From positions 1,054,001 through 1,118,000 of the forward strand of contig NZ_LT906438.1 of assembly GCF_900186955.1 (NCBI RefSeq): 64,000 nt of DNA. Direction: 5' to 3'. The stretch comes from Bacillus pumilus (GTDB lineage Bacteria; Bacillota; Bacilli; Bacillales; Bacillaceae). The notes beneath the pieces were generated by a model. It was not told where the DNA came from. It saw only the letters and a list, made by a program, of their open reading frames with translations, and ran no database searches. The translations under genes and the position numbers were made by a program. How positions within the stretch are numbered: the stretch's first letter is position 1; each line of letters begins with the position of its first letter. This document shows positions 1-64,000 of the stretch, piece by piece.

Positions 1-1193
1 GAAACAGGTCTTGATGGCGTAAAAATGGATTCGTATGGATTCGATTTTCCTTCAATCAAATCACCGATAAGAGTAGCTGCCGCGTGGCTTGTCGTCATGC
101 CCCATTTTCTAAAACCGGTCGCAACGAAGATATTTTGATGGTGCTTGGTTAGGCGGCCAATGTAAGGGATTTGATCCATTGTGACCATATCGTGTGTCGA
201 CCAGCGATACAGCACCTCTTCAATTCCAAGGGTAGCGTCTCCAAACCTTTCTAGTCCTTCATAGTGAGCAGATTCATCCCCGCCTTGTCCAGTTTTATGA
301 CCTTCTCCTCCGATGAGAACGACTTCCTCACCATGCCATTCTGTCGTTCTTAAAGAATGAGCAGGCTGGTCGATCCCTAAGTACATTCCATCTGGGAGCG
401 GCTTCGTTGTTTTGGCTGCTACCACATAAGATTGCTCTGGGTGAATGCGCGTGAAATAAAGTCCCTTTCCATCATAAAAAGGAAAGTGCGAACAGGATAT
501 GATATAGCGGCCTGTCAGGTGATGGTCGTCTTTTGTGACGACAGCAGGGCGGTTTCCTTCTTTTACGTCAACAGCAGTTGTCTGTTCATAAATACGTACA
601 CCACGCTCTAGGAGCTGGTCAATGAGTGCATTGAGATAATGAAGGGGATGGAACTGTGCCTGCTGCGTCATTGCTAGGGCAGCCTTGATGTCAGCATCAA
701 AAGGAAGCGCTGTTTTCCATCCCCGATCAATCCCAAGCTGTTTGTAGGCATCTAATTCCTTTTTTAATTTTTTTACACCGCTTTCTTCCTTTGTATAAAG
801 GTACGCATCTTTGACTTCTAGCTGACAATCGATGTCGTACTTTTGGACGCGAGCTTGAATTAGCTCTTTTGCTTTCTCATTTGCTTCTACATACAAACGG
901 GCTTTGGGCATACCAATTTGCTGGATCAGCTCATGGTAGTAAACATCGTGCTGTGAGGTAATCTTAGCTGTCGTATGTCCGGTCGTACCTTGCAGCAGTT
1001 GATCAGCATCAATGATGATGACATCCAGCCCGCGTTCTGTCATTTCAAACGCGGTAGCGATACCGGTAATACCACCGCCAACAATGATGACATCTGCTGT
1101 GAGATCCTCATCTACTGTAGGAAAAGAATGCTTTTGACTATCCGCTATCCATAACGATTTTGCCTGTTCCAATCCTTTATGTTCTTGCTCCAT
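1..1193 (-). CDS. yhfW: FAD-dependent oxidoreductase YhfW, 3' end outside window
   Basis: Partial gene running off the left edge; about 397 codons are visible from an ATG at 1193 preceded by a GGAGG Shine-Dalgarno sequence. After about 30 residues the protein has a Rossmann FAD-binding motif (ADVIIVGGGITGIATAFE) followed by a DAO/DadA-type oxidoreductase body with the conserved GTTGHTTAKIT stretch. The family member in B. subtilis, YhfW, is about 509 residues and ends in a Rieske [2Fe-2S] domain; that part would lie before base 1 and is not seen. The substrate is unknown. The gene is divergent from yhxC, the same arrangement as in B. subtilis. Confidence 0.85.
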   Translation of the reverse strand, partial: MEQEHKGLEQAKSLWIADSQKHSFPTVDEDLTADVIIVGGGITGIATAFEMTERGLDVIIIDADQLLQGTTGHTTAKITSQHDVYYHELIQQIGMPKARLYVEANEKAKELIQARVQKYDIDCQLEVKDAYLYTKEESGVKKLKKELDAYKQLGIDRGWKTALPFDADIKAALAMTQQAQFHPLHYLNALIDQLLERGVRIYEQTTAVDVKEGNRPAVVTKDDHHLTGRYIISCSHFPFYDGKGLYFTRIHPEQSYVVAAKTTKPLPDGMYLGIDQPAHSLRTTEWHGEEVVLIGGEGHKTGQGGDESAHYEGLERFGDATLGIEEVLYRWSTHDMVTMDQIPYIGRLTKHHQNIFVATGFRKWGMTTSHAAATLIGDLIEGKSNPYESIFTPSRPV

Positions 1194-1338
1194 ACTGTCG
1201 CCTCCAGTTAGTGACTTGTTGTGTATAATTTTTCCACAATGAAGAAAATCATACATTTGAAAGGAAACTAGTCTGGCATACATAAAAAAATAGCCAACAC
1301 ATAAAAATAAACAAGATAAAAGGAAGGAGTGGTCAGAC

Positions 1339-2199
1339 GTGTCAACAAAGCAGCCGAAGAAACCATTGCCGCCTCAGCATCAAAGTGAGCGTCCAGGTCT
1401 TGAATACAAAATGAATCCAAGGCCTGTTTTTGATCGAGAGATGCCGGATAAAAAATTAGCAGGGAAAACAGCCATTGTGACAGGTGGAGACAGCGGGATC
1501 GGAAGAGCAGTCTCGGTCTTATTTGCGAAGGAAGGCGCCAATGTCGCCATTGTTTACTTGAGTGAGCACCGCGATGCAGAGGAAACGAAGGACTATATTG
1601 AAAAGGGGGGAGGTCGCGTCATTTTAATTGCAGGTGATTTAGGAGATGAGTCGTTTTCAAATGAGGTCGTCAAAAAAACGAAGGATGCTTTCGGTTCCAT
1701 TGATATTTTGGTGAACAATGCCGGGGAACAGCATCCGCAAAAAAGCATTGAACAGATTACCTCACATCAGCTTCTTCGAACATTTCAAACGAATATTTTT
1801 GCCATGTTTTACTTAACAAAAGCGGTACTTCCTCATTTAAAAAAAGGAAGCAGTATCATTAATACCACATCTGTCACAGCCTATAAAGGTCATGAAACCT
1901 TAATTGACTATTCATCTACAAAAGGGGCAGTCGTGACATTTACGAGATCATTATCTTTATCGCTCATTAAGCAAGGGATTAGAGTGAATGGGGTAGCCCC
2001 GGGACCCATTTGGACACCCCTCATTCCATCGACCTTTACGGAAAAGGAAGTCTCTGAATTTGGCGGAGATGTTCCAATGGAGCGTCCTGGTGAGCCAGTA
2101 GAGCTTGCGCCGAGCTATTTATTTTTAGCGAGCGAAGACTCCTCTTATATAAATGGACAAATCCTGCATGTCAATGGCGGAACCATTTTAAATGGATAA
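1339..2199 (+). CDS. yhxC: Short-chain dehydrogenase/reductase YhxC
   Basis: Classical SDR fold of 286 residues. A 40-residue proline-rich N-terminal extension ('RPGLEYKMNPRP') typical of the YhxC/YhdF/YdaD stress-type subgroup precedes the NAD(P)-binding motif TGGDSGIG (residues 48-55). NNAG follows, then the catalytic Ser in 'INTTSVTAY' and the YxxxK pair in 'DYSSTKGA'. Translation starts at GTG with AAGGAG about 10 nt upstream. The probable substrate is a small aldehyde, ketone or alcohol, but nothing in the sequence specifies it. The gene is assigned to yhxC rather than its paralogues because it lies between yhfW and yhzC-comK as in B. subtilis. Confidence 0.88.
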   Translation: MSTKQPKKPLPPQHQSERPGLEYKMNPRPVFDREMPDKKLAGKTAIVTGGDSGIGRAVSVLFAKEGANVAIVYLSEHRDAEETKDYIEKGGGRVILIAGDLGDESFSNEVVKKTKDAFGSIDILVNNAGEQHPQKSIEQITSHQLLRTFQTNIFAMFYLTKAVLPHLKKGSSIINTTSVTAYKGHETLIDYSSTKGAVVTFTRSLSLSLIKQGIRVNGVAPGPIWTPLIPSTFTEKEVSEFGGDVPMERPGEPVELAPSYLFLASEDSSYINGQILHVNGGTILNG

Positions 2200-2201
2200 A
2201 C

Positions 2202-2249
2202 AAAAAACTTGCGGTAAAGAGACGAGTTGCTGCCCTCTTTGCCGCAAGT
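2202..2249 (-). terminator. Terminator of yhzC
   Basis: A 15-bp near-perfect stem (2207-2221 with 2235-2249) is followed on the minus strand by a T run at 2206-2202. On the plus strand there is no T tract, so it mainly ends yhzC transcription, though it may slow read-through from yhxC. Confidence 0.8.
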
Positions 2250-2262
2250 AAAATCATCATGA

Positions 2263-2493
2263 TTAATGTAAGCAGTGTTCTGCATATTGAGCTGACAGGT
2301 CGTTGAATCGTTTTTCATCACGCTGATCCAGTGCCTTATCAATCTCTTCTCTAAGGAAGGTTAAGCGCTGTTTATAAAGCGCCTCATCTAAAACCATTTG
2401 AATATAGATGTCTAAAATCGTCACGCCGTTTTCTTCGGTTTTTTGGGTGTTGCGGGACTTCATGAGCTCAGCATACGTTTTTTTCTCTTTCAT
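2263..2493 (-). CDS. yhzC: IDEAL-domain protein YhzC
   Basis: Small 76-residue protein. The C-terminal half carries the IDEAL domain pattern: 'LDIYIQMVLDEALYKQRLT', then 'REEIDKALDQRDEKRFNDL', a short helical unit named for a degenerate I-D-E-A-L motif. Its function is unknown; in other proteins this domain mediates binding, for example in ComK-degradation-related and other Bacillus regulators. The start is ATG with a G-rich ribosome binding site (GGGGGG) upstream. It is convergent with yhxC and divergent from comK, as in B. subtilis. Confidence 0.82.
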   Translation of the reverse strand: MKEKKTYAELMKSRNTQKTEENGVTILDIYIQMVLDEALYKQRLTFLREEIDKALDQRDEKRFNDLSAQYAEHCLH

Positions 2494-2630
2494 AAAGAAT
2501 CCCCCCGATGCCTTTTTTATAGTATATGGATTGGCGAAGAAAAAATCAACAAGAATTTATAATTTTTAGACAATTTATTTTTGAGCGAAATCGACACCTC
2601 TTGTCCAATCGACACGATGTGATATATCTT

Positions 2631-2726
2631 AAAAAAGGCTTTTCGATAGATCGAATGGACTAAATAATACGATAAAAAAATGATTTTTAATAAATTTTGA
2701 AAAAATCCTGTCGTTTCTTATATGTT
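2631..2726 (+). promoter_or_regulatory. comK promoter with double AT-box (ComK box)
   Basis: Two AT-boxes of the form AAAA-N5-TTTT lie at 2631-2643 and 2675-2687, separated by exactly 31 bp. That is the spacing known for the autoregulated B. subtilis comK promoter, where ComK binds as a tetramer (two dimers). A candidate core promoter follows: TTGAAA at 2697-2702 and TATGTT at 2721-2726 (18-bp spacer). The boxes match the consensus perfectly; the core promoter assignment is tentative. Confidence 0.85.
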
Positions 2727-2781
2727 GGTGATAGATTAATAGTATCTAAAATAACCAAAAATTAACACAGGAGGAAATGAA

Positions 2782-3360
2782 GTGTCAGGAATTAGTGAAA
2801 CACCTTTAGATTCATACGTCATTAATCAAACAACAATGGCGATCCTTCCGGTTGAAGAAGGAAAAAGAGTATATTCAAAAGTCATAGAAAGAGAGACAAG
2901 CTTTTACGTTGAATTAAAACCTCTGCAAATTATTGAACGCAGCTGCCGATTCTTCGGCTCAAGCTATGCAGGCAGAAAAGCGGGAACATATGAAGTAACA
3001 GGAATATCCCACAAGCCTCCCATTGTGATTGACTCATCCAATCATCTGTATTTCTTCCCAACCTATTCATCCAACCGTCCTCAGTGCGGCTGGATCTCCC
3101 ACAAATACATTCATACCTTCCAGGAATCATCCCTCGGAGACACGGTGGTCATCTTTACAAATGAGCAAACCGTCAAACTCGATGTCTCATATAAGTCATT
3201 TGAGAGTCAGGTGCACAGAACAGCGTATCTCCGAACGAAATTTCAAGATCGCCTTGATGGTGGTCTTCCTAAAAAACAAGAATTTATGCTGTATCCAAAG
3301 GAACAACAGCTCAACCTTGTATACGATTTTATATTAAGGGAGCTTCGGAACAGATATTAA
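2782..3360 (+). CDS. comK: Competence transcription factor ComK
   Basis: 192-residue ComK, the master activator of genetic competence. It binds paired AT-boxes in the minor groove and activates its own gene, the late com genes and recombination genes. Highly conserved blocks are visible: 'SCRFFGSSYAGRKAGTYEVT', 'RPQCGWISH', 'RTAYLRTKFQDR', and the C-terminal 'QEFMLYPKEQQ...DFILRELRNRY', the tail targeted for MecA/ClpCP-dependent turnover in B. subtilis. The start is GTG behind AGGAGG. The length equals that of B. subtilis ComK and no lesion is seen, so competence control appears intact. Confidence 0.97.
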   Translation: MSGISETPLDSYVINQTTMAILPVEEGKRVYSKVIERETSFYVELKPLQIIERSCRFFGSSYAGRKAGTYEVTGISHKPPIVIDSSNHLYFFPTYSSNRPQCGWISHKYIHTFQESSLGDTVVIFTNEQTVKLDVSYKSFESQVHRTAYLRTKFQDRLDGGLPKKQEFMLYPKEQQLNLVYDFILRELRNRY

Positions 3361-3366
3361 CTAAAA

Positions 3367-3388
3367 CCAGCGGCAGCCCAGCCGCTGG
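3367..3388 (+). terminator. Hairpin downstream of comK
   Basis: Perfect 8-bp GC-rich stem (CCAGCGGC / GCCGCTGG) with a 6-nt loop beginning 7 nt after the comK stop. No T run follows, so it may act as an mRNA 3' stabiliser or a weak terminator. Confidence 0.5.
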
Positions 3389-3518
3389 ACTCCTTATGTT
3401 TAGCATATCGTCTTACTTTCTCGAAGAAAAAAACATTGATAATTATATAACAAATTATATAATTTAAGTACAACGTATAAAATTTTATATAATGAGCGAC
3501 AGAAAAGGGGATATGATG

Positions 3519-4625
3519 ATGACTTATGATGAACTAGATACACCGGCGCTATTAATTGATAAACAGGTGATGATGGAGAATCTAGCTGCTATGCAGCAAT
3601 ATGCGGACCGTCAGCAAGTCAAACTGCGTCCTCATACGAAAACACATAAAACACCTAGTCTTGCGAAGGTGCAGGAGGAGATGGGCGCATCTGGCTTAAC
3701 TGTAGCGAAAGTAGGGGAAGCAGAAGTGATGGCGGCGCATGGGCTAACAGATATCTTTATCGCCAATCAAATTGTAGGTGAGACAAAGCTGAAGCGAATT
3801 CGAAAGCTGGCAGAGTCGATACACATTTCATTTGGAATAGATTGTGTAGAGCATGTGCATCAAATTGAAGATGTCTTTCGTGGAGCAGAGAAAAAAGCGG
3901 AGGTTTTAATTGAGATAGAGGTTGGAGAAGAGAGGTCTGGTGTCATTGAAGAGAGTGATTTCCGTCAAATCTTGCAGGCGATAAAAACATGTGAGTTCGT
4001 TCATTTAAAAGGGATTTTTTCTCATGATGGTCATACATACAAGGCGGAAAGTAAAGCGCATTGTCAGACATTATATGAAGACGCTGTGAATCGAACGCTT
4101 CGATTTGCACAGATTGCAAAAGAATCAGGCATGCTGCTAGAGGTAGTGAGCATAGGATCAACACCACCGTTCTTATTTCAATTTGATATTCCAAAGGGAG
4201 TGACCGAAATCCGCCCAGGCACATACATCTTCATGGATGCCTCTCAGTCCAATGTGATCGGCACTTTTTCACATTGTGCAGCAGCCGTCCTGACGACAGT
4301 CATTAGTAAGCCAACAAATACTCGTGTCATTACAGATGTTGGAGCCAAAGGGCTCACGGCTCAAACCCGTACAAAAGGGCTGACGAAAACAAAGGGACTA
4401 GGCAAGGTAAAAGACTTTGATGATGTATTTGTTTCCAGTGTATTTGATGAGCATGCCATCATTTATCACGAAGGCTTCCGTCAGACTGTCCAGATCGGTG
4501 AGAAGGTGCAAATCATTCCAAATCATATTTGTCCCGCTGTCAATCTTCATGAAAAAGCCTATCTCATCCAAGATGGTGAAGTAGTCGAAGAGCTTGACAT
4601 TGCTTGTAAAGGTAAACTTCAATAA
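3519..4625 (+). CDS. D-serine dehydratase / D-threonine aldolase-like PLP enzyme
   Basis: About 368 residues with the fold-type III PLP barrel of the alanine-racemase superfamily. The N-terminal motif RPHTKTHK carries the PLP lysine (about residue 41), and 'GSTPP' and 'IRPGTYIFMD' follow. The C-terminal metal-binding domain ends with PNHICPAVN. The His-x-Cys pair there is the zinc signature of eukaryotic-type D-serine dehydratase; D-threonine aldolases have His-x-Asp. This suggests activity on a beta-hydroxy D-amino acid, but the substrate is an inference. Three ATGs in a row (3513, 3516, 3519) follow AAAGGGG at 3504-3510; 3519 has the best spacing. The gene is absent from this position in B. 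subtilis. Confidence 0.75.
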   Translation: MTYDELDTPALLIDKQVMMENLAAMQQYADRQQVKLRPHTKTHKTPSLAKVQEEMGASGLTVAKVGEAEVMAAHGLTDIFIANQIVGETKLKRIRKLAESIHISFGIDCVEHVHQIEDVFRGAEKKAEVLIEIEVGEERSGVIEESDFRQILQAIKTCEFVHLKGIFSHDGHTYKAESKAHCQTLYEDAVNRTLRFAQIAKESGMLLEVVSIGSTPPFLFQFDIPKGVTEIRPGTYIFMDASQSNVIGTFSHCAAAVLTTVISKPTNTRVITDVGAKGLTAQTRTKGLTKTKGLGKVKDFDDVFVSSVFDEHAIIYHEGFRQTVQIGEKVQIIPNHICPAVNLHEKAYLIQDGEVVEELDIACKGKLQ

Positions 4626-4940
4626 ATCAACAGGACAAGGCGACTTCGTTGGGGCATCATTATGATGACACGACAACATCCACCATGCACATGAATTTGT
4701 TGAAACCAAATCCATATATCCAGTCGTCTATTGAGTGTGTATCGGTAGACTGTCCACCAAATGACAGAGAAATGTGGATCCTTAGACGTATTTTCAAGCA
4801 ATTATTCATAAATCACAGAAGTGACACGAGCCGTCTGTTACAATAAAAGAAATCATTTCTTGCAAAGTGTTCGTATGTGGTAAAGGCTCCTCCTATTTTG
4901 ACCGATATGAACGAATGGGAATAAGAAATGGAGGCTCTGT
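4626..4940. other. Intergenic stretch without a supportable gene
   Basis: 315 bp between the PLP enzyme and the lipoprotein. A 65-codon open frame from a TTG at 4649 has no ribosome binding site and no recognisable family, and minus-strand frames overlap it. There is no clear terminator with a T run and no promoter I can defend. It may hold decayed coding sequence. Confidence 0.5.
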
Positions 4941-5423
4941 ATGAAAAAACAATCGCAATTGCTGCTGCTATTCACCTTGATAGTGACCTTACTAGCAGCC
5001 TGTCAGCAAGCAGGTCAATCGCCTTCAAAACAAGACACAAAAGAAGCTGCGTATGAACAATGGGTTCAGCGTTATATGGATGAGTTAAATGAAGCTTATG
5101 AAAACATGACCGACCAATTTATTTCAGATGGACAGGGAAAGATCCAAGTAAATAAAAAATTGAAAAAGGCGACGAAAGCCTTTGATCGTGTGATTCAAAA
5201 GGGGCTTGCTCATCAAGAAATTCCAGCCGCTTATCAAAAGGCAGATGAACAATTAAAGACAGGTCTTCATTCATTTGAAAAAGGAATTGGTCAGGTGGAG
5301 CAGCTATTAAAGCGCCCAGATCAAGAAAAGCTGTTTATTTCCGCTACTCATCATCTACAAGATGGATTGCAGAGGGCAGCTGCATTTATTGAAGAAGTCG
5401 GCCGCATTCAGCAATCAACGTAA
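4941..5423 (+). CDS. Secreted lipoprotein of unknown function
   Basis: 160 residues with a clear lipoprotein signal: KK n-region, hydrophobic 'LLLLFTLIVTLLAAC' and lipobox LAAC with the lipidated Cys at residue 21. The mature part is charged and predicted helical (for example 'QWVQRYMDELNEAYENM', 'KLKKATKAFDRVIQKG'), with no catalytic motif. Start ATG with GGAGG 9 nt upstream. In B. subtilis the short lipoprotein gene yhjA follows the comK region, so this could be a positional counterpart, but I see no basis to claim orthology. Confidence 0.75.
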   Translation: MKKQSQLLLLFTLIVTLLAACQQAGQSPSKQDTKEAAYEQWVQRYMDELNEAYENMTDQFISDGQGKIQVNKKLKKATKAFDRVIQKGLAHQEIPAAYQKADEQLKTGLHSFEKGIGQVEQLLKRPDQEKLFISATHHLQDGLQRAAAFIEEVGRIQQST

Positions 5424-5456
5424 AAAGCTTGGAAGGCGGACTTCCAGGCTTTTTTT
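5422..5456. terminator. Bidirectional terminator
   Basis: The stem 5422-5435 / 5441-5456 has A-rich and T-rich flanks on opposite sides, so it can end both the lipoprotein gene (plus) and the MocR gene (minus, whose stop it overlaps). Confidence 0.85.
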
Positions 5457-6894
5457 ACATATAAAGTATTTGCTTTAAGCGGCGCACACCTTCTTGAATC
5501 ATGTTTTCGTCCGTACAGGCGAAGCCTAGCAGTAATCCCTTTCGATTGCTCTCAAAACAATAAGGACTTAATGGATAAATGCCAATGCCTGCTGCTTTTG
5601 CTGCCTCAATACTGCCTTTTTCGTCAAAGTCTGGCGCTCCTTCTAAAAAGACATGAAGACCCGTATCTGTTCCATAAATATGAAAGTGCTTGTCAAATTG
5701 TTGTGTTAAAAGGGCACCCATCATGGCAGCCTGTCTTTTTTTATATAGCTGTCTCATTCGCCTGACATATCGCGTGAATTCTCCTTCTCTGAAAAAAGAG
5801 GCGAGTGTGATCTGTTCCATAATGGGCAGCTGTCTTTGAATGAGTGATTGCAAGGAAGCGATTTCTTTTATGACCGCTTTGGAGCCGATAATGGCAGCAA
5901 GGCGGATGCCGGGTGCCAGCACTTTGGAGAAGCTTAAGATATAAATCACATGGTCGGGTGCATCTGAAAATAATGAAGGAAGCGGTCCGCCATGATAACG
6001 ATAATCTCCATCAAAATCATCTTCCAGTATATAAGACTGATGACTGACAGCAAATTTTAGCAGTTGCTGCCTTCTGCTCACACTCATACATACACCGGTT
6101 GGACGCTGATGGGAGGGCGTCACCGCAATCAGCTTTGTTCTTCGTGGTAATGTATTCACCATAATTCCTTCGTCATCGACGGGCGCGGGATAAATGTTCA
6201 TTTCACGATGCATAAAGGAAAGCCTTGCTCCAGGAAAGCCTGGATCTTCAACAGCTACTGTATCGCCTTTTTTAAGCAATACCTGTGAAATCAAATCAAT
6301 GGCTTGCTGCGTGCCACCTGTTAACACGATTTGATCCTCCTCTACATCAATGCCGCGTTCTACAGATAAGTATTGGCGTATTTCTGAACGTACTTCCCAT
6401 AGGCCATGCGGGGAGGAATAGCCCCAATCTTTCATCTCTAATCGCTGTAATGCTTTCATGAGCGAGCGTTTCCATATGTTTTGAAAATGTTCTTCGATAG
6501 CAGGTTCTTGATGACGAAAATCAATATCAAGCTTCTCATGGAATTGATTGGCCGACAGCCAGTGGTTCATTTGTTTCTCCGCCTCTTGAAAGTGTGGTCT
6601 TACCGGAAGAGGAAAAGGCTGCTCACCTTGATGGGGAGTAGAGGCTGCATAGTGGTCACTCGAAATGACCTTCGTACCGCCTCTTCTAGATGTGCTGACA
6701 TATCCTCTTGCCAGCAGTTCATCATAAGCAAGCTGTATAGTTGATCTTGATACATTGAGCTCCTGTGCTAATACGCGTGTCGGTGTTAACTGATCATGAG
6801 GATGCAGTTTTTTGGAATGAATTTGTTGAATGATCCCAGTCACGATTTGCTGCCAGAGCGGTGTAGTACTTGAGCGGTCTAAATAAATATACAT
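5455..6894 (-). CDS. MocR/PdxR-family transcriptional regulator
   Basis: 479-residue GntR-type regulator fused to an aminotransferase fold. Residues about 10-75 are a winged helix ('[13 protein letters not shown]', '[31 protein letters not shown]'). The rest resembles a type I PLP aminotransferase with '[11 protein letters not shown]', '[10 protein letters not shown]' and the PLP lysine in '[15 protein letters not shown]' near residue 320. The open frame extends 59 codons further upstream, but the ATG at 6894 is preceded by GAGAAGGTG at proper spacing and begins the conserved domain. It is divergent from the MFS gene at 7039, which is the usual layout when a MocR protein controls a neighbour. 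The effector is presumably PLP or a PLP-adducted amine, as for GabR. Confidence 0.88.
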
Positions 6895-7038
6895 CGGACA
6901 CCTTCTCTCATTGTCACATATAACATGATGATGACACGGAAATATGGAGTGGTCAATAGCATCATTTTTGGATATAGAAAGTAAGCCAAAAGGTGTGTAC
7001 ACTGTTCTCATATGCTTATGACTAGAGGAGAGAGTGAA

Positions 7039-8208
7039 ATGATCCCCGCATCTAAAGAAGAAACAGAACACTTATCCATCATTCCATTTATATTCGTTTT
7101 ATTTGGTCTTTTTATGATTACAACCGCAGTGAATTTGCAGGTGCCCCTTTATACGTTGTATGCCGAACAAGCAGGGTATGGAAAGGCGGCGACAGCCCTT
7201 GTATTTGCTGCATATGTCTTCGGACTGATTCCAGTCTTGCTTTTTCTTGGCGGAATTTCTGACCGGGCTGGACGCAAACCGGTTTTATTGGTCGCACTTA
7301 GTTTTTCGTTATGTGCTACCTTATTGATGATCGTACATCCTACCATACAGATGCTCTTTGCGGCCCGGCTGCTGCAAGGGGTGGGGCTTGGCCTGAGTGT
7401 TGGCACATGCACTGCTTATTTGATTGCTTTATATCCAGAAAAATCAAGCTGGATTCCAACTTTTATTGCGTTATGCAGTTCGGTTGGCTTTGGGGGCGGT
7501 GCTCTTTTTACGGCACTTCTTTCTTTTCAGTATGTGACGCTTGCGCCGCTTAGTTATTGGATTGTGATGGGCTTTTTAATCCTAACGATCGTGGGTGTCT
7601 TCTTTTTCGTTCCGCCTGTACAAGGAGATGCAGATAAACCGATGATGAACATGCCAACATTTCCAAAAGGAACAATGCCAGCGAATGCAGCGATTGCTGT
7701 CGCGTGGTCAGTGTGCGGCCTTGTGATTTCGGTTTTGCCAGCACAGCTTAAATTGAATGGATATGAATTATGGGTAGGACCGGCACTGTTTTTGATTAAT
7801 ATGGCAGGTGTCCTGATGCAGCCTTTTGTTCGCAAAATGAATAGCACAGCAGCGCTCCTTGCCGGATTTATCTGTCTTCCATGTGGATACGGTCTCTTGC
7901 TATTTGGAGCAAATAGTGGATCCATCATTCTTGTGCTTGCCGGAACGATGCTTGCGGGTACTGCCTGCTATGGATTTACTTATTTAGGCGGTCTTCAGCT
8001 TATTGTCGAGCGGGGAAAAAAGGAGGCAGCTAGAGCCGTTGCCGGGTTTTATTTGTTTGCCTATTTAGGTCTGGGTCTTCCAAGTGTTTTTGTCGGGCTC
8101 TTCGCTGATCTGTTCGGAACTCAGATGGTGTTAACTGTCTTTTTCTTGGTCGTTTTGGCAGCTTGTCTCATCCTTTTGATGTCAAGTGTCAGACAGAAAC
8201 AAAAGTGA
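7039..8208 (+). CDS. Major facilitator superfamily transporter
   Basis: 389 residues, about 12 hydrophobic segments. The MFS motif A is present between helices 2 and 3 ('GGISDRAGRKPVLL'), followed by 'AARLLQGVGLGLSVG'. The chosen ATG follows GAGGAGAG by 7 nt; an in-frame ATG at 7012 lacks such a site. The substrate is unknown; the drug-resistance/sugar-efflux-like half with short loops suggests export. Divergence from a MocR regulator suggests the cargo or its inducer is an amine or vitamin-B6-related compound, which is only contextual inference. Confidence 0.85.
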   Translation: MIPASKEETEHLSIIPFIFVLFGLFMITTAVNLQVPLYTLYAEQAGYGKAATALVFAAYVFGLIPVLLFLGGISDRAGRKPVLLVALSFSLCATLLMIVHPTIQMLFAARLLQGVGLGLSVGTCTAYLIALYPEKSSWIPTFIALCSSVGFGGGALFTALLSFQYVTLAPLSYWIVMGFLILTIVGVFFFVPPVQGDADKPMMNMPTFPKGTMPANAAIAVAWSVCGLVISVLPAQLKLNGYELWVGPALFLINMAGVLMQPFVRKMNSTAALLAGFICLPCGYGLLLFGANSGSIILVLAGTMLAGTACYGFTYLGGLQLIVERGKKEAARAVAGFYLFAYLGLGLPSVFVGLFADLFGTQMVLTVFFLVVLAACLILLMSSVRQKQK

Positions 8209-8272
8209 GGAGTCTTGCTTTCTCTTTTGCCTTCCATTCGTTTAAAATAAAGGCATGAGAGGGGAAGATGAC

Positions 8273-8548
8273 ATGAAAAAAGTGCAGCTGGACGGCGCGT
8301 CGTGCAGGTCGCAAGAAGAGCTTCATGACCAACTAAAAAAAGTTTTACACCTTCCTGACTATTACGGGAAAAATCTTGATGCTCTATGGGACTGTTTGAC
8401 AGGAGAAGTAAATCTGCCAGTAGAGCTGACATGGGTGAATTTTGACACGAGCAAGGATGCTCTTGGCGAGTATGCAGAAAGCGTAAAGCAGTTATTTCAA
8501 GAAGCAGAAGAGGAATTGAAGGGACAATTTCAAGTGAGTATTCAATAA
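8273..8548 (+). CDS. Barstar-type ribonuclease inhibitor
   Basis: 91 residues. It closely resembles barstar of B. amyloliquefaciens over its whole length: the barnase-binding helix and loop 'LPDYYGKNLDALWDCLTG' retain the Tyr, Asn, both Asp and Trp that fill the barnase active site, and the acidic 'LFQEAEEE' segment corresponds to the Glu-containing helix. Barstar is an intracellular inhibitor that protects the producer from its own secreted guanyl-specific RNase. B. pumilus-group strains secrete binase, a barnase homologue, which is the likely partner; no such RNase gene lies in this window. The start ATG at 8273 follows AGAGGGGAAG. A strong terminator follows, so it is a single-gene unit. 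Confidence 0.93.
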   Translation: MKKVQLDGASCRSQEELHDQLKKVLHLPDYYGKNLDALWDCLTGEVNLPVELTWVNFDTSKDALGEYAESVKQLFQEAEEELKGQFQVSIQ

Positions 8549-8553
8549 CGATG

Positions 8554-8585
8554 AAAAAGCAGCCGACATTAGAGGCTGCTTTTTT
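8554..8585 (+). terminator. Terminator of the barstar gene
   Basis: Stem AAGCAGCC/GGCTGCTT with A and T flanks (8554-8564 with 8574-8585), ending in six T. Confidence 0.9.
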
Positions 8586-8805
8586 CTGAATTTTCTCCTG
8601 CAATGATATGAATGTAGACAATGCTAACTATGCGAAATCATTTAAAAAGAACACTACCGGCAGATTAAAAGATTGAGTTATCTGAGTTTTAAAAGTTTTT
8701 CATTGTGGGTTCATAAAAATATGTTGCGTGCAGGAAACTTTCGTTAAAATATGTTATAGTGGAACCTACATTGATAGACTAAGATAGAGTGAGGGTTCGG
8801 AAAGG

Positions 8806-9762
8806 ATGAAGGAGAAAACAAGATCAAAAAGAAGGCTGAGACCTTGGGTGAAAGTCGTGCTGTTTATCATGGCATTTGTCATGGTGATGGCAATATCTGT
8901 GACAGGATATGCCTACTATAAAATTTCAAAAGCGTCGAATAAGGCGCAAGTGTCATTAGAAAGAGGAGACACCTCGCAAAAGCGTGTGAAAGCTTTTGAT
9001 CCAGGAAAGGACAGCTTCTCGGTCCTGCTGCTTGGAATTGACAGCCGTCCAGGTGAAACGGTAGACGAAGCAAGAAGTGATGCGGTCTTACTGGCGGCTG
9101 TGAACCGAACAGAGAAAACCATCAAGCTCCTCAGTATTCCTCGTGATTCTTATGTAGATATTCCGGGAAGAGGATATGATAAAATCGCCCACGCCCATGC
9201 GTTTGGGAGTGCAGATTTGTCAGTCAAAACGGTCGAAAACCTGTTGAACATTCCTGTAGACTATGTGATTTCAGGGAACTTTAAGGCGTTTCAAGACATT
9301 GTAGATGAGCTAAACGGAATTGACGTAACGATTGAAGATGAAGGTATCGCAAAACAAATGGAAAAGGATTCAAAAGGGAAAGTTCATGTGCAAACAGGAA
9401 CACATACGTTAAATGGTGAAGAAGCATTAGCCTTTGTGAGAACAAGAAAGGCAGACAGTGACCTTATGCGCGGGAAGCGCCAAATGGAAGCACTTCAAGC
9501 CATCTTTGAAAAATCTAAATCCATTTCTTCGATCCCATCCTATGACAACATCATTGATACACTTGGTGACAATGTTTCAACCAATCTGTCCATGAAGCAG
9601 TTTATCGGTCTTTTCCCGTTATTGAGCTCATTGACATCAGTAGATACCATTCAGCTAAAGGGTCATGATTATCAGCCTGGGAATGTGTATTACTTTGAGT
9701 TAGATGGCGCTGGATTAGAAGAAGTGAGAACAGAGCTGAGAGAACAGCTTGAATTATCATAA
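8806..9762 (+). CDS. LytR-CpsA-Psr (LCP) family wall-polymer ligase
   Basis: 318 residues. A short basic cytoplasmic tail is followed by one membrane anchor (about residues 17-38) and the extracellular LCP domain. Signature elements include 'VLLLGIDSR', 'RSDAVLLAAVN', 'LLSIPRDSYVDIPGRGYDKIAHAHA' and 'FVRTRKADSDLMRGKRQMEAL', which carry the conserved Asp/Arg residues that bind the polyprenyl-pyrophosphate headgroup. LCP enzymes transfer wall teichoic acid or other anionic polymers from undecaprenyl pyrophosphate to peptidoglycan. B. subtilis has three (TagT, TagU, TagV) elsewhere; this copy at the yhj locus is an additional or relocated member. Monocistronic, with its own terminator. Confidence 0.88.
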   Translation: MKEKTRSKRRLRPWVKVVLFIMAFVMVMAISVTGYAYYKISKASNKAQVSLERGDTSQKRVKAFDPGKDSFSVLLLGIDSRPGETVDEARSDAVLLAAVNRTEKTIKLLSIPRDSYVDIPGRGYDKIAHAHAFGSADLSVKTVENLLNIPVDYVISGNFKAFQDIVDELNGIDVTIEDEGIAKQMEKDSKGKVHVQTGTHTLNGEEALAFVRTRKADSDLMRGKRQMEALQAIFEKSKSISSIPSYDNIIDTLGDNVSTNLSMKQFIGLFPLLSSLTSVDTIQLKGHDYQPGNVYYFELDGAGLEEVRTELREQLELS

Positions 9763-9770
9763 ATAAGAAG

Positions 9771-9796
9771 GAGCCTGCCGCTGTGGCAGGCTTTTT
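9771..9796 (+). terminator. Terminator of the LCP gene
   Basis: Perfect stem GAGCCTGCC/GGCAGGCTT-like with 5-nt loop and T5. Confidence 0.9.
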
Positions 9797-9830
9797 GCTT
9801 TGAATGGGGAAGCGCGACAATGAAGCCAAT

Positions 9831-10193
9831 TCAATTCGCTTGATGAAGAAAATACCGAGTCAGTAGTTCCTCTACCCGGTGACGTATACGTGGATTAAAG
9901 TATTTATGTTTTTCTTCATAGCCATCCATGATAAATAGATACGTTGTAAATCCTTCATCGTGTTCGATTTGCTGTACCTTCATTTTTTCTTTACGTAAAT
10001 GCTGCTTTAGTTCATAAAGTGCTTTCTGTGCTTCCTTTAAGGCGGAGGTCACAAGCTGAATGTATGGTTCATTTAGTTTAAATGTTTGATGTTGTTTTAA
10101 GTGAGTCAAATCACGATTGAGGATGGAGACGACCATTGGAAGAAAGATGGCCTGTTCCATCATCTGAAGCTGTATTCTTGATAGTCTCGTCAT
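9831..10193 (-). CDS. yhjD: Hypothetical protein YhjD
   Basis: About 120 residues, matching the length of B. subtilis YhjD and its position divergent from yhjE. It is helical and charged ('LVTSALKEAQKALYELKQHLRKEKMKVQQIEHDEG'), with no signal peptide or membrane helix and no known catalytic motif. A TTG six bases upstream (10199) is in frame, but the ATG at 10193 is correctly spaced from AGCAGG. The SOS-like operator just downstream of its -10 box suggests DNA-damage control. Confidence 0.8.
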   Translation of the reverse strand: MTRLSRIQLQMMEQAIFLPMVVSILNRDLTHLKQHQTFKLNEPYIQLVTSALKEAQKALYELKQHLRKEKMKVQQIEHDEGFTTYLFIMDGYEEKHKYFNPRIRHRVEELLTRYFLHQAN

Positions 10194-10218
10194 GTCCAAG
10201 CCTGCTTTCTTTCTTTAT

Positions 10219-10266
10219 AGAACACATGTTCTTATTTATTATACCGAATGAGTCAAATAATCTCAA
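10219..10266 (-). promoter_or_regulatory. yhjD promoter with LexA-type (SOS) operator
   Basis: On the minus strand TTGAGA (10266-10261) and TATAAT (10243-10238) are separated by 17 bp. Starting 5 bp downstream is AGAACATGTGTTCT (10232-10219), a GAAC-N4-GTTC dyad that fits the Bacillus LexA consensus CGAACRNRYGTTYG except at the two outermost bases. The operator would cover the transcription start. Binding is inferred. Confidence 0.65.
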
Positions 10267-10275
10267 GGGGGGGGG
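10267..10275 (+). repeat. Nine-guanine homopolymer
   Basis: A run of nine G lies directly upstream of the yhjD -35 box and in the yhjE leader. Such runs are prone to slippage in replication and to sequencing error. Confidence 0.9.
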
Positions 10276-10345
10276 ATTCATTTGTATATTTTTATGTTTT
10301 CCATGTAAAATGAAAAGTAGACAAACCTTGAAGGAGTCAAACAAG

Positions 10346-10963
10346 TTGACATCATTTCTTTCCCTATTTACTCACGAAAATATCACATCATTTTTTGAGA
10401 GCTACAAAGCCTTTGGACCGATTGTGGCCATATTGCTCCCTTTAATAGAAGCATTTCTTCCGTTTTTACCACTCGTTGCGTTTGCTGTAGCGAATGCAAA
10501 TGCATTCGGCCTTTGGGAAGGATTTTTATTGACCTGGATTGGCGCAAGTGCAGGGTCTATTCTTGTCTTTTTACTGATCAGAAAGTTTGGACAGATGAGA
10601 ATGCTCAACTTTATCAGCAGGCATCCTTCCATTAAAAAATTGATGCTTTGGGTGGAGAAGCGGGGATTTGGTCCATTATTTATTTTACTTTGCTTTCCTT
10701 TCACACCCTCTGCTGCCGTCAATGTTGTAGCAGGTTTATCAAGAATTAGCTTTTGGCAATTCTCATTAGCTACTTTATCTGGTAAGTGTGTCATGCTTTT
10801 TATCATTAGTTTTATTGGTTATGACCTCTCTGCTTTAGTTAAGAATCCGTTAAGAAGTATTTTTGCGGTTCTAGTTATTGCAGTATTATGGTATGTTGGA
10901 AAGAGAGTAGAAAATAGGTTAAACATTCGAATGAGTAAACGTGAGGACAAAGGAGGCTCTTAA
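10346..10963 (+). CDS. yhjE: DedA-family membrane protein YhjE
   Basis: About 205 residues with five or six hydrophobic segments and the DedA/SNARE-associated core: 'LLPLIEAFLPFLPLVAFAVANA', then 'WIGASAGSILVFLLIRKFG', and the conserved 'CFPFTPSAAVNVVAGLSRI'. DedA proteins are implicated in polyprenyl-phosphate or phospholipid flipping and envelope homeostasis. The open frame extends 70 codons upstream, but the TTG at 10346 has AAGGAG nine bases before it and gives the length of B. subtilis YhjE (207). It overlaps sipV by one base (TAATG), so the two are translationally coupled. Confidence 0.85.
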   Translation: MTSFLSLFTHENITSFFESYKAFGPIVAILLPLIEAFLPFLPLVAFAVANANAFGLWEGFLLTWIGASAGSILVFLLIRKFGQMRMLNFISRHPSIKKLMLWVEKRGFGPLFILLCFPFTPSAAVNVVAGLSRISFWQFSLATLSGKCVMLFIISFIGYDLSALVKNPLRSIFAVLVIAVLWYVGKRVENRLNIRMSKREDKGGS

Positions 10964-11475
10964 TGAAAAAGAAGCCATTGCTATGGTTGATGATTATTAC
11001 AGGCATCGTCTTATTGTTCCAAGTCAAGAATTTCATGTTTGTCACATATAAAGTAGAAGGGGTTAGTATGGACCCAACTTTTACAGATGGAACAGAATTA
11101 TTAATCAATAAGTTCTCGCCAAAACTCACGAAAATTAGCCGGTTTGATTATGTATTATTTCACGGACCTAAAAATCAAATCTTGATCAAGCGGGTCATTG
11201 GACTCCCAGGAGAAACGATCAAGTATGAAGATGATCAGTTATTTGTCGATGGTGAAAAAAAGAAGGAACCTTATTTAAAAAAGCAGAAACAACATAAAAT
11301 GGGGAACGTTCTGACAGGGGATTTTCAGCTGAAAGCCATCACAGGAGACGATAAAATCAAAAACAATCATTACTTTGTGGTCGGAGATAACCGAATACAT
11401 AGCTTCGACAGCCGGCATTTTGGCACCATTTCAAAGGATCAAGTTGTCGGTGTTAAAAGAAATACCAGCGAATAA
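10963..11475 (+). CDS. sipV: Type I signal peptidase SipV
   Basis: 170-residue Gram-positive P-type signal peptidase. A single N-terminal membrane anchor is followed by box B 'VEGVSMDPTF' with the catalytic Ser35, box D 'LIKRVIGLPGE' with the catalytic Lys76, and box E 'GDNRIHSFDSRHFG'. It removes signal peptides from exported preproteins outside the membrane. The length and the yhjE-sipV pairing match B. subtilis SipV, one of the minor signal peptidases. Confidence 0.93.
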   Translation: MKKKPLLWLMIITGIVLLFQVKNFMFVTYKVEGVSMDPTFTDGTELLINKFSPKLTKISRFDYVLFHGPKNQILIKRVIGLPGETIKYEDDQLFVDGEKKKEPYLKKQKQHKMGNVLTGDFQLKAITGDDKIKNNHYFVVGDNRIHSFDSRHFGTISKDQVVGVKRNTSE

Positions 11476-11480
11476 AAAAA

Positions 11481-11514
11481 GGCGCTCTGCACATGCAAAG
11501 CGTCTCTTTTTATT
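11481..11514 (+). terminator. Terminator of yhjE-sipV
   Basis: Imperfect GC-rich hairpin (GGCGCTCTGC against GCAAAGCGTC) followed by CTCTTTTTATTTT; it overlaps the 3' end of the convergent yhjN. Confidence 0.75.
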
Positions 11515-12658
11515 TTGCGGCTTTATAATCAGGCTGCCTTTTTGCCCATACGTGATGTAAGAAGCGGAAAAACGGTGGCAGCATTGCAATGACGAGAATA
11601 ATTCTGACGACTTGTACAGCCACAACAAAGGTAGAATCCTCGTGCAGTGTGACTGCTGTTGTTGCCATCTCTGCAATACCGCCAGGCGAAAAAGCAAGAA
11701 TGGCTGTAATGACAGAAATACCTGTGATCTCAGCGATGGCAATAGAGCTGAGGACAGTCGCAGCAATTAGCCCAGCTGAGCTGACGACAGCCACAATGAG
11801 AGTGTTTTTTAGCCCGACAAACATTTCTTTATTCATTTTTGAACCGATGGTTGCACCTAGAAATACTTGAGACGCAATGTTCGCTTGTGCCGGCCAATAA
11901 GGAATCAAATCATAACCTATGAGTGCGCCCGCACCAACTTGAAGAGCTGCGACGCCTAGCATGCTGCCGATCAGCCAAGGAGCAGGGAAATGAAGACGAA
12001 CTGCTAGGCGTGACATGAGCCAGGCACCTAAAATAAGCGCAGCGGTCCAAGAGATGTTTGAAAGGGTGAAAACACCCGAAGAAAAAGCGCTCCCTTGCGT
12101 AACTACAGCCACATCCGCTTGGTTTTTTGTATTTAAATAAAACACTGTAAATGGGATAGTGAGTACAACCATTAATACACGTATCGTTTGCACGAGACTC
12201 ACAACAGCTGTATTGGCTCCCACCTCTTGGGCAATGCCCGGCATAGCGGATAAACCGCCGGGGGCAGTTCCGACAAAGCTTGTCAGCATATCTGTTTTGC
12301 TCAGCTTCCATAAGACAAAGCCTGAGAGCATCGCCAGTAGAATAGAAAAGACGAGCATGAAACTCACAGGGAGCCAATTTTCAGCGAAAATGTGAAGGAC
12401 CTTCATATTCATTTTCTGTCCGAGTTCGATTCCGAGAATGAATTGACCAAGGAGCAGCCATCTGCTGTGAATACGTAAGGTGCTAGTTCCTTTACGCTGA
12501 AACAGGGTGGGGCGGCGCATAGCAATAAAAGCTGCGGTGATTAATGTACCTACCATCCAGCCAATGGACATACCTGTTAAAGACAAAAGAAATCCACCTA
12601 AACCGCTTATCGCAATGAGAATGAGATCGGTTCGAAGGCTGTTTCCTTGTTTCATCAC
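11510..12658 (-). CDS. yhjN: AbrB-family integral membrane protein YhjN
   Basis: 382 residues, about ten membrane helices in two repeats, each with a glycine/proline-rich core ('GTAPGGLSAMPGIAQEVGA' in the first half, 'FSPGGIAEMATTAVTLHED' in the second). This is the membrane 'AbrB' family (named after E. coli ammonia-monooxygenase-like AbrB), unrelated to the DNA-binding AbrB. The paired PGG motifs resemble half-sites of a transporter. No substrate is known. A GTG at 12658 is 7 nt from GAAGG and an ATG follows one codon later; either may start. No gene corresponding to B. subtilis yhjG-yhjM lies between sipV and this gene. Confidence 0.83.
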   Translation of the reverse strand: MMKQGNSLRTDLILIAISGLGGFLLSLTGMSIGWMVGTLITAAFIAMRRPTLFQRKGTSTLRIHSRWLLLGQFILGIELGQKMNMKVLHIFAENWLPVSFMLVFSILLAMLSGFVLWKLSKTDMLTSFVGTAPGGLSAMPGIAQEVGANTAVVSLVQTIRVLMVVLTIPFTVFYLNTKNQADVAVVTQGSAFSSGVFTLSNISWTAALILGAWLMSRLAVRLHFPAPWLIGSMLGVAALQVGAGALIGYDLIPYWPAQANIASQVFLGATIGSKMNKEMFVGLKNTLIVAVVSSAGLIAATVLSSIAIAEITGISVITAILAFSPGGIAEMATTAVTLHEDSTFVVAVQVVRIILVIAMLPPFFRFLHHVWAKRQPDYKAAK

Positions 12659-12872
12659 ATGTAAACCTTCTTCCTATATGTTTGTTCAGTAAGTGAAATG
12701 TTGTTAACTTCACTATAATACAAAAGTCTCTATAAATAAAATACGAATTTTTTCACTATTTTCATAAGATTATCTTATCACTAAATGATTAGTACATTTT
12801 TATAAAGAAAGATATCATTTTTACCAAAAACAAAGTCTATATACAACGATTTTCCCCTATTTATGTTATCGG

Positions 12873-12901
12873 TTGACTATCATTTTCAATTACACTACAA
12901 T
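12873..12901 (+). promoter_or_regulatory. Promoter of the BlaI/M56 operon with candidate operator
   Basis: TTGACT (12873-12878), 17-bp spacer, TACAAT (12896-12901). The -10 region overlaps the sequence TTACACTACA (12890-12899), whose reverse complement TGTAGTGTAA recurs before the DoxX gene. An ACACTA / TAGTGT inverted repeat continues past the -10 box. TACA/TGTA dyads are typical operators of BlaI/MecI repressors. Confidence 0.72.
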
Positions 12902-12921
12902 GCTTAGTGTGAGGTGATAAC

Positions 12922-13336
12922 ATGAAAATTCCTTCTTTTAAATATAATGAAAAGGGATTGAATCGTTTTTTTGGTCCTTTAGAGGGAAGAATTATGGAGA
13001 TCCTTTATGAAGGTGAGGATATGCCGATTAAAGAGGTCCAGCAAAAGCTGTCAGATGAGAAGCCGATTAATTTCAACACCGTGATGACTGTGCTTAACCG
13101 AAAAAGGAATTGTGGAGAAAAAAACAAAAGGGCGCTCATCTATTTATAATCCTATTTTAACAAAAGAAGAATTTCTAAATGAGCAAACAAAATGGATTAC
13201 ACAAGGATTGATGGATGATTTCGGTCCACTGGCAGTGAATCATATGGTGGATGCGATTGAAAGTGCTGATCCTGAATTACTCAAAGTACTAGAAGCACGG
13301 CTAGCATCTAAAAAAGAGGAGCAGCAAAATGAATAA
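12922..13336 (+). pseudogene. BlaI/MecI-family repressor, frameshifted
   Basis: Two overlapping frames give the two halves of one protein. The first, from ATG 12922 (good GAGGTGATAAC site), encodes the winged helix: 'GPLEGRIMEILYEGEDMPIKEVQQKLSDEKPINFNTVMTVLNR', then runs out of frame to a stop at 13149. The second resumes as 'EKKTKGRSSIYNPILTKEEFLNEQ' to the stop at 13336. In BlaI proteins the junction reads NR-LVEKGIVEK; here one base stands where nine are expected, so eight are missing at about 13100. A full protein would be about 140 residues. The truncated product would lack the dimerisation helices. Sequencing error is possible, but an 8-bp loss between short GA repeats is a plausible real deletion. 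Confidence 0.82.
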
Positions 13337-14168
13337 AATGAAGTCGAGTCTGCTGTTTTCAGGCGGTATATTGATTGGTTTAGCCATTTTTTATCAGATG
13401 GGGTATTACGTGCTTTCAAGCTTTTTTGGCTGGAATCAAGCATATAACCTGATCCATGTATGCCAGTCTGTGCTCGAATTCTATGGATTCACTCCTTTAA
13501 AATACTTTCTGGATGCCTTAGTCCTCTACACATTGGGTTTTGCGATTTTTTATATGACGAAACAAATCAAAAAGTACATTCAATTCAAGCAAAATCTGAT
13601 GCTTGCAGTCGATCACCAGTCGACCGAATCTTTATCTGAGAAATATGCTAATGACATCATCGTGTTTCATTGTCATGAACCGATTGCTTTTGCAATGGGG
13701 ATGCTTCACCCAAAGGTTTATTTATCAACAGCTCTCATGGACATGCTGGATGAAGAAGAGATTGACGCTGTAGTTCATCACGAATTGCATCACAAATACA
13801 GCTATGATCCTTTAAAGGCTTTCATGTTCTCAATGCTCACAAAAGTCATTTGGTACATTCCAGTGTTAAAGCATATGAGACAAAGCTACTCTGTTTTTCG
13901 TGAAGTGATTGCAGATGACTATGCCATTCAGAAGACAGGCACTGAGCTTGGAGTAGGGCAGGCCCTTTTGAAACTGGTTAAAAAAAGAACCCAGTTTCAA
14001 AAACAAACAAAGTTTGCGGTGTCCTTTGGGGATCGGGCATTGAATTTAAGAATACAAAAAATCTTAAATCCAACTTACAATATTCCTTTTAATGTACCAA
14101 TGATTCCAATCGTCACTTCAGCCATTCTGATGGTGATCTTGATGATTATGCTCAACCTTAATTACTAA
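13329..14168 (+). CDS. M56-family membrane metalloprotease (BlaR1-like)
   Basis: 279 residues. Two membrane segments precede a cytoplasmic-facing peptidase domain with the zinc motif in 'VVHHELHHKYSYDPLK' (HExxH form HHELHH) and 'REVIADDYAI' as the third-ligand region; a final helix sits at the C terminus ('VTSAILMVILMIMLNL'). It lacks the penicillin-sensor domain of BlaR1. In BlaI/BlaR1 systems the protease inactivates the BlaI repressor on signal; what it senses here is unknown. It overlaps the repressor frame by 8 bases with its own RBS (GAGGAGC), so it can be made despite the upstream frameshift. Confidence 0.85.
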   Translation: MNKMKSSLLFSGGILIGLAIFYQMGYYVLSSFFGWNQAYNLIHVCQSVLEFYGFTPLKYFLDALVLYTLGFAIFYMTKQIKKYIQFKQNLMLAVDHQSTESLSEKYANDIIVFHCHEPIAFAMGMLHPKVYLSTALMDMLDEEEIDAVVHHELHHKYSYDPLKAFMFSMLTKVIWYIPVLKHMRQSYSVFREVIADDYAIQKTGTELGVGQALLKLVKKRTQFQKQTKFAVSFGDRALNLRIQKILNPTYNIPFNVPMIPIVTSAILMVILMIMLNLNY

Positions 14169-14186
14169 TTTTTTACTTATTAACAT

Positions 14187-14203
14187 TACATTATGTAGTG
14201 TAA
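14187..14203 (+). promoter_or_regulatory. Candidate BlaI-type operator before the DoxX gene
   Basis: Perfect TTACA-N8-TGTAA dyad at 14187-14203. Its right half TGTAGTGTAA (14194-14203) is the exact reverse complement of 12890-12899 at the repressor promoter. The shared 10-mer in two promoters of a three-gene block suggests a common regulator. Confidence 0.55.
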
Positions 14204-14223
14204 AAACAGGAGGAAATCACTAT

Positions 14224-14634
14224 ATGAAAACAAATCAAGAAATAGGAACACTTTTTGTACGCGTTATTTTAGGTATTATTTTCTTTTTACATGGGCTTCA
14301 GGCATATCAAGGAGGGCTGGGAGGCACAGCAGCATTCTTCGGACAAATCGGTGTACCTGAATTTATGGCATATATTGTAAAGACAATTGAGCTAGTCGGT
14401 GGTATTGCCTTGATTTTAGGTCTAGGAACACGTATTTTCGCAGCATTATTTGTACCAATTATGGCTGTAGCGATTATCACTGTTGGTTTTTCTAAAGGAT
14501 TTGTTGGTGGCTATGAATTTGAACTTTCGCTGCTCGTCATGGCGCTTTATTTGACTCTTAGCGGCAGTAAGCTGTTGTCAATTGATGGGATACTCAAGCA
14601 TCAGCAGCAAAGCAATGAAGCAAAATTTCATTAA
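14224..14634 (+). CDS. DoxX/CatD-like membrane protein
   Basis: 136 residues, four membrane helices, with the DoxX pattern: 'VRVILGIIFFLHGLQAYQGGLGGTAAFFGQIGVPEFMAYIVKTIELVGGIALILGLGTRIFAALF'. The B. subtilis relative CatD forms a unit with the catechol dioxygenase CatE and is controlled by thiol/quinone stress; other DoxX proteins act in quinone/thiosulfate redox chemistry. No dioxygenase is adjacent here. Start ATG with AGGAGG. It follows the M56 gene by 55 bp and carries the shared putative operator, so it is a likely target of the BlaI-type regulator. Confidence 0.83.
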   Translation: MKTNQEIGTLFVRVILGIIFFLHGLQAYQGGLGGTAAFFGQIGVPEFMAYIVKTIELVGGIALILGLGTRIFAALFVPIMAVAIITVGFSKGFVGGYEFELSLLVMALYLTLSGSKLLSIDGILKHQQQSNEAKFH

Positions 14635-14643
14635 AAGATCATG

Positions 14644-14682
14644 AAAAAACTCCTTCTGCTATTTTGGGCAGAGGAGTTTTTT
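14644..14682 (+). terminator. Terminator of the DoxX gene
   Basis: AAAAAACTCCTTCTGC pairs with GCAGAGGAGTTTTTT around a 9-nt loop. Confidence 0.9.
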
Positions 14683-14830
14683 AATGGTCAAATTCTCATT
14701 TTCTCGTTTGAAAATAAGGAAGGGATGTGAGGCTTTGCTACATTTAGCGCTTTCTTTAATAGATTGAATGAACGAAAAATCGATTTCATTTTTTGACGGA
14801 ACATACGATCTCCTATTAAAATAGGACTAT

Positions 14831-15277
14831 CTATGATACATGGTGCGTTAAAAGATATAAAAACCATACAGCATGCTGCTGCTCATCTTGAGCGATACGT
14901 TTCATTAGCTCTTTTGTTCCTTGATCCCGGACATAGTCTGATACGCTTAAGTAAAAATCGACCGTTTTTTGTTCATCTTTAAAGGCAAACATAAGTCCTT
15001 CTCTGAATTGGTCTGGACAAGGTTCTGTTACGCTTGGTTTGTGGTTTTTACCTGTTAAAGAATAATATAGCTTTGAAAATAGTTGATAGTGTCTGACTTC
15101 ATCCTGGCGTATTTCTTGAATGATCTTTTTTGCTTCAGGATTTTTTGCCTTTTGGGCAAGTTTTTCGTAGCATTGGATCGCAGAATACTCACCATTAATC
15201 GCTTTCTCAAGGTCTGAAATGATCCTTGTGTTTTGGCGCATGTCATAAGGCGAGTAGTCATAGTAACCGTAATACAT
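14831..15277 (-). CDS. yhjR: Ferritin-like/rubrerythrin-type protein YhjR
   Basis: 148-residue four-helix ferritin-like protein. Two ExxH metal-binding units are visible ('QDEVRHYQLF', residues about 60-70, and 'AQDEQQHAVWFLY' near the C terminus), with upstream glutamates in 'AINGEYSAIQCYEKLA' and 'FAFKDEQKTVDFYL'. The tyrosine-rich start 'MYYGYYDYSPYDM' resembles spore-associated ferritin-like proteins. A di-iron role in peroxide handling is likely for the family but not shown. It is divergent from addB as yhjR is in B. subtilis. Confidence 0.85.
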   Translation of the reverse strand: MYYGYYDYSPYDMRQNTRIISDLEKAINGEYSAIQCYEKLAQKAKNPEAKKIIQEIRQDEVRHYQLFSKLYYSLTGKNHKPSVTEPCPDQFREGLMFAFKDEQKTVDFYLSVSDYVRDQGTKELMKRIAQDEQQHAVWFLYLLTHHVS

Positions 15278-15442
15278 GATATTGCCAGCCTCCTTTTAGT
15301 TCATGATGGTTTATGATATGAAAAGAGTGAGGAAAGGTGCCTATGTCTTTTTTCAGAAAGGAGAATGGGAACGTGATCGGAAAATAGCTATTTACCTTTA
15401 ATTTCGCTAGAATATGAGTACATAAGAAAGGTGTTGTGGAAC

Positions 15443-18400
15443 GTGGAGATTCAGTTTTTAGCAGGCAGATCGGGGAGTGGAAAAACGACTGCAATCTTAG
15501 AGGAAATCAAAGAACAGCTTCGACTTGATCCGTTGGGTCCGCCAATCATTTTTTTAGTCCCGGATCAAATGACATTTTTAATGGAATATGAGCTTGCGAA
15601 AACGTCTGAAGCTGGTGGAATGATCAGAGCTAAAGTATTTAGTTTCACTCGTCTTGCTTGGTCGATTTTACAGCAGACTGGTGGAGCGAATCGGCAATTT
15701 GTGACAAGCACAGGAATTCAAATGCTTTTAAGAAAAGTGATTGAAGAGCAGAAAGACAAGTTTAAAGTATTCAAAAAAGCGAGTGATAAGCCGGGGTTTG
15801 TGGAGCAAATCGAAAAAACGATGGCTGAATTCAAAAGATACTGTATGCTGCCAGAGGATATTGAGAAGATTTCAGCGTCTAGCATGCATTCAGAGTATAC
15901 AGAAGAAAGACGGGCAGCCGAAAAATTGCATGATCTCCATGTTCTTTATCAGCAGATGGAGCAGCATTTACAAGATGAATATGTGCACTCAGAAGACTAT
16001 TTGACTCTTCTTTCCCAGCAAATTCCTTCAGCTGAAGAAATAAAAGGAGCACACATCTATATAGATGGTTTTTATCAATTTACACCGCAGCAGCTTCTTG
16101 TCATCGAACAGCTCTTGCTGTATGCAGCAAAAATAACTGCGGCTTTCACAGTAGATCGATCCTATCATGATAGGCAGCCAAATGAACTTGATTTATTTCG
16201 TATGACAGGTAAAACGTATTTCCAGCTCTATCAGCTTGCTAAAGAGTGCGGAGCTGACATTTCTGAAAATATTTTTGAAAGAAATCATCGGCACCTTTAT
16301 ACACCAGATCTTGCTTATTTAGAACACCAATATGAGCATCGGCCCGTTCAGCCATATCAGGAAAACACCCCTCATCTCACAGTGTCTAAAAGTGCAAATA
16401 AACGAGCTGAAATTGAGGGAGTAGCGAGAGATATCCTTGATTTAGTGAGAGAAAAAGGACTCAGACTGCGAGATATCTCGATTGTAGCACGGCATGTAGA
16501 TGACTATAAAGATACGTTAAAAGAGGTTTTTCGAGATTACGATATTCCTTTTTTTATTGATGGAAATGAATCGATGCAGTATCATCCGCTCATTGAATTA
16601 ATTCGTTCGAGCTTGGATGTCATAAAAGGAAATTGGCGGTATGAAGCGGTATTTCGCTGCGTGAAAACAGAGTTCTTATTTCCGCTTGAAATCACTAAGA
16701 ACAAAGCGAGAGAGCAGGCAGATCAGCTTGAAAACTATTGCATTGCTTATGGTGTAAAAGGAGAGCGCTGGACAAACGGTTCCCGGTTTCATTACAGGCG
16801 TTTCCAATCATTAGATGAGGATTTCGGACAAACAGATCAAGAAATTGAAATGGAACAAATGCTAAATGACGTCAAAGAATGGATCGCGTCCCCGCTTTAC
16901 CAGTTGCAGAAAAGGCTCAAAAAAGCGCAAAAGGTAAGGGACATGGTAGAGGCTGTCTATGTCTTTTTAGAAGAGATACAAGTACCAGATAAGCTTGAAA
17001 AAGCGAGGCTTGAGGCTGAAGAAGCAGGTCGATTAGCTGAAGCAATGCAGCACGGGCAAGTATGGGATGCGGTGATTCAATTAATGGATGAATTTGTTGA
17101 CATGCTAGGTGACGAAGAGCTCTCATTTCCCTTATTCCAACAGATGATAGATACAGGGTTAGCTTCTCTAAAATTCGCTTTGATTCCGCCTTCACTCGAC
17201 CAAGTATTTATTGGAAGTATGGATTTATCCAGAATGTATCAAGTGAAGTGTACGTTTATCATTGGTGTAAATGATGGCGTTATTCCCGCACGTCCCTCTG
17301 ATGAGAGTGTATTGTCTGAGGATGACCGAGAATGGTTAAAACGAGCAGGAGCAGAGCTAGCAGAGACAGGAAAGGAACGGCTGCTAGATGAGCAATTTTT
17401 AATTTACCAAGCGTTATCAAGTCCATCCCATCATTTGTATCTATCCTATGCGGCTTCTGATGCAGAAGGACGTTCTCTATTGCCTTCGACACTCATCAAG
17501 TATTGCCAAGAGCTTATGCCAAATCATCAGCAGGCTCTTTATGTGTTAGATCCAGAACAGCTGGAAGACGATGAGCAATTAAAATTTGTAGCGAATGAGC
17601 ATGTTTCGTTGTCGTATACCATCTCACAGCTGCAGCAATGGCTCAATCAATATCCCATCAGCGGTGTATGGTGGAGTGTCTATAACTACTTAATGACATC
17701 TCCTCATCGGGATGTATCAAAAAACATCATGTCAAGCTTGTTCTTTACAAATCGAGCGAAGCCATTAAAGCCTAATGTCACAAAAGAGCTTTACGGTGAC
17801 CATATTCAGGGCAGTGTTTCAAGAATGGAGAAGTTCAATGCGTGTGCATTCTCTCACTTTGCTTCCCACGGTTTAAAACTAAAGGATCGACAATTTTACA
17901 AATTGGAAGCACCCGATATCGGCCAATTGTTTCACTCGGCTTTGAAGCATATTTCAGATACGCTAGTTGAACAAAAAAAGGATTGGAAAAACCTAACGAA
18001 GGAAGATTGTGTCACCTATTCAAGACATGCAATCGAACAGCTTGCTCCGCGTCTTCAAAAGGAAATTCTATTAAGCTCTAATCGGCATGCTTATATTAAA
18101 GAAAAGCTTCAGAAAATCTTGATTCGAGTCTCTTCTATATTAAGTGAACATGCCAAATTGAGTGGATTTTCTCCGGTAGGGCTTGAGTTAGGTTTTGGAG
18201 GTCAAGGGCCTTTGCCGCCGTTTACTTTTCAATTAAAGAATGGCTGCACGATGGAGCTTGTCGGAAGGATTGACAGGGTAGATAAGGCAGAAGGTTCAAA
18301 AGGGCTGCTTTTAAGAATCGTCGATTACAAATCCAGTGAGAAAGGTCTTGACCTAGCAGAAGTATACTATGGTCTTGCCTTGCAAATGCTCACATACTTA

Positions 18401-18952
18401 GACCTAACCATTACGTATTCGAAAGAGTGGCTCGGCGTAGAAGCAACGCCTGCTGGCATTTTATATTTCCATATTCATGATCCGCTCATTCAAGCACCGA
18501 TTCCACTTGCAGAGGATGAAATTGAGCAGGAAATCTTCAAGAAATTTAAAATGAAGGGTTTATTGCTTGAAGATGTGGAAGCAGTAAAGCTAATGGATCA
18601 AACGCTTGATTCAGGTAGATCGCAAGTCATTCAAGCCGGTTTGAAAAAGGATGGGTCTTTCCGTTCTGATTCGGCAGTTTTAAGTGAAGATCATTTCCAT
18701 ATACTCACACAACACGTTCGGCGCACATTTGAAGAAGCAGGCGAAAGAATTACAAATGGAGAGGTCGCAATTAATCCATATAAATTAAAGGATCAAACAC
18801 CTTGCCGCTTTTGTTCATTCAAGTCTATTTGCCAATTCGATGAATCAATAGAAGATAATGATTTTAGGGTGCTCACCTCTGAAAAGGATGATGTTGTGAT
18901 AGAACGGATCAAAAAAGAAGGGGATCAGTATGCAAATACCAAAACCGAATAA
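15443..18952 (+). CDS. addB: ATP-dependent helicase/nuclease subunit B, AddB
   Basis: About 1169 residues. AddB pairs with AddA to resect double-strand breaks up to a Chi site and load RecA. It starts with a Walker A box 'GRSGSGKT' in an inactivated helicase fold. The C-terminal RecB-type nuclease carries '[12 protein letters not shown]' and 'LRIVDYKSS'. Four cysteines that bind a [4Fe-4S] cluster are seen: one in '[13 protein letters not shown]' and three in '[10 protein letters not shown]'. GTG 15443 is preferred over 15431 because AAAGGTG sits 9 nt before it and the protein then begins like B. subtilis AddB. It overlaps addA by 23 bases. Confidence 0.97.
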
Positions 18953-21900
18953 CAGTACGTGGACGGATGACCAGTGGGAAGCCATCGTTTCAGAAGGACA
19001 AGATATCTTGGTTGCGGCGGCGGCAGGGTCAGGTAAAACAGCTGTTTTGGTTGAACGCCTGATTCGAAAAATGACCCGGCCTGAACATCCAGTTGATGTG
19101 GATCGTCTGCTCGTTGTGACTTTCACAAATGCTTCTGCGGCAGAGATGAAGCATCGGATCACAGAAGCACTTGAAAAAGAATTAGCCAAAAACCCTGGGT
19201 CTCTTCATATGAGAAGGCAGCTGTCCCTCATGAATCGAGCCAATATTTCAACCTTGCACTCCTTTTGCTTGCAGGTTTTGCGCACCTTTTACTATGAAAT
19301 TGATCTTGATCCAGGCTTTCGTTTGGCTGACCAAACAGAAGGAGAATTATTAGGAGATGAAGTGTTAGACGAACTGTTTGAGGATGAATATAAGGCTGGA
19401 AAGCCATCATTCTTTGAATTGGTTGATCGTTATACATCTGACCGTCACGACTTAGATTTGCAATGGCTCGTGAAGAGAATTTATGAGTTTTCGAGATCTC
19501 ATCCTTCTCCGGAGCAATGGATGCGGGCATTTCTTTCACTTTATGATGTAGATGCTCAAACAAAAGTAGAAGAATTACCGTTTTATCCATATATCAAAGA
19601 AGATCTTTCTCTCGTTCTCCGGAGCTGCCAGGAGCTGCTTGAACGAGCTCTTTCGCTATCAAAAGAACCGGGCGGCCCAGCACCGAGAGCAGAGAATTTT
19701 ATAGATGATTTAGAGCAAGTCAATGAATTAATCCGTCATCAAGATGATTTTGAGAAGCTTTATGAGCTTTTGCCGAACGTCAATTTTAAAAGGCTCAAAA
19801 CGTGCAAAGGGGACGAATATGACCCTGCTCTCTTAGAAAAATCCACAGATGCACGTAATCAAGCAAAAAAACAATTAGAAAAACTAAAAGATGAATACTT
19901 CATGCGCAGTCCTGCCCAACATTTAAAAAGCTTAGCTGAAATGAAGCCAGTTGTGGAGACGCTTGTAGAGCTTGTGATCCAATTTGGTGAGCGTTTCGAA
20001 AGAGCGAAGCAGGAAAAGTCAATTGTCGACTTTTCGGATTTAGAGCACTATTGCTTACGCATTTTAGCGGAGCAGGATGCAGAAGGACATTTGATCGAAA
20101 CAGAAGCTGCCAAATACTATCAACAGCAGTTTGAAGAAGTGCTCGTTGATGAATACCAGGATACAAACCTTGTACAAGAAACGATTTTAAAGCTTGTATC
20201 TAAGGGGAAACATTCTGCAGAGGGCAATCTGTTTATGGTTGGTGATGTAAAGCAGTCAATTTATCGTTTTAGGCTGGCAGAGCCTATGCTCTTTTTAAAC
20301 AAATATAAACACTTTCAACCAGACGGCAAAGAAACAGGGAAGAGAATCGATTTAAATAAAAACTTCCGTAGCCGTTCAGATGTTTTAGATAGTACGAACT
20401 TTTTGTTCAAGCAGCTGATGGGGGAAACAGTGGGAGAAATTGAATATGATGAACAAGCTGAATTAAAGCTTGGAGCGAGTTATCCAGAAAGCAAAGATAC
20501 AACGACAGAAATGCTTCTTGTCCACTTAGATCAGCAGGAAGCAGAAACCGGCGAAGAGCGAGAAGAGCTCGAGACCGTCCAATTTGAAGCGAGAATCATT
20601 GCTAAAAAAATAAAAGAATTAGTGGAGCAGCCATTTCAAGTGTACGATGCAAAGCAGCAAATGACCCGTAATTTGCAGTATCGTGACATTGTCATTTTGC
20701 TTCGGTCTATGCCTTGGGCTCCACAAATGATGGAGGAATTAAAGAAGCAGGGAATCCCTGTATATGCGAATCTTTCCTCTGGTTATTTTGAAGCAACAGA
20801 GGTGTCTGTCATTCTTTCATTGTTAAAAGTCATCGATAATCCATATCAGGATATCCCGCTTGCTGCTGTTTTAAGATCACCTATTGTTCATTTAGACGAA
20901 AATGAATTGGCTCTGATTCGAACGAGTGATAAAAAAGGCACGTATTATGATGCTGTAAAGGCATTCATGAGTGTGACGCATTCTGATCACCCTACATGCA
21001 AAAAACTAGAGCGATTTTTCCAATTACTGCGCAAGTGGCGTGATTTTTCTATCAATCATTCGGTGGCAGAATTAATTTGGGAAGTCTACCGTGATACGCA
21101 GTATCTTGATTATGTTGGCGGAATGCCTGGAGGTAAGCAGCGACAGGCAAATCTTCGTGCCCTTTATGACCGGGCTAAGCAATACGAAAAAGCTGCCTTT
21201 AGAGGGCTATTCCGATTCCTTCGTTTTATTGAAAGAATGCAGGAGCGTGGGGATGATCTTGGTGCAGCAAAAACGTTCAGTGAAACAGAGGACGTTGTGC
21301 GCATGATGACGATCCACAGCAGTAAAGGATTAGAATTTCCAGTCGTCTTTACCGCAGGGCTCGGCAGAAACTTTAATATGATGGACTTAAACCAGTCTTA
21401 TTTACTTGATAAAGAACTAGGCTTTGGAAGCAAGTACATCCATCCTGAGCTGAGAATTAGTTATGCGACATTACCGCTTGTGGCGATGAAAAAAAAGATG
21501 AGAACAGAGTTGTTATCTGAAGAATTAAGGGTCCTATATGTAGCGCTCACAAGGGCTAAAGAAAAATTATTTCTAGTCGGCTCTGTCAAAAATCAGGTGA
21601 AAGCATTAAGCAAATGGCAAAATGCCGCAACCGGAGAAGAGTGGCTGCTCCCTGATTTTGAACGGTATCAATCGAAAACATACTTAGATTTCATTGGCCC
21701 TGCCCTTATCCGTCATCAAGCGATGTCATCTGTTTTAGAAGAAACAGGAGATATTGTTCTTTCGCATCCGTCTACATTCACTATCTCATTTACGCAAGCT
21801 TCTGATCTTTTAAAGGAAGATATGTCACTTGAAAAAAAGGAGCAAGACGAGATTGTACAAGCATTGATCGATGGTCTACCTGTTGAAGGATATGGTGATG

Positions 21901-22628
21901 CTGATGAGAAGGTGGCAGAGAGACTCTCATGGAAATATCCGTATCTAGCGGCCTCGCAAGTCGGCACAAAGCAGTCTGTTTCCGAGATAAAAAGAATGAA
22001 AGAAATACAGGATGAGTACAGTGTTCCTTCTTCTATTCGAAAAGCTCGTGCAACATTGTATGACCGGCCAGCTTTCATGAAGAAGAAAACACTCACTGCC
22101 GCAGAACAAGGCACCGCAATGCATACAGTGATGCAGCATATCCCGCTTCCTTCTGAGGAGCCCTATGATGAATCACGTATAGGACACCTGCTCGAATCCT
22201 TACAGCAGCGAGACTTGCTAACAGATGAGCAGATCCAGTCAATTAATCAAGAAGGAATTGCTGCTTTCTTCTCTACTTCAATTGGTCAAAAATTGCTAAA
22301 AGCGGACTGGGTGAAACGAGAGGTGTCATTTAGTTTGGTGTTACCTGTTAAAGAGGTATACAGTCATATTGATACTGAGGGAGAGCCTGTTCTGATTCAA
22401 GGAATGATTGACTGTTTATTTGAAACAGATGGAAAGCTATATTTACTAGATTATAAAACTGATAGAGTACAAGGCAGATATACAGTTGACGCTGCTGAAC
22501 CGATCTTGAAAAAGCGTTATGAAACCCAAATAGCGTTATATGCAAAAGCTGTAGAGCGTTTGACAAACAGAACATTAGAGGAGAAAATTCTCTATTTCTT
22601 CGATGGGAATTTAGAAATCTCTTTATAA
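18930..22628 (+). CDS. addA: ATP-dependent helicase/nuclease subunit A, AddA
   Basis: 1232 residues, the same length as B. subtilis AddA. UvrD-type SF1A helicase with Walker A '[16 protein letters not shown]' near residue 30, motif II '[10 protein letters not shown]', motif III/IV region '[12 protein letters not shown]' and motif V/VI '[14 protein letters not shown]' and '[14 protein letters not shown]'. The C-terminal RecB nuclease has '[24 protein letters not shown]', whose Asp and Lys are catalytic. It is the 3'-5' translocating motor and one of the two nucleases of AddAB. ATG with AAGGGGATC upstream, inside the end of addB, so translation is coupled. Confidence 0.98.
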
Positions 22629-22654
22629 ATGGTTCGGAATGAGAGGTGAATCAC

Positions 22655-23830
22655 ATGAGGATTCTGCATACAGCGGATTGGCATTTAGGGAAAACCCTTG
22701 AAGGTCGAAGCCGGCTTGATGAGCAAGCACAGTTTTTAGATGAACTGTATCAAATCGTGAAAGACGAACACATTGATGTCATTGTGATGGCCGGTGATGC
22801 CTTTGATACAGTGAATCCGCCTGCTAGAGCAGAGCAGCTTTTTTATGAAAGTCTATCTGCCTTATCTGATAAAGGAAAACGGCAGGTAGTGGTCATTTCA
22901 GGCAACCACGATAATCCGGATCGCTTATCAGCTGCATCTCCTTTAACAAATGATCAAGGGATTCATTTAATTGGATATCCGACAAATGACATCATCCGTG
23001 TCGATGTTCCTTCTGCGGATGAACGTTTATCCATTGCAGCACTCGCTTATCCGTCTGAGGCGAGACTAAATGAGGTGCTAGCTGAAACATTTGAAGAGAA
23101 ATTGCTTCGTGATCATTACAATTTAAAGATTCAACAAGCGTTTCAACATTTAAGTACTCAATTTCAACCGGATACAGTCAATATGGCAACAAGCCACATT
23201 TATGTGGCAGGAGGAAGTCAAACAGATTCAGAAAGACCGATTGAAGTAGGCGGCGCCTATACCGTTGCGGCTGAAAGCCTGCCAGAAGCAGCTTGCTATG
23301 TTGCACTTGGTCATTTGCACAGGCCGCAAACGATCAAACGTGCCAAAACGATTGCTCGTTATTCTGGATCACCTCTTGCTTATAGCTTTTCTGAATCAGG
23401 CTACGCCAAATCAGTCACAATTGTAGAGGCAAAACCGAATGAAAAAGCGAGCTGGAAAGAAGTGTTTTTATCAAGCGGAAAACCACTTATGAAATGGAAG
23501 GCGACTGAGGGACTGAGTCAAGTGTACGAGTGGCTGGATGAAAAACGGGATCTTCAGGCGTGGATTGATCTAGAGATTCATTTAACAGACCAGCTCTCTA
23601 TTGAAGAGATTCATCAGCTCCGAAAGCAGCATAACGGGTTTGTTCACATTCGTCCAAAGTTCAAAGAACTACAGCAAATAGAAGAGCAAAAGCAAGTGGA
23701 AAAACTCTCGATCGAAGAGAGGTTCGTGAAGTTTTATGAGCGCCAGACAGGTGGCGGTCTGCCTGATGAAAAAACAGTCAAACTGTTTTTAGAGCTAGCC
23801 AATGATATGCAAGAGGAGGAAGCGACTTGA
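22655..23830 (+). CDS. sbcD: Exonuclease subunit SbcD
   Basis: 391 residues. Mre11-type calcineurin-like metallophosphoesterase with all phosphodiesterase motifs: 'HTADWHLGK', 'MAGDAFDT', 'ISGNHDNPD', 'MATSHIYV', 'ALGHLHRPQ'. With SbcC it forms a Mn-dependent complex that opens hairpin and protein-blocked DNA ends. ATG 22655 sits 8 nt after GAGAGG; a GTG three codons earlier is less likely. Third gene of the addBA-sbcDC operon; its stop overlaps the sbcC start (TTGA). Confidence 0.96.
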   Translation: MRILHTADWHLGKTLEGRSRLDEQAQFLDELYQIVKDEHIDVIVMAGDAFDTVNPPARAEQLFYESLSALSDKGKRQVVVISGNHDNPDRLSAASPLTNDQGIHLIGYPTNDIIRVDVPSADERLSIAALAYPSEARLNEVLAETFEEKLLRDHYNLKIQQAFQHLSTQFQPDTVNMATSHIYVAGGSQTDSERPIEVGGAYTVAAESLPEAACYVALGHLHRPQTIKRAKTIARYSGSPLAYSFSESGYAKSVTIVEAKPNEKASWKEVFLSSGKPLMKWKATEGLSQVYEWLDEKRDLQAWIDLEIHLTDQLSIEEIHQLRKQHNGFVHIRPKFKELQQIEEQKQVEKLSIEERFVKFYERQTGGGLPDEKTVKLFLELANDMQEEEAT

Positions 23831-26800
23831 AGCCGATTACGCTGACCATTAAAGGACTTCATAGCTTCAGAGAAGAACAAATAATTGACTTTAGCTCATT
23901 ATGTGATGCGGGTGTGTTTGGCATATTTGGACCGACAGGAAGTGGAAAGTCTTCCATATTAGACGCCATGACACTGGCACTCTATGGCAAAGTGGAGCGT
24001 GCGTTAAATAATACACATGGTATTTTGAACCAAGCGGAAGAAAAGCTGTCGGTTTCCTTTACATTTGCTTTGCAAAAGGAACACCACATTTCTTATAAAG
24101 TTGAACGTGCTTTCAAACGAGCGGATGAAATGAAAGTCAGAACGACATTATGCCGCCTAATTGAAATCGGTGATACGCAGACAGTTCTCGCAGATAAAGC
24201 GAGTGAGGTGAATCGTAAAGTAGAAGAACTACTCGGATTAACCATTGATGACTTTACCCGTGCGGTTGTCTTACCTCAAGGGAAGTTTGCAGAATTTCTC
24301 TCCCTCAAAGGGGCAGACAGACGTCAAATGCTTCAGCGGTTGTTTAACTTGGAGAAATATGGAGATCAACTCGTCAAGCGATTGCGTGCAAAGGCTCAAA
24401 AGCATTATGGGCAAAAAAATGAACTGCTAGCTGAACTGAATGGTTTAGGAGAAGCTGGTCCAGAGGCGCTGGCAAAAGCAAAGGAAGCAGCTGAGCAGGC
24501 AAAGGCTATTTTTCATGAGAAAAAACAAGCGCGGGACGAAGCGTTCACTGCTTTTACAAAGGCGCAAGCGATCTGGCAGTATCAAAAGGAACAAGAAGCT
24601 TACGAGACTGAACAAAACAAGCTGAATTTACTGGCACCATCAATAGAAGAGAAAAAGACGAAGCTCCATATCGCAGAGCAGGCAGAGACGCTAAAGCCCT
24701 ATGCGGATGCATTGACAAAGGCTGAAAAACAGCTTTCTCAAGCATCGAAAGAGAAAGAGGAAGCAGAAAAGCAGCTGCTGCATCAACGAACGATCTATGA
24801 TCAAATGGCGCGGGAGTATGAGCAAGCCCGGCAAAAGAAAATAGAGACAGAGCCAGACCTTCTCCAAAAGAAAGAACAGCTGATTCAGCTAAAAGAAATT
24901 GAACGTAAAAAAGAGGCAGCTTTTCAGGAAAAGACGAGCATAGAGCGCCAAAAAAATGAAAAAGCGCAGCAGCTCCTCCAAAAGAAGAAAGAAGCGGAGA
25001 ATCTCCAATCTCTATTAGAGCGTGCACTAACGAAACAAACACAGCTGAAGCATGAGCTGGAGCAGTTACAAGTATCAGTTAAAGAACGCAAAAGTGTACA
25101 GGATGCTTTACGTTTAAGTGAAAATGTTGAAAGAATAAACCTCAGCATTCAAAAGGAAAAGCAAAGGCTGGAGGAGCTCAACAAGCGAGCCTCACAGACA
25201 TCAGAAGCATATGAAAAGCTTCAAAAGCAGCAAAACGACCATCATGAAAAAATAGACCAATCGTTTCAAGCAATTGAACACCTCTATTTTTATGTATGTG
25301 AACTCGAACGAGCTCTGACAGAATGGAGTCAAAAAGAACAACAACAGAAACTCGAAAAATTAAAGCAGCGTGATGCGGTAAGGGCGGCAGAATTAAGAAA
25401 AGAATTAGCGGCAGAGCTAGTAGAAGGTGAGCCATGTCCGGTTTGTGGCTCAATTCATCATGATCCAAAGGCTTTGGAATCCAAGGACCATGAAGAAACC
25501 GTGGCACAAGTCGATGAAGTCATTCAACGGATGGACAAAGAGCTCAAGCAGGCAGAAGAGTATGGGAGAGACATGTATGCCGCAAAGCAGCTCCTCGAAA
25601 CGCATGCCAATCAATTAGTGAAACAATTCGCTTTCTTATCTCAGAAAGCCCATGGGGCGGAAGTCGCTGCAGCAGTAGAAAAAACGGTACAAAATCCGCA
25701 GTCTTTGCAGGGTCTGGTGCAAGAATGGAAAGGCATAAAACAGGATACTCAAGAAGTTGAACATAAACGAGCTCGTTTAATGGATGAAACGCATGATCAA
25801 GTAGCAGAGATGAGCAAGATAAAAGAGCAAATGACTTTTGAACAGCAGCGCATCGAAGAATTAGAGGTGCTGATCAAAGAGTTTGATGCTGAGCTTTCAG
25901 AGCAAACGACTCAATTTGAACAGACCTTCCCGCATCTTACATTGAATCAAGTACAAGAAATGCAAAAGCAAATCGATGAAAAGGACCAACAAGCGGAAGG
26001 CTATAAAGAACGTATTGAGAAAAGCATTACGTTTTTGGAAGAAAAACAGCTAGCAAAAGAGCAGCTGCAGACAGTGATATACAATGTCGAGAAAGAACTT
26101 GATAAACTAGCGCATCAGTTAGAAAGTCAGCAGCAGCTTATCCAACAATATGAAACAGATTTAGGCCGATATCCATTAAAAGCTGCCTCTATTTCTGATG
26201 AACTTATAGAGGTTGAACACACCCTTTCTCTTCTTAATGAGAAAGAGCAGCAATCGTACAAGCAATTGCAGTACGCGCAGCAGTTGTTTAGTGAAGCGCA
26301 AAGTCATTTTTCAAGCAGTGAGCGTCAGCTTCAAGAGGCGAACAGGCGAAAACAAGAAGCAGACGCAGCATGGGAAAAAGAAGCAGCATCTTCTCCTTTT
26401 CATATGCCGCAGGAAATTGAGTCTGTTTCAATGGAACAGCCAGTACGTCAATCGGTCAAACAGGAAATTGAGGAGTTTGAGGATAAAAGAAAGGAATGTG
26501 CCGCAAACTTAAAGCGAATTTCTGAATTACTGAAAGAAGAGTCACTGGATGAAAAGCAGTGGACGGACATTCAGCACAGAAAAGCTGCAGCTGAAAAAGC
26601 ATTGGAAGAAGCGACAGCAATGAGTGGGTCCGCACATGAACACCTGCGTGTGATTGAAGAGAATCATCAGCGCTTTGCAAGTATTCACGAACGATTGGAA
26701 GCACTGCAGGAAGAAATTGATCGCCTTGATAAACTGCAAACTGTTTTTAAAGGGAATACGTTTGTTGAATTTTTAGCAGAAGAACAGCTGGAAAGTGTCA

Positions 26801-27225
26801 GTCGTGATGCATCCGCCCGCTTAGGTATGTTGACGAGACAAAGATATGCGATTGAGGTCGACTCAGAAGGCGGCTTTGTTATGCGTGATGATGCAAATGG
26901 AGGTGTCAGGCGTCCTGTGTCCAGCTTGTCCGGCGGGGAAACTTTCTTGACATCGCTGGCGCTGGCGCTTGCTCTTTCTGCACAAATTCAGCTGAGAGGT
27001 GAATTCCCGCTGCAATTCTTTTTCCTTGATGAAGGATTCGGTACGCTCGATCAAGACTTGCTTGATACGGTCATTACCGCATTAGAGAAGCTACAGTCTC
27101 ACAATTTAGCAGTTGGTGTTATTAGCCACGTGGAAGAATTGAAAATGAGACTACCGAAGAAACTGATTGTCCATCCAGCAGATCCAAGCGGGAAAGGGAC
27201 AACGGTCTCAATGGAATTAATGTAA
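23827..27225 (+). CDS. sbcC: Exonuclease subunit SbcC
   Basis: 1132-residue SMC/Rad50-type ATPase. Walker A 'FGPTGSGKSSILDAM' near residue 40, Q-loop region 'VVLPQGKFAEFLSLKG', then a very long coiled coil interrupted by the zinc hook 'GEPCPVCGSIHHD' near residue 537. The C-terminal ATPase half has signature 'SSLSGGETFLTSLALALAL' and Walker B 'FFFLDEGFGTLD'. TTG start, translationally coupled to sbcD. Antisense frames inside the coiled coil are shadows. Confidence 0.97.
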   Translation: MKPITLTIKGLHSFREEQIIDFSSLCDAGVFGIFGPTGSGKSSILDAMTLALYGKVERALNNTHGILNQAEEKLSVSFTFALQKEHHISYKVERAFKRADEMKVRTTLCRLIEIGDTQTVLADKASEVNRKVEELLGLTIDDFTRAVVLPQGKFAEFLSLKGADRRQMLQRLFNLEKYGDQLVKRLRAKAQKHYGQKNELLAELNGLGEAGPEALAKAKEAAEQAKAIFHEKKQARDEAFTAFTKAQAIWQYQKEQEAYETEQNKLNLLAPSIEEKKTKLHIAEQAETLKPYADALTKAEKQLSQASKEKEEAEKQLLHQRTIYDQMAREYEQARQKKIETEPDLLQKKEQLIQLKEIERKKEAAFQEKTSIERQKNEKAQQLLQKKKEAENLQSLLERALTKQTQLKHELEQLQVSVKERKSVQDALRLSENVERINLSIQKEKQRLEELNKRASQTSEAYEKLQKQQNDHHEKIDQSFQAIEHLYFYVCELERALTEWSQKEQQQKLEKLKQRDAVRAAELRKELAAELVEGEPCPVCGSIHHDPKALESKDHEETVAQVDEVIQRMDKELKQAEEYGRDMYAAKQLLETHANQLVKQFAFLSQKAHGAEVAAAVEKTVQNPQSLQGLVQEWKGIKQDTQEVEHKRARLMDETHDQVAEMSKIKEQMTFEQQRIEELEVLIKEFDAELSEQTTQFEQTFPHLTLNQVQEMQKQIDEKDQQAEGYKERIEKSITFLEEKQLAKEQLQTVIYNVEKELDKLAHQLESQQQLIQQYETDLGRYPLKAASISDELIEVEHTLSLLNEKEQQSYKQLQYAQQLFSEAQSHFSSSERQLQEANRRKQEADAAWEKEAASSPFHMPQEIESVSMEQPVRQSVKQEIEEFEDKRKECAANLKRISELLKEESLDEKQWTDIQHRKAAAEKALEEATAMSGSAHEHLRVIEENHQRFASIHERLEALQEEIDRLDKLQTVFKGNTFVEFLAEEQLESVSRDASARLGMLTRQRYAIEVDSEGGFVMRDDANGGVRRPVSSLSGGETFLTSLALALALSAQIQLRGEFPLQFFFLDEGFGTLDQDLLDTVITALEKLQSHNLAVGVISHVEELKMRLPKKLIVHPADPSGKGTTVSMELM

Positions 27226-27244
27226 ATGTTGAGGTGATAACAGG

Positions 27245-27544
27245 GTGGCAAAGCAAACCATTGGATTATGTGAGCTGTGCGGAAGACAACATGTCCTGCT
27301 TACAGAACACCACTTAACACCAAGAGAAGAAGGTGGGGCATTTTTACCGACTGCCTTCCTGTGTATCCCCTGCCATAAACAAGTGCATGCTCTCTTTACA
27401 AACCAGGAGCTTGCCGCACGCTTGAATACACTTGATGCACTAAGGCAGGATGAAAAGCTTGCATCGTACATCAAATGGATTCGAAAACAGCCGGCAAGCA
27501 AGCTGGTTAAAACAAAAAAATCGAGACAACGCAGAAAAAAATAA
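27245..27544 (+). CDS. yisB: HNH-type zinc protein YisB
   Basis: 99 residues. Two zinc-binding Cys pairs, 'CELCGRQ' and 'CIPCHKQVH', bracket 'LTEHHLTPRE', giving the HNH endonuclease arrangement. A lysine/arginine-rich tail ('KTKKSRQRRKK') could contact nucleic acid. Function unproven; its fixed place at the end of the addBA-sbcDC operon in Bacillus suggests a link to DNA-end processing. GTG start 7 nt after GAGGTGA. Confidence 0.85.
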   Translation: MAKQTIGLCELCGRQHVLLTEHHLTPREEGGAFLPTAFLCIPCHKQVHALFTNQELAARLNTLDALRQDEKLASYIKWIRKQPASKLVKTKKSRQRRKK

Positions 27545-27597
27545 GCATAAAAAGCGCTCCTCTCAATGAAATGCCTTTAGAGGAGCTGCTTTATGCA
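27545..27597. terminator. Bidirectional terminator between yisB and gerPF
   Basis: Long imperfect stem: GCATAAA...GCTCCTCT at 27545-27563 pairs with AGAGGAGC...TTTATGC at 27579-27596. It serves the repair operon and the convergent gerP operon, whose last stop codon lies inside it. Confidence 0.75.
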
Positions 27598-27809
27598 TTG
27601 CCTACCATATTCTGATCATTTAAGTCAGGATCCACATAGTTGGTGGCGCTAATGCCATTATTTAATATCAAGAAATCTCCGGTATTCCCCGCTCCAGAGC
27701 CTAAAGCAGATTTTGATGAACTCTTAGGCGACAGATAGAATGAATCACCGACGTTTACGACGCCTCCAGAAATAGAGTTAATGTAAATGGGTCCGACAAT
27801 TGCTGGCAT
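27591..27809 (-). CDS. gerPF: Spore germination protein GerPF
   Basis: About 72 residues beginning 'MPAIVGPIYINSISGGVVNVGDSFYLSPKSSSK', the GerPA/GerPF family signature, and ending 'DQNMVGN'. GerP proteins are made in the mother cell and allow germinants to cross the spore coat. The ATG at 27809 is 9 nt from AAAGG, whereas the ATG at 27818 abuts it. Last gene of the gerPABCDEF operon. Confidence 0.95.
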   Translation of the reverse strand: MPAIVGPIYINSISGGVVNVGDSFYLSPKSSSKSALGSGAGNTGDFLILNNGISATNYVDPDLNDQNMVGNA

Positions 27810-27831
27810 AATCGACATCCTTTATTCGAAG

Positions 27832-28263
27832 TCATATCACCATCATATGCGTAGGTAGGTCCACTTGTGAGTTTGGCGGACTTTCGTCGTTGCTAAATAA
27901 CTCTCGAATATGCTTCACTCTTGCAACGCCATTCATTCCACATGTAGAGCCAATTTGAAACACAGAAGAGGAAGACACCCCTTCTACATGTATTGAAGAA
28001 ACTTTAATCACAGGCTTCTCGTGATAAAAAGCTGTTCTGACAGATCGTTCCGGCAGCATCAATGGAATCGGCTCAAAATATACTTCAAATTCTTTCGCAT
28101 TTAAGTTTTCTGCTTCATAGCCATAAAACAAACTAAGCGTCCGTTGAACAGCTAACACCTTGACCTTCGGGCATAGCTCCTGTGTATCACCAATTTGAAC
28201 GACACTCGAAATCCCGACAGAATTCACCTTCGAGAACTTCACTTGAGATGTGCGCTTAATCAT
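27832..28263 (-). CDS. gerPE: Spore germination protein GerPE
   Basis: 143 residues. The N-terminal 'VNSVGISSVVQIGDTQELCPKVKVLAVQR' and the internal echo 'VEGVSSSSVFQIGSTCGMNG' show that GerPE is built from two copies of the short GerP motif (V-x-S-S-V-x-QIG). Needed for coat permeability to germinants. Its ATG overlaps the gerPD stop by one base. Confidence 0.92.
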   Translation of the reverse strand: MIKRTSQVKFSKVNSVGISSVVQIGDTQELCPKVKVLAVQRTLSLFYGYEAENLNAKEFEVYFEPIPLMLPERSVRTAFYHEKPVIKVSSIHVEGVSSSSVFQIGSTCGMNGVARVKHIRELFSNDESPPNSQVDLPTHMMVI

Positions 28264-28439
28264 TATCGAGGTGCCAGAGGAACAAACGGGCCAATGATCA
28301 AAGATTCTGGCGGTGTATCAAAAATGGAGGATAATTGTACATGATCTGTGTCCCCGATGATAAATAGGGAAGAGGACGAAACCCCAACTACTTTAATGCT
28401 TCCGGTCTCGATGTTGCGGTTGACGACTGTGAAATTCAT
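28263..28439 (-). CDS. gerPD: Spore germination protein GerPD
   Basis: 58 residues. Translation from ATG 28439 reads 'MNFTVVNRNIETGSIKVVG', then 'SSSSLFIIGDTDHVQLSSIFDTPPESL' and 'IIGPFVPLAPR', matching the 58-residue GerPD of B. subtilis and carrying the GerP V-S-S-S motif. It overlaps gerPC by four bases (ATGA) and gerPE by one, so the three are tightly coupled. Confidence 0.95.
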   Translation of the reverse strand: MNFTVVNRNIETGSIKVVGVSSSSLFIIGDTDHVQLSSIFDTPPESLIIGPFVPLAPR

Positions 28440-29050
28440 CCGTTTTCCTCTCCTTTCGTTTCATTTGGAATATGGGCTAAGAAGTGCTCAATCGCTCGTT
28501 TAACATCATGCTTCACATATTCAGCAATTTGCTCTGAACGCTGCAGCGGAGTCATATCTTCCCGGTGCGGGAGCTGTCCTGCATAGTATTTGATTCTGCT
28601 GTCAATTTGTTTTCGGATGTCCTCAATGATGTGGTGTTTGTTGCTTTCATCCAGGGACCCTTCATATCGCTGTTCTAGCTCTTCAAGAAGTTCTGGCGCT
28701 TCTTCATTTAAGAATGCGTCGACAAGCTGGCGTGTTTGATTGAAAAATTGATCAGCCGTTTCTTGCTGCATCATTCCAATGCCCGGGGTTGTTGTTTGGC
28801 CCACTTCAAAGTTTTGAACACTGTTTGGATCAGATGGATTGAGGCCGATATTCAGCGTACCTTCCAGCCGCTCGATTTTCAGTTGATCAAATTGATAATC
28901 AATCCGTTCAATCGTCGTTGTCGGTTTATCCTTGATCATTTGCATTTCCTGCTGAAGTTCGTTAAGCCTTTTTTCAAGCATCATGATTTGTTGTGTTTGT
29001 TTTTGAATGATGCCATATACTTGTGAAGCGTTGCTTTGATAGTCATACAT
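28436..29050 (-). CDS. gerPC: Spore germination protein GerPC
   Basis: 204 residues. The N-terminal part is a coiled coil ('IIQKQTQQIMMLEKRLNELQQEMQMIKDK') followed by a globular domain with 'YQFDQLKIERLEGTLNIGLNP', the conserved GerPC core. The B. subtilis protein is about 205 residues. GGAGG lies 9 nt before ATG 29050 and only 3 nt before ATG 29056; the former is chosen. Confidence 0.92.
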   Translation of the reverse strand: MYDYQSNASQVYGIIQKQTQQIMMLEKRLNELQQEMQMIKDKPTTTIERIDYQFDQLKIERLEGTLNIGLNPSDPNSVQNFEVGQTTTPGIGMMQQETADQFFNQTRQLVDAFLNEEAPELLEELEQRYEGSLDESNKHHIIEDIRKQIDSRIKYYAGQLPHREDMTPLQRSEQIAEYVKHDVKRAIEHFLAHIPNETKGEENG

Positions 29051-29081
29051 TGACATACACCTCCGGGGATTGCAGATGAAC

Positions 29082-29315
29082 TTAAGTTGTTGGTGACTGA
29101 AGCGGTACAAAAGGTGCTGTGCTTGCGCCTTGGGATTCTTCAATTCCTTGTGTGCCTGCTGCGGCAGGTGCTGCTTCTACGTAGCTGCCCGTGTTATACA
29201 GATTAGAAAGAGCTTTAATTGAACCAGCGCTCCCAATTTGCAGCACAGAGGAGTTACTGACAGACTCTACACGCAAATAATTAATTTGTATCGCTTGATT
29301 AATATAGAAGTTCAA
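29082..29315 (-). CDS. gerPB: Spore germination protein GerPB
   Basis: 77 residues, the same as B. subtilis GerPB. 'MNFYINQAIQINYLRVESVSNSSVLQIGSAGSIKALSN' holds the GerP repeat V-x-S-x-S-S-V-L-QIG; the tail is Ala/Gln/Pro-rich. TTG start preceded by AAGGAG. Confidence 0.93.
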   Translation of the reverse strand: MNFYINQAIQINYLRVESVSNSSVLQIGSAGSIKALSNLYNTGSYVEAAPAAAGTQGIEESQGASTAPFVPLQSPTT

Positions 29316-29329
29316 CGGATTCTCACTCC

Positions 29330-29551
29330 TTACAAGTTACCAACAAGCGGTTGATCAATGACATCACTGTCGTACGTATTTGTCACACTTTTATAGTTGC
29401 TAATGCGCAATTGATCACCAGTGTTAAAACTGCCTGCGCCAGCAAACGTTTTAACCTGACTATTTGGAGAAATGGTGATGCAGTCTCCAACATGAACGAC
29501 TCCGCTCGTTCCGACGGCATTTACTTTAAAGGCTCCAACAATAGCCGGCAT
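29330..29551 (-). CDS. gerPA: Spore germination protein GerPA
   Basis: 73 residues beginning '[31 protein letters not shown]', a paralogue of GerPF, as in B. subtilis. First gene of the operon. The ATG at 29551 is correctly spaced from AAAGGATG, so the four extra residues of the longer frame are not used. Confidence 0.95.
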
Positions 29552-29605
29552 AGCGGTGCACATCCTTTATAAAAATAAGGCACTTTGTTTTTGGGCGTTT
29601 CACCA

Positions 29606-29632
29606 TAGCTTATGATGGGTCTTTTAATGTGT
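29606..29632 (-). promoter_or_regulatory. Sigma-K promoter of the gerP operon
   Basis: On the minus strand AC (29632-29631), a 16-bp spacer, then CATAAGCTA (29614-29606) fit the sigma-K pattern AC-N16-CATANNNTA exactly. Late mother-cell expression agrees with the known timing of gerP. Confidence 0.8.
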
Positions 29633-29678
29633 GATTGTCTTTTTGAAAGCTTTTGATGAGAGGAATGAGGTGTATGGT

Positions 29679-29840
29679 TTACCCTTGTTTAGAGCATTCA
29701 TTCGAGGTGTATTTGATGCCTTTATTTAAGAGTGTGTCAAGCTCTTGACTGCACCTGATGGTTTCTTCGGCATTCATCCCGAATTTTTTTGCGGTCTCAA
29801 TTAAATGTAATCTTTTTTGTTCAATTTCATAATTGATCAT
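29679..29840 (-). CDS. yisI: Spo0E-family phosphatase YisI
   Basis: 53 residues, too short for many gene finders. Translation from ATG 29840 starts 'MINYEIEQKRLHLIETAKK' and contains 'RCSQELDTLLNKGIKY'. The SQELD motif is the Spo0E-type aspartyl phosphatase signature that dephosphorylates Spo0A~P and delays sporulation. B. subtilis YisI (56 residues) occupies the same position between gerPA and yisJ. The Shine-Dalgarno sequence is weak (GAGAG). Confidence 0.9.
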   Translation of the reverse strand: MINYEIEQKRLHLIETAKKFGMNAEETIRCSQELDTLLNKGIKYTSNECSKQG

Positions 29841-29962
29841 AACGGACGCCAACTCTCACATTTTTTATCAAATAGAAGGATATGGTTAGTATACCCTATT
29901 TTTCTATAAAAAAAGTTGTTTCGTCAATATGAGTAATAAAGTGACAAAATTCGAAAGCGTCC

Positions 29963-31057
29963 TTACGTGCCATCTCTCTCTTTTCTTATTTCATTCTGTA
30001 AATAACGTCGTCTTTTGTTGATATACTGCCGGATGACCTCTCGTTCTGATTGTAGGATGTCTTTTCGGTCTCTCGTATAAGGATCATCTCCAATTCGGTT
30101 CTCAATAGAAGCATGCCATTTCTCAATGATTGGACAAAGCCGGTCTTCTAAAAAATGTGTATCGAGTACATGCTGAAAAAGCGTGTAATAGGCTCTCTTA
30201 AACGAAGGGATATCTAGTAATCTAGCAGTTAAAGTATTAAAGCCGCTTACTGGAATATAATCAAAAGCCATTTCTTCTCCATGAATGTCACGGCCCCATG
30301 TCGCATCATAATCCCAAGGAAGTACTTGGAATCTGCCTTGTTCATTCACATAAAGAGCGTAGTTATGGACAAAGCCGTCAAAGTTTTGTGTGCACACGAC
30401 ACCAATGAGCCAGCGGAAATACTGGGTCACATCTAGGTATTGCTCAATCTTTTCTGCAAATATGTCATCTTTCGCTGTGTTGAGAAAATAAATAAATTCG
30501 CTCAGCTGCTGGTCATGTTCAGAAGTCCCCGTTTTTTTCTCGTACCCGAGGAGAAGGTGTTTTTTTGGCTTTTTATCAAACGAACTTAAAAGGGAGAAGT
30601 TGGCGTCGTCATCGACTGCATAATAAATGCCGCCTCCTGAAAGCTGCCTTTTCTGAAAAAAGTGCTCATCGACGGATTCTATTTTTAAATAAATGCCTTC
30701 TTTTCTTCCGTTTATAGTGAGAAACACATGAGACGCAGCCGGGCTTAGCACACCTATCTGCTCGAAGAAATAAAAGGACAGCCTGTTTCGGATAAACGAA
30801 GGGTCATTGTACTCCGCATTTAAATGAAAGATGGATTCGCCTTGTCTTTGCTTTGGCTTACGATATTCAATTTGATAGGACTTTTTTTTCAGCTTTCTAA
30901 TGTGAGACCCGCGGTATGAAGCGTAAATATGTGATTTGATCTGGCCGGTTTTCAAAATGGCTTCAACAGGTTCGTCGTTCCATATGTCTTTTCTTAATTC
31001 AATCAGGTCCTTTGGATGAATCCAAATATCCATTTGCTTTAAAGGTTCTGTAGTCAT
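29963..31057 (-). CDS. yisJ: CotH-type spore coat protein kinase (yisJ locus)
   Basis: 364-residue atypical kinase of the CotH family, which uses ATP to phosphorylate serines of coat proteins such as CotB and CotG. Conserved parts: 'FEQIGVLSPAASHVFLTINGRKEGIYLKIESVD' (ATP-side beta strands) and the catalytic loop region 'QNFDGFVHNYALYVNEQGR' with Asp227 followed by 'LPWDYDATWGRD' with Asp249 and Asp251. B. subtilis has both cotH and the paralogue yisJ; position argues for yisJ, while the divergent cotG-like neighbour mimics the cotH locus. ATG with AGGAGG about 11 nt upstream. Confidence 0.88.
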   Translation of the reverse strand: MTTEPLKQMDIWIHPKDLIELRKDIWNDEPVEAILKTGQIKSHIYASYRGSHIRKLKKKSYQIEYRKPKQRQGESIFHLNAEYNDPSFIRNRLSFYFFEQIGVLSPAASHVFLTINGRKEGIYLKIESVDEHFFQKRQLSGGGIYYAVDDDANFSLLSSFDKKPKKHLLLGYEKKTGTSEHDQQLSEFIYFLNTAKDDIFAEKIEQYLDVTQYFRWLIGVVCTQNFDGFVHNYALYVNEQGRFQVLPWDYDATWGRDIHGEEMAFDYIPVSGFNTLTARLLDIPSFKRAYYTLFQHVLDTHFLEDRLCPIIEKWHASIENRIGDDPYTRDRKDILQSEREVIRQYINKRRRYLQNEIRKERDGT

Positions 31058-31085
31058 GCGTTCATCATCCTCCTATGCTCTTCTT

Positions 31086-31094
31086 TACGATATG
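31086..31094 (-). promoter_or_regulatory. Sigma-K -10 element before the CotH-type gene
   Basis: CATATCGTA (minus strand, 31094-31086) fits CATANNNTA, 37 bp upstream of the gene's start. No well-spaced AC -35 pair was seen, so the call is tentative. Confidence 0.45.
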
Positions 31095-31169
31095 AAAATG
31101 AAGGAATGTCCTGTACCCGTTTGTTAGGTATTCATGGAGTTTTAAAAGAAAGGGGCATCCGCCAAGAAC

Positions 31170-31195
31170 ACTTGTCTACCCAGTCTCGTAATATA
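31170..31195 (+). promoter_or_regulatory. Possible sigma-K promoter of the cotG-like gene
   Basis: AC (31170-31171), 15-bp spacer, CGTAATATA (31187-31195), one mismatch from CATANNNTA. It would start transcription near 31205, 58 bp before the GTG start. Confidence 0.45.
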
Positions 31196-31262
31196 AAGCA
31201 GAGAAGATAAACAGCTTGATCTGTTTGTTTTGTCAAAGTATAGACTGGAAGGGGAATCGTTC

Positions 31263-31913
31263 GTGAGCACATTTGATCATTCACATATTGAACATGCAGT
31301 GGATTCACTTCGAAGTGAAGGACGTGATCATCACTTAGATCGTGAGCCAGAATCGAGACGATCGCATAAGTCAGCTCGTTCTCGTCATTCAAATCGCGGT
31401 CATTGGTTCTTTGGCGGTGGTGGACGCCGTAAATCATGTCGCAGTAAAAAAAGCTACAGAAGCTATCGCTCAAAGAAAAGCTATCGTTCAAAGAAAAGCA
31501 TGAAGAGTAAAAAATCATGTAAAAGCAAAAAATCTTACAGAAGCAAAAAGAGCGAACCGAAAAAGTCACATCGCAGTAAACACAGATCCCATCATAAGAA
31601 AAGCTGCCGCAAGTCATGTCGCAGTAAACACAGATCCCATCATAAGAAGAGCTGCCGCAAGTCACATCGCAGCAAACACAGATCCCATCATAAGAAGAGC
31701 TGCCGCAAGTCACATCGCAGCAAACACAGATCCCATCATAAGAAAAGCTGCCGTAAGTCACATCGCAGCCATCGATCGAAACGTTCTCATCATCATAGAC
31801 GCAGTCACTCTAGTCAAAGAGGTGGAAAGAAAAAGCATCATTCCCAAAATAGAGGAAATGTTGATCGCAAATGGGACCAAGGGAACATGTGGGAGTATCG
31901 CCGCTACCGCTAA
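31263..31913 (+). CDS. CotG-like Ser/Lys/Arg/His-rich spore coat protein
   Basis: 216 residues of extreme composition (Ser, Lys, Arg, His) with tandem 16-residue repeats of the type SHRSKHRSHHKKSCRK plus shorter S-K-K-S-Y-R units. The N-terminal 'HSHIEHAVDSLRSEGR' and the C-terminal 'WDQGNMWEYRRYR' resemble the ends of B. subtilis CotG, which frames its own repeats the same way. Such proteins are coat structural components phosphorylated by CotH; the many RS/KS serines fit. GTG 31263 has GGAAGGGG 8 nt before it; the frame open upstream to 31230 is not used. The long minus-strand frame over this gene is a by-product of the repeats. Confidence 0.87.
   Translation: MSTFDHSHIEHAVDSLRSEGRDHHLDREPESRRSHKSARSRHSNRGHWFFGGGGRRKSCRSKKSYRSYRSKKSYRSKKSMKSKKSCKSKKSYRSKKSEPKKSHRSKHRSHHKKSCRKSCRSKHRSHHKKSCRKSHRSKHRSHHKKSCRKSHRSKHRSHHKKSCRKSHRSHRSKRSHHHRRSHSSQRGGKKKHHSQNRGNVDRKWDQGNMWEYRRYR
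31566..31757 (+). repeat. Four tandem 48-bp coding repeats
   Basis: Units at 31566-31613, 31614-31661, 31662-31709 and 31710-31757 are nearly identical at the DNA level (a few third-position and two coding changes). Each encodes 16 residues of the CotG-like protein. A degenerate partial unit follows. Confidence 0.95.
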
Positions 31914-31933
31914 ACATCAGATCATCTTTTTTG

Positions 31934-31976
31934 AAACCCTTTTTAAAAGAGAGTATGATAAAAAAGGGTTTTTTTT
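31934..31976 (+). terminator. Terminator of the cotG-like gene
   Basis: AAACCCTTTTT (31934-31944) pairs with AAAAAAGGGTTT (31960-31971), followed by T5. Confidence 0.85.
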
Positions 31977-32039
31977 ATTTCATAGAGAAATAAAATGAGA
32001 CATCATCACTTAGCGAAATGAAGATTGTGAGGGGAAGAC

Positions 32040-32945
32040 ATGAAGTTTTTTACAGGTGAGATACATAGCAGGATGTTTATTGGGGTGGTCATTGATGATG
32101 AATGGGTCATGGACGTCAAAAAGGCAGAAGTCAAATTATTTGAGCTTGAGACACTGCCAAACTCTTTAGCTGAATGTATTCATATGGGGGACAAGTTTGT
32201 TGAGCATGTCAAACAGCTCCTTGACTGGGCTGAGAAAAAAGAAGAGGATCGCGGTTCTTATGTATATCCGCTGTCGGACGTGAAACTCCATGCGCCGATT
32301 CCAAAGCCAGCTAAAAACATCATGTGTGTTGGAAAGAATTATCAAGATCATGTCATGGAGATGGGAAGTGCAGCGGATATTCCTAAAGATGTGATGATCT
32401 TTACAAAGGCACCTACTTCAGTCGTTGGACATGAAGCGGATATCCACCTTCATGAAGATGTGACGAGTGAACTGGATTATGAAGGGGAGCTTGCGATCGT
32501 GATGGGCAAATCAGGGAAGAATATTGCACCTGAAGAGGTCCGCGATTATCTATTTGGTTACACCATTTTAAATGACGTAACGGCAAGAGATTTACAGAAA
32601 AAACACAAACAATTTTTCATAGGTAAAAGCTTAGATACAACCTGCCCGATAGGACCTTATATTGTGCATAAGTCAATGATCGAGGATCATGGCGCGCTCC
32701 ATGTGGAAACAAAGATAAATGGAGAGGTTCGTCAGTCTGCCAGTACGGAATTGATGATCTTCGCCATCGAGGATATTGTCTCCACTCTTTCAAAAGGGAT
32801 GACACTAGAAGCGGGTGACATCATTGCAACGGGAACACCTTCTGGGGTTGGCAAAGGCTTTGAACCGCCTAAATTTTTAGTTTCAGGGGATCGAATCGAC
32901 ATCACCATTGAACCGATTGGGACGCTATCAAATCGCGTCAAATAA
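32040..32945 (+). CDS. yisK: FAH-family protein YisK (oxaloacetate decarboxylase type)
   Basis: 301 residues, identical in length to B. subtilis YisK. The C-terminal fumarylacetoacetate-hydrolase domain (from about residue 95) has 'CVGKNYQDHVMEMG', the metal-binding Glu/Glu/Asp set in 'LDYEGELAIVMGK' and 'GYTILNDVTARDLQ', and 'ATGTPSGVGKG'. B. subtilis YisK has been linked to oxaloacetate decarboxylation and to the cytoskeletal protein Mbl. Monocistronic with GGGGAAG Shine-Dalgarno. Confidence 0.92.
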   Translation: MKFFTGEIHSRMFIGVVIDDEWVMDVKKAEVKLFELETLPNSLAECIHMGDKFVEHVKQLLDWAEKKEEDRGSYVYPLSDVKLHAPIPKPAKNIMCVGKNYQDHVMEMGSAADIPKDVMIFTKAPTSVVGHEADIHLHEDVTSELDYEGELAIVMGKSGKNIAPEEVRDYLFGYTILNDVTARDLQKKHKQFFIGKSLDTTCPIGPYIVHKSMIEDHGALHVETKINGEVRQSASTELMIFAIEDIVSTLSKGMTLEAGDIIATGTPSGVGKGFEPPKFLVSGDRIDITIEPIGTLSNRVK

Positions 32946-33037
32946 AGAGTGAGATGACACAGGATTGTCGCTTTGTGTTCGACTTATTTCGTGGTACGAT
33001 GAGAAGGTAATTGTTCTGATAAAGGGGGAAATAACAG

Positions 33038-33406
33038 ATGGGAACGCATTTACATATTACAGCATGGGTGCTAGGAATTATTTTATTCTTCGTGGCCTTT
33101 GCTCTAGCAGGTAAAAACGACAAAGGTGCTAAAATTGTGCACATGATTGTCAGACTATTGTACTTGATCATTATCGCCACAGGCGTAGAGCTGTATGTTC
33201 GCACAGGAATGAAGATTCCAGGTTTCGGTGGCGAGTATATCGGTAAAATGATTTTCGGTATCCTTGTGATCGGCTTCATGGAAATGGTTCTTGTACGCAA
33301 GAAAAAAGGAAAATCGGTGACTGGTGTATTGATTGGTTTTATCGTACTCGCGATTGTGACCATTCTTCTCGGTTTACGTCTGCCGATTGGTTTTCATATC
33401 TTTTAA
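33038..33406 (+). CDS. yisL: Membrane protein YisL (DUF1516)
   Basis: 122 residues, four membrane helices ('HITAWVLGIILFFVAFALAG', 'MIVRLLYLIIIATGVELYV', 'IGKMIFGILVIGFMEMVLV', 'GVLIGFIVLAIVTILLGL'). Family of unknown function. ATG after AAAGGGGG. In B. subtilis the wall protease gene wprA lies between yisL and yisN; it is absent here. Confidence 0.9.
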   Translation: MGTHLHITAWVLGIILFFVAFALAGKNDKGAKIVHMIVRLLYLIIIATGVELYVRTGMKIPGFGGEYIGKMIFGILVIGFMEMVLVRKKKGKSVTGVLIGFIVLAIVTILLGLRLPIGFHIF

Positions 33407-33409
33407 CAT

Positions 33410-33446
33410 AAAAAGGACATTGCTTATACGAAGCAGTGTCCTTTTT
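33410..33446. terminator. Bidirectional terminator yisL/yisN
   Basis: AAAAAGGACA pairs with TGTCCTTTTT around an inner TGCTT/AAGCA stem; A and T flanks allow use from both sides. Confidence 0.9.
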
Positions 33447-33972
33447 ATATGCCTTCAAATTGCGAAACTGACCGGTGACCGTCAGAAGTGGTCCATTCAA
33501 AACGAATTTGACCTGCGGCGGAGTCGTGGTGACATTGAAGGGCAAGTGATTGTGTATCTGTCGAAAACTGAAAGAAAGAAACTCGTTGAAAAGAATGAAA
33601 GGAAGAGAAAACACAATCGTAGACAGAAAAGCCAAGCTGCTCTACCTGTGCAATGATTTCATAAAAGACGTTTTCAGGAACGAACATCAGGAGGTCAAGC
33701 CATCCTTTGGCAAGTGATGCTGTATATTGAATCACTTCACCGCCTCGTACTTCTAACAGCTGTCCACTTTCATGAAGGATCATGGAGCCGAGCAGTTCCC
33801 CTTTTGTCCACCTGTCATTATCCTTCAAACAGATCATCGTGCTTTGAAGACTTTCTGGTAGCATGATTTCTCCTTCTTCATCTTCAATCAGACAATGCCC
33901 GTTTTCAATGAGTAAATACCCGCTACACCATCTTCGGCTGCAACGTTCAAGCTGCTTCATTCGTTTTTCCAT
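33445..33972 (-). CDS. yisN: DUF2777 protein YisN
   Basis: 175 residues. No catalytic motif or membrane helix recognised; the fold begins with 'RRWCSGYLLIENGHCLIEDEEGE', a beta-rich segment typical of this Bacillus-specific family. ATG 33972 has AAAGGAG at proper spacing; the longer frame to 34008 lacks one. It is convergent with yisL and divergent from asnO, as yisN is in B. subtilis. Confidence 0.8.
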   Translation of the reverse strand: MEKRMKQLERCSRRWCSGYLLIENGHCLIEDEEGEIMLPESLQSTMICLKDNDRWTKGELLGSMILHESGQLLEVRGGEVIQYTASLAKGWLDLLMFVPENVFYEIIAQVEQLGFSVYDCVFSSFHSFQRVSFFQFSTDTQSLALQCHHDSAAGQIRFEWTTSDGHRSVSQFEGI

Positions 33973-34128
33973 TTGCAAAAGCTCCTTTCCTCTTTCTTTT
34001 CTTACCAAATCATGCTTGTCCTATACGCCAGAGAAAAAAAGGACAAATCAACTATCAAGGAGACGATGCATAAACTAAGAAAGGCTGAATGAGAACACTT
34101 GAGGAAAAACGGATGGGAGCTGATGATG

Positions 34129-35970
34129 ATGTGTGGAATAACAGGCTGGGCAGACTTTAAAAAGCAGCTCATCCAACAGGATCATGTAATCAATCAAATG
34201 ACAGATACATTATCTAAAAGAGGGCCAGACGATACAAATACGTGGAAAAGTGAGCACGTTCTATTTGGACATAAAAGGTTAGCGGTTGTAGATGTAGAAG
34301 GCGGAAAGCAGCCGATGACATATACACATCAAAACCATGCTTATACCGTTGTATACAATGGAGAGCTCTATAACACAGAGGATATAAGAAAAGAATTGTT
34401 AAAAAGAGGCCACCGCTTTCTTGGGCATTCTGATACAGAGGTACTTCTTCACGCCTACACAGAATGGAAGGAAGAGTGTGTGACCCATTTTAATGGTATT
34501 TTTGCATTTGTGATTTGGGATAGTGAGCGTGAATTATTATTTGCAGGGAGAGACCGGCTCGGCGTCAAGCCATTTTTCTATACAGAACGTCATCATTCCT
34601 TTTTATTTGGTTCAGAAATCAAAGCGCTTCTTGCTCACCCTGATATGAAAGCAAAAGTCGATCATGAGGGATTATCGGAGATCTTTGGCTTAGGACCGTC
34701 TAGAACACCAGGGCAAGGAGTGTTTAAAGGGGTAAAAGAGCTAAGACCTGCTCATGCCTTGACCTTTTCAAAAGGCGGACTGCGTGTGTGGAGATACTGG
34801 AATGTCGAAAGCAAGGCGCATACGGACTCACTTGATGACACCGCACAGCACGTCAAGGATCTCTTTACAGATGCCGTCACAAGGCAGCTCGTCTCTGATG
34901 TGCCTGTATGTACATTTTTATCGGGTGGCGTCGATTCGAGTGCCATTACTGCCATTGCCGCTAAGCACTTTGAGAAAATAGGGAAAGCACCGCTTCATAC
35001 GTATTCTGTTGACTACGAAGGGAATGATCAATTCTTTGAAGCAAGTCAATTCCAGCCGAATGCGGACGGTCCATGGATTGACCGCATGACCAAGGCGTTT
35101 CAAACGAATCATCACAGCTGCATCATTGGACAACAGGAGCTGGCTGCTTATTTAAAGGAAGCGGTTGAGGTCCGAGACTTACCGGGTATGGCAGATATTG
35201 ATTCTTCCTTGCTTTGGTTCTGTCGAGAAATTAAAAAGGACTTTGTTGTGGGTTTGTCAGGTGAATGTGCGGATGAAATTTTTGGAGGTTATCCTTGGTT
35301 CCATACCGCAAATGAAACGAATGGTTTTCCTTGGATGAGATCGACGGAAGCTAGAACGCAGCTCTTACAAGACTCGTGGCAAAAGAAGCTGTCACTAAAA
35401 GAATATGCACAAAGCAAATATGAAGAAACCGTGGCGGAAACGCCTCTTTTAGATGGAGAAACTGGAGTAGATAAAGCCCGGAGAGAACTTTTTTACTTAA
35501 ATATGGTTTGGTTTATGACAACGCTGCTAGATCGAAAAGACCGAATGAGTATGGGGGCGAGTCTTGAGGTACGTGTGCCATTTGCGGACCATCGTCTTGT
35601 CGAATATGTGTGGAATATTCCTTGGGAAATGAAAATGCATGGAAATCGTGAAAAAGGGGTTTTAAGGAAAGCATTAGAGGGAATTTTACCGAATGAAGTG
35701 CTTTATCGCAAGAAGAGTCCTTATCCGAAAACACATCATCCAGCTTATACCCAGGCTGTGAAAGAGATGTTAACAGATTGCCTTGCGCAAAAAGATTCTG
35801 TTCTTCACGAATTTCTAGATCCGAATCAATTAAAGCAGCTCATTGAAACGGAAGGAGCTTCCTTTCAAGTCCCTTGGTATGGCCAGCTTATGAAGGGCCC
35901 GCAATTAATCGCTCATCTGGCGCAAATTCATCATTGGTTTGAGACGTATCGAATTGATATAGAAGCGTAA
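34129..35970 (+). CDS. asnO: Glutamine-hydrolysing asparagine synthetase AsnO
   Basis: 613 residues. The class II glutaminase domain starts with Met-Cys ('MCGITGWADF'), so processing exposes the nucleophilic Cys; this fixes the start at 34129 (GGGAGC upstream) and excludes the 10-residue longer frame. The synthetase domain has the PP-loop 'FLSGGVDSSAI' and later 'GLSGECADEIFGGYPWF' and 'DRMSMGASLEVRVPFAD'. It makes asparagine from aspartate, glutamine and ATP. In B. subtilis AsnO is the sporulation-associated one of three enzymes. Confidence 0.96.
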   Translation: MCGITGWADFKKQLIQQDHVINQMTDTLSKRGPDDTNTWKSEHVLFGHKRLAVVDVEGGKQPMTYTHQNHAYTVVYNGELYNTEDIRKELLKRGHRFLGHSDTEVLLHAYTEWKEECVTHFNGIFAFVIWDSERELLFAGRDRLGVKPFFYTERHHSFLFGSEIKALLAHPDMKAKVDHEGLSEIFGLGPSRTPGQGVFKGVKELRPAHALTFSKGGLRVWRYWNVESKAHTDSLDDTAQHVKDLFTDAVTRQLVSDVPVCTFLSGGVDSSAITAIAAKHFEKIGKAPLHTYSVDYEGNDQFFEASQFQPNADGPWIDRMTKAFQTNHHSCIIGQQELAAYLKEAVEVRDLPGMADIDSSLLWFCREIKKDFVVGLSGECADEIFGGYPWFHTANETNGFPWMRSTEARTQLLQDSWQKKLSLKEYAQSKYEETVAETPLLDGETGVDKARRELFYLNMVWFMTTLLDRKDRMSMGASLEVRVPFADHRLVEYVWNIPWEMKMHGNREKGVLRKALEGILPNEVLYRKKSPYPKTHHPAYTQAVKEMLTDCLAQKDSVLHEFLDPNQLKQLIETEGASFQVPWYGQLMKGPQLIAHLAQIHHWFETYRIDIEA

Positions 35971-35976
35971 TAAAGG

Positions 35977-36018
35977 GTCGGCTTTCTTACATTTGTTGAA
36001 GGGAAGCCGGCTTTTTTT
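35977..36018 (+). terminator. Terminator of asnO
   Basis: GTCGGCTTTC pairs with GGGAAGCCGGC, followed by T7. Confidence 0.85.
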
Positions 36019-36054
36019 GATACATAATATGAGGCGAATAGAGCACATCGAAAG

Positions 36055-36102
36055 TTGATCTAATCTTTCTAATTTGTATAATTAACTTAAAGTGAATTAA
36101 TT
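36055..36102 (+). promoter_or_regulatory. Promoter of the carotenoid operon with a dyad at the start site
   Basis: TTGATC (36055-36060), 16-bp spacer, perfect TATAAT (36077-36082). Overlapping the expected start is an inverted repeat AATTAA-N11-TTAATT (36080-36102) with an inner ACTT-A-AAGT dyad, a possible repressor site. The regulator is not identified. Confidence 0.65.
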
Positions 36103-36118
36103 TGGAGGAAAAAGGATA

Positions 36119-37636
36119 ATGAAAATCATTGTGATCGGAGCAGGACCAGGGGGACTTGCGGCAGCTATGATGCTTCAAAGCAAAGGACATGATGTTCATG
36201 TTTACGAAAAACAGCCCTTTGTTGGCGGACGTAACTCTAAGTTTCAACTGGGTGATTTCACGTTTGATACGGGTCCTACCTTTCTCAGCATGATTCATAT
36301 TGCAGAGGAGCTGTTCGCCTTTGCTGGTAAAAATCTGTATGACTATATTGATGTGATTGAGTTAAAAGAAATGTATAGATTGATTTTTCAAGACGATCAG
36401 CTAGATATGATACGAGATCGTGATGAAATGTATAGACGGTTAGAAGCCTTTGCACCTGGAGAGGGCGAAGGGTATAGACGATTTATGAACGATACGAAGC
36501 GCAAAATGGATCGGCTGACACCTATTTTACAAAGTAAAATGGATCGTTTTCATCATTATTTGCGTCCAAAGGTGCTCAAAGCACTTCCGCAGCTTTCATT
36601 GAATAAGAGTTTATATGATGTGCTGTCAGATTATTTCTCAAACGAATCAGTGAAATATGCCTTTACATTTCAATCAAAGTATTTAGGCATGTCACCGTGG
36701 GAGTGCCCTGGTGCTTTCTCCATTCTATCATTTATGGAGCATGACACAGGTGTGTTCCATCCGAAGGGCGGGGTCAATCAGCTGTCAGAAGCGATGGCAA
36801 AAGTGGCGATTGAAGCTGGAGCAACGATTCATCTGTCATCTGGCGTCGAAAAACTGCTGACAGAAGGCAGGGAAGTAAAAGGCATTCGCTTAGAATCTGG
36901 GGAAGAAATACAGGCAGATGAAGTTGTCGTAAATGGAGACTTTGCACATGTGATGACAAAACTTGTAGAGCCAGGACTTTTAAAGAAATATAGCGAGAAA
37001 AAATTAAAAAAGAAAAAATTCTCATGCTCCACCTTTATGCTTTATTTAGGATTAGATACCATGTATGAGGAGCCGCATCATACCATCGTTTTTTCTGATG
37101 ATTATGCTCAATTCGTCAAAGGCATTACGAAAACATTTGAGCTGCCAGATGATCCATCTATTTATATTCAAAATGCTAGCGTCACAGATGACTCACTTGC
37201 GCCAAAAGGAAAGTCCGCCCTTTATGTGCTGGCACCCGTTGCCAACAATCAAAGCGATATTGACTGGGAAGCACATCAAGATGAATTCAGAGAACTTGTG
37301 CTGGATACACTGGAGCGAAAAACCGGTTTTAAGAATGTAAGGCAGCATATAGAAGTCGAGCGGATGATCACACCGAAGCAATGGGAGGAAGACCTTTACG
37401 TATACGAAGGAGCCACATTTAACCTTGGTCACCAGCTGACGCAGATGATGGTTCTTAGGCCGCACAATGAATTTGATGAATTGGATCATTGCTGGCTTGT
37501 AGGAGGAGGAACGCACCCAGGAAGCGGACTGCCGACCATTTTAGAATCAGCACGTATCACGACAAATGCGATTCTTTCAAAGGAGAAAAATACGCACAAA
37601 ACATTGCCGCAAGAAGAAAAGGGGAGCGCCTCATGA
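36119..37636 (+). CDS. CrtI/CrtN-family carotenoid desaturase or oxygenase (1)
   Basis: 505 residues. N-terminal FAD fingerprint 'VIGAGPGGLAAAMMLQSKGHDVHVYEK', 'VGGRNSKFQLGDFTFDTGPTF', a CrtI-type middle 'ECPGAFSILSFMEHDTGVFHPKGG' and the C-terminal FAD contact 'VGGGTHPGSGLPTILESAR'. The stretch 'FSCSTFMLYLGLD...DPSIYIQNASVTDDSLAPKGKS' most resembles diapophytoene desaturase CrtN of Staphylococcus. It would desaturate 4,4'-diapophytoene or a related apo-phytoene. ATG with GGAGG upstream; stop overlaps the next start (ATGA). Which of the two desaturase-like genes does desaturation and which oxidation cannot be decided from sequence alone. Confidence 0.85.
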   Translation: MKIIVIGAGPGGLAAAMMLQSKGHDVHVYEKQPFVGGRNSKFQLGDFTFDTGPTFLSMIHIAEELFAFAGKNLYDYIDVIELKEMYRLIFQDDQLDMIRDRDEMYRRLEAFAPGEGEGYRRFMNDTKRKMDRLTPILQSKMDRFHHYLRPKVLKALPQLSLNKSLYDVLSDYFSNESVKYAFTFQSKYLGMSPWECPGAFSILSFMEHDTGVFHPKGGVNQLSEAMAKVAIEAGATIHLSSGVEKLLTEGREVKGIRLESGEEIQADEVVVNGDFAHVMTKLVEPGLLKKYSEKKLKKKKFSCSTFMLYLGLDTMYEEPHHTIVFSDDYAQFVKGITKTFELPDDPSIYIQNASVTDDSLAPKGKSALYVLAPVANNQSDIDWEAHQDEFRELVLDTLERKTGFKNVRQHIEVERMITPKQWEEDLYVYEGATFNLGHQLTQMMVLRPHNEFDELDHCWLVGGGTHPGSGLPTILESARITTNAILSKEKNTHKTLPQEEKGSAS

Positions 37637-39108
37637 AAAAACATATATTGATTGCAGGTGGCGGTATTGGTGGGATGATCTCAGCACTTTATTTAAAAAA
37701 AGCGGGACATGATGTCACGCTTGTCGAAAAAAACGAGCGACTTGGCGGAAGACTTGCTTTTGTACGTGAGAAAGGATATAAAGTAGATGAAGGTCCGACC
37801 ATTGTCCTACTTCCAGATATGTTAAAAGGTATTTTACATGAGGTAGGAATTGACGAAGCATCTCTTGATCTTTTGCAGCTTGATCCGCTGTATACGATTC
37901 AATTTCAAGATGGAACCTCCTACACGAAGTACTCTGATGCACTTCGTCAGCTAGAGGAAATCAGACGTGTATTTCCAAAGGAAGATCAAGGATTTCTAAG
38001 GTTTATGGAAGAAATGACAGACCGGTTTCAAGAAGGACAGCAAGCCTTTCTAGAGAAATCATTTCATGAAAAGCGTACATTTTTTACAAAAGCAAACATG
38101 AAGATTTTAATGAAATTAAAGGCGTATCGCACGGTTCAAAGTGCCCTGAAAAAGTATTTCTCAGACGAACGCCTGCGAGATGCATATGCACTTCAAACCC
38201 TCTATGTCGGAGGAAATCCATATGAAGCATCTGCTATATATTCGCTTGTTTCATATAGTGAGCACGCACATGGAATCTACTATTTAAAAGGCGGCTATGC
38301 GAGTTTAGTAGATATATTGGAAGGGCAGCTCATGAAAATGGGTGTGCATGTGAGAAAAAATGTCGAAGTCACGGAGCTAGAGTTTGATGGGAAGCGCGTG
38401 GTTAAAGCAAAAGTCAGTGACGCCCATATAGCAGCTGATGCCTTTGTCATCAACGGAGATTATCCAGCTGCGTTAAAACAGCTTGGTTTAGACGAACAAG
38501 ATCGGCGAAAATACGTGCCGTCCTCTGGCTGTGTAATGGTGTATCTCGGGTTAAACAAAATGTACCATGATGCGCCTGTGCATCAATTCTTTATGGGCGA
38601 ACACTTTGATCAGCATATGAAAGAGGTTTTTCAAACGAAGACGATCCCTCAAGATCCGTCGTTTTATACATTTAATCCATCGATCATTGATCCATCTCTT
38701 GCCCCGGAAGGCTGTAGTGTTTTATATATGCTGATTCCCGTTCCCTCAGGAGATCATATCAACTGGGAAGAGGAGACAGATTTTGTAGAGCAAATGGTGG
38801 ATCGTCTCGAGAAAAGAGGCTTTCCAAGATTGCGAGAATCGATTGTATGGAAAAAAGTCAGAACACCAAATGATTCTTTGCGAGAAGGATTGTTTGAAGG
38901 CGGCAGCTTTGGACTTGCGCCTAACTTATTTCAATCAGGTGTGTTCCGCCCGCAAGTGAAGGCAGCTGAGACGGGCAATCTTTATGCGGTAGGTGCTTCC
39001 ATCCATCCTGGTGGCGGAGTGCCGATCGTGATGCAAAGTGCGAAGCTGATGGCGTCTGTGCTGTTAAAAGATTTGAATGACAGAAAGGAAGTGAAACTAA
39101 GTGGTTGA
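37633..39108 (+). CDS. CrtN/CrtP-family carotenoid desaturase or oxygenase (2)
   Basis: 491 residues from ATG 37633 (GGGGAGCG upstream). FAD motif 'IAGGGIGGMISALYLKKAGHDVTLVEK', 'LGGRLAFVREKGYKVDEGPT', 'HGIYYLKGGYASLVD' and C-terminal 'VGASIHPGGGVPIVMQSAK'. The region 'SSGCVMVYLGLNKMYHDAPVHQFF' and the C-terminal box are closer to CrtP (diaponeurosporene oxidase) than the first gene is, suggesting terminal oxidation of the C30 chain, but the N-terminal part is CrtN-like. The frame open upstream to 37489 overlaps gene 1 and is not used. Confidence 0.83.
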   Translation: MKKHILIAGGGIGGMISALYLKKAGHDVTLVEKNERLGGRLAFVREKGYKVDEGPTIVLLPDMLKGILHEVGIDEASLDLLQLDPLYTIQFQDGTSYTKYSDALRQLEEIRRVFPKEDQGFLRFMEEMTDRFQEGQQAFLEKSFHEKRTFFTKANMKILMKLKAYRTVQSALKKYFSDERLRDAYALQTLYVGGNPYEASAIYSLVSYSEHAHGIYYLKGGYASLVDILEGQLMKMGVHVRKNVEVTELEFDGKRVVKAKVSDAHIAADAFVINGDYPAALKQLGLDEQDRRKYVPSSGCVMVYLGLNKMYHDAPVHQFFMGEHFDQHMKEVFQTKTIPQDPSFYTFNPSIIDPSLAPEGCSVLYMLIPVPSGDHINWEEETDFVEQMVDRLEKRGFPRLRESIVWKKVRTPNDSLREGLFEGGSFGLAPNLFQSGVFRPQVKAAETGNLYAVGASIHPGGGVPIVMQSAKLMASVLLKDLNDRKEVKLSG

Positions 39109-39940
39109 TGTACAAACAGCATTGAAATTGTGTGAGGAGACCATTCAAACCCATTCCAACACGTTTTACCGTGCCTTTTCCATGCTGCCTAAAAAGAAAC
39201 GACAGGCCGTCTGGGCTGTGTATTCCTTTTGCCGGAAAGCAGATGATATTGTAGATGAGTCACCCTCACCAAAAGAGGAGCTTGCCTCCTTTCGAGAGAC
39301 GTTTGATCGATTTTTACAAGGTGAGGTAGATCGGAATGATCCGATGTGGGTGGCGCTAGCACATACATTTCAAGAGTTTCGTATGGATGAAGCACCGTTC
39401 CATGACTTGCTCCAAGGTCAGAAGATGGACTTAGAGCAGCATCGATATGAAACGTTAGATGAATTGCTTATTTATTCCTACCATGTTGCTAGTACCGTTG
39501 GACTTATGCTGCTTCCTATTATTGCACCGCGTAAAAAAGAACAGCTGAAAGAAGCAGCGATTTCATTAGGGATTGCCATGCAGCTGACCAATATTCTTCG
39601 TGACATTGGCGAGGATAAGGCTGAAAGAGACCGCATTTATTTGCCAAAGCAAGTCATGGATCAATTCGGATATACAGAGCAAGAATTGCAAGAAGGCATT
39701 ATCAATCAAGCATTTCAGCACGTATGGGAGTACATTGCCTTTGAGGCAGAGGCATACTACGAGGAGTTTTTTGACCATCTTCATGAATTCCCGCTCTATT
39801 CACGTATACCAGTGAAAGCAGCTGCTCACTTTTATAAAGCCATTTTAGATAAAACAAGAGAAAATGAATACCGCGTGTTTACACAGCGATCATTTATTTC
39901 AAACCAAGAAAAAGAACTTATTTTAGAAGATATTACGTAA
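39101..39940 (+). CDS. crtM: Squalene/phytoene synthase-type enzyme (CrtM; yisP position)
   Basis: 279 residues of the head-to-head prenyl synthase family. Both aspartate-rich substrate sites are intact: 'FCRKADDIVDES' and 'LRDIGEDKAERDRIYLP'; 'AFSMLPKKKRQAVWAVYSFCR' is the family N-terminal signature. With two CrtN-like partners it is predicted to join two farnesyl diphosphates into dehydrosqualene (4,4'-diapophytoene). Its B. subtilis positional counterpart YisP stands alone and has been reported to act as a farnesyl diphosphate phosphatase. GTG start overlapping the previous stop by 8 bases; AAAGGAAGTG upstream. Confidence 0.88.
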   Translation: MVDVQTALKLCEETIQTHSNTFYRAFSMLPKKKRQAVWAVYSFCRKADDIVDESPSPKEELASFRETFDRFLQGEVDRNDPMWVALAHTFQEFRMDEAPFHDLLQGQKMDLEQHRYETLDELLIYSYHVASTVGLMLLPIIAPRKKEQLKEAAISLGIAMQLTNILRDIGEDKAERDRIYLPKQVMDQFGYTEQELQEGIINQAFQHVWEYIAFEAEAYYEEFFDHLHEFPLYSRIPVKAAAHFYKAILDKTRENEYRVFTQRSFISNQEKELILEDIT

Positions 39941-39968
39941 AAAAGGACTGCACCCGCAGTCCTTTTTA
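39939..39968. terminator. Bidirectional terminator crtM/yisQ
   Basis: AAAAAGGACTGC pairs perfectly with GCAGTCCTTTTT (4-nt loop), A and T runs on opposite flanks; it includes the yisQ stop. Confidence 0.92.
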
Positions 39969-41342
39969 TGTGGAAGAAAAGCGATGCTCTGTCCAAACTC
40001 TTGAACGCCACCGCCTATACATAAAGATGCCTCTTACCCATTCATCCACGATAAAAGAAATCCAAATCCCAATGAGGCCCATTTCAAGCTGAATGCCTAA
40101 CAAGTAAGCGATCGGAAGCCCGATGCCCCACATTGAAATCATCGCCATATACACTGGAAACTTCGCGTCGCCAGCAGCCCGCAAGGAATTAATAATGACC
40201 ATATTAAAAGAACGGCCCGGTTCCAAAATAATGGTCAAAAGGAGGAGGGTGGCGGCGGTTTGAATGATCTCGCTGTTGCTAGTAAAGAAAGCAAGCAAAT
40301 GCGTCGATGATAAAGATAAAGCAGTGGAAGAAAGAAGGGAGATGCCAATGGCCCAGTATAAGCTTTTCATGCATCTGTGATAGGCAGCATCGAATTCCTT
40401 CGCCCCAATATGGCGCCCAATTAAAATTTGTGTCCCTTGGCTAATGGCTGCACCAAATAGCATAATGAACATCATGACATTTTGAGTATAAACCTTTGCA
40501 GCTAATGCCTGCGTCCCCATGAATGTAATAAACAGTGTAATGATCATTTGAGAGCCGTTATAAGAAAGCTGCTCTCCAGCAGAAGGAATGCCGATTTTCA
40601 GCAACTTTTTTAAATATGTCCGCTGGATGTGAAACATCTTCTTCAGTGAAAAGCGTAATCCAATTCGGCGCCGTACAATGAGGATCATGGCCATTAATCC
40701 GATCAATCGAGCGAGTGAGGTCGAAAAAGCGACCCCCATGACACCTAATACAGGGAAACCAAACGGACCAAAAATCACCAAATAGTTACCGGCAACGTTT
40801 AACAAGTTCATTCCGATAGTGACATACATCGTATCTCTTGTATATCCGTAGCTTTTTAAAATAGCACTATACGTCATAATGAGCGCTTGAATAAAAGAAA
40901 GCAGCCCGACAATTTGTAAAAATATAGTCGCATCCGGCATGAGCTCACTTGATAGGCCCATCAGGTGTAAAATGGGAACAGCTAATACAAACATGAGAAG
41001 ACTAATGACAAAGCTAATCAGGAAATTGGTTCCTAGTGAGACATAGGCGACTTGAGTCGCTTCCTGCTTTCGGCTCGCTCCTAAAAGCTGCGCAATCACA
41101 ATCGTCGTTCCAGTTGTAATGAAGCTGAACATGACAATCAATAAATTCAGGAGCTGATTGCTTACACCAACTGCTGCAACACTATTATCGGAATATTGGC
41201 TGAGCATGAGGGTATCCGCGCTTCCCATCAGCATATATAAAGAGATTTCAATAAAAATAGGCCAAGTTAATGCAAATAATGAAGGGTGGTTTTTCTTCCC
41301 CCTAGCTTGAATCTTTTGAATTGGTAGTGATTGAGGTTTCAT
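39966..41342 (-). CDS. yisQ: MATE-family efflux transporter YisQ
   Basis: 458 residues, twelve membrane helices in two MatE halves: 'ALTWPIFIEISLYMLMGSADTLMLSQYSD' (first) and 'IGIPSAGEQLSYNGSQMIITLFIT' (second). A cation-coupled exporter of drugs or metabolites; the substrate is unknown. ATG 41342 lies 7 nt from AAAGGAGGT. Position and length match B. subtilis YisQ. Confidence 0.9.
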   Translation of the reverse strand: MKPQSLPIQKIQARGKKNHPSLFALTWPIFIEISLYMLMGSADTLMLSQYSDNSVAAVGVSNQLLNLLIVMFSFITTGTTIVIAQLLGASRKQEATQVAYVSLGTNFLISFVISLLMFVLAVPILHLMGLSSELMPDATIFLQIVGLLSFIQALIMTYSAILKSYGYTRDTMYVTIGMNLLNVAGNYLVIFGPFGFPVLGVMGVAFSTSLARLIGLMAMILIVRRRIGLRFSLKKMFHIQRTYLKKLLKIGIPSAGEQLSYNGSQMIITLFITFMGTQALAAKVYTQNVMMFIMLFGAAISQGTQILIGRHIGAKEFDAAYHRCMKSLYWAIGISLLSSTALSLSSTHLLAFFTSNSEIIQTAATLLLLTIILEPGRSFNMVIINSLRAAGDAKFPVYMAMISMWGIGLPIAYLLGIQLEMGLIGIWISFIVDEWVRGIFMYRRWRSRVWTEHRFSST

Positions 41343-41455
41343 CAATCAACCTCCTTTCGTATAAATCCGATTTATAGTGTACCTTGCATCGACTATAATA
41401 AGAAGAGATGAAACCGAAACTTATTGGAGAAATCCGACTTCATAAGGGGATGAAT

Positions 41456-42322
41456 ATGAATCGATTTATTACATTTACTGTACCGCCGTTCCCGGTTTAT
41501 ATCGCTTCAGGCAAAGGCGTATTTCATCAAGGAGAAAGACATATTTCTAGAACCTTCACCGTGTTTGATCTTCTTTATGTCACAAGAGGGCAGCTATGGA
41601 TCACAGAGGACAGAAAGGCTCATCACGTAAAAGAAGGAGAATATATCATTCTCTCACCTGGCTTGTCGCATGGCGGACACCTGCCATGCGAAGAAGATAC
41701 GCACTATGAGTGGCTGCATTTCTCAATTGATCCATATGAGCTGACGAATCGGCCGAGAGAACACTGGTTTGATATGAAACAAAATCAAGCCACCTTTGAA
41801 AAGCCGGCAACATATGAATTTAGCCTGCCCCGTAAAGGAAAAGTGAAAGGAAGAAATGTATTAGAAAAGCACCTTGCACAGATGCGGGCCCTAAATGATG
41901 ACGCGTCTGAACTGCCGCTGAAAAAACAGCTTCAGTTTGAAGAACTGCTCATTCATTTACAAAAAGAAGCATTTCATATTCCAAGTGCAAAGGAGAATGT
42001 CGCCTCAGAAGTGGTTCATTATCTTGAGCGTCACTTTATGAAGAAACTGCAAATGGAGGAGCTTGCAGAGAAGCTGCACTATCACCCTGATTACATGACA
42101 AGGTGTATGCAGACGGTGTATGGACTCACGCCAAACCAATATATCAATCGTCTCAAGGTCGAAAAAGCCAAAAGCATGCTTGCCTCAACGAATGATAAAA
42201 TCGCAGCGATTGCTGATCACGTAGGCATTGATGATCCTACTTATTTTTCTAAGCTGTTTCGGCAAAACGAAGGCATGACGCCTATCGAGTACCGTCATCT
42301 TGCAAAAAGAACGACAAAGTAA
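41456..42322 (+). CDS. yisR: AraC-family regulator YisR
   Basis: 288 residues. An N-terminal cupin-like sensor ('VFDLLYVTRGQLWITED...VKEGEYIILSPGLSHGG') precedes two helix-turn-helices of the AraC family: 'LQMEELAEKLHYHPDYMTRCMQTVYGLTPNQYINRLKVEKAKSML' and 'KIAAIADHVGIDDPTYFSKLFRQNEGMTPIEYR'. Likely binds a sugar or similar ligand; the regulon is unknown. ATG 41456 is 6 nt from AAGGGG. Divergent from yisQ as in B. subtilis. Confidence 0.9.
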   Translation: MNRFITFTVPPFPVYIASGKGVFHQGERHISRTFTVFDLLYVTRGQLWITEDRKAHHVKEGEYIILSPGLSHGGHLPCEEDTHYEWLHFSIDPYELTNRPREHWFDMKQNQATFEKPATYEFSLPRKGKVKGRNVLEKHLAQMRALNDDASELPLKKQLQFEELLIHLQKEAFHIPSAKENVASEVVHYLERHFMKKLQMEELAEKLHYHPDYMTRCMQTVYGLTPNQYINRLKVEKAKSMLASTNDKIAAIADHVGIDDPTYFSKLFRQNEGMTPIEYRHLAKRTTK

Positions 42323-42336
42323 AGGAACGTGAACAG

Positions 42337-42897
42337 ATGAAAAGGGAAAAACAAAAGCTTGTGAACATACGACCATTAAACGAAGCTGATTTAGAGTTGG
42401 TATGGCATTTAAGATTCAAAGCACCAGACCAGTCCTATCGAGAGTGGAACGCCCCATATTTTCATGAACACGAAATCCCGCTTGCTGCTTTTAAAAAACG
42501 ATACTTACAGGATACATCCATTCCGCCAAAGCTATATGGTATTGAAATAGACGGCGAAATCAAAGGCACCGTGTCATATTATTGGGAGAATGAACGTACA
42601 CGGTGGCTTGAATGCGGCATTCTCATTTATGATTCGCGCTTTTGGAGCGGTGGCGTTGGGACAAAGGCATTAAGTCTATGGACTGATAAGTTATTTACAC
42701 ACATTGATATTCCTCGAATTGGTCTTACTACATGGTCGGGAAATGAACGGATGATGCGGTGCGCAGAGAAATGCGGGTTTATCCTTGAGGGAAGACTGCG
42801 AAAGGTCCGTTACTACCAAGGAGAGTATTATGATTCGATGCGTTACGGGATGCTGAGAGAGGAATGGCAAAGCCTTCTGCAACATTCAACTGAATAA
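42337..42897 (+). CDS. GNAT N-acetyltransferase (RimJ/RimL-like)
   Basis: 186 residues. The acetyl-CoA-binding core is seen in 'ECGILIYDSRFWSGGVGTKALSLWTDKLF', followed by 'IGLTTWSGNERMMRCAEKCGFILEGRLRKVRYYQGEYYDSMRYGML', the RimJ-type C-terminal pattern. The substrate (a small molecule or protein N terminus) is unknown. It follows yisR by 14 bp and may be cotranscribed with it. Confidence 0.82.
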   Translation: MKREKQKLVNIRPLNEADLELVWHLRFKAPDQSYREWNAPYFHEHEIPLAAFKKRYLQDTSIPPKLYGIEIDGEIKGTVSYYWENERTRWLECGILIYDSRFWSGGVGTKALSLWTDKLFTHIDIPRIGLTTWSGNERMMRCAEKCGFILEGRLRKVRYYQGEYYDSMRYGMLREEWQSLLQHSTE

Positions 42898-42965
42898 TTC
42901 CTTTTCTTTTTAGTACAAAAGTAACGTATGATTGAATAAACTAAAAAAGAAGGGTGACGAATGAG

Positions 42966-43232
42966 TTGCGCTGGATTACCGGATGGTTTGTGTCGATTAT
43001 AGTGGCCGTTTACCTATTTGTAGATGCGCCTAAACATGGGAAGAATAAATGGCTGTGGGCGATTTTAGGCCTTTTATTCGGGCTCTTTACATTTGGAATA
43101 TACCTGATCAAAACAGGAAGAAAAGGATTGGGCTGGACGGTTCTGATCGTGTCCATTATCATTTATTCTATTTTCATTCTAGTCTATGTCTTTTACTTCT
43201 TATTGCTGATGATCGGATACTCAAACGCATAA
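42966..43232 (+). CDS. Small membrane protein, paralogue A
   Basis: 88 residues with three hydrophobic segments. It shares with the next gene the pattern 'DAPKHxKxKWLWAILGxLF', 'GIYLIKTxRKGLGWT'. No family name recognised. The TTG at 42966 follows AAGAAGGGTGA and aligns with the paralogue's start; a GTG at 42954 is too close to that site. Confidence 0.65.
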   Translation: MRWITGWFVSIIVAVYLFVDAPKHGKNKWLWAILGLLFGLFTFGIYLIKTGRKGLGWTVLIVSIIIYSIFILVYVFYFLLLMIGYSNA

Positions 43233-43268
43233 TAGAAAGCACACGTGTACATAAGGAGGAGTTTGAAC

Positions 43269-43529
43269 GTGAGACTTACAGGGTTATTCGTTTCACTTGC
43301 TGTTTCCATTTATTTATGGTTTGATGCGCCAAAGCATGATAAAGACAAATGGCTGTGGGCCATTTTAGGTGTCTTATTTAGTACGATCGTTCTCGGTATT
43401 TATTTGATCAAGACAGAGAGGAAGGGACTTGGCTGGACCATTCTTATTTTAACGATTTTGTTTTACCTCATGCTGCTCGTCTCTGTTTTGATCGGTATCA
43501 TTCTTTTTTATCAGGTGGGTCCTTCATGA
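43269..43529 (+). CDS. Small membrane protein, paralogue B
   Basis: 86 residues, three hydrophobic segments, about half identical to the preceding protein, so the pair arose by tandem duplication. GTG 43269 with AAGGAGGAG upstream. Its stop overlaps by six bases the 3' end of the convergent acyltransferase gene. Function unknown. Confidence 0.72.
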   Translation: MRLTGLFVSLAVSIYLWFDAPKHDKDKWLWAILGVLFSTIVLGIYLIKTERKGLGWTILILTILFYLMLLVSVLIGIILFYQVGPS

Positions 43530-43546
43530 TGAAGGGCTTTTTTCTT
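43521..43546 (+). terminator. Terminator overlapping two convergent stop codons
   Basis: CCTTC-ATGAT-GAAGG followed by GCTTTTTTCTTTT. The hairpin spans the TGA of the small membrane protein (43527-43529) and the end of the opposite gene (43524). Confidence 0.7.
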
Positions 43547-44060
43547 TTACCTTTTGCGCTGGCACACCTGCAATAACAATTTTCTCCTCGTGAAAGGAAC
43601 GGTTTACCACAGCATTTGCTCCGATGGAAATATGATCTGCAATATAGATATCCCCAAACAGCTTAGCACCTGGGCCAATCCATACATGATCCCCAATGGT
43701 TGGTACATCTTTTTCATGATGATTCTGACCAATATTCACCCCTTGATGAATATCACAAAATGCCCCAATTTTTGCATGTTTGTTCACAATTAAGAGACCC
43801 GTATGATTGATTCTAAGACCGGGACCGAAGACACCAATCGGAATATCAAAGCCAAGCTGCATGCCTTTCTTTTTATGTAAATAGCGATAGAACCATTTGC
43901 GAAGTTCAGCACCGCTATTAGAATAGTATTCATATTTTCGTAAAATCCTTTGATATTTCCATATATCATCCCCAAACCACTTAGGTCGTTTGCGCTTAAT
44001 GGCTAATGCTTTCTTGTCCTGAGCTAAGTAGTGGTGGAGATCATGCTTTGTTAAAATCAT
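43524..44060 (-). CDS. Hexapeptide-repeat acyltransferase (serine acetyltransferase-like)
   Basis: 178 residues. A helical N-terminal part precedes a left-handed beta-helix read from 'GVFGPGLRINHTGLLIVNKHAKIGAFCDIHQGVNIGQNHHEKDVPTIGDHVWIGPGAKLFGDIYIADHISIGANAVVNRSF', ending 'VIAGVPAQKV'. This is the CysE/SAT fold in the form seen in polysaccharide clusters, so the acceptor may be a sugar. ATG 44060 lies after GAGAGGGAT; ATG 44075 is too close to its purine run. No cys or polysaccharide genes are adjacent. Confidence 0.8.
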   Translation of the reverse strand: MILTKHDLHHYLAQDKKALAIKRKRPKWFGDDIWKYQRILRKYEYYSNSGAELRKWFYRYLHKKKGMQLGFDIPIGVFGPGLRINHTGLLIVNKHAKIGAFCDIHQGVNIGQNHHEKDVPTIGDHVWIGPGAKLFGDIYIADHISIGANAVVNRSFHEEKIVIAGVPAQKVKEKSPSS

Positions 44061-44446
44061 CAGATCCCTCTCCATTCCCTTTTGTTTCAGAGAAATTATA
44101 CCATTATAACCATTTATATCAATATAGAATGACGTTTCTTTTTTTCCTTTTCTACATCACTTTCATCCACTTTCCCATATAAAATAAGTGCTTTGTCATG
44201 AATAAAACAAAAGAACCAGGAAGAATGATTTGTAATTTTTTTCTACATTATTTCGTCTCACGCGTTTATTCTCCCTATAGCAGTAGAGGTTTGTCAAAAT
44301 GACACGAAATTACTCGTTAAATAGAGAATATAGCATTCATATGCTTTTAGAATCATCTTTTTGAATACAATTGACTTTCATATCTCACATCCTCTAGGCT
44401 AGTAAATGAAAATGATAATCTTTATCAATTGGAGGAGTGTTTTATT
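44061..44446. other. Long intergenic region before the siderophore operon
   Basis: 386 bp, AT-rich. No open frame with a ribosome binding site was found. Only the right end holds recognisable signals, the promoter and Fur box listed separately. Confidence 0.6.
44371..44427 (+). promoter_or_regulatory. Promoter and Fur box of the siderophore operon
   Basis: TTGACT (44371-44376), 18-bp spacer, TAGGCT (44395-44400). Downstream, TGATAAT-C-TTTATCA at 44413-44427 matches the Bacillus Fur 7-1-7 box (TGATAATNATTATCA) with one mismatch. Iron-replete Fur would block this operon. Confidence 0.82.
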
Positions 44447-45793
44447 ATGTCCATCAAAACCGTTTCTAAAAATCAGCAATTTTTAGAGCAGCAAAGTCAA
44501 AGAGAATCGAATGCAAGGTCTTATCCGAGACGGTTCCCATTAGCCATGCAAAAAGCCGAGGGTATGATCGTGACAGATGCGGATGGCAGAGAGTTTTATG
44601 ACTGCCTGGCAGGCGCAGGAACACTTGCACTTGGTCACAATCATCCAGTTGTTATAGATGCAATTGAACGTATGCTTCATGAAAAAAGACCGTTGCATAC
44701 GCTGGACATAACCTCAGAAATTAAAGAAGAATTTGTGAATGAAATTTTTTCTCACTTGCCAGAAGAGTTTGCAAAAAGAGCCAAAATTCAATTTTGTGGA
44801 CCAACTGGTGGTGACGCCATAGAAGCAGCAATTAAATTAGTCAAAACAGCGACAGGGAATCGAAGCATTCTATCTTTCCATGGTGCGTATCACGGTGCGA
44901 CACATGCCACGATGTCATTAAGCGGGAATTTATCTCCAAAGGAAAGAGTACAAGGGTTAATACCTGATGTTCATTTTATGCCTTACCCATATGAATATCG
45001 CTGCCCATTTGGAATTGGTGGGAAGAATTCGCACCGCATTTCAAGTTCGTATATTGAGCGCGTATTAAATGATCCTGAAAGTGGTATTCTTCCGCCAGCA
45101 GGTATGATCTTTGAAGCAGTGCAGGGCGAGGGGGGCTCCATTCCAGCATCGATTGAATGGATGAAAGAAATGAGAAGAATCACAAAAGAAAAAGGGATCC
45201 CACTCATTATTGATGAGGTTCAATCAGGCATCGGCCGAACAGGGAAGATGTTTGCCTTTGAACATGCAGGAATTGTACCTGACGTTATTGTGCTGTCAAA
45301 AGCCATTGGTGGAAGCCTGCCGCTTTCAGTTGTGATTTATGATCAAGATTTAGATCAATGGAATCCAGGTGCACACATCGGGACATTTAGAGGGAATCAA
45401 ATGGCGATGGCTGCTGGAACTGCTACGCTTAAATTTATCAAAGAAACCAACCTGCTTGATCATGTAGAACAGTTAGGAGATCGTATGCAGGCGCATCTAA
45501 AAGACATCCAAAAACAAGTCCCTGCTCTCGGTGATGTTCGAGGGAGAGGCTTAATGATTGGCGTTGAAGTAGTCAATCCAAATGAGAAACAGGATGTGGA
45601 CGGAAGCTATCCAGCGAATCCAGAGCTGGCCAGTCTTATTCAAAAGAATTGCTTCGACAAAGGCTTAATTGTGGAGACAGGAGGCCGTTTCGGAAGTGTT
45701 ATTCGATTCTTGCCACCACTCATTATGACAGAAGAACAGCTTGAAAAAGTCATCGCTATTTTTAAAGAGGCCGTGTACGATGCAATCAACTAA
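44447..45793 (+). CDS. rhbA: Diaminobutyrate-2-oxoglutarate aminotransferase
   Basis: 448-residue class III PLP aminotransferase: 'FCGPTGGDAIEAAIKLVKTATG', 'SFHGAYHGATHATMSLSG', 'LIIDEVQSGIGRTGKMFAFEH' and the PLP lysine in 'VIVLSKAIGGSLPLS'. It converts aspartate semialdehyde plus an amino donor to L-2,4-diaminobutyrate, the precursor of 1,3-diaminopropane. First gene of a six-gene operon in the order of rhizobactin 1021 rhbABCDEF. ATG 44447 with GGAGGAG; a longer frame to 44429 runs through that site and is rejected. It overlaps the next gene by 14 bases. Confidence 0.92.
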   Translation: MSIKTVSKNQQFLEQQSQRESNARSYPRRFPLAMQKAEGMIVTDADGREFYDCLAGAGTLALGHNHPVVIDAIERMLHEKRPLHTLDITSEIKEEFVNEIFSHLPEEFAKRAKIQFCGPTGGDAIEAAIKLVKTATGNRSILSFHGAYHGATHATMSLSGNLSPKERVQGLIPDVHFMPYPYEYRCPFGIGGKNSHRISSSYIERVLNDPESGILPPAGMIFEAVQGEGGSIPASIEWMKEMRRITKEKGIPLIIDEVQSGIGRTGKMFAFEHAGIVPDVIVLSKAIGGSLPLSVVIYDQDLDQWNPGAHIGTFRGNQMAMAAGTATLKFIKETNLLDHVEQLGDRMQAHLKDIQKQVPALGDVRGRGLMIGVEVVNPNEKQDVDGSYPANPELASLIQKNCFDKGLIVETGGRFGSVIRFLPPLIMTEEQLEKVIAIFKEAVYDAIN

Positions 45794-47276
45794 GGCTTCA
45801 GTGGATTCATTATTTATCAATCAAAGCCAGCTTGGAAGAGAGTCCTTCCAAGCGGCTCTTCATACATCTATCGACAGCTTACTGGATCAATGGCAAAAAG
45901 ACACAGGACCATACAGTGGAATATTGCCTGGGAAATTAGCGGATAGTGTCGAATCGCTATTCCGATTTCAACCGTCTGGTGAATCCATTGAATCCGTCTT
46001 TCAAGATATAAAAGAACATCTTTTGCCGCATTTGATTGATGTATCGCATCCTAAATGCTTGGCACATCTGCATTGTCCACCGCTTATTCCTGCACTTGCC
46101 GCAGAGGTGATGGTAAGTTCCTTTAACCAATCAATGGATTCCTTTGATCAAAGCGGTATTGCTTCTTTGGTTGAGGAAGAAATTCTCAAGTGGCTATGTG
46201 CGAAGTTTTCTTATGGCAGCCTAGCAGATGGGACATTTACAAGCGGTGGAACCCAATCTAACTACATGGGGCTGCTTCTAGCGAGAGATGCCTTTTGTGA
46301 AAACACATGGCAGTGGAATGTTCAGCAGAAAGGCTTACCAAGTGAATCTCACCGCATGAGAATCCTTTGCTCGAAGAATGCTCACTTCACTGTGAAAAAA
46401 TCTGCATCCCAGTTAGGTTTAGGAGAGCAGGCAGTCGTACTAGTCGAGACAGATGAGCATCATCGAATGGATCTCAATGATTTGAAAAAGAAGCTGGCTG
46501 AGTTGAAGGAGCAGAACTTGCTGCCTTTTGCGGTAGTAGCCACTTGCGGGACAACGGATTTTGGCAGTATTGACCCAGTTCGAGAGGTATATGACCTCGT
46601 CAAGCCATACGGTCTTTGGATTCACGCAGATGCTGCCTACGGCGGAGCACTTGTATTAAGCGAAACCTACCGTAAGAAGTTAGACGGTATTGAGCTTGCT
46701 GATTCAATCACGATTGACTTTCACAAACAATTTTATCAGCCGATATCCTGCGGGGCATTTTTGCTAAAGGATAAAAGACATTTTGGTTTGATCAATTATC
46801 ATGCCGATTATCTTAATCCAAAGGAAGACGAGCTCGATGGTATTCTACATCTCGTCAATAAATCTGTCCAAACGACGCGCCGGTTTGATGCTCTGAAATT
46901 ACTTCTTTCTCTTCGTTTAATTGGAGAAGAAGGCTTTGGAGAAATCATTGACCATACCATTCATTTTGCAAAGGATGTGGCCGCGCTTATTGAGAGAAAT
47001 GATGACCTTGAAGTGATCAATCCTGAGCCAGAAATCAATGCAGTTGTGTTCCGATTTAAGGATGACGATCAAACAGATGACATCAATAAAATCATTCATC
47101 GGACATTATTCAAAACAGGAACTGCTGTCATTGCGAAAACAGTGGTGAATGACCGAACATGCTTAAAATTCACTTTGTTAAATCCGAGAACGACAATCAC
47201 ACATATTGAGGAAATCCTTTCTGACATCGTTGATATCGGGATCGCTCATATTCAATCCGGGAGGGTACTACGTTGA
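45780..47276 (+). CDS. rhbB: L-2,4-diaminobutyrate decarboxylase
   Basis: 498-residue group II PLP decarboxylase. Conserved: 'SHPKCLAHLHCPPLIPALAAEVM', 'FTSGGTQSNYMGLLLARD', 'IHADAAYGGALVLS', PLP lysine in 'SITIDFHKQFYQP'. It yields 1,3-diaminopropane, which is later hydroxylated and acetylated. ATG 45780 with AAAGAGG lies inside the end of the aminotransferase gene. The stop overlaps the next TTG start. Confidence 0.92.
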   Translation: MQSTKASVDSLFINQSQLGRESFQAALHTSIDSLLDQWQKDTGPYSGILPGKLADSVESLFRFQPSGESIESVFQDIKEHLLPHLIDVSHPKCLAHLHCPPLIPALAAEVMVSSFNQSMDSFDQSGIASLVEEEILKWLCAKFSYGSLADGTFTSGGTQSNYMGLLLARDAFCENTWQWNVQQKGLPSESHRMRILCSKNAHFTVKKSASQLGLGEQAVVLVETDEHHRMDLNDLKKKLAELKEQNLLPFAVVATCGTTDFGSIDPVREVYDLVKPYGLWIHADAAYGGALVLSETYRKKLDGIELADSITIDFHKQFYQPISCGAFLLKDKRHFGLINYHADYLNPKEDELDGILHLVNKSVQTTRRFDALKLLLSLRLIGEEGFGEIIDHTIHFAKDVAALIERNDDLEVINPEPEINAVVFRFKDDDQTDDINKIIHRTLFKTGTAVIAKTVVNDRTCLKFTLLNPRTTITHIEEILSDIVDIGIAHIQSGRVLR

Positions 47277-49054
47277 GTCAATATAAACAAATGGCTGAAA
47301 ATGCAACCATGCAAAGCTTTTTAAACTGTTTTTTACGCGAAACAGGAATCGATCGATCTGCAAAAAAAGAGGTGAGAGCAGATGGCTCGCTTGTCTTCAT
47401 CGCAAAACTAGCAAAACAAGATCTAGAGCTTGTGATTCCGATCCGATATGTTTCATCTGTTGGCCGCCATCTCTTTGATTTTCCGATTCGCTTTCGCCCG
47501 CAAGGCAGTGAACAAGAGGGCGCAATCGTCGATTACACGACACTTGTTGCTTTATGTTCAAAGGAGCTTCTCATTGAATATGGCCGTACAGATGCAGAGG
47601 ATGAATTCATGCTTCGCATCATTTTAAGCTGCCGAAATATTGAACGGTTCTTAAAGGAGCGAGAAAGTGATCGAGCCGCTCTTTCTGAAGCCGATTTTGA
47701 GTATATCGAGGCTGAGCAGTCACTTCTCCTTGGTCATTTAACGCATCCTACCCCAAAAAGCAGACAAGGAATGACAGAGGAGGAGGAAGCGATCTATTCT
47801 CCTGAGCTGAAAGGGGCTTTCCAGCTTCATTACTTTAAAGCGCATCATTCGATTGTGCTTCAGGATTCGTCAATTACACAGTCTGCGGCAAGCCTCATGC
47901 TAGAGGAGCTCTTGCGCCAGGTACCAGCAGAAAAAGAGAGACTGAATACGTTAGTAGAAAACGGAGAATATGTGCTCATTCCGATTCACCCGCTTCAAGT
48001 GAAGGTGGTTATGGAGAAAGCGTTCGTGAACCGTTATATAGAGGAAGGGAAACTCACTTATTTAGGACCGATCGGTTCTGAATACACAGCGACCTCATCC
48101 TTCAGAACCGTCTATCAAAAGGATTCTGCTTACATGCTCAAATTCTCTGTTCCTGTGAAAATTACAAACTCCTTACGTGTCAATAAACAAAAGGAACTGG
48201 ATCGCGGAGTAGAGATGTCGCGCATTTTAAAAACAGAATTAGGCGTTTCTCTATACGACAAATTCTCTGGATTCCGGGTCATTGAAGATCCTGCCTATTT
48301 ATCTATTCAAGGAGAAGAGGCGGAATCTGGCTTTGAAGTAGTCATTCGTCAAAATCCATTTTTACATCGTGAAAAAGGGGCAAGCTTAATTGCTGGATTA
48401 TGTCAGGATCATGCGTATGGTGGAAAATCGCGATTAGCAGGGATCATTCATGACCTTGCAGACGCAGAAGGCCGATCACCGGAGGCTGTGAGCCAAGATT
48501 GGTTTAAGCAATATTTAACCATTTCGTTAGAACCGATGCTCTGGCTGTTTGAAACGTATGGTCTTGCACTGGAAGCCCATCAGCAAAACGCTGTTGTGCA
48601 AATGAAGGGTGGTTACCCGAACACCTTCTATTATCGTGACAACCAAGGCTACTATTATAGTGAATCGAAAAAGGATAAACTCGCAAATCTTGTCCAAAAC
48701 CTGAGCGTGAGAAGTGAAACGATTTGTGCAGATGAGGTAGCCGTTGAGAGACTGCGTTATTATTTCTTCTTTAATCATTTATTTGGTCTCATTAACGGCT
48801 TTGGTACAGAAGGTCTGGCGAAAGAAGAAGCCTTGCTCGCACTTGTGAGAGACACATTGCTCGCTCATGAGGAAACATACGGTGCATCTGAGCTGACAAA
48901 CAGCCTTCTGCGCTCAAAAGAACTGCCTTCAAAAGCGAATTTGCTGACACGGTTTGAAGATATGGATGAACTGACAGGATCTCTGGAAACACAGTCTCGT
49001 TACACAGCTGTCTTGAATCCGCTCTTTTTACATAAGGAGGCGCTGATTGGATGA
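47273..49054 (+). CDS. rhbC: NIS siderophore synthetase, IucA/IucC family (RhbC-like)
   Basis: 593 residues. Motifs of the nonribosomal-peptide-independent siderophore synthetases: 'LIPIHPLQVKVVMEKAF', 'TSSFRTVYQKDSAYMLKFSVPVKITNSLRVNKQKELDRG', 'EAHQQNAVVQMKGGYPNTFYYRDNQG'. These enzymes adenylate a citrate carboxylate and join it to an amine. In rhizobactin synthesis two such enzymes add the two N-hydroxy-N-acetyl-diaminopropane arms. TTG start, AGGG upstream, four-base overlap with rhbB. Confidence 0.92.
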   Translation: MSQYKQMAENATMQSFLNCFLRETGIDRSAKKEVRADGSLVFIAKLAKQDLELVIPIRYVSSVGRHLFDFPIRFRPQGSEQEGAIVDYTTLVALCSKELLIEYGRTDAEDEFMLRIILSCRNIERFLKERESDRAALSEADFEYIEAEQSLLLGHLTHPTPKSRQGMTEEEEAIYSPELKGAFQLHYFKAHHSIVLQDSSITQSAASLMLEELLRQVPAEKERLNTLVENGEYVLIPIHPLQVKVVMEKAFVNRYIEEGKLTYLGPIGSEYTATSSFRTVYQKDSAYMLKFSVPVKITNSLRVNKQKELDRGVEMSRILKTELGVSLYDKFSGFRVIEDPAYLSIQGEEAESGFEVVIRQNPFLHREKGASLIAGLCQDHAYGGKSRLAGIIHDLADAEGRSPEAVSQDWFKQYLTISLEPMLWLFETYGLALEAHQQNAVVQMKGGYPNTFYYRDNQGYYYSESKKDKLANLVQNLSVRSETICADEVAVERLRYYFFFNHLFGLINGFGTEGLAKEEALLALVRDTLLAHEETYGASELTNSLLRSKELPSKANLLTRFEDMDELTGSLETQSRYTAVLNPLFLHKEALIG

Positions 49055-49605
49055 GGGATCGTATTAAGTTTATTCGCGCTGAATATGAAAGAGATGTCCG
49101 GCTTGTCCACAGGTGGATGCAAGAGGAGTATGTTCACCCATTTTGGCATTTGAATATTCCGTTCCCTGCTTTTGAAAAGCATTTTTATCAGGCGGTTCAT
49201 GATCCGCATCAAACCCTTTATTTAGGCACAATTGATGGGACGCCAATGAGTTATTTTGAGGCATACAACGTCAAAGGTGATGTCATTGAATCTTACTATC
49301 AGCCTTCTCCGCATGATCAAGGAATCCATCTATTAATAGGGGAGCCGGATTATGTAGGAAAAGGTTTTGCGGCCCCGCTGCTTCAGGCCATGACAGCATT
49401 TCAATTTGAGCAGAATAAACGAACAGAAAAAGTTGTCGCTGAGCCGGATATTCGCAATGAAAAAATGATCCATGTATTTGAAAAATGCGGATTTGAACGT
49501 GTAAAACCAGTCAATTTACCCGATAAAACAGGTCTTTTAATGTTTTGTGATCGAGAACGATTCGAAAGGATGTATAACCATGACGCGGTTCAACAAGCAA
49601 AATGA
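49051..49605 (+). CDS. rhbD: Siderophore acetyltransferase (RhbD/IucB-like GNAT)
   Basis: 184 residues of the siderophore GNAT type: 'MQEEYVHPFWHLNIPFPAFEKHFYQAV', 'PMSYFEAYNVKGDVI', 'HLLIGEPDYVGKGFAAPLLQAMTAF', 'VAEPDIRNEKMIHVFEKCGFE'. It acetylates N-hydroxy-1,3-diaminopropane to form the hydroxamate iron ligand. ATGA overlap with rhbC, 26-base overlap with rhbE. Confidence 0.9.
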   Translation: MRDRIKFIRAEYERDVRLVHRWMQEEYVHPFWHLNIPFPAFEKHFYQAVHDPHQTLYLGTIDGTPMSYFEAYNVKGDVIESYYQPSPHDQGIHLLIGEPDYVGKGFAAPLLQAMTAFQFEQNKRTEKVVAEPDIRNEKMIHVFEKCGFERVKPVNLPDKTGLLMFCDRERFERMYNHDAVQQAK

Positions 49606-50929
49606 TGTAGTGGATGTAATAGGGATCGGCATTGGCCCGTTTAACTTAGGACTTGCCGCATTATCTGAAGAGGTAAATGAAATTGACGCTTTGTTTTTTG
49701 AAAGAAGTGAAGCCTTTCATTGGCACCCAGGGATGCTCATTGAGGGGACGACACTGCAAGTTCCCTTTTTAGCGGACCTTGTCAGTATGGCAGATGTGAA
49801 AAGTAAATATAGCTTTCTTAACTATTTACAGGAACAAAATCGTTTGTATTCATTTTACTTTCTAGAAGATTTTCATATCCCGCGCAAGGAATATAGTCAT
49901 TATTGCCGCTGGGTCGCAGACCAGTTAGACTCTTGCCGATTTGGCATGAACGTCGAATCTGTCTCATTGATCGAGAAAGCAGGAGAAAAGCGATATGAAG
50001 TGCATGTGCGTCATGTGAAAGACCAAACGGTAGAGGTGTTTGAAAGTAAGCATCTCGTCTTAGGGATTGGTACACAGCCGGCGATACCAGCATCGCTCCA
50101 GCCAGCTTTAGGAGAGAAAGTTTTTCATTCTGCTGACTATTTAAAACGAAAGAAAGAAGGCTGTTTCAAAGGGAAATCTGTGACAGTGATCGGCTCTGGT
50201 CAAAGTGCGGCAGAAGTGTTCTATGATATTTTATCAGATGATGAGGCGAAGGATATTCACTGGTTCACACGCTCTAAAGGATTTTTCCCAATGGAATATT
50301 CAAACCTTGGTCTTGAATATTTCTCTCCAGATTATATTGATTTCTTTTATGAGCTTCCGCAAACAAAAAAGGATGCGTTGTTAAAGCAGCAAGATTTGCT
50401 GTATAAGGGCATCAGCTCTGCAATGATCCGTGATATTTATCATTTGCTTTATGAACGTTCTGCCTGCGGAGAGCAGTTGAACACAGTGCTTCAAGCAATG
50501 ACGGAGGTCAACTTGATTGAGGAAACAGCTCGCGGCTTGTCCCTTTCATGCACGCAATGGGTCAAAGAGGACACCTTTACCCACGAGACAGATATTGTCG
50601 TACTGGCGACGGGCTATCAATCGGTACTGCCCCCGTTTATCAATCCAATTTCTCATCACATTCAATGGGACGATCAAGGACGGTTCCAAGTCGAACGTGA
50701 ATATCGCTTAAAAACGAATACAATGGGTGAAAATGATATTTTTGTCCAAAATGCAGAGCTTCATACACATGGGGTTGGCGCTCCAGATTTAGGACTTGGC
50801 GCTTACCGAAACAGTGTGATTATCAATGAACTTGCTCGTCAAACCGTGTATCCACTTTATCAAAAGCACGTCTTCCAGACATTTGGTACACATAAGAACG
50901 TCAACACATTTGAAGAAATCAAAGGTTAA
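49580..50929 (+). CDS. rhbE: Diaminopropane N-monooxygenase (RhbE/IucD-like)
   Basis: 449-residue flavin monooxygenase of the lysine/ornithine N-hydroxylase family. FAD motif 'VIGIGIGPFNLGLAALS', substrate region 'FHWHPGMLIEGTTLQVPFLADLV', NADPH motif 'VTVIGSGQSAAEVFYDIL' and 'DIVVLATGYQSVLPP'. It hydroxylates one amino group of 1,3-diaminopropane. ATG 49580 with GAAAGGATG; the upstream extension to 49547 is in the rhbD coding region and unlikely. Confidence 0.92.
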   Translation: MTRFNKQNDVVDVIGIGIGPFNLGLAALSEEVNEIDALFFERSEAFHWHPGMLIEGTTLQVPFLADLVSMADVKSKYSFLNYLQEQNRLYSFYFLEDFHIPRKEYSHYCRWVADQLDSCRFGMNVESVSLIEKAGEKRYEVHVRHVKDQTVEVFESKHLVLGIGTQPAIPASLQPALGEKVFHSADYLKRKKEGCFKGKSVTVIGSGQSAAEVFYDILSDDEAKDIHWFTRSKGFFPMEYSNLGLEYFSPDYIDFFYELPQTKKDALLKQQDLLYKGISSAMIRDIYHLLYERSACGEQLNTVLQAMTEVNLIEETARGLSLSCTQWVKEDTFTHETDIVVLATGYQSVLPPFINPISHHIQWDDQGRFQVEREYRLKTNTMGENDIFVQNAELHTHGVGAPDLGLGAYRNSVIINELARQTVYPLYQKHVFQTFGTHKNVNTFEEIKG

Positions 50930-50942
50930 GGAGGATGAAGCG

Positions 50943-52757
50943 ATGAGTGTACAAGATGAATTGAAAAAAGCGGTGAATCCGGCTGCTTGGAAAAAGGCAA
51001 ACCAGCGAATGGTGGCAAAAATGCTGTCTGAATACATGTATGAGGATATGCTTCATCCCGTGCAGCTAGATCATAAGGATGGCATTGCTCAGTATGAATT
51101 AATCATTCACGAACATAAGAAATATCGCTATCTTGCAAAACCTCGTTTGTTTGATAGTTTTGATACAATTGCTGAATCAATCGAGTGCTGTCAAGACGGA
51201 AAATGGTCAAAGGATGTCAGTGCCATTGTGTTTTTACTAGACATTCAGCCGCTCATTCCAATGTCTTCTGACACAACAGGACACCTTATAAAAGAGCTTC
51301 ATCACACCCTGTTAGCAGATGTACATTTGCTGTCGAAAAAAGCACTTCGTGCGGATGAACTGACAGATACTGATTATGCATGGATTGAAGGAGAAATGAC
51401 AGGCCATCCTTGGATTGTGTATAACAAAGGACGCATTGGGTTCAGTTATGATGACTACCTAGCCTATGCACCTGAAAGGCAAGAAAGTGTGCAGCTGTCT
51501 TGGATTGCTGTTCACCGGGACCTTGCGACATTCCATGCAGTCGATCATGAAAACTATGAGCAGGTAATTGCCAAAGAGTTAGATGAAGTCACGATCCGTC
51601 AATTTCACCGCGTGCTAAAGGATGAAGGATTGATTGCAGCTGATTATTATTTGATGCCTGTTCATAAATGGCAGTGGACACATATGATTATTCAGCATTT
51701 CCCAGAAGATTTGGCGTTGCGCCGGATTGTGTATGTAGGAGAGGGACTGGATCAATATATCCCGCAGCAGTCGATCAGAACCTTTACGAACATCTCAAAT
51801 AAAGGCAAGCATCATATTAAACTGCCAATGAGCATTTTAAATACACTCGTGTACCGAGGACTTCCGTCAGAACGGACAGTCATTGCCCCTCGCATTACAG
51901 CACATATTAAAGGGATCGCGGATCAAGATTCATTTTTATCTGATGTCTGCCGCGTGATATTACCTGGTGAGAATGCAAGTATTAATGTCGATCATCCTTA
52001 CTATAGCAAACTGCCTGGTGCGCCGTATCAATATCTTGAAATGCTCGGTGTGATTTTTAGAGAAAGCATTTACTCGTACTTAGATGAAGGAGAGACCCCT
52101 GTTACACTTGCGGCACTCACCTATGAGGATCATGAAGGTGAGCCATATGTGAAACAGCTGATTGAAAAATCAGGTCTCTCAGCTAAAGAGTGGATGGCGA
52201 AATTTTTCCATGTGGTCATGCCGCCGCTGCTGCATTTTATGTATCAATACGGCACCGTCTTTTCACCGCACGGACAAAATACGATTCTTGTGTTAAAAGA
52301 TCATCAGCCTCATCGTTTGGCGATCAAAGATTTCGTTGACGATGTGAACATTAGTGATCAGCCGCTGCCTGAATTGGCTTCTTTAGGAGACGATTTAAAA
52401 GAAGTACTGCGGAGTGAACCGCCGGAAGGCTTAGTGCAGTTTATCTTTACAGGATTGTTTATTTGTAACCTGCGTTACGTATCAAATGTGTTAGACAATC
52501 ATCAGCTGTTAGATGAAGCGACACTTTGGCGCTTGCTTGCCGAAGAAATTCAGCAGTATCAAAAGCAATTCCCACAGCTGAAGGATCGTTTTGAACTATT
52601 TGATCTCTTCCAGCCGAAGCTGACAAAGCTGTGCTTAAATCGTAATCGAATGATTGATTATGGGTATGGAGATGGAGATGACCGCCCGCATGCATCAGAG
52701 CATGGAAAGGTCACAAATGCTCTCGCGCATGTGCTTTCGTCCGCCTGTGAGAAGTAA
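50943..52757 (+). CDS. rhbF: NIS siderophore synthetase, IucA/IucC family (RhbF-like)
   Basis: 604 residues. 'YYLMPVHKWQWTHMIIQHFPED', 'RTFTNISNKGKHHIKLPMSILNTLVYRGLPSERT', 'TVFSPHGQNTILVLKDHQPHRLAIKDFVDDVN' are the ATP/citrate-site motifs. Second condensing enzyme, expected to complete the citrate bis-amide. ATG 50943 after AAGGAGGATG; the 39 codons in frame upstream overlap rhbE and are not used. Last gene of the operon; no siderophore exporter, receptor or lipid-tailoring gene follows. Confidence 0.92.
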   Translation: MSVQDELKKAVNPAAWKKANQRMVAKMLSEYMYEDMLHPVQLDHKDGIAQYELIIHEHKKYRYLAKPRLFDSFDTIAESIECCQDGKWSKDVSAIVFLLDIQPLIPMSSDTTGHLIKELHHTLLADVHLLSKKALRADELTDTDYAWIEGEMTGHPWIVYNKGRIGFSYDDYLAYAPERQESVQLSWIAVHRDLATFHAVDHENYEQVIAKELDEVTIRQFHRVLKDEGLIAADYYLMPVHKWQWTHMIIQHFPEDLALRRIVYVGEGLDQYIPQQSIRTFTNISNKGKHHIKLPMSILNTLVYRGLPSERTVIAPRITAHIKGIADQDSFLSDVCRVILPGENASINVDHPYYSKLPGAPYQYLEMLGVIFRESIYSYLDEGETPVTLAALTYEDHEGEPYVKQLIEKSGLSAKEWMAKFFHVVMPPLLHFMYQYGTVFSPHGQNTILVLKDHQPHRLAIKDFVDDVNISDQPLPELASLGDDLKEVLRSEPPEGLVQFIFTGLFICNLRYVSNVLDNHQLLDEATLWRLLAEEIQQYQKQFPQLKDRFELFDLFQPKLTKLCLNRNRMIDYGYGDGDDRPHASEHGKVTNALAHVLSSACEK

Positions 52758-52762
52758 TAGAA

Positions 52763-52790
52763 AAGCTGTAGACATCAAGTGTCTACAGCT
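52763..52790. repeat. 28-bp direct repeat, left copy (terminator hairpin)
   Basis: Contains a perfect 11-bp stem (AGCTGTAGACA / TGTCTACAGCT) with a 5-nt loop, identical to 52966-52993. On the minus strand it is followed by TTTTC, so it can end transcription from yitH; on the plus strand there is no T run. Confidence 0.95.
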
Positions 52791-52965
52791 CAGCGTGTAG
52801 ACAAACCCTCGCATTCTTTGTCAGTCCTGTGCGCTGGTGCTCACGAATTGCAAATTCGCTCCGCGCCAGTGCTCGGCCTTCCTAGACTTCAAAGGTTTTC
52901 AATCACGCTGAAAAGAAGACAAAGGGCTAAAATAAAGATCATTTTAGCCCTTTGTCAACAATCTG
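52791..52965. mobile_element. 175-bp MITE-like inserted element
   Basis: Segment lying exactly between two identical 28-bp repeats. Its ends are imperfect terminal inverted repeats: CAGCGTGTAGACAAA (52791-52805) against CAGATTGTTGACAAA (reverse complement of 52951-52965), 12 of 15 matching. Inside it is strongly structured: CGAATT-GCA-AATTCG nested in a GCGCTGG/CCAGTGC stem, a TCAGCGTG/CACGCTGA pair (52790-52797 and 52904-52911), and a perfect 13-bp hairpin at 52921-52953. No open frame of useful length. Non-autonomous mobile element is the simplest reading; a structured RNA is an alternative. Confidence 0.6.
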
Positions 52966-53004
52966 AAGCTGTAGACATCAAGTGTCTACAGCTTTTTATA
53001 TTTT
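52966..53004 (+). terminator. 28-bp repeat, right copy, with T tract: rhb operon terminator
   Basis: Same 28 bp as 52763-52790 but followed by TTTTTATATTTT, making a functional rho-independent terminator in the plus direction. Confidence 0.88.
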
Positions 53005-53860
53005 ACGAAAATGCTTGAGAGGCAAGGAAATAAAGAAGGGCGGGATCGTTCAGCTTTTCTTTTCCGCGAATCATCATAAAATGAGCTTTGTTTGTTTTCG
53101 TAAAACCTGCTTCAACAAGTGATTCATGGAGGCGCTCAGCTGTTTCCTCCTGCATATCTAAACGAATCGGACCCGAATAAGACGAAATGAGCGAACGAAT
53201 CAGCGAGAGAGCTGTAAGTTCATCATTTGCTGTAAGCGGACCAATCATTAAATTGGCAGGTGTTTCAACGCCAAACGCAAAGCCAGTTGTGTCGTGATGT
53301 TCATTTTGTGCAATGATACGCCGTGCTGCTCGGTTCATCCGGTTTTTTATAAAGCTTGATCGATTTGTGCCTGCGCCTTTTTCATCTAGTGCTTCAATAC
53401 ACGGAAGGTGCGATTCATCGGCAGGAGACAGGTGGATGTCATCTGACACACGAAGCGCTTCTGGGTTTGGGTTTTGCGCTTTGTAAGTCGTAATGTAACC
53501 AGCCGTGTGAAACCCGATTTTTTCGTAAACTGGCCGCCCTTGGACAGTAGCGGTTAAAACGACAGGAATGCTTTGATCACATTGATCTAGCAGGGTGTCA
53601 ATCATTTTCCTTGCAAGACCTAAGCCGCGATGTGTCTCAGATACAATGACAGCACCAATTGACGCCATTCGATCATATTGGAAAAGTCCTGCACATGAGA
53701 TGACTTGTCCATCCGCTGTTGAAAAACCTGTGAAATATCCATTTGTTAAAAGAGATGTGAGCTCTTCCGCATTGTAATCAGGCCAGTCTACCTCTTGAGA
53801 CAATGCGATAAGATCTGGTATGTCATCGAGTGTTAATGCTCGTTGAACAACGTTTGTCAT
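53003..53860 (-). CDS. yitH: N-acetyltransferase YitH
   Basis: 285 residues. The N-terminal GNAT domain has 'IGAVIVSETHRGLGLARKMIDTLLDQ', the acetyl-CoA loop. A C-terminal domain contains 'GFAFGVETPANLMIGPLTANDELTALSLIRSLISSYSGPIRLDMQEE', the DUF-type second half seen in YitH-like proteins. The substrate is unknown. ATG 53860 after AAGGAGT. It lies before yitJ as in B. subtilis, where it is about 282 residues. Confidence 0.85.
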   Translation of the reverse strand: MTNVVQRALTLDDIPDLIALSQEVDWPDYNAEELTSLLTNGYFTGFSTADGQVISCAGLFQYDRMASIGAVIVSETHRGLGLARKMIDTLLDQCDQSIPVVLTATVQGRPVYEKIGFHTAGYITTYKAQNPNPEALRVSDDIHLSPADESHLPCIEALDEKGAGTNRSSFIKNRMNRAARRIIAQNEHHDTTGFAFGVETPANLMIGPLTANDELTALSLIRSLISSYSGPIRLDMQEETAERLHESLVEAGFTKTNKAHFMMIRGKEKLNDPALLYFLASQAFS

Positions 53861-53945
53861 GACGCGCAACTCCTTCTTAGCTGAATTCATCTATGTGTAT
53901 CGTACCATAAGAAGGTATAGTGTAAAGTTTATCTAATTTTCCCAG

Positions 53946-53975
53946 CAAAAAAGAACCTCCAGTTTCGGAGGTTCT
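53946..53975 (-). terminator. Terminator of yitJ-metH
   Basis: AGAACCTCC/GGAGGTTCT stem with 6-nt loop; six T follow on the minus strand. Confidence 0.92.
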
Positions 53976-53978
53976 GCA

Positions 53979-56900
53979 TTAATGAACATTAAAATATCGA
54001 GCTTCAGGATGAGAAACGACGATCGCTGAAACAGATGCTTCAGGTTCCATCATAAATCCTTCTGTTAGATGGATGCCGATTTTTTCAGGCTGAAGCAGCT
54101 TGAACAGCTTTTCTTGGTCTTCAAGATTTGGACAGGCGGGATAACCAAAGGAATAGCGCTGCCCTTGATATTTCGCTTGGAATCGTTTTTCCATTGTGAA
54201 ATCGACTGGGTCAGGAAAGCCCCATTTGTCACGAATCACTTGGTGGGTTCTTTCGGCTAATCCTTCTGCAAGCTCAAGCGCAAGAGCTTGAACTGCATGC
54301 ATTTTTAAATAATCTCCTTCTTGCTTAAAGTGCTGTGCGACTTCACGTATACGCGCTCCGGCTGTGACGGCAAATAAGGCAATATAATCTTTCTCCCTTT
54401 CACCGCTTCCCCGCACATAATCAGAAATGGAGCGGTACGGAAGCTTCTCCTGTCTTGGAAATTGGAATGTTTCAATGATACGGTCAGGCGCTTCGGGATC
54501 ATAAATATGCAGATCATTTCCGTTTGAACTAGCAGGATAAAATTGATAAACAAATGCAGGGGCAAACCAGTTTTTCTCTCTGCCTTCGTTTAGAAGGTCT
54601 GTGACAAGCTGCTTTAATTCCAATGCTTTTGGATGCTGCTGCGCTAACAATGTTTTGACCTTTCCTTTTAACCCAAGGTGGTGGCCAATGAGCATTTGTT
54701 CATTTACATAAGGCATAATATGATGCAGGTCGATGTCCCTTACATAATGACGTGCCGTATTTTCTGGCGTGAAAATAGGTGCATCAGGGAGTGCCGCACG
54801 TTTTTCTAGTAATTCAATGACAGCTTGTGGCTGCTTTGTTTCTTTCTTTTTGAAAGGTGCCACAGGCTCTTCGTCGGGCTTAATTTGAAACTGAAGAGGA
54901 TTTGCTTTTAACTCATTGGCTAAAGATAAGCCGTCCATCGCATCTTTTGCGTAAAGAACCGGTCCGTCATAATGAGGCGAAATCTTCATTTTCGTAAATT
55001 TCCGAGAAAGTGCAGCGCCACCGACCAAAATGGGCACGGAAATATTCGCCTTTTGTAAATCCTGAGCGGTGAGTACCATTTGCTGGGCTGACTTCACAAG
55101 CAATCCTGATAATCCAATCATATCTGGCTTTTCCTTTTGCACAGCTTCGATCAATGTTTGTGGTGTCACCTTGATCCCGAGATCGACCACTTGAAAGCCG
55201 TTATTACTCAAAATGATGTCGACAAGGTTTTTTCCAATATCATGGACATCTCCTTTTACAGTGGCAAGTAGAATCTTACCTTTTCCGTTTGCATGCTGCT
55301 TTTCCATATATTGCTCGAGATACGATACAGATGCCTTCATGACCTCTGCCGATTGAAGCACTTCCGCCACAATCAGTTCGTTTTGATTGAAAAGACGTCC
55401 AACCTCAGCCATTCCCTGCATTAACGGACCATTGATGATATGAAGTGGTGATTCAAATTGCTCTAGAGCAAGGGATAAATCATCGATAAGTCCTTCTTTT
55501 GTTCCTTCGACGACGTAGAGTGCTAGCCTTTCATCAAGTGATAAGGAGACCTTTGGTTTTTTCTCCGTTTTCTTTTTGCCTCGGTAAAATTGGGTGAATT
55601 CAGCAAGGGTTTGATCATTTGTTTCATAGAGCAGTGTTTCAGCCAGCTTAATTTCTTCCTTTGGAATGGAAGCGAAGCGTTCAAGCTTTTCTGTATTCAC
55701 GATGGCGTAATCAAGTCCTGCTTGGACGCAGTGATACAAGTAGACGGCATTCAAAATTTCTCTCCCAAGAGGCGGGAGTCCAAAAGACACGTTGCTGATG
55801 CCTAAAATCGTCAAGCACTCAGGCAGGTTTTCCTTGATCATTTTGATGCCTTTGATCGTTTCTTCGGCAGCGCCAATATACTGCTCGTCTCCAGTGCCTA
55901 CTGGAAAGACAAGTGGATCAAAAATGATGTCACTTGCGGGAATGCCATATTTCTTCGTTAATAGATCATGAGAGCGTACGGCAATCTCCAGCTTTCGTTC
56001 TGCTGTTACAGCCATCCCTGTTTCATCGATCGTGCCGACAACAAGTGCACCGCCGTATAGCTTCACAAGTGGAAGAATTTCTTCGAAGCGTTCTTCGCCA
56101 TCCTCAAGGTTAATGGAATTGATGATGGCTTTCCCTTGGGAATATGTGAGCGCTTTTTCGATCACGTGTTTATCCGTTGAATCAATGACAAAAGGGGCTT
56201 TGACTTTTTTCATAGCCTCTTGTAAAAAGCCTTCCATGTCAGCCGCCTCCTCGCGATCTGGATCAGCGAGACACACATCAATCACGTGAGCGCCGTTTTT
56301 TACCTGTGCACGAGCAATTTCTGATGCTTCTTCAAACTTTTGTTCCGCAATGAGTCGTTTGAATTTGCGTGAACCAATCACGTTGGTTCGTTCTCCTACA
56401 AAAAGAGGGCGCATTGACTCCTCATATATCAGAGGCTCAATTCCTGAGACGGTATGCTGAGACGATTCATGCGCAATGTGACGCGGCTGAATCGTTCGTA
56501 CTTCATCTGACAATGCCTGTATATGTGCAGGTGTTGTTCCGCAGCAGCCGCCAACAATATTTAACCAGCCTTCCTTGGCAAAGGCGGAAATTTTTTTAGC
56601 AAGTGAAGCAGGGGATTCATGATATTGACCTTCTTCATCTGGTAGACCAGCATTTGGATAGCAGCTAACCGCTGACTTGGCGATGGAGGAGAGCGTGCGG
56701 ATATGGTCTGTCATGAATTCAGGACCCGTCGCACAGTTCAGGCCGACACTCATTGGTTTCATATGCTCAAGAGAGATATAAAAGGCTTCAATATCCTGAC
56801 CAGCGAGGGTAGTGCCCATCGGTTCAATCGTACCCGATACCATTAGAGGCAACTCAATACCTGTCTGCTGGAAGGCTTCCTGAATGCCTTTGAAACCAGC

Positions 56901-57407
56901 TTTTACATTCAGCATGTCTTGACTTGTTTCTAAAAGAAGGGCATCACATTTGCCATCAATCAGGGCGCGGGCCTGCTCTTCATAGTTTCTGACGAGCTCA
57001 TCGAAGGTTGTGCCGCCTGTCACAGATAATGTTTTCGTAGTGGGACCCATCGCACCTACAACAAATCGGGGCTGCTCCGGCGTGGAGAAACGGTCAGCTT
57101 CGTCCTTTGCCAGCTGGGCAGCCCGTATATTGAGTTCATAGGCAAGGTGGCCAAGCCCGTATTCGTCAAGGACGAGCTTTGTAGCCCCGAACGTATTCGT
57201 TTCAATGAGGTCGGCGCTTGCCTCAAGGTATTCTCTATGAATCGCGCGGATGATGTGAGGGGCTGTCACATTTAAATACTCGTTACAGCCCTCATACTCT
57301 TCTCCGCCAAAGTCTTCTGCTGTGAGATTGGCATTTTGAATCATGGTCCCCATTGCACCATCAAGGACGAGGATGCGTTTCTTAAGCTGTTCAGTGATAG
57401 TTGACAT
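53979..57407 (-). CDS. metH: Cobalamin-dependent methionine synthase MetH
   Basis: 1142 residues with all four MetH modules. The homocysteine domain (about 1-310) has zinc cysteines in '[11 protein letters not shown]' and '[11 protein letters not shown]'. The pterin domain (about 330-600) has '[16 protein letters not shown]' and '[23 protein letters not shown]'. The cobalamin cap and binding domains (about 630-870) have '[17 protein letters not shown]', whose His is the lower cobalt ligand. The reactivation domain (to the end) has '[21 protein letters not shown]'. It transfers methyl from 5-methyl-THF to homocysteine. B. subtilis uses cobalamin-independent MetE and has no gene here. It overlaps yitJ by 17 bases, so it shares the S-box promoter. 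Confidence 0.96.
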
Positions 57408-59232
57408 GGGTGTTTGACTCCTTTTCTTTCTGATGAATGTAGGTGGTTAGTTCTGCTGTTAAGTCTGATCGAAGGAAAGGGGTAATTAAATAAATGCCGT
57501 TAAACAATTCGCAGGCTGTATCTAATAAAGAGCGGGCAATCGCTAAGCCTTCTGCTCGCTGCTTCTCTTTATCCTCACCAGCCTTGGCCATAATGTCACG
57601 AATGGAATCAGATAATTTGATGCCTGGAATTTCATGATGAATAAACTCCGCATTTCGGCTGCTTGTTAACGGCATAACGCCAATATAAATCGGCTTATCT
57701 AAATGACGGCTCTCCTCATGAATTTTCACAAGCTGTTCCTCAGAATAAACAGGCTGTGAAATAAAATAATCAGCACCGTATTCGATTTTTTTCTCAAGAC
57801 GTTTGACCGCTTTATCAATGTGACGAACATTTGGATTAAACGCGCCAGCTACTGAAAAATTGGTCTTTTTGCCAAGCGGCTTCCCTGAGAAAGAAAGGCC
57901 TTCGTTAAACTGCTTAATCAGCCGAATCAAATCAAAGGAGGTTAAATCATAAACCGACGTTGCACCTGGAAAATCTCCAATCTTAGAAGGGTCGCCTGTA
58001 ATGGCTAAAATATCAGTTAAACCAAGGGTGTCGAGACCCATCAAATGGGACTGAAGCCCAATCAAATTACGATCACGGCACGTGATATGGACGAGTGAAC
58101 GCATATCAAGCTGCTGTTTCAATAATGCCCCGCAAGCCACATTGCTAATGCGCGGGGTCGCAAGAGAATTATCGGCTAATGTCAAGGCATCAATGCCTGC
58201 ATTCTTTAACTCATTTGCCGCGACGAGGAATTTTTCGAAGTTCAGCTTCTTCGGCGGATCAAGCTCTACAATAATCGTCCGTTTTTTCGTAGCGAGCTCA
58301 TCAAGACCTGGTTCAGTCCGCTGATCTTGAATCGAAATGATTTCTTCTTTTAATACTTTCACTTCTTTTTCAGTGATCGGGGCTAAATCCTTGACCGCTT
58401 CAGCCATTGCGTGAATATGCTGAGGCGTTGTTCCGCAGCAGCCGCCGATAATACGTGCGCCTTGATTTCTAAATTCAAGTGCACTTTTTCGAAAATAATC
58501 GTTATCTGTATCATAGACGAGTCTGCCTTCTTCAAGAGAGGGAAGACTGCTGTTGGGATAGACTGATAAATGGGAATTTTCTAAAATTGGAACGCCTTCG
58601 AGTGCCTGAATCATATGATAAGGGCCAAGCCGGCAGTTGATGCCAACGACGTCTGCGCCAAGAGAGGACAATTCAGATAAACCATCCTTGAGCGGTGTTC
58701 CATCCTGCAACACACCTTGTTCATGCATGGAGACGTTCATGACAATCGGGAGAGTCGTTTCTTTTCGTGCAATTTGGAGAACGGCCTTCGCTTCTTCCAT
58801 GTCATAATACGTTTCTAGCAATAATCCATCGGGCTGCTCATTTAATAGAATGTACAGCTGCTCTCTAAAGCTTCGTTTAATTTCTTCAATTGTATAGGCA
58901 TTTTTGTTAAACGTTCGAATGCCGCCGATCGTTCCAAGGACATAAGCAGAGCCGGCGGCTGTTTTTGCGATTTGTACCGCCTTTGTATTGATGCGCTTTG
59001 TTTCTTCCTCTAAGCCGTAGCGGGATAGTTTAATATAATTTGCGCCGTACGTATTTGTTTGAATGATGTCCGCACCAGCCTGCACATATGCTTCGTGCAC
59101 GCGCCTTACTTCATCTTCTTTCGATAAATTTAATTCTTCAAAGCAGCGGTCAATGCCGTAAGAGTATAAAAGTGTTCCCATTGCACCGTCAGCAATCAGT
59201 ACGCGGTTTTGTAAGTCTTGTAATAGGCCCAT
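57391..59232 (-). CDS. yitJ: Bifunctional homocysteine S-methyltransferase / methylenetetrahydrofolate reductase YitJ
   Basis: 613 residues. The N-terminal homocysteine methyltransferase domain (about 1-300) has zinc ligands in '[12 protein letters not shown]' and '[14 protein letters not shown]'. The C-terminal MTHFR domain (about 320-600) has '[14 protein letters not shown]', '[19 protein letters not shown]', '[17 protein letters not shown]' and '[31 protein letters not shown]'. It makes 5-methyl-THF, the methyl donor for the neighbouring MetH. The length equals B. subtilis YitJ. ATG with AAGGAGG. Control is by the SAM riboswitch upstream. Confidence 0.96.
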
Positions 59233-59258
59233 TGGTTTCCTCCTTATTTTTATGTAAC

Positions 59259-59427
59259 AAAAAAAGCCTTCTGATAAGAAGAAGACTTTTTGGCTGTATC
59301 GTAATTCTTCTTCTTATCTTCCAAGCAGTTGCTTGCTGGATTTAGCACCTTGGTCATAGAAAATATATTTCTACTACACCGGTTGCTGAGGCTTCACAGG
59401 GCCAGTCCCTCTGCCTCTCTTGATAAG
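59259..59427 (-). promoter_or_regulatory. S-box (SAM-I) riboswitch of yitJ-metH
   Basis: Read on the minus strand from 59427: the P1 strand CTTATCAAGAGAGG, then 'CAGAGGGACTGGCCC', 'GAAGCCTCAGCAACCGG', the P3 hairpin, 'CCAAGGTGCTAAATCC', and the closing 'GGAAGATAAG' ending at 59313. These are the conserved SAM-I core segments. An expression platform follows: AGTCTTCT...AGAAGGCT stem plus T7 at 59290-59259. SAM binding frees this terminator and shuts off the operon; it is the classic yitJ leader. Confidence 0.96.
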
Positions 59428-59466
59428 AAAGCGATATGAACATGTCAATAAATTGAACTTCCATCC

Positions 59467-59495
59467 ACTGTATCGAAAAAATCGGAAATAATCAA
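59467..59495 (-). promoter_or_regulatory. yitJ promoter
   Basis: TTGATT (59495-59490), 17-bp spacer, TACAGT (59472-59467). A second -35-like TTGACA (59448-59443) would place the start inside the aptamer and is therefore less likely. Confidence 0.65.
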
Positions 59496-59510
59496 TGGAA
59501 AATTTGAAAT

Positions 59511-60002
59511 TTATCGAAAATTTATAAATTGAACGTCAATCGGTAAATCTGCCTTGCGCATAAGTGAAATAACCTCTTGTAAATCATCTTTATTTTTTCC
59601 TGTTACACGCACTTGGTCATCTTGAAACTGTGACTTCACTTTGATGCCGGATTGCTTAATGAGTGCATTGATCTTTTTGGCGTTGTCTTGATCAATTCCG
59701 CTGATCAGCTTCGCGCGCTGGCGTACGGTTCCGCCAAGGGCATGCTCGGTTTTTCCGTAGTCGATGTTTTTAGTTGGAACATTTCGTTTGATCAGCTTTG
59801 ACACAAGTACATCTTTTAGCTGCTCCAGCTTAAAATCATCATCAGAGATGAGCACGAGCTCCTCTTTTTCAAGAGAAATATCACTTTTACTTCCTTTAAA
59901 ATCATAACGGTTTTTAATTTCCTTCAGCGCTGCTTGAACGGCGTTTTGCACCTCAGGCAGTTCAACCTTTGATACAATGTCAAATGAGCTTTCTTTTGCC
60001 AT
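59511..60002 (-). CDS. yitK: YajQ-family nucleotide-binding protein YitK
   Basis: 163 residues, the same as B. subtilis YitK. Starts '[42 protein letters not shown]', with two RRM-like halves, and ends '[34 protein letters not shown]', the family signature. YajQ proteins bind nucleotides (c-di-GMP in some Gram-negatives) or tRNA; the role in Bacillus is unknown. Confidence 0.93.
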
Positions 60003-60239
60003 AACACATGACCTCCATGGATAGATATTGCGTCTATTTTATCATGCAACGTGGAGAAGAAGAAACTTTATCAAAGAGATGAGTCAAAGAGTTCTGCCAG
60101 CAGCGGTATAAATCGCGTTCGGTTTGACCACTTTAGCTAACAGAACTAGAGATGTTCATGTGAGGAGAAGTATAGTAGAATAAAGTGAATCAAAAGATGA
60201 ACGAACGCTCTTTTATGAGCAGATAGGAAGGAAGAGAAC

Positions 60240-61088
60240 ATGAGACCAGGTGAGCAACTGACCTTGCAAATAGAGAACGAGATGGAATACGGCTACTTTT
60301 TGACAGATGGTGAAGATTCGGTCCTCTTGCACCGCAGTGAAATGACAGAAGATATTGGTGACCAAGATGAAGTAGAGGTCTACTTATACGTAGATCATGA
60401 AGAAAGACTAGCTGCGACGATGAAAATACCGACAATCAATGCGCATACATATGGCTGGGTAGAAGTCGTAGACGTCCTAGAAGACATGGGCGCATTTGTG
60501 GATGTCGGGCTTTCAAAGGATGCACTTGTTGCAACAGAACATCTACCGCCTTTTGAGGAAGCATGGCCGAAAAAAGGAGACAAACTTTACTGTATGCTGA
60601 AAGTCACAAGCTACGGCAGAATGTTCGCAAAGCCAGCCACTGAAGATGTGATCAGTGAATTGTTTACAGAGGCACCTGAAACCTTAATGAACAAAGAAAT
60701 CACTGGTACGATTTATCGCTTAATTGCGACAGGCTCGTTTATGCTGACAGATACAGGCGTGCGAGGGTTTATCCACCGCACGGAACGAAAGGAAGAACCA
60801 AGATTAGGATCGACCGTGACAGGACGCGTCATTGCAGTGAAAGAGGATGGGACCGTGAACGTTTCTCTGCTTCCTAGAAAACAGGAAGCGTTATCTGTCG
60901 ATGCAGAAGAAATTTTAACCTATATGAGAACGAGAAATGGTGCCATGCCTTATGGAGACAAAAGTGATCCAGAAGACATCCGTGAACGATTCCAAATGAG
61001 CAAGGCAGCCTTTAAACGAGCATTAGGTCATTTGATGAAAAACGGCCTAGTCTACCAAAAAGAGGGCTGGACATATGAGAAAAAATGA
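60240..61088 (+). CDS. yitL: S1-domain RNA-binding protein YitL (CvfB-like)
   Basis: 282 residues. Three consecutive S1-type beta barrels ('LQIENEMEYGYFLTDGEDSVLLHRSEM', 'GWVEVVDVLEDMGAFVDVGLSKDALVATEHLP', 'GTIYRLIATGSFMLTDTGVRGFIHRTER') and a C-terminal winged helix ('RFQMSKAAFKRALGHLMKNGLVYQKEGWTYEK'). This is the CvfB domain order; in Staphylococcus CvfB affects virulence gene expression through RNA binding. ATG with AAGGAAGAG upstream. Confidence 0.9.
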   Translation: MRPGEQLTLQIENEMEYGYFLTDGEDSVLLHRSEMTEDIGDQDEVEVYLYVDHEERLAATMKIPTINAHTYGWVEVVDVLEDMGAFVDVGLSKDALVATEHLPPFEEAWPKKGDKLYCMLKVTSYGRMFAKPATEDVISELFTEAPETLMNKEITGTIYRLIATGSFMLTDTGVRGFIHRTERKEEPRLGSTVTGRVIAVKEDGTVNVSLLPRKQEALSVDAEEILTYMRTRNGAMPYGDKSDPEDIRERFQMSKAAFKRALGHLMKNGLVYQKEGWTYEKK

Positions 61089-61089
61089 G

Positions 61090-61174
61090 CAGCGTGAAAG
61101 AGAACCCTAACCTCATGGGTTTTCATATCACACTGAAATGAAGAAAAAGGGATAAAATCATCATGGTTTTATCC
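61090..61174 (+). repeat. Short relative of the 175-bp element, ending in the yitL terminator
   Basis: Starts CAGCGTG like the element at 52791. From 61118 it shares GGTTTTCA-CAC-CTGAA-GAAG-AAAGGG-TAAAA with 52894-52933 at most positions. It ends in a 14-bp stem (61144-61157 with 61167-61180 region) plus T7, a strong terminator for yitL. The central hairpin region of the longer copy is missing. Confidence 0.6.
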
Positions 61175-61255
61175 CTTTTTTTATATTTGTGATAAATAAT
61201 GGGTTTTTTAGTGAAAAAAGTCATGAAAAAAGCTGAAAAACCTTCACTTAATCAT

Positions 61256-61282
61256 TGAAACAACGCCTCTCAAATCCGATAA
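61256..61282 (+). promoter_or_regulatory. Sigma-D-like promoter of the BMP-chemoreceptor operon
   Basis: TGAA (61256-61259), 15-bp spacer, TCCGATAA (61275-61282), against the motility sigma-D consensus TAAA-N15-GCCGATAT: 3 of 4 and 6 of 8 matches with ideal spacing. Its start near 61289 would leave out the first Shine-Dalgarno, supporting the ATG at 61320. Confidence 0.6.
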
Positions 61283-61319
61283 GAAAGGAGTAAGGATGAC
61301 AAAAGGAGTGTGTGTTTGG

Positions 61320-62297
61320 ATGAAAGTGAAAATTTCATTGCTTCTGTTGGTAGCCGTGCTTATGGTGCTCGCCGCATGCAGCAATCAACAAGGGGAACCA
61401 CCAGCATCAAATGCGAAGCATATTGGCGTTATGCTCACAGATGATGGTCTTGGTGATCAATCATTTAACGATTCATCGTTTAAAGGATTAGAAAAAGCAC
61501 GTGATGACCTAGGTATTGAATTTGATTATAGAGAAATTGCAGAAACCGATACATATGAAAAAGGACTGACCGAGCTTGTAAAAGCTGGCAATGATCTCGT
61601 CATCGGGGTAGGCTTTAGTATGCAAGAAGACTTAGAAAAAGTCGCAAAGAAATATCCGAAGAAGCACTTTTTGCTCATCGATGCCGTATCTGAGCTGAAA
61701 AATGTGACCTCCGTGACGTTTAAAGAAGAGCAAGGCAGCTATTTAGCGGGCGCACTTGCTGCAATGACAACGAAAAGTGATGTCATTGGATTTGTTGGCG
61801 GTGTCGATGCGGAGTTGATCCATCGTTTTGAAAAAGGGTTCCAAAAAGGCGCCAAATCAGTGAATCCGAACATCAAGATCTTATCCACCTATGCTAATAC
61901 GTTTAGTGATGCGGACAAAGGCAGTAAAATAGCCAAAGGCATGATCAAAAAGAAAGCAGACGTTTTATATGCCGCAGCTGGCTATACAGGTGTCGGTGTA
62001 TTAAAAGAAGCGCAAGCGCAGGGCAAATATGCCATTGGTGTAGATAGTGATCAGTACTACACCGCTGAAAAAGCGGTGATTTCGTCCATGGTAAAAAAAG
62101 TCGATGAAGTGGTCTATCAATTCAGCGAACAGCTTGTCAAGAGCAATCAAATCAAAAATGGGCATGTTATCTACGACTTAAACAATGACGGAATCGATAT
62201 GGCAAGAATTCGGGTGCTCAAAGATGCTGAAACATTGACCAAAAAAGTAAATGAACTGAAGCAGCAATTGCTAAAAGATGAGGGGGACGCATCATGA
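61320..62297 (+). CDS. BMP-family (nucleoside-binding) lipoprotein
   Basis: 325 residues. Lipoprotein signal '[20 protein letters not shown]' with the lipidated Cys at residue 20. The mature part is a Med/BMP periplasmic-type binding protein: '[26 protein letters not shown]', '[20 protein letters not shown]', '[16 protein letters not shown]', '[18 protein letters not shown]', '[12 protein letters not shown]'. BMP proteins bind purine nucleosides for ABC importers; Med of B. subtilis is a regulator in this family. No permease or ATPase is adjacent. Instead a chemoreceptor follows with a four-base overlap (ATGA). An ATG at 61296 is possible, but AAAGGAG before 61320 and the promoter position favour the latter. 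Confidence 0.87.
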
Positions 62298-63943
62298 GCT
62301 TGCGCATCAAAATTTTACTCAACTCACTCGTCTCACTTCTTTTAGCAGTTGGCGTCATCGCCTTTATCATTGTCAGTATGACAAAGATCCAATCATCAAA
62401 TGAAACAGAAGTTCAAGCCTTATTAAATGTTCAAAAAACGAAGGCAAGCTTTGAAAGCGTCGAACAAACCATGACCAATTATTCAATGACTCTTTCTGAT
62501 GAACAGCTAGAGGTTGTTCAAACCGGTATTTCTACAGCAAAAAAACAGCTGCAAACGTTAAACAAACACGCAGGAAATATAAATAAAGATGAATTAACAA
62601 GGTTAAATTCAAAATATGACACGTGGACTAAGGAAGCAAATAATGCCATTGGTGAAAAAAACGCATCGGATGCAAGACGGGTCGCTGCAAGAATTGATGG
62701 TGTTTTAAACGACATCCATACAATGAATAAAAGAGCAGAAGAAGCATATAAACAAAATCTAGAGAATACAGCGGATAATGTGCAATGGATCATCACAAGT
62801 GCACTCGTCGCAGCTCTCACACTGATTGTCATTGCTGTCTTTTTAAATATTGGATTAACAAGATCCATCGTGACACCGATTAAATCACTTTCCTACCGAG
62901 CGAAGCAGATCGCAGAAGGCAACCTTGCTGTCGAGCGAATGGACATTCAGCGTAAGGATGAAATCGGCGGCTTGAATGAATCCTTTAATCAAATGACAGA
63001 TCAACTGATTAGTTTGATTAAAGAAATCAGTAATGTCTCAAGTCAAGTAGAGACATTCTCGATCCAATTAGATGATGAAAACAAAAAGCTGATGGAATCT
63101 GCAAATCAAGTATCTGTCTCGACAGACGAAATGGCAAATGGGTCACAGGCCATTTCAGAGGATCTCCAGCATGGCGTTAGCTTGATTGAAAAGATGGATC
63201 AGCATGGACGTAAAAATTCCGAACGTTCACAAACAGTCATCCAAAGTACAGGGGATGCGATAGAAGCAGTGGAAAGTGGAAAGCACACGTTAACAGAAAC
63301 CAAAACGGCGATTGAAAAAAATACACATGCCACAAGGCAAATCGAGCAGTCGGCAGGAGAATTCACGCAATATGCTAGCGGGATCTCGGCTATGGCCAAA
63401 ACAGTTTCTGACATTGCGGATCAGACAAACTTACTTTCGCTAAATGCAGCGATTGAAGCGGCAAGAGCAGGTGAGGCTGGAAAAGGCTTTGCCGTTGTAG
63501 CAGATGAAATTCGTAAGCTAGCCGACGAATCATCTAACGCTACAAGACAAATCTTTGATATGGTCAGTCATATTGAAAGAGGCATTCAATCCATTAGTCA
63601 AACTGTTAAAGAAGGAGTCAAGCTTTCACTTCAACAGCAGGATGCGATGGACAAAACCTCACACTCCTTTGAAGATATAGAAACAAAAGCGCAGCACATT
63701 AAACGAGAAATGGCGGTCTTAAATGACCAAATTGTTCAATCAACAGAGCTTGGCGGACAAGTACTCAACTCGATTGAAAATATTAGTGCGGTTGTAGAAG
63801 AAACAGCAGCTGGCAGTGAAGAAATTTCTGCCTCGGCCAATGAACAGCTGCAATCTTTCCATCAAATGAACAAACAGGTAGAAGAACTGATGAGTATGAC
63901 GGCAAGGTTAAATGAAACCGTCCACCGTTTTAAACTTTCATAA
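62294..63943 (+). CDS. Methyl-accepting chemotaxis protein
   Basis: 549 residues. Membrane helix 1 (about 7-30), extracellular helical sensor (31-164, four-helix-bundle type), membrane helix 2 (165-187), HAMP domain (188-240, '[21 protein letters not shown]'), and a cytoplasmic signalling coiled coil with the tip '[32 protein letters not shown]' (about 380-410) that binds CheA/CheW. '[22 protein letters not shown]' is a methylation region. Translationally coupled to the BMP lipoprotein, so the ligand is probably presented by that protein; this coupling is inference. Confidence 0.93.
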
Positions 63944-63950
63944 GTCATAA

Positions 63951-63993
63951 GAAAAGCACCCTTCCCGTGATGTGTCAGGGAAGGGTGCTTTTT
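63951..63993 (+). terminator. Terminator of the BMP-chemoreceptor operon
   Basis: AAAAGCACCCTTCCC pairs perfectly with GGGAAGGGTGCTTTT around an 11-nt loop, followed by T. Confidence 0.95.
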
Positions 63994-64000
63994 ATGATGG

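Follow-up and report, generated by a model that had tools for sequence, protein, structure and literature searches.

A 175-bp non-autonomous element with IS1182-type ends between duplicated terminator-like hairpins of Bacillus pumilus

Two copies of one hairpin on either side of a 175-bp sequence raise the question of how a single transcription terminator could have been split and doubled. The copies lie in a stretch of 64,000 nucleotides of Bacillus pumilus DNA (contig NZ_LT906438.1, positions 1,054,001 to 1,118,000), which as a whole is called the window here. A preliminary description of this DNA had noted, between a convergent operon and a gene that it labelled rhb and yitH, a hairpin-bearing 28-bp sequence in two copies 203 bp apart, A or T runs only on the outer flanks, and 175 bp between them with several stems and with ends matching at 12 of 15 positions. 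The arrangement was read as the insertion of a non-autonomous element with a 28-bp target duplication. These features were all seen again in the sequence, including a perfect 16-bp hairpin and other predicted stems inside the element, and the reading agrees with single-hairpin empty sites, 58 copies, and flanking hairpins that differ by copy. What is added here is the IS1182-type identity of the element and the centring of the duplication on the hairpin. The answer that we favour, with a probability of roughly 0.8, is that a non-autonomous element is moved in trans by an IS1182-family DDE transposase, most likely that of the type-1 insertion sequence (IS) of the genus, and that this enzyme targets rho-independent terminator hairpins.

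The element, its empty sites, and its other copies

In the window, the two 28-bp copies are identical (zero mismatches), start 203 bp apart, and each include an 11-bp stem (Table 1). The 9-mer CTGTAGACA from this repeat occurs four times in the window, and 0.24 occurrences would be expected. An A run is found only leftward of the left copy and a T run only rightward of the right copy. The element ends, CAGCGTGTAGACAAA and CAGATTGTTGACAAA, match at 12 of 15 positions. The list of open reading frames of the window contains a 79-aa ORF that spans the insertion site and is an open frame only.

Table 1. Positions in the window of the inserted element, its parts, and the flanking hairpins
Feature	Position	Strand	Remarks
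Left copy of target hairpin, 28 bp	52763..52790		Perfect direct repeat; single at orthologous empty sites; A run 52761-52764 at its left
175-bp MITE with IS1182-type ends	52791..52965	+	58 copies in the genome; in 35 of 44 genomes of the genus
Left terminal inverted repeat CAGCGTGTAGACAAACCC	52791..52808	+	Agrees with each type-1 IS end at 15 of 18 positions
Right terminal inverted repeat CAGATTGTTGACAAAGGG	52948..52965	-	Agrees with the type-1 IS at 14 of 18 positions (left end) and at 12 of 18 (right end)
Subterminal hairpin, perfect 16-bp stem, 7-nt loop	52918..52956		Compensatory changes (5 pairs altered on both sides)
Predicted left structured domain, closed by CAGCGTG / CACGCTG (52791-52797 with 52904-52910)	52791..52910	+	Fold prediction
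Right copy of target hairpin	52966..52993		Direct repeat; T run 52993-52997 after it

The DNA to the right of the insert was compared with 44 genomes of the genus. Of 17 matches, one (L156) was a 30-bp match elsewhere. A single hairpin without the element was found at 13 of the 16 orthologous sites, a count that applies to the window's locus only, and at one of the empty sites (L142 in genome G021) the identical 28 bp are present once. The single-hairpin sites proposed as a check in the preliminary description are thus found in other strains, and the same arrangement is not carried by all relatives. The three filled sites are the window itself, L144, and L147. In the latter two, the element has the same orientation as in the window and the flanking hairpin arms have been lost, apparently at TGTAGACA, which is common to the target hairpin and the element end. 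In L147, the element's own ends occupy the place of the terminator arms.

The element is present many times, as had been predicted. A 25-base end pattern with up to three mismatches matched at 59 places in the 3.86-Mb genome that contains the window, and 58 copies of at least 60 bp were detected there by blastn. L073 matched the end pattern and was no copy by blastn; L074, a blastn copy outside the end pattern, was left out of the repeat scan. A 23-base pattern found the element in 35 of the 44 genomes of the genus, with 58 matches in the window's genome and a maximum of 85 (G022), and the reversed pattern, as a control, gave 0 matches in all 44. By DNA similarity, matches were obtained in 38 of 80 genomes of the family, all 38 in one genus out of six. 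The named hosts among the at least 80 loci listed are B. pumilus, B. altitudinis, B. safensis, B. xiamenensis, B. zhangzhouensis, B. australimaris, B. stratosphericus, Bacillus sp. 28A-2, and B. spizizenii.

A direct repeat of 17-40 bp was found at the ends of 44 of the 57 scanned copies, and it was perfect in 27 of these. The other 13 have no direct repeat of at least 17 bp; several of them are truncated, diverged, or have the hairpin on one side only. The suggestion that copies might always be flanked by duplications therefore holds for 44 copies and fails for 13. Most repeat-flanked copies each lie in a different terminator-like hairpin. For stem statistics, one overlapping tandem row (L063) was dropped, which left 43 copies. 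A stem score (pairs minus mismatches) of at least 6 was reached by 39 of these 43 repeats, compared with 1.4% of 1720 control windows, which were length-matched windows of the flanks and presumably mostly genes. The stems are weak in four repeats (L018, L021, L050, and L067), and the 40-bp repeat of L016 consists of the hairpin and about 16 bp of flank. Outer T tracts accompany 33 of 42 copies and outer A tracts 25 of 42; on the inner sides, the counts are 0 of 42 for T and 2 of 42 for A.

Since hairpins stand on both sides in most copies, they might be carried by the element as its own part, and the repeat would then not be a target duplication. The preliminary description had named this as a condition that would speak against insertion. 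The hairpin sequence varies by copy, however, and the empty sites consist of one hairpin without an element, which leaves this reading with practically no credit. Such variation places the flanking hairpin outside the element. Comparison of these sequences establishes that positions 52791-52965 of the window are a 175-bp non-autonomous element (MITE) inserted in one predicted terminator hairpin and that the 28-bp hairpin on both of its sides is a target duplication. The element has the attributes of a MITE: it is short (175 bp), it is present in 58 copies, no ORF of transposase length lies inside it, its ends are inverted (12 of 15 positions), and a direct repeat of at least 17 bp flanks 44 of 57 copies. 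At L063 (G000:3376774-3377145), a tandem pair of MITEs was observed with near-identical copies of one terminator hairpin between and around them.

Across 48 aligned copies, the subterminal hairpin retains 16 pairs, five of which have changed on both sides. In the whole structure, 17 cells with both-side changes were counted versus 2.6 in shuffles, and all 17 are in the subterminal hairpin. The stems of the left domain are nearly invariant in the 48 copies; its arms CAGCGTG / CACGCTG are almost unchanged, so covariation neither supports nor refutes the closing stem. Group IIC introns insert beside terminator hairpins, and given the predicted structure of the element, a structured RNA or group IIC intron-like element settling at terminators might be considered. 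Such introns have intron RNA domains and are not known to leave a target duplication, whereas the inverted ends and the target duplication here fit DNA transposition, and the partner ISs encode DDE transposases. An Rfam search of window positions 50000-55000 gave no intron match. A group IIC intron is rejected on this result together with the target duplication, and the intron-like reading as a whole is hardly credible. A weak Rfam match to Phe_leader, below the cut-off, was seen at window positions 53946-54005 on the minus strand. It may be no more than the terminator hairpin of the adjacent 1142-aa gene, which we take to resemble metH.

Partner insertion sequences and the mobilising enzyme

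A search with PF05598 in the 44 genomes of the genus revealed two kinds of IS. The type-1 IS is 1503-1506 bp long and has the ends CAGCTTGTAGACAAAG and CAGACCGTAGACAAAC; the type-2 IS is 1544-1558 bp long, and its ends in the window's genome are CAGGCTGTCGAGAAAA and CAGATTGTAGAGAAAC. With NF033551, the NCBIfam model for IS1182, the transposases score 477 bits (type 1) and 485 bits (type 2) at a cut-off of 270, and they lie above both cut-offs for PF05598 and PF13751. The membership of both types in the IS1182 family is established, and the transposases are of the DDE type. Among solved structures, the type-1 transposase had no relative at E 0.01.

Some members of the IS1182 family target palindromes, and the ISs found here do so as well. 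From 32 fetched loci, 29 were scanned for repeats (L136-L138 were left out), and a clean direct repeat of 15-31 bp was present in 23 of the 29, comprising 6 type-1 and 17 type-2 loci. L139 is compound. Five of the 29 loci showed no repeat in the scan; L157 and L129 show one on inspection. At L135, L158, and L175, one IS end only is visible, beside a hairpin. One 1558-bp IS with five copies in genome G005 has repeats of 22, 25, 19, 27, and 20 bp. A search for a transposase that shares the ends of the MITE had also been proposed; full-length ISs that encode a transposase resemble it at their ends (CAG...GT.GA.AAA) and choose targets of the same kind.

Several arrangements among these loci deserve a description of their own. 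Near 1481-1484 kb of G020, two ISs, one of type 2 and one of type 1, stand head to head with one common 23-bp hairpin repeat (L129 / L106). The outer type-2 end resembles type-1 sequence, possibly by conversion, and the pair may form a composite unit. At L139 (G000:1970000-1973400), one terminator hairpin is present three times in the order hairpin, MITE, hairpin, type-2 IS, hairpin with a T run. Judged from this order, the predicted terminator has been struck twice, by a MITE and by a type-2 IS with an open frame. In both IS types (L128, L130-L134, and L159-L174), the left end itself forms a hairpin with a T-rich run after it, and this might keep outside transcription away from the transposase gene.

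We infer that the MITE is mobilised in trans by an IS1182-family transposase. The left end of the MITE shares 15 of 18 positions with each of the type-1 ends. Its right end shares 14 of 18 with the type-1 left end, and for the right end of a MITE from another genome group, this agreement rises to 17 of 18. At base 9 of the left end, 17 of 28 MITE copies have A and 11 have C. The type-1-like left ends have A at this base in five genomes (G019, G020, G021, G034, and G043), in which the MITE also has A. They have C in four genomes (G010, G012, G017, and G037), and the three of these with a MITE that were compared also have C there. In G010, the MITEs have mostly C at base 9 among the matches listed, and T occurs at this base in some MITE copies of C-group genomes. 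Type-2 ends read GAGAAA and the MITE reads GACAAA, the C of which is invariant in 48 aligned MITEs.

An intact type-1 IS or gene was not found in the window's genome; what it contains is fragments and one intact type-2 IS, whose 450-aa frame at G000:1971197 is open. A type-2 element might be proposed as the mobiliser in place of type 1. It is intact in this very genome, it has the same target habit, it shares one terminator with a MITE at L139, and its right end matches the MITE ends at 13-14 of 18 positions, which is hardly below type 1. The mismatch of GAGAAA with GACAAA, which is invariant in 48 copies, and the agreement of base 9 with type-1 ends speak against this proposal, and we regard it as rather unlikely. 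Because of these same two features, type 1 is the better candidate, and the end sequences make it the most likely mobiliser, although not a certain one. As the intact type-1 IS is absent from the window's genome, its action on the MITE is a matter of deduction. Comparison of the MITE with both ISs by blastn gave matches of at most 15 bp and no clear interior likeness beyond the ends; this lack of an interior match excludes the MITE as a plain internal deletion derivative of the IS.

Position of the duplication on the hairpin and a proposed mechanism

The NF033551 model was also used to search 120 genomes of the order, in which 30 loci were found, two of them from the genus. Among the 28 loci outside the genus, seven have both CAG-type ends (L314, L315, L317, L319, L320, L321, and L324) and L323 has one. 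A direct repeat of the hairpin, 22-42 bp long, is present in six of the seven two-ended loci; L324 has two different hairpins. Of the remaining 20 loci, five have GAG-type ends (one end only in L342), and no ends were found for most. Four GAG sites were rejoined and folded, and two of them (L340 and L343) show an 8-9 bp repeat in the apical part of the fold; those of L337 and L338 fold weakly. In a midpoint-rooted tree of 35 transposases, the 15 CAG-ended rows fall on one branch, with fork support of 99/96 and of 100/100 versus the GAG rows. The tree includes 15 rows with unknown ends, lacks L321, which gave no ORF, and came with a program warning of long branches meeting.

For the position of the repeat, the flanks were rejoined, the best stem was sought regardless of the repeat, and the difference between the two border offsets was taken as the measure. 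The sample consisted of 28 IS copies (23 from the genus and 5 from other genera; L314 is absent) and 43 MITE copies. As these were chosen by having a repeat, the figures give the position of the repeat and not the frequency of duplication. The IS repeats are centred on the dyad within 1 nt in 27 of 28 copies and within 2 nt in all 28, compared with 4.2% and 9.4% for a randomly slid window. The corresponding MITE values are 26 and 32 of 43, compared with 5.1% and 8.3%; 11 of the 43 MITE repeats are more than 2 nt off the dyad.

The G+C-bounded core of the stem starts and ends at most 3 nt from the repeat borders in 27 of the 28 IS copies. The exception, with 11 nt at both ends, is L320, judged by its 42-bp repeat. 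In nearly all IS copies, the repeat takes in the G+C-rich stem-loop and 0-3 further pairs. The stem pairs outside the repeat in the 28 IS copies are 100 A-T and 3 G-C; since the stem usually extends beyond the repeat in this way, what is duplicated is the core of the palindrome and not the whole. The length of the repeat correlates with the span of the G+C-bounded core (Spearman 0.78 for IS and 0.61 for MITE copies) and moderately with the span of the whole stem in an unconfined search (Pearson r = 0.58 and 0.36, respectively). An apparent equality of repeat length and hairpin span (r = 0.996, with 24 of 29 equal) was rejected as inflated, because the stem search had been confined to the repeat and the unconfined r is far lower. 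The rejoined sites thus show duplications that vary in length and are centred on the dyad of the hairpin.

The target duplications made by DDE transposases are mostly short and near-fixed in length. Here the repeats range from 15 to 42 bp across related ISs and from 19 to 27 bp within one IS, and they are centred on a hairpin, which points to the recognition of DNA structure. Insertions in genes would tend to be lost, which would bias the survivors towards intergenic places, and selection alone could therefore be held responsible if insertion with a variable stagger took place anywhere in linear DNA and those in terminators survived. Survival does not explain centring within 1 nt in 27 of 28 IS copies, and such an account is very improbable.

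In the mechanism that we propose, the palindrome would be extruded as a hairpin or cruciform whose stable G+C-rich stem has two 5' feet. Close to these, the transposase would attach the element by its 3' ends. The two feet would face each other across the junction at any arm length, which would explain how variable repeats can come from one enzyme. Gap repair would then copy the hairpin onto both sides, and each outer half would retain its A or T run. Transcription coming from left or right would run through the first hairpin and the element and stop at the far hairpin with its T run, so that termination is presumably preserved after insertion. If this is the case, an insertion costs the host little, and dozens of terminators can be filled. 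Alternatively, a transposase dimer could bind the palindrome as linear double-stranded DNA, without extrusion, and cut at the boundaries between the G+C stem and the A/T tracts. The repeat borders do lie near such boundaries in most copies, and the length of the repeat follows the full stem only loosely. However, repeats of 15 to 42 bp would, as far as can be judged, require one complex to bridge widely different distances, and attack on a cruciform is the model proposed for the related IS1272 in the available text of PMC5678879. Binding of the linear palindrome is thus unlikely.

Relation to known hairpin-targeting elements

In the portion of Wan et al. 2017 that was available (PMC5678879), three outcomes of attack on a cruciform are drawn: replacement, duplication of the whole hairpin (pathway b), and duplication of the loop (pathway c). 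Replacement is the outcome reported there for IS1272. The corresponding portion of Furi et al. 2016 (PMC4923244) describes TnSha1 as targeting hairpins, several of them confirmed terminators, with partial deletion, and in both articles Siguier et al. are cited for palindrome targeting by some IS1182 members. Judging by these excerpts, IS1272 and TnSha1 of staphylococci resemble the elements here in belonging to the IS1182 family and in using hairpin targets, terminators included, without sequence preference. They differ in removing all or part of the stem-loop without creating a target duplication, whereas the elements here duplicate the hairpin (PMC5678879, PMC4923244). Stem-loop replacement of the IS1272 type is excluded for the elements here by the hairpin on both of their sides. 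As pathway b is drawn in the text available, they fit it, with joining points near the feet of the G+C-rich stem. The GAG-ended elements L340 and L343 also insert in palindromes, but their 8-9 bp apical repeats are like pathway c in the same source (PMC5678879). Hairpin targeting by the IS1182 family is therefore already published for IS1272, with whole-hairpin duplication present in the accessible text only as a hypothetical pathway. In the CC-licensed PMC literature, as represented by such excerpts, no account was found of this MITE or of observed whole-hairpin duplication.

Other reports touch on the same family. The excerpt of PMC12056078 states that IS1182 members transpose with or without target duplication and may recognise sequence or structure. 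Duplication of a whole hairpin, as seen in the elements here, is not described in the available parts of PMC12056078 and PMC3281130, the second of which apparently gives a 4-bp repeat for ISPse1 of the IS1182 family. ISBpu1, an IS from Bacillus genomes, is counted with the IS1182 family in PMC10780176, the text of which, as far as available, contains nothing on hairpins. By its name it is a B. pumilus IS, perhaps identical to type 1 or type 2, a comparison made by description only. The SPRITE, RUP, and BOX sequences of pneumococcus are small non-coding interspersed repeats like the MITE, and SPRITE is terminator-like (PMC10969869); hairpin duplication, which marks the MITE, is not described for them in the excerpt, and the likeness is again one of description only.

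The balance of these comparisons leans slightly towards a broader reading, in which a clade of IS1182 transposases reads its target by fold. The strike would be symmetric about the dyad, near the 5' feet, and the target arm would set the cuts and the length of the duplication. A single family that reads structure would then have three outcomes, namely duplication of the hairpin, duplication of the loop, and replacement of the stem-loop, and the terminator MITEs, with up to about 85 per genome, would be near-harmless passengers. The copies described here are natural evidence, with dozens of examples per genome, for a pathway that had been drawn before only as a possibility, and they suggest how an element can occupy terminators and yet leave them functional. 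Many 3' untranslated regions in the B. pumilus group may carry the 175-bp structured insert.
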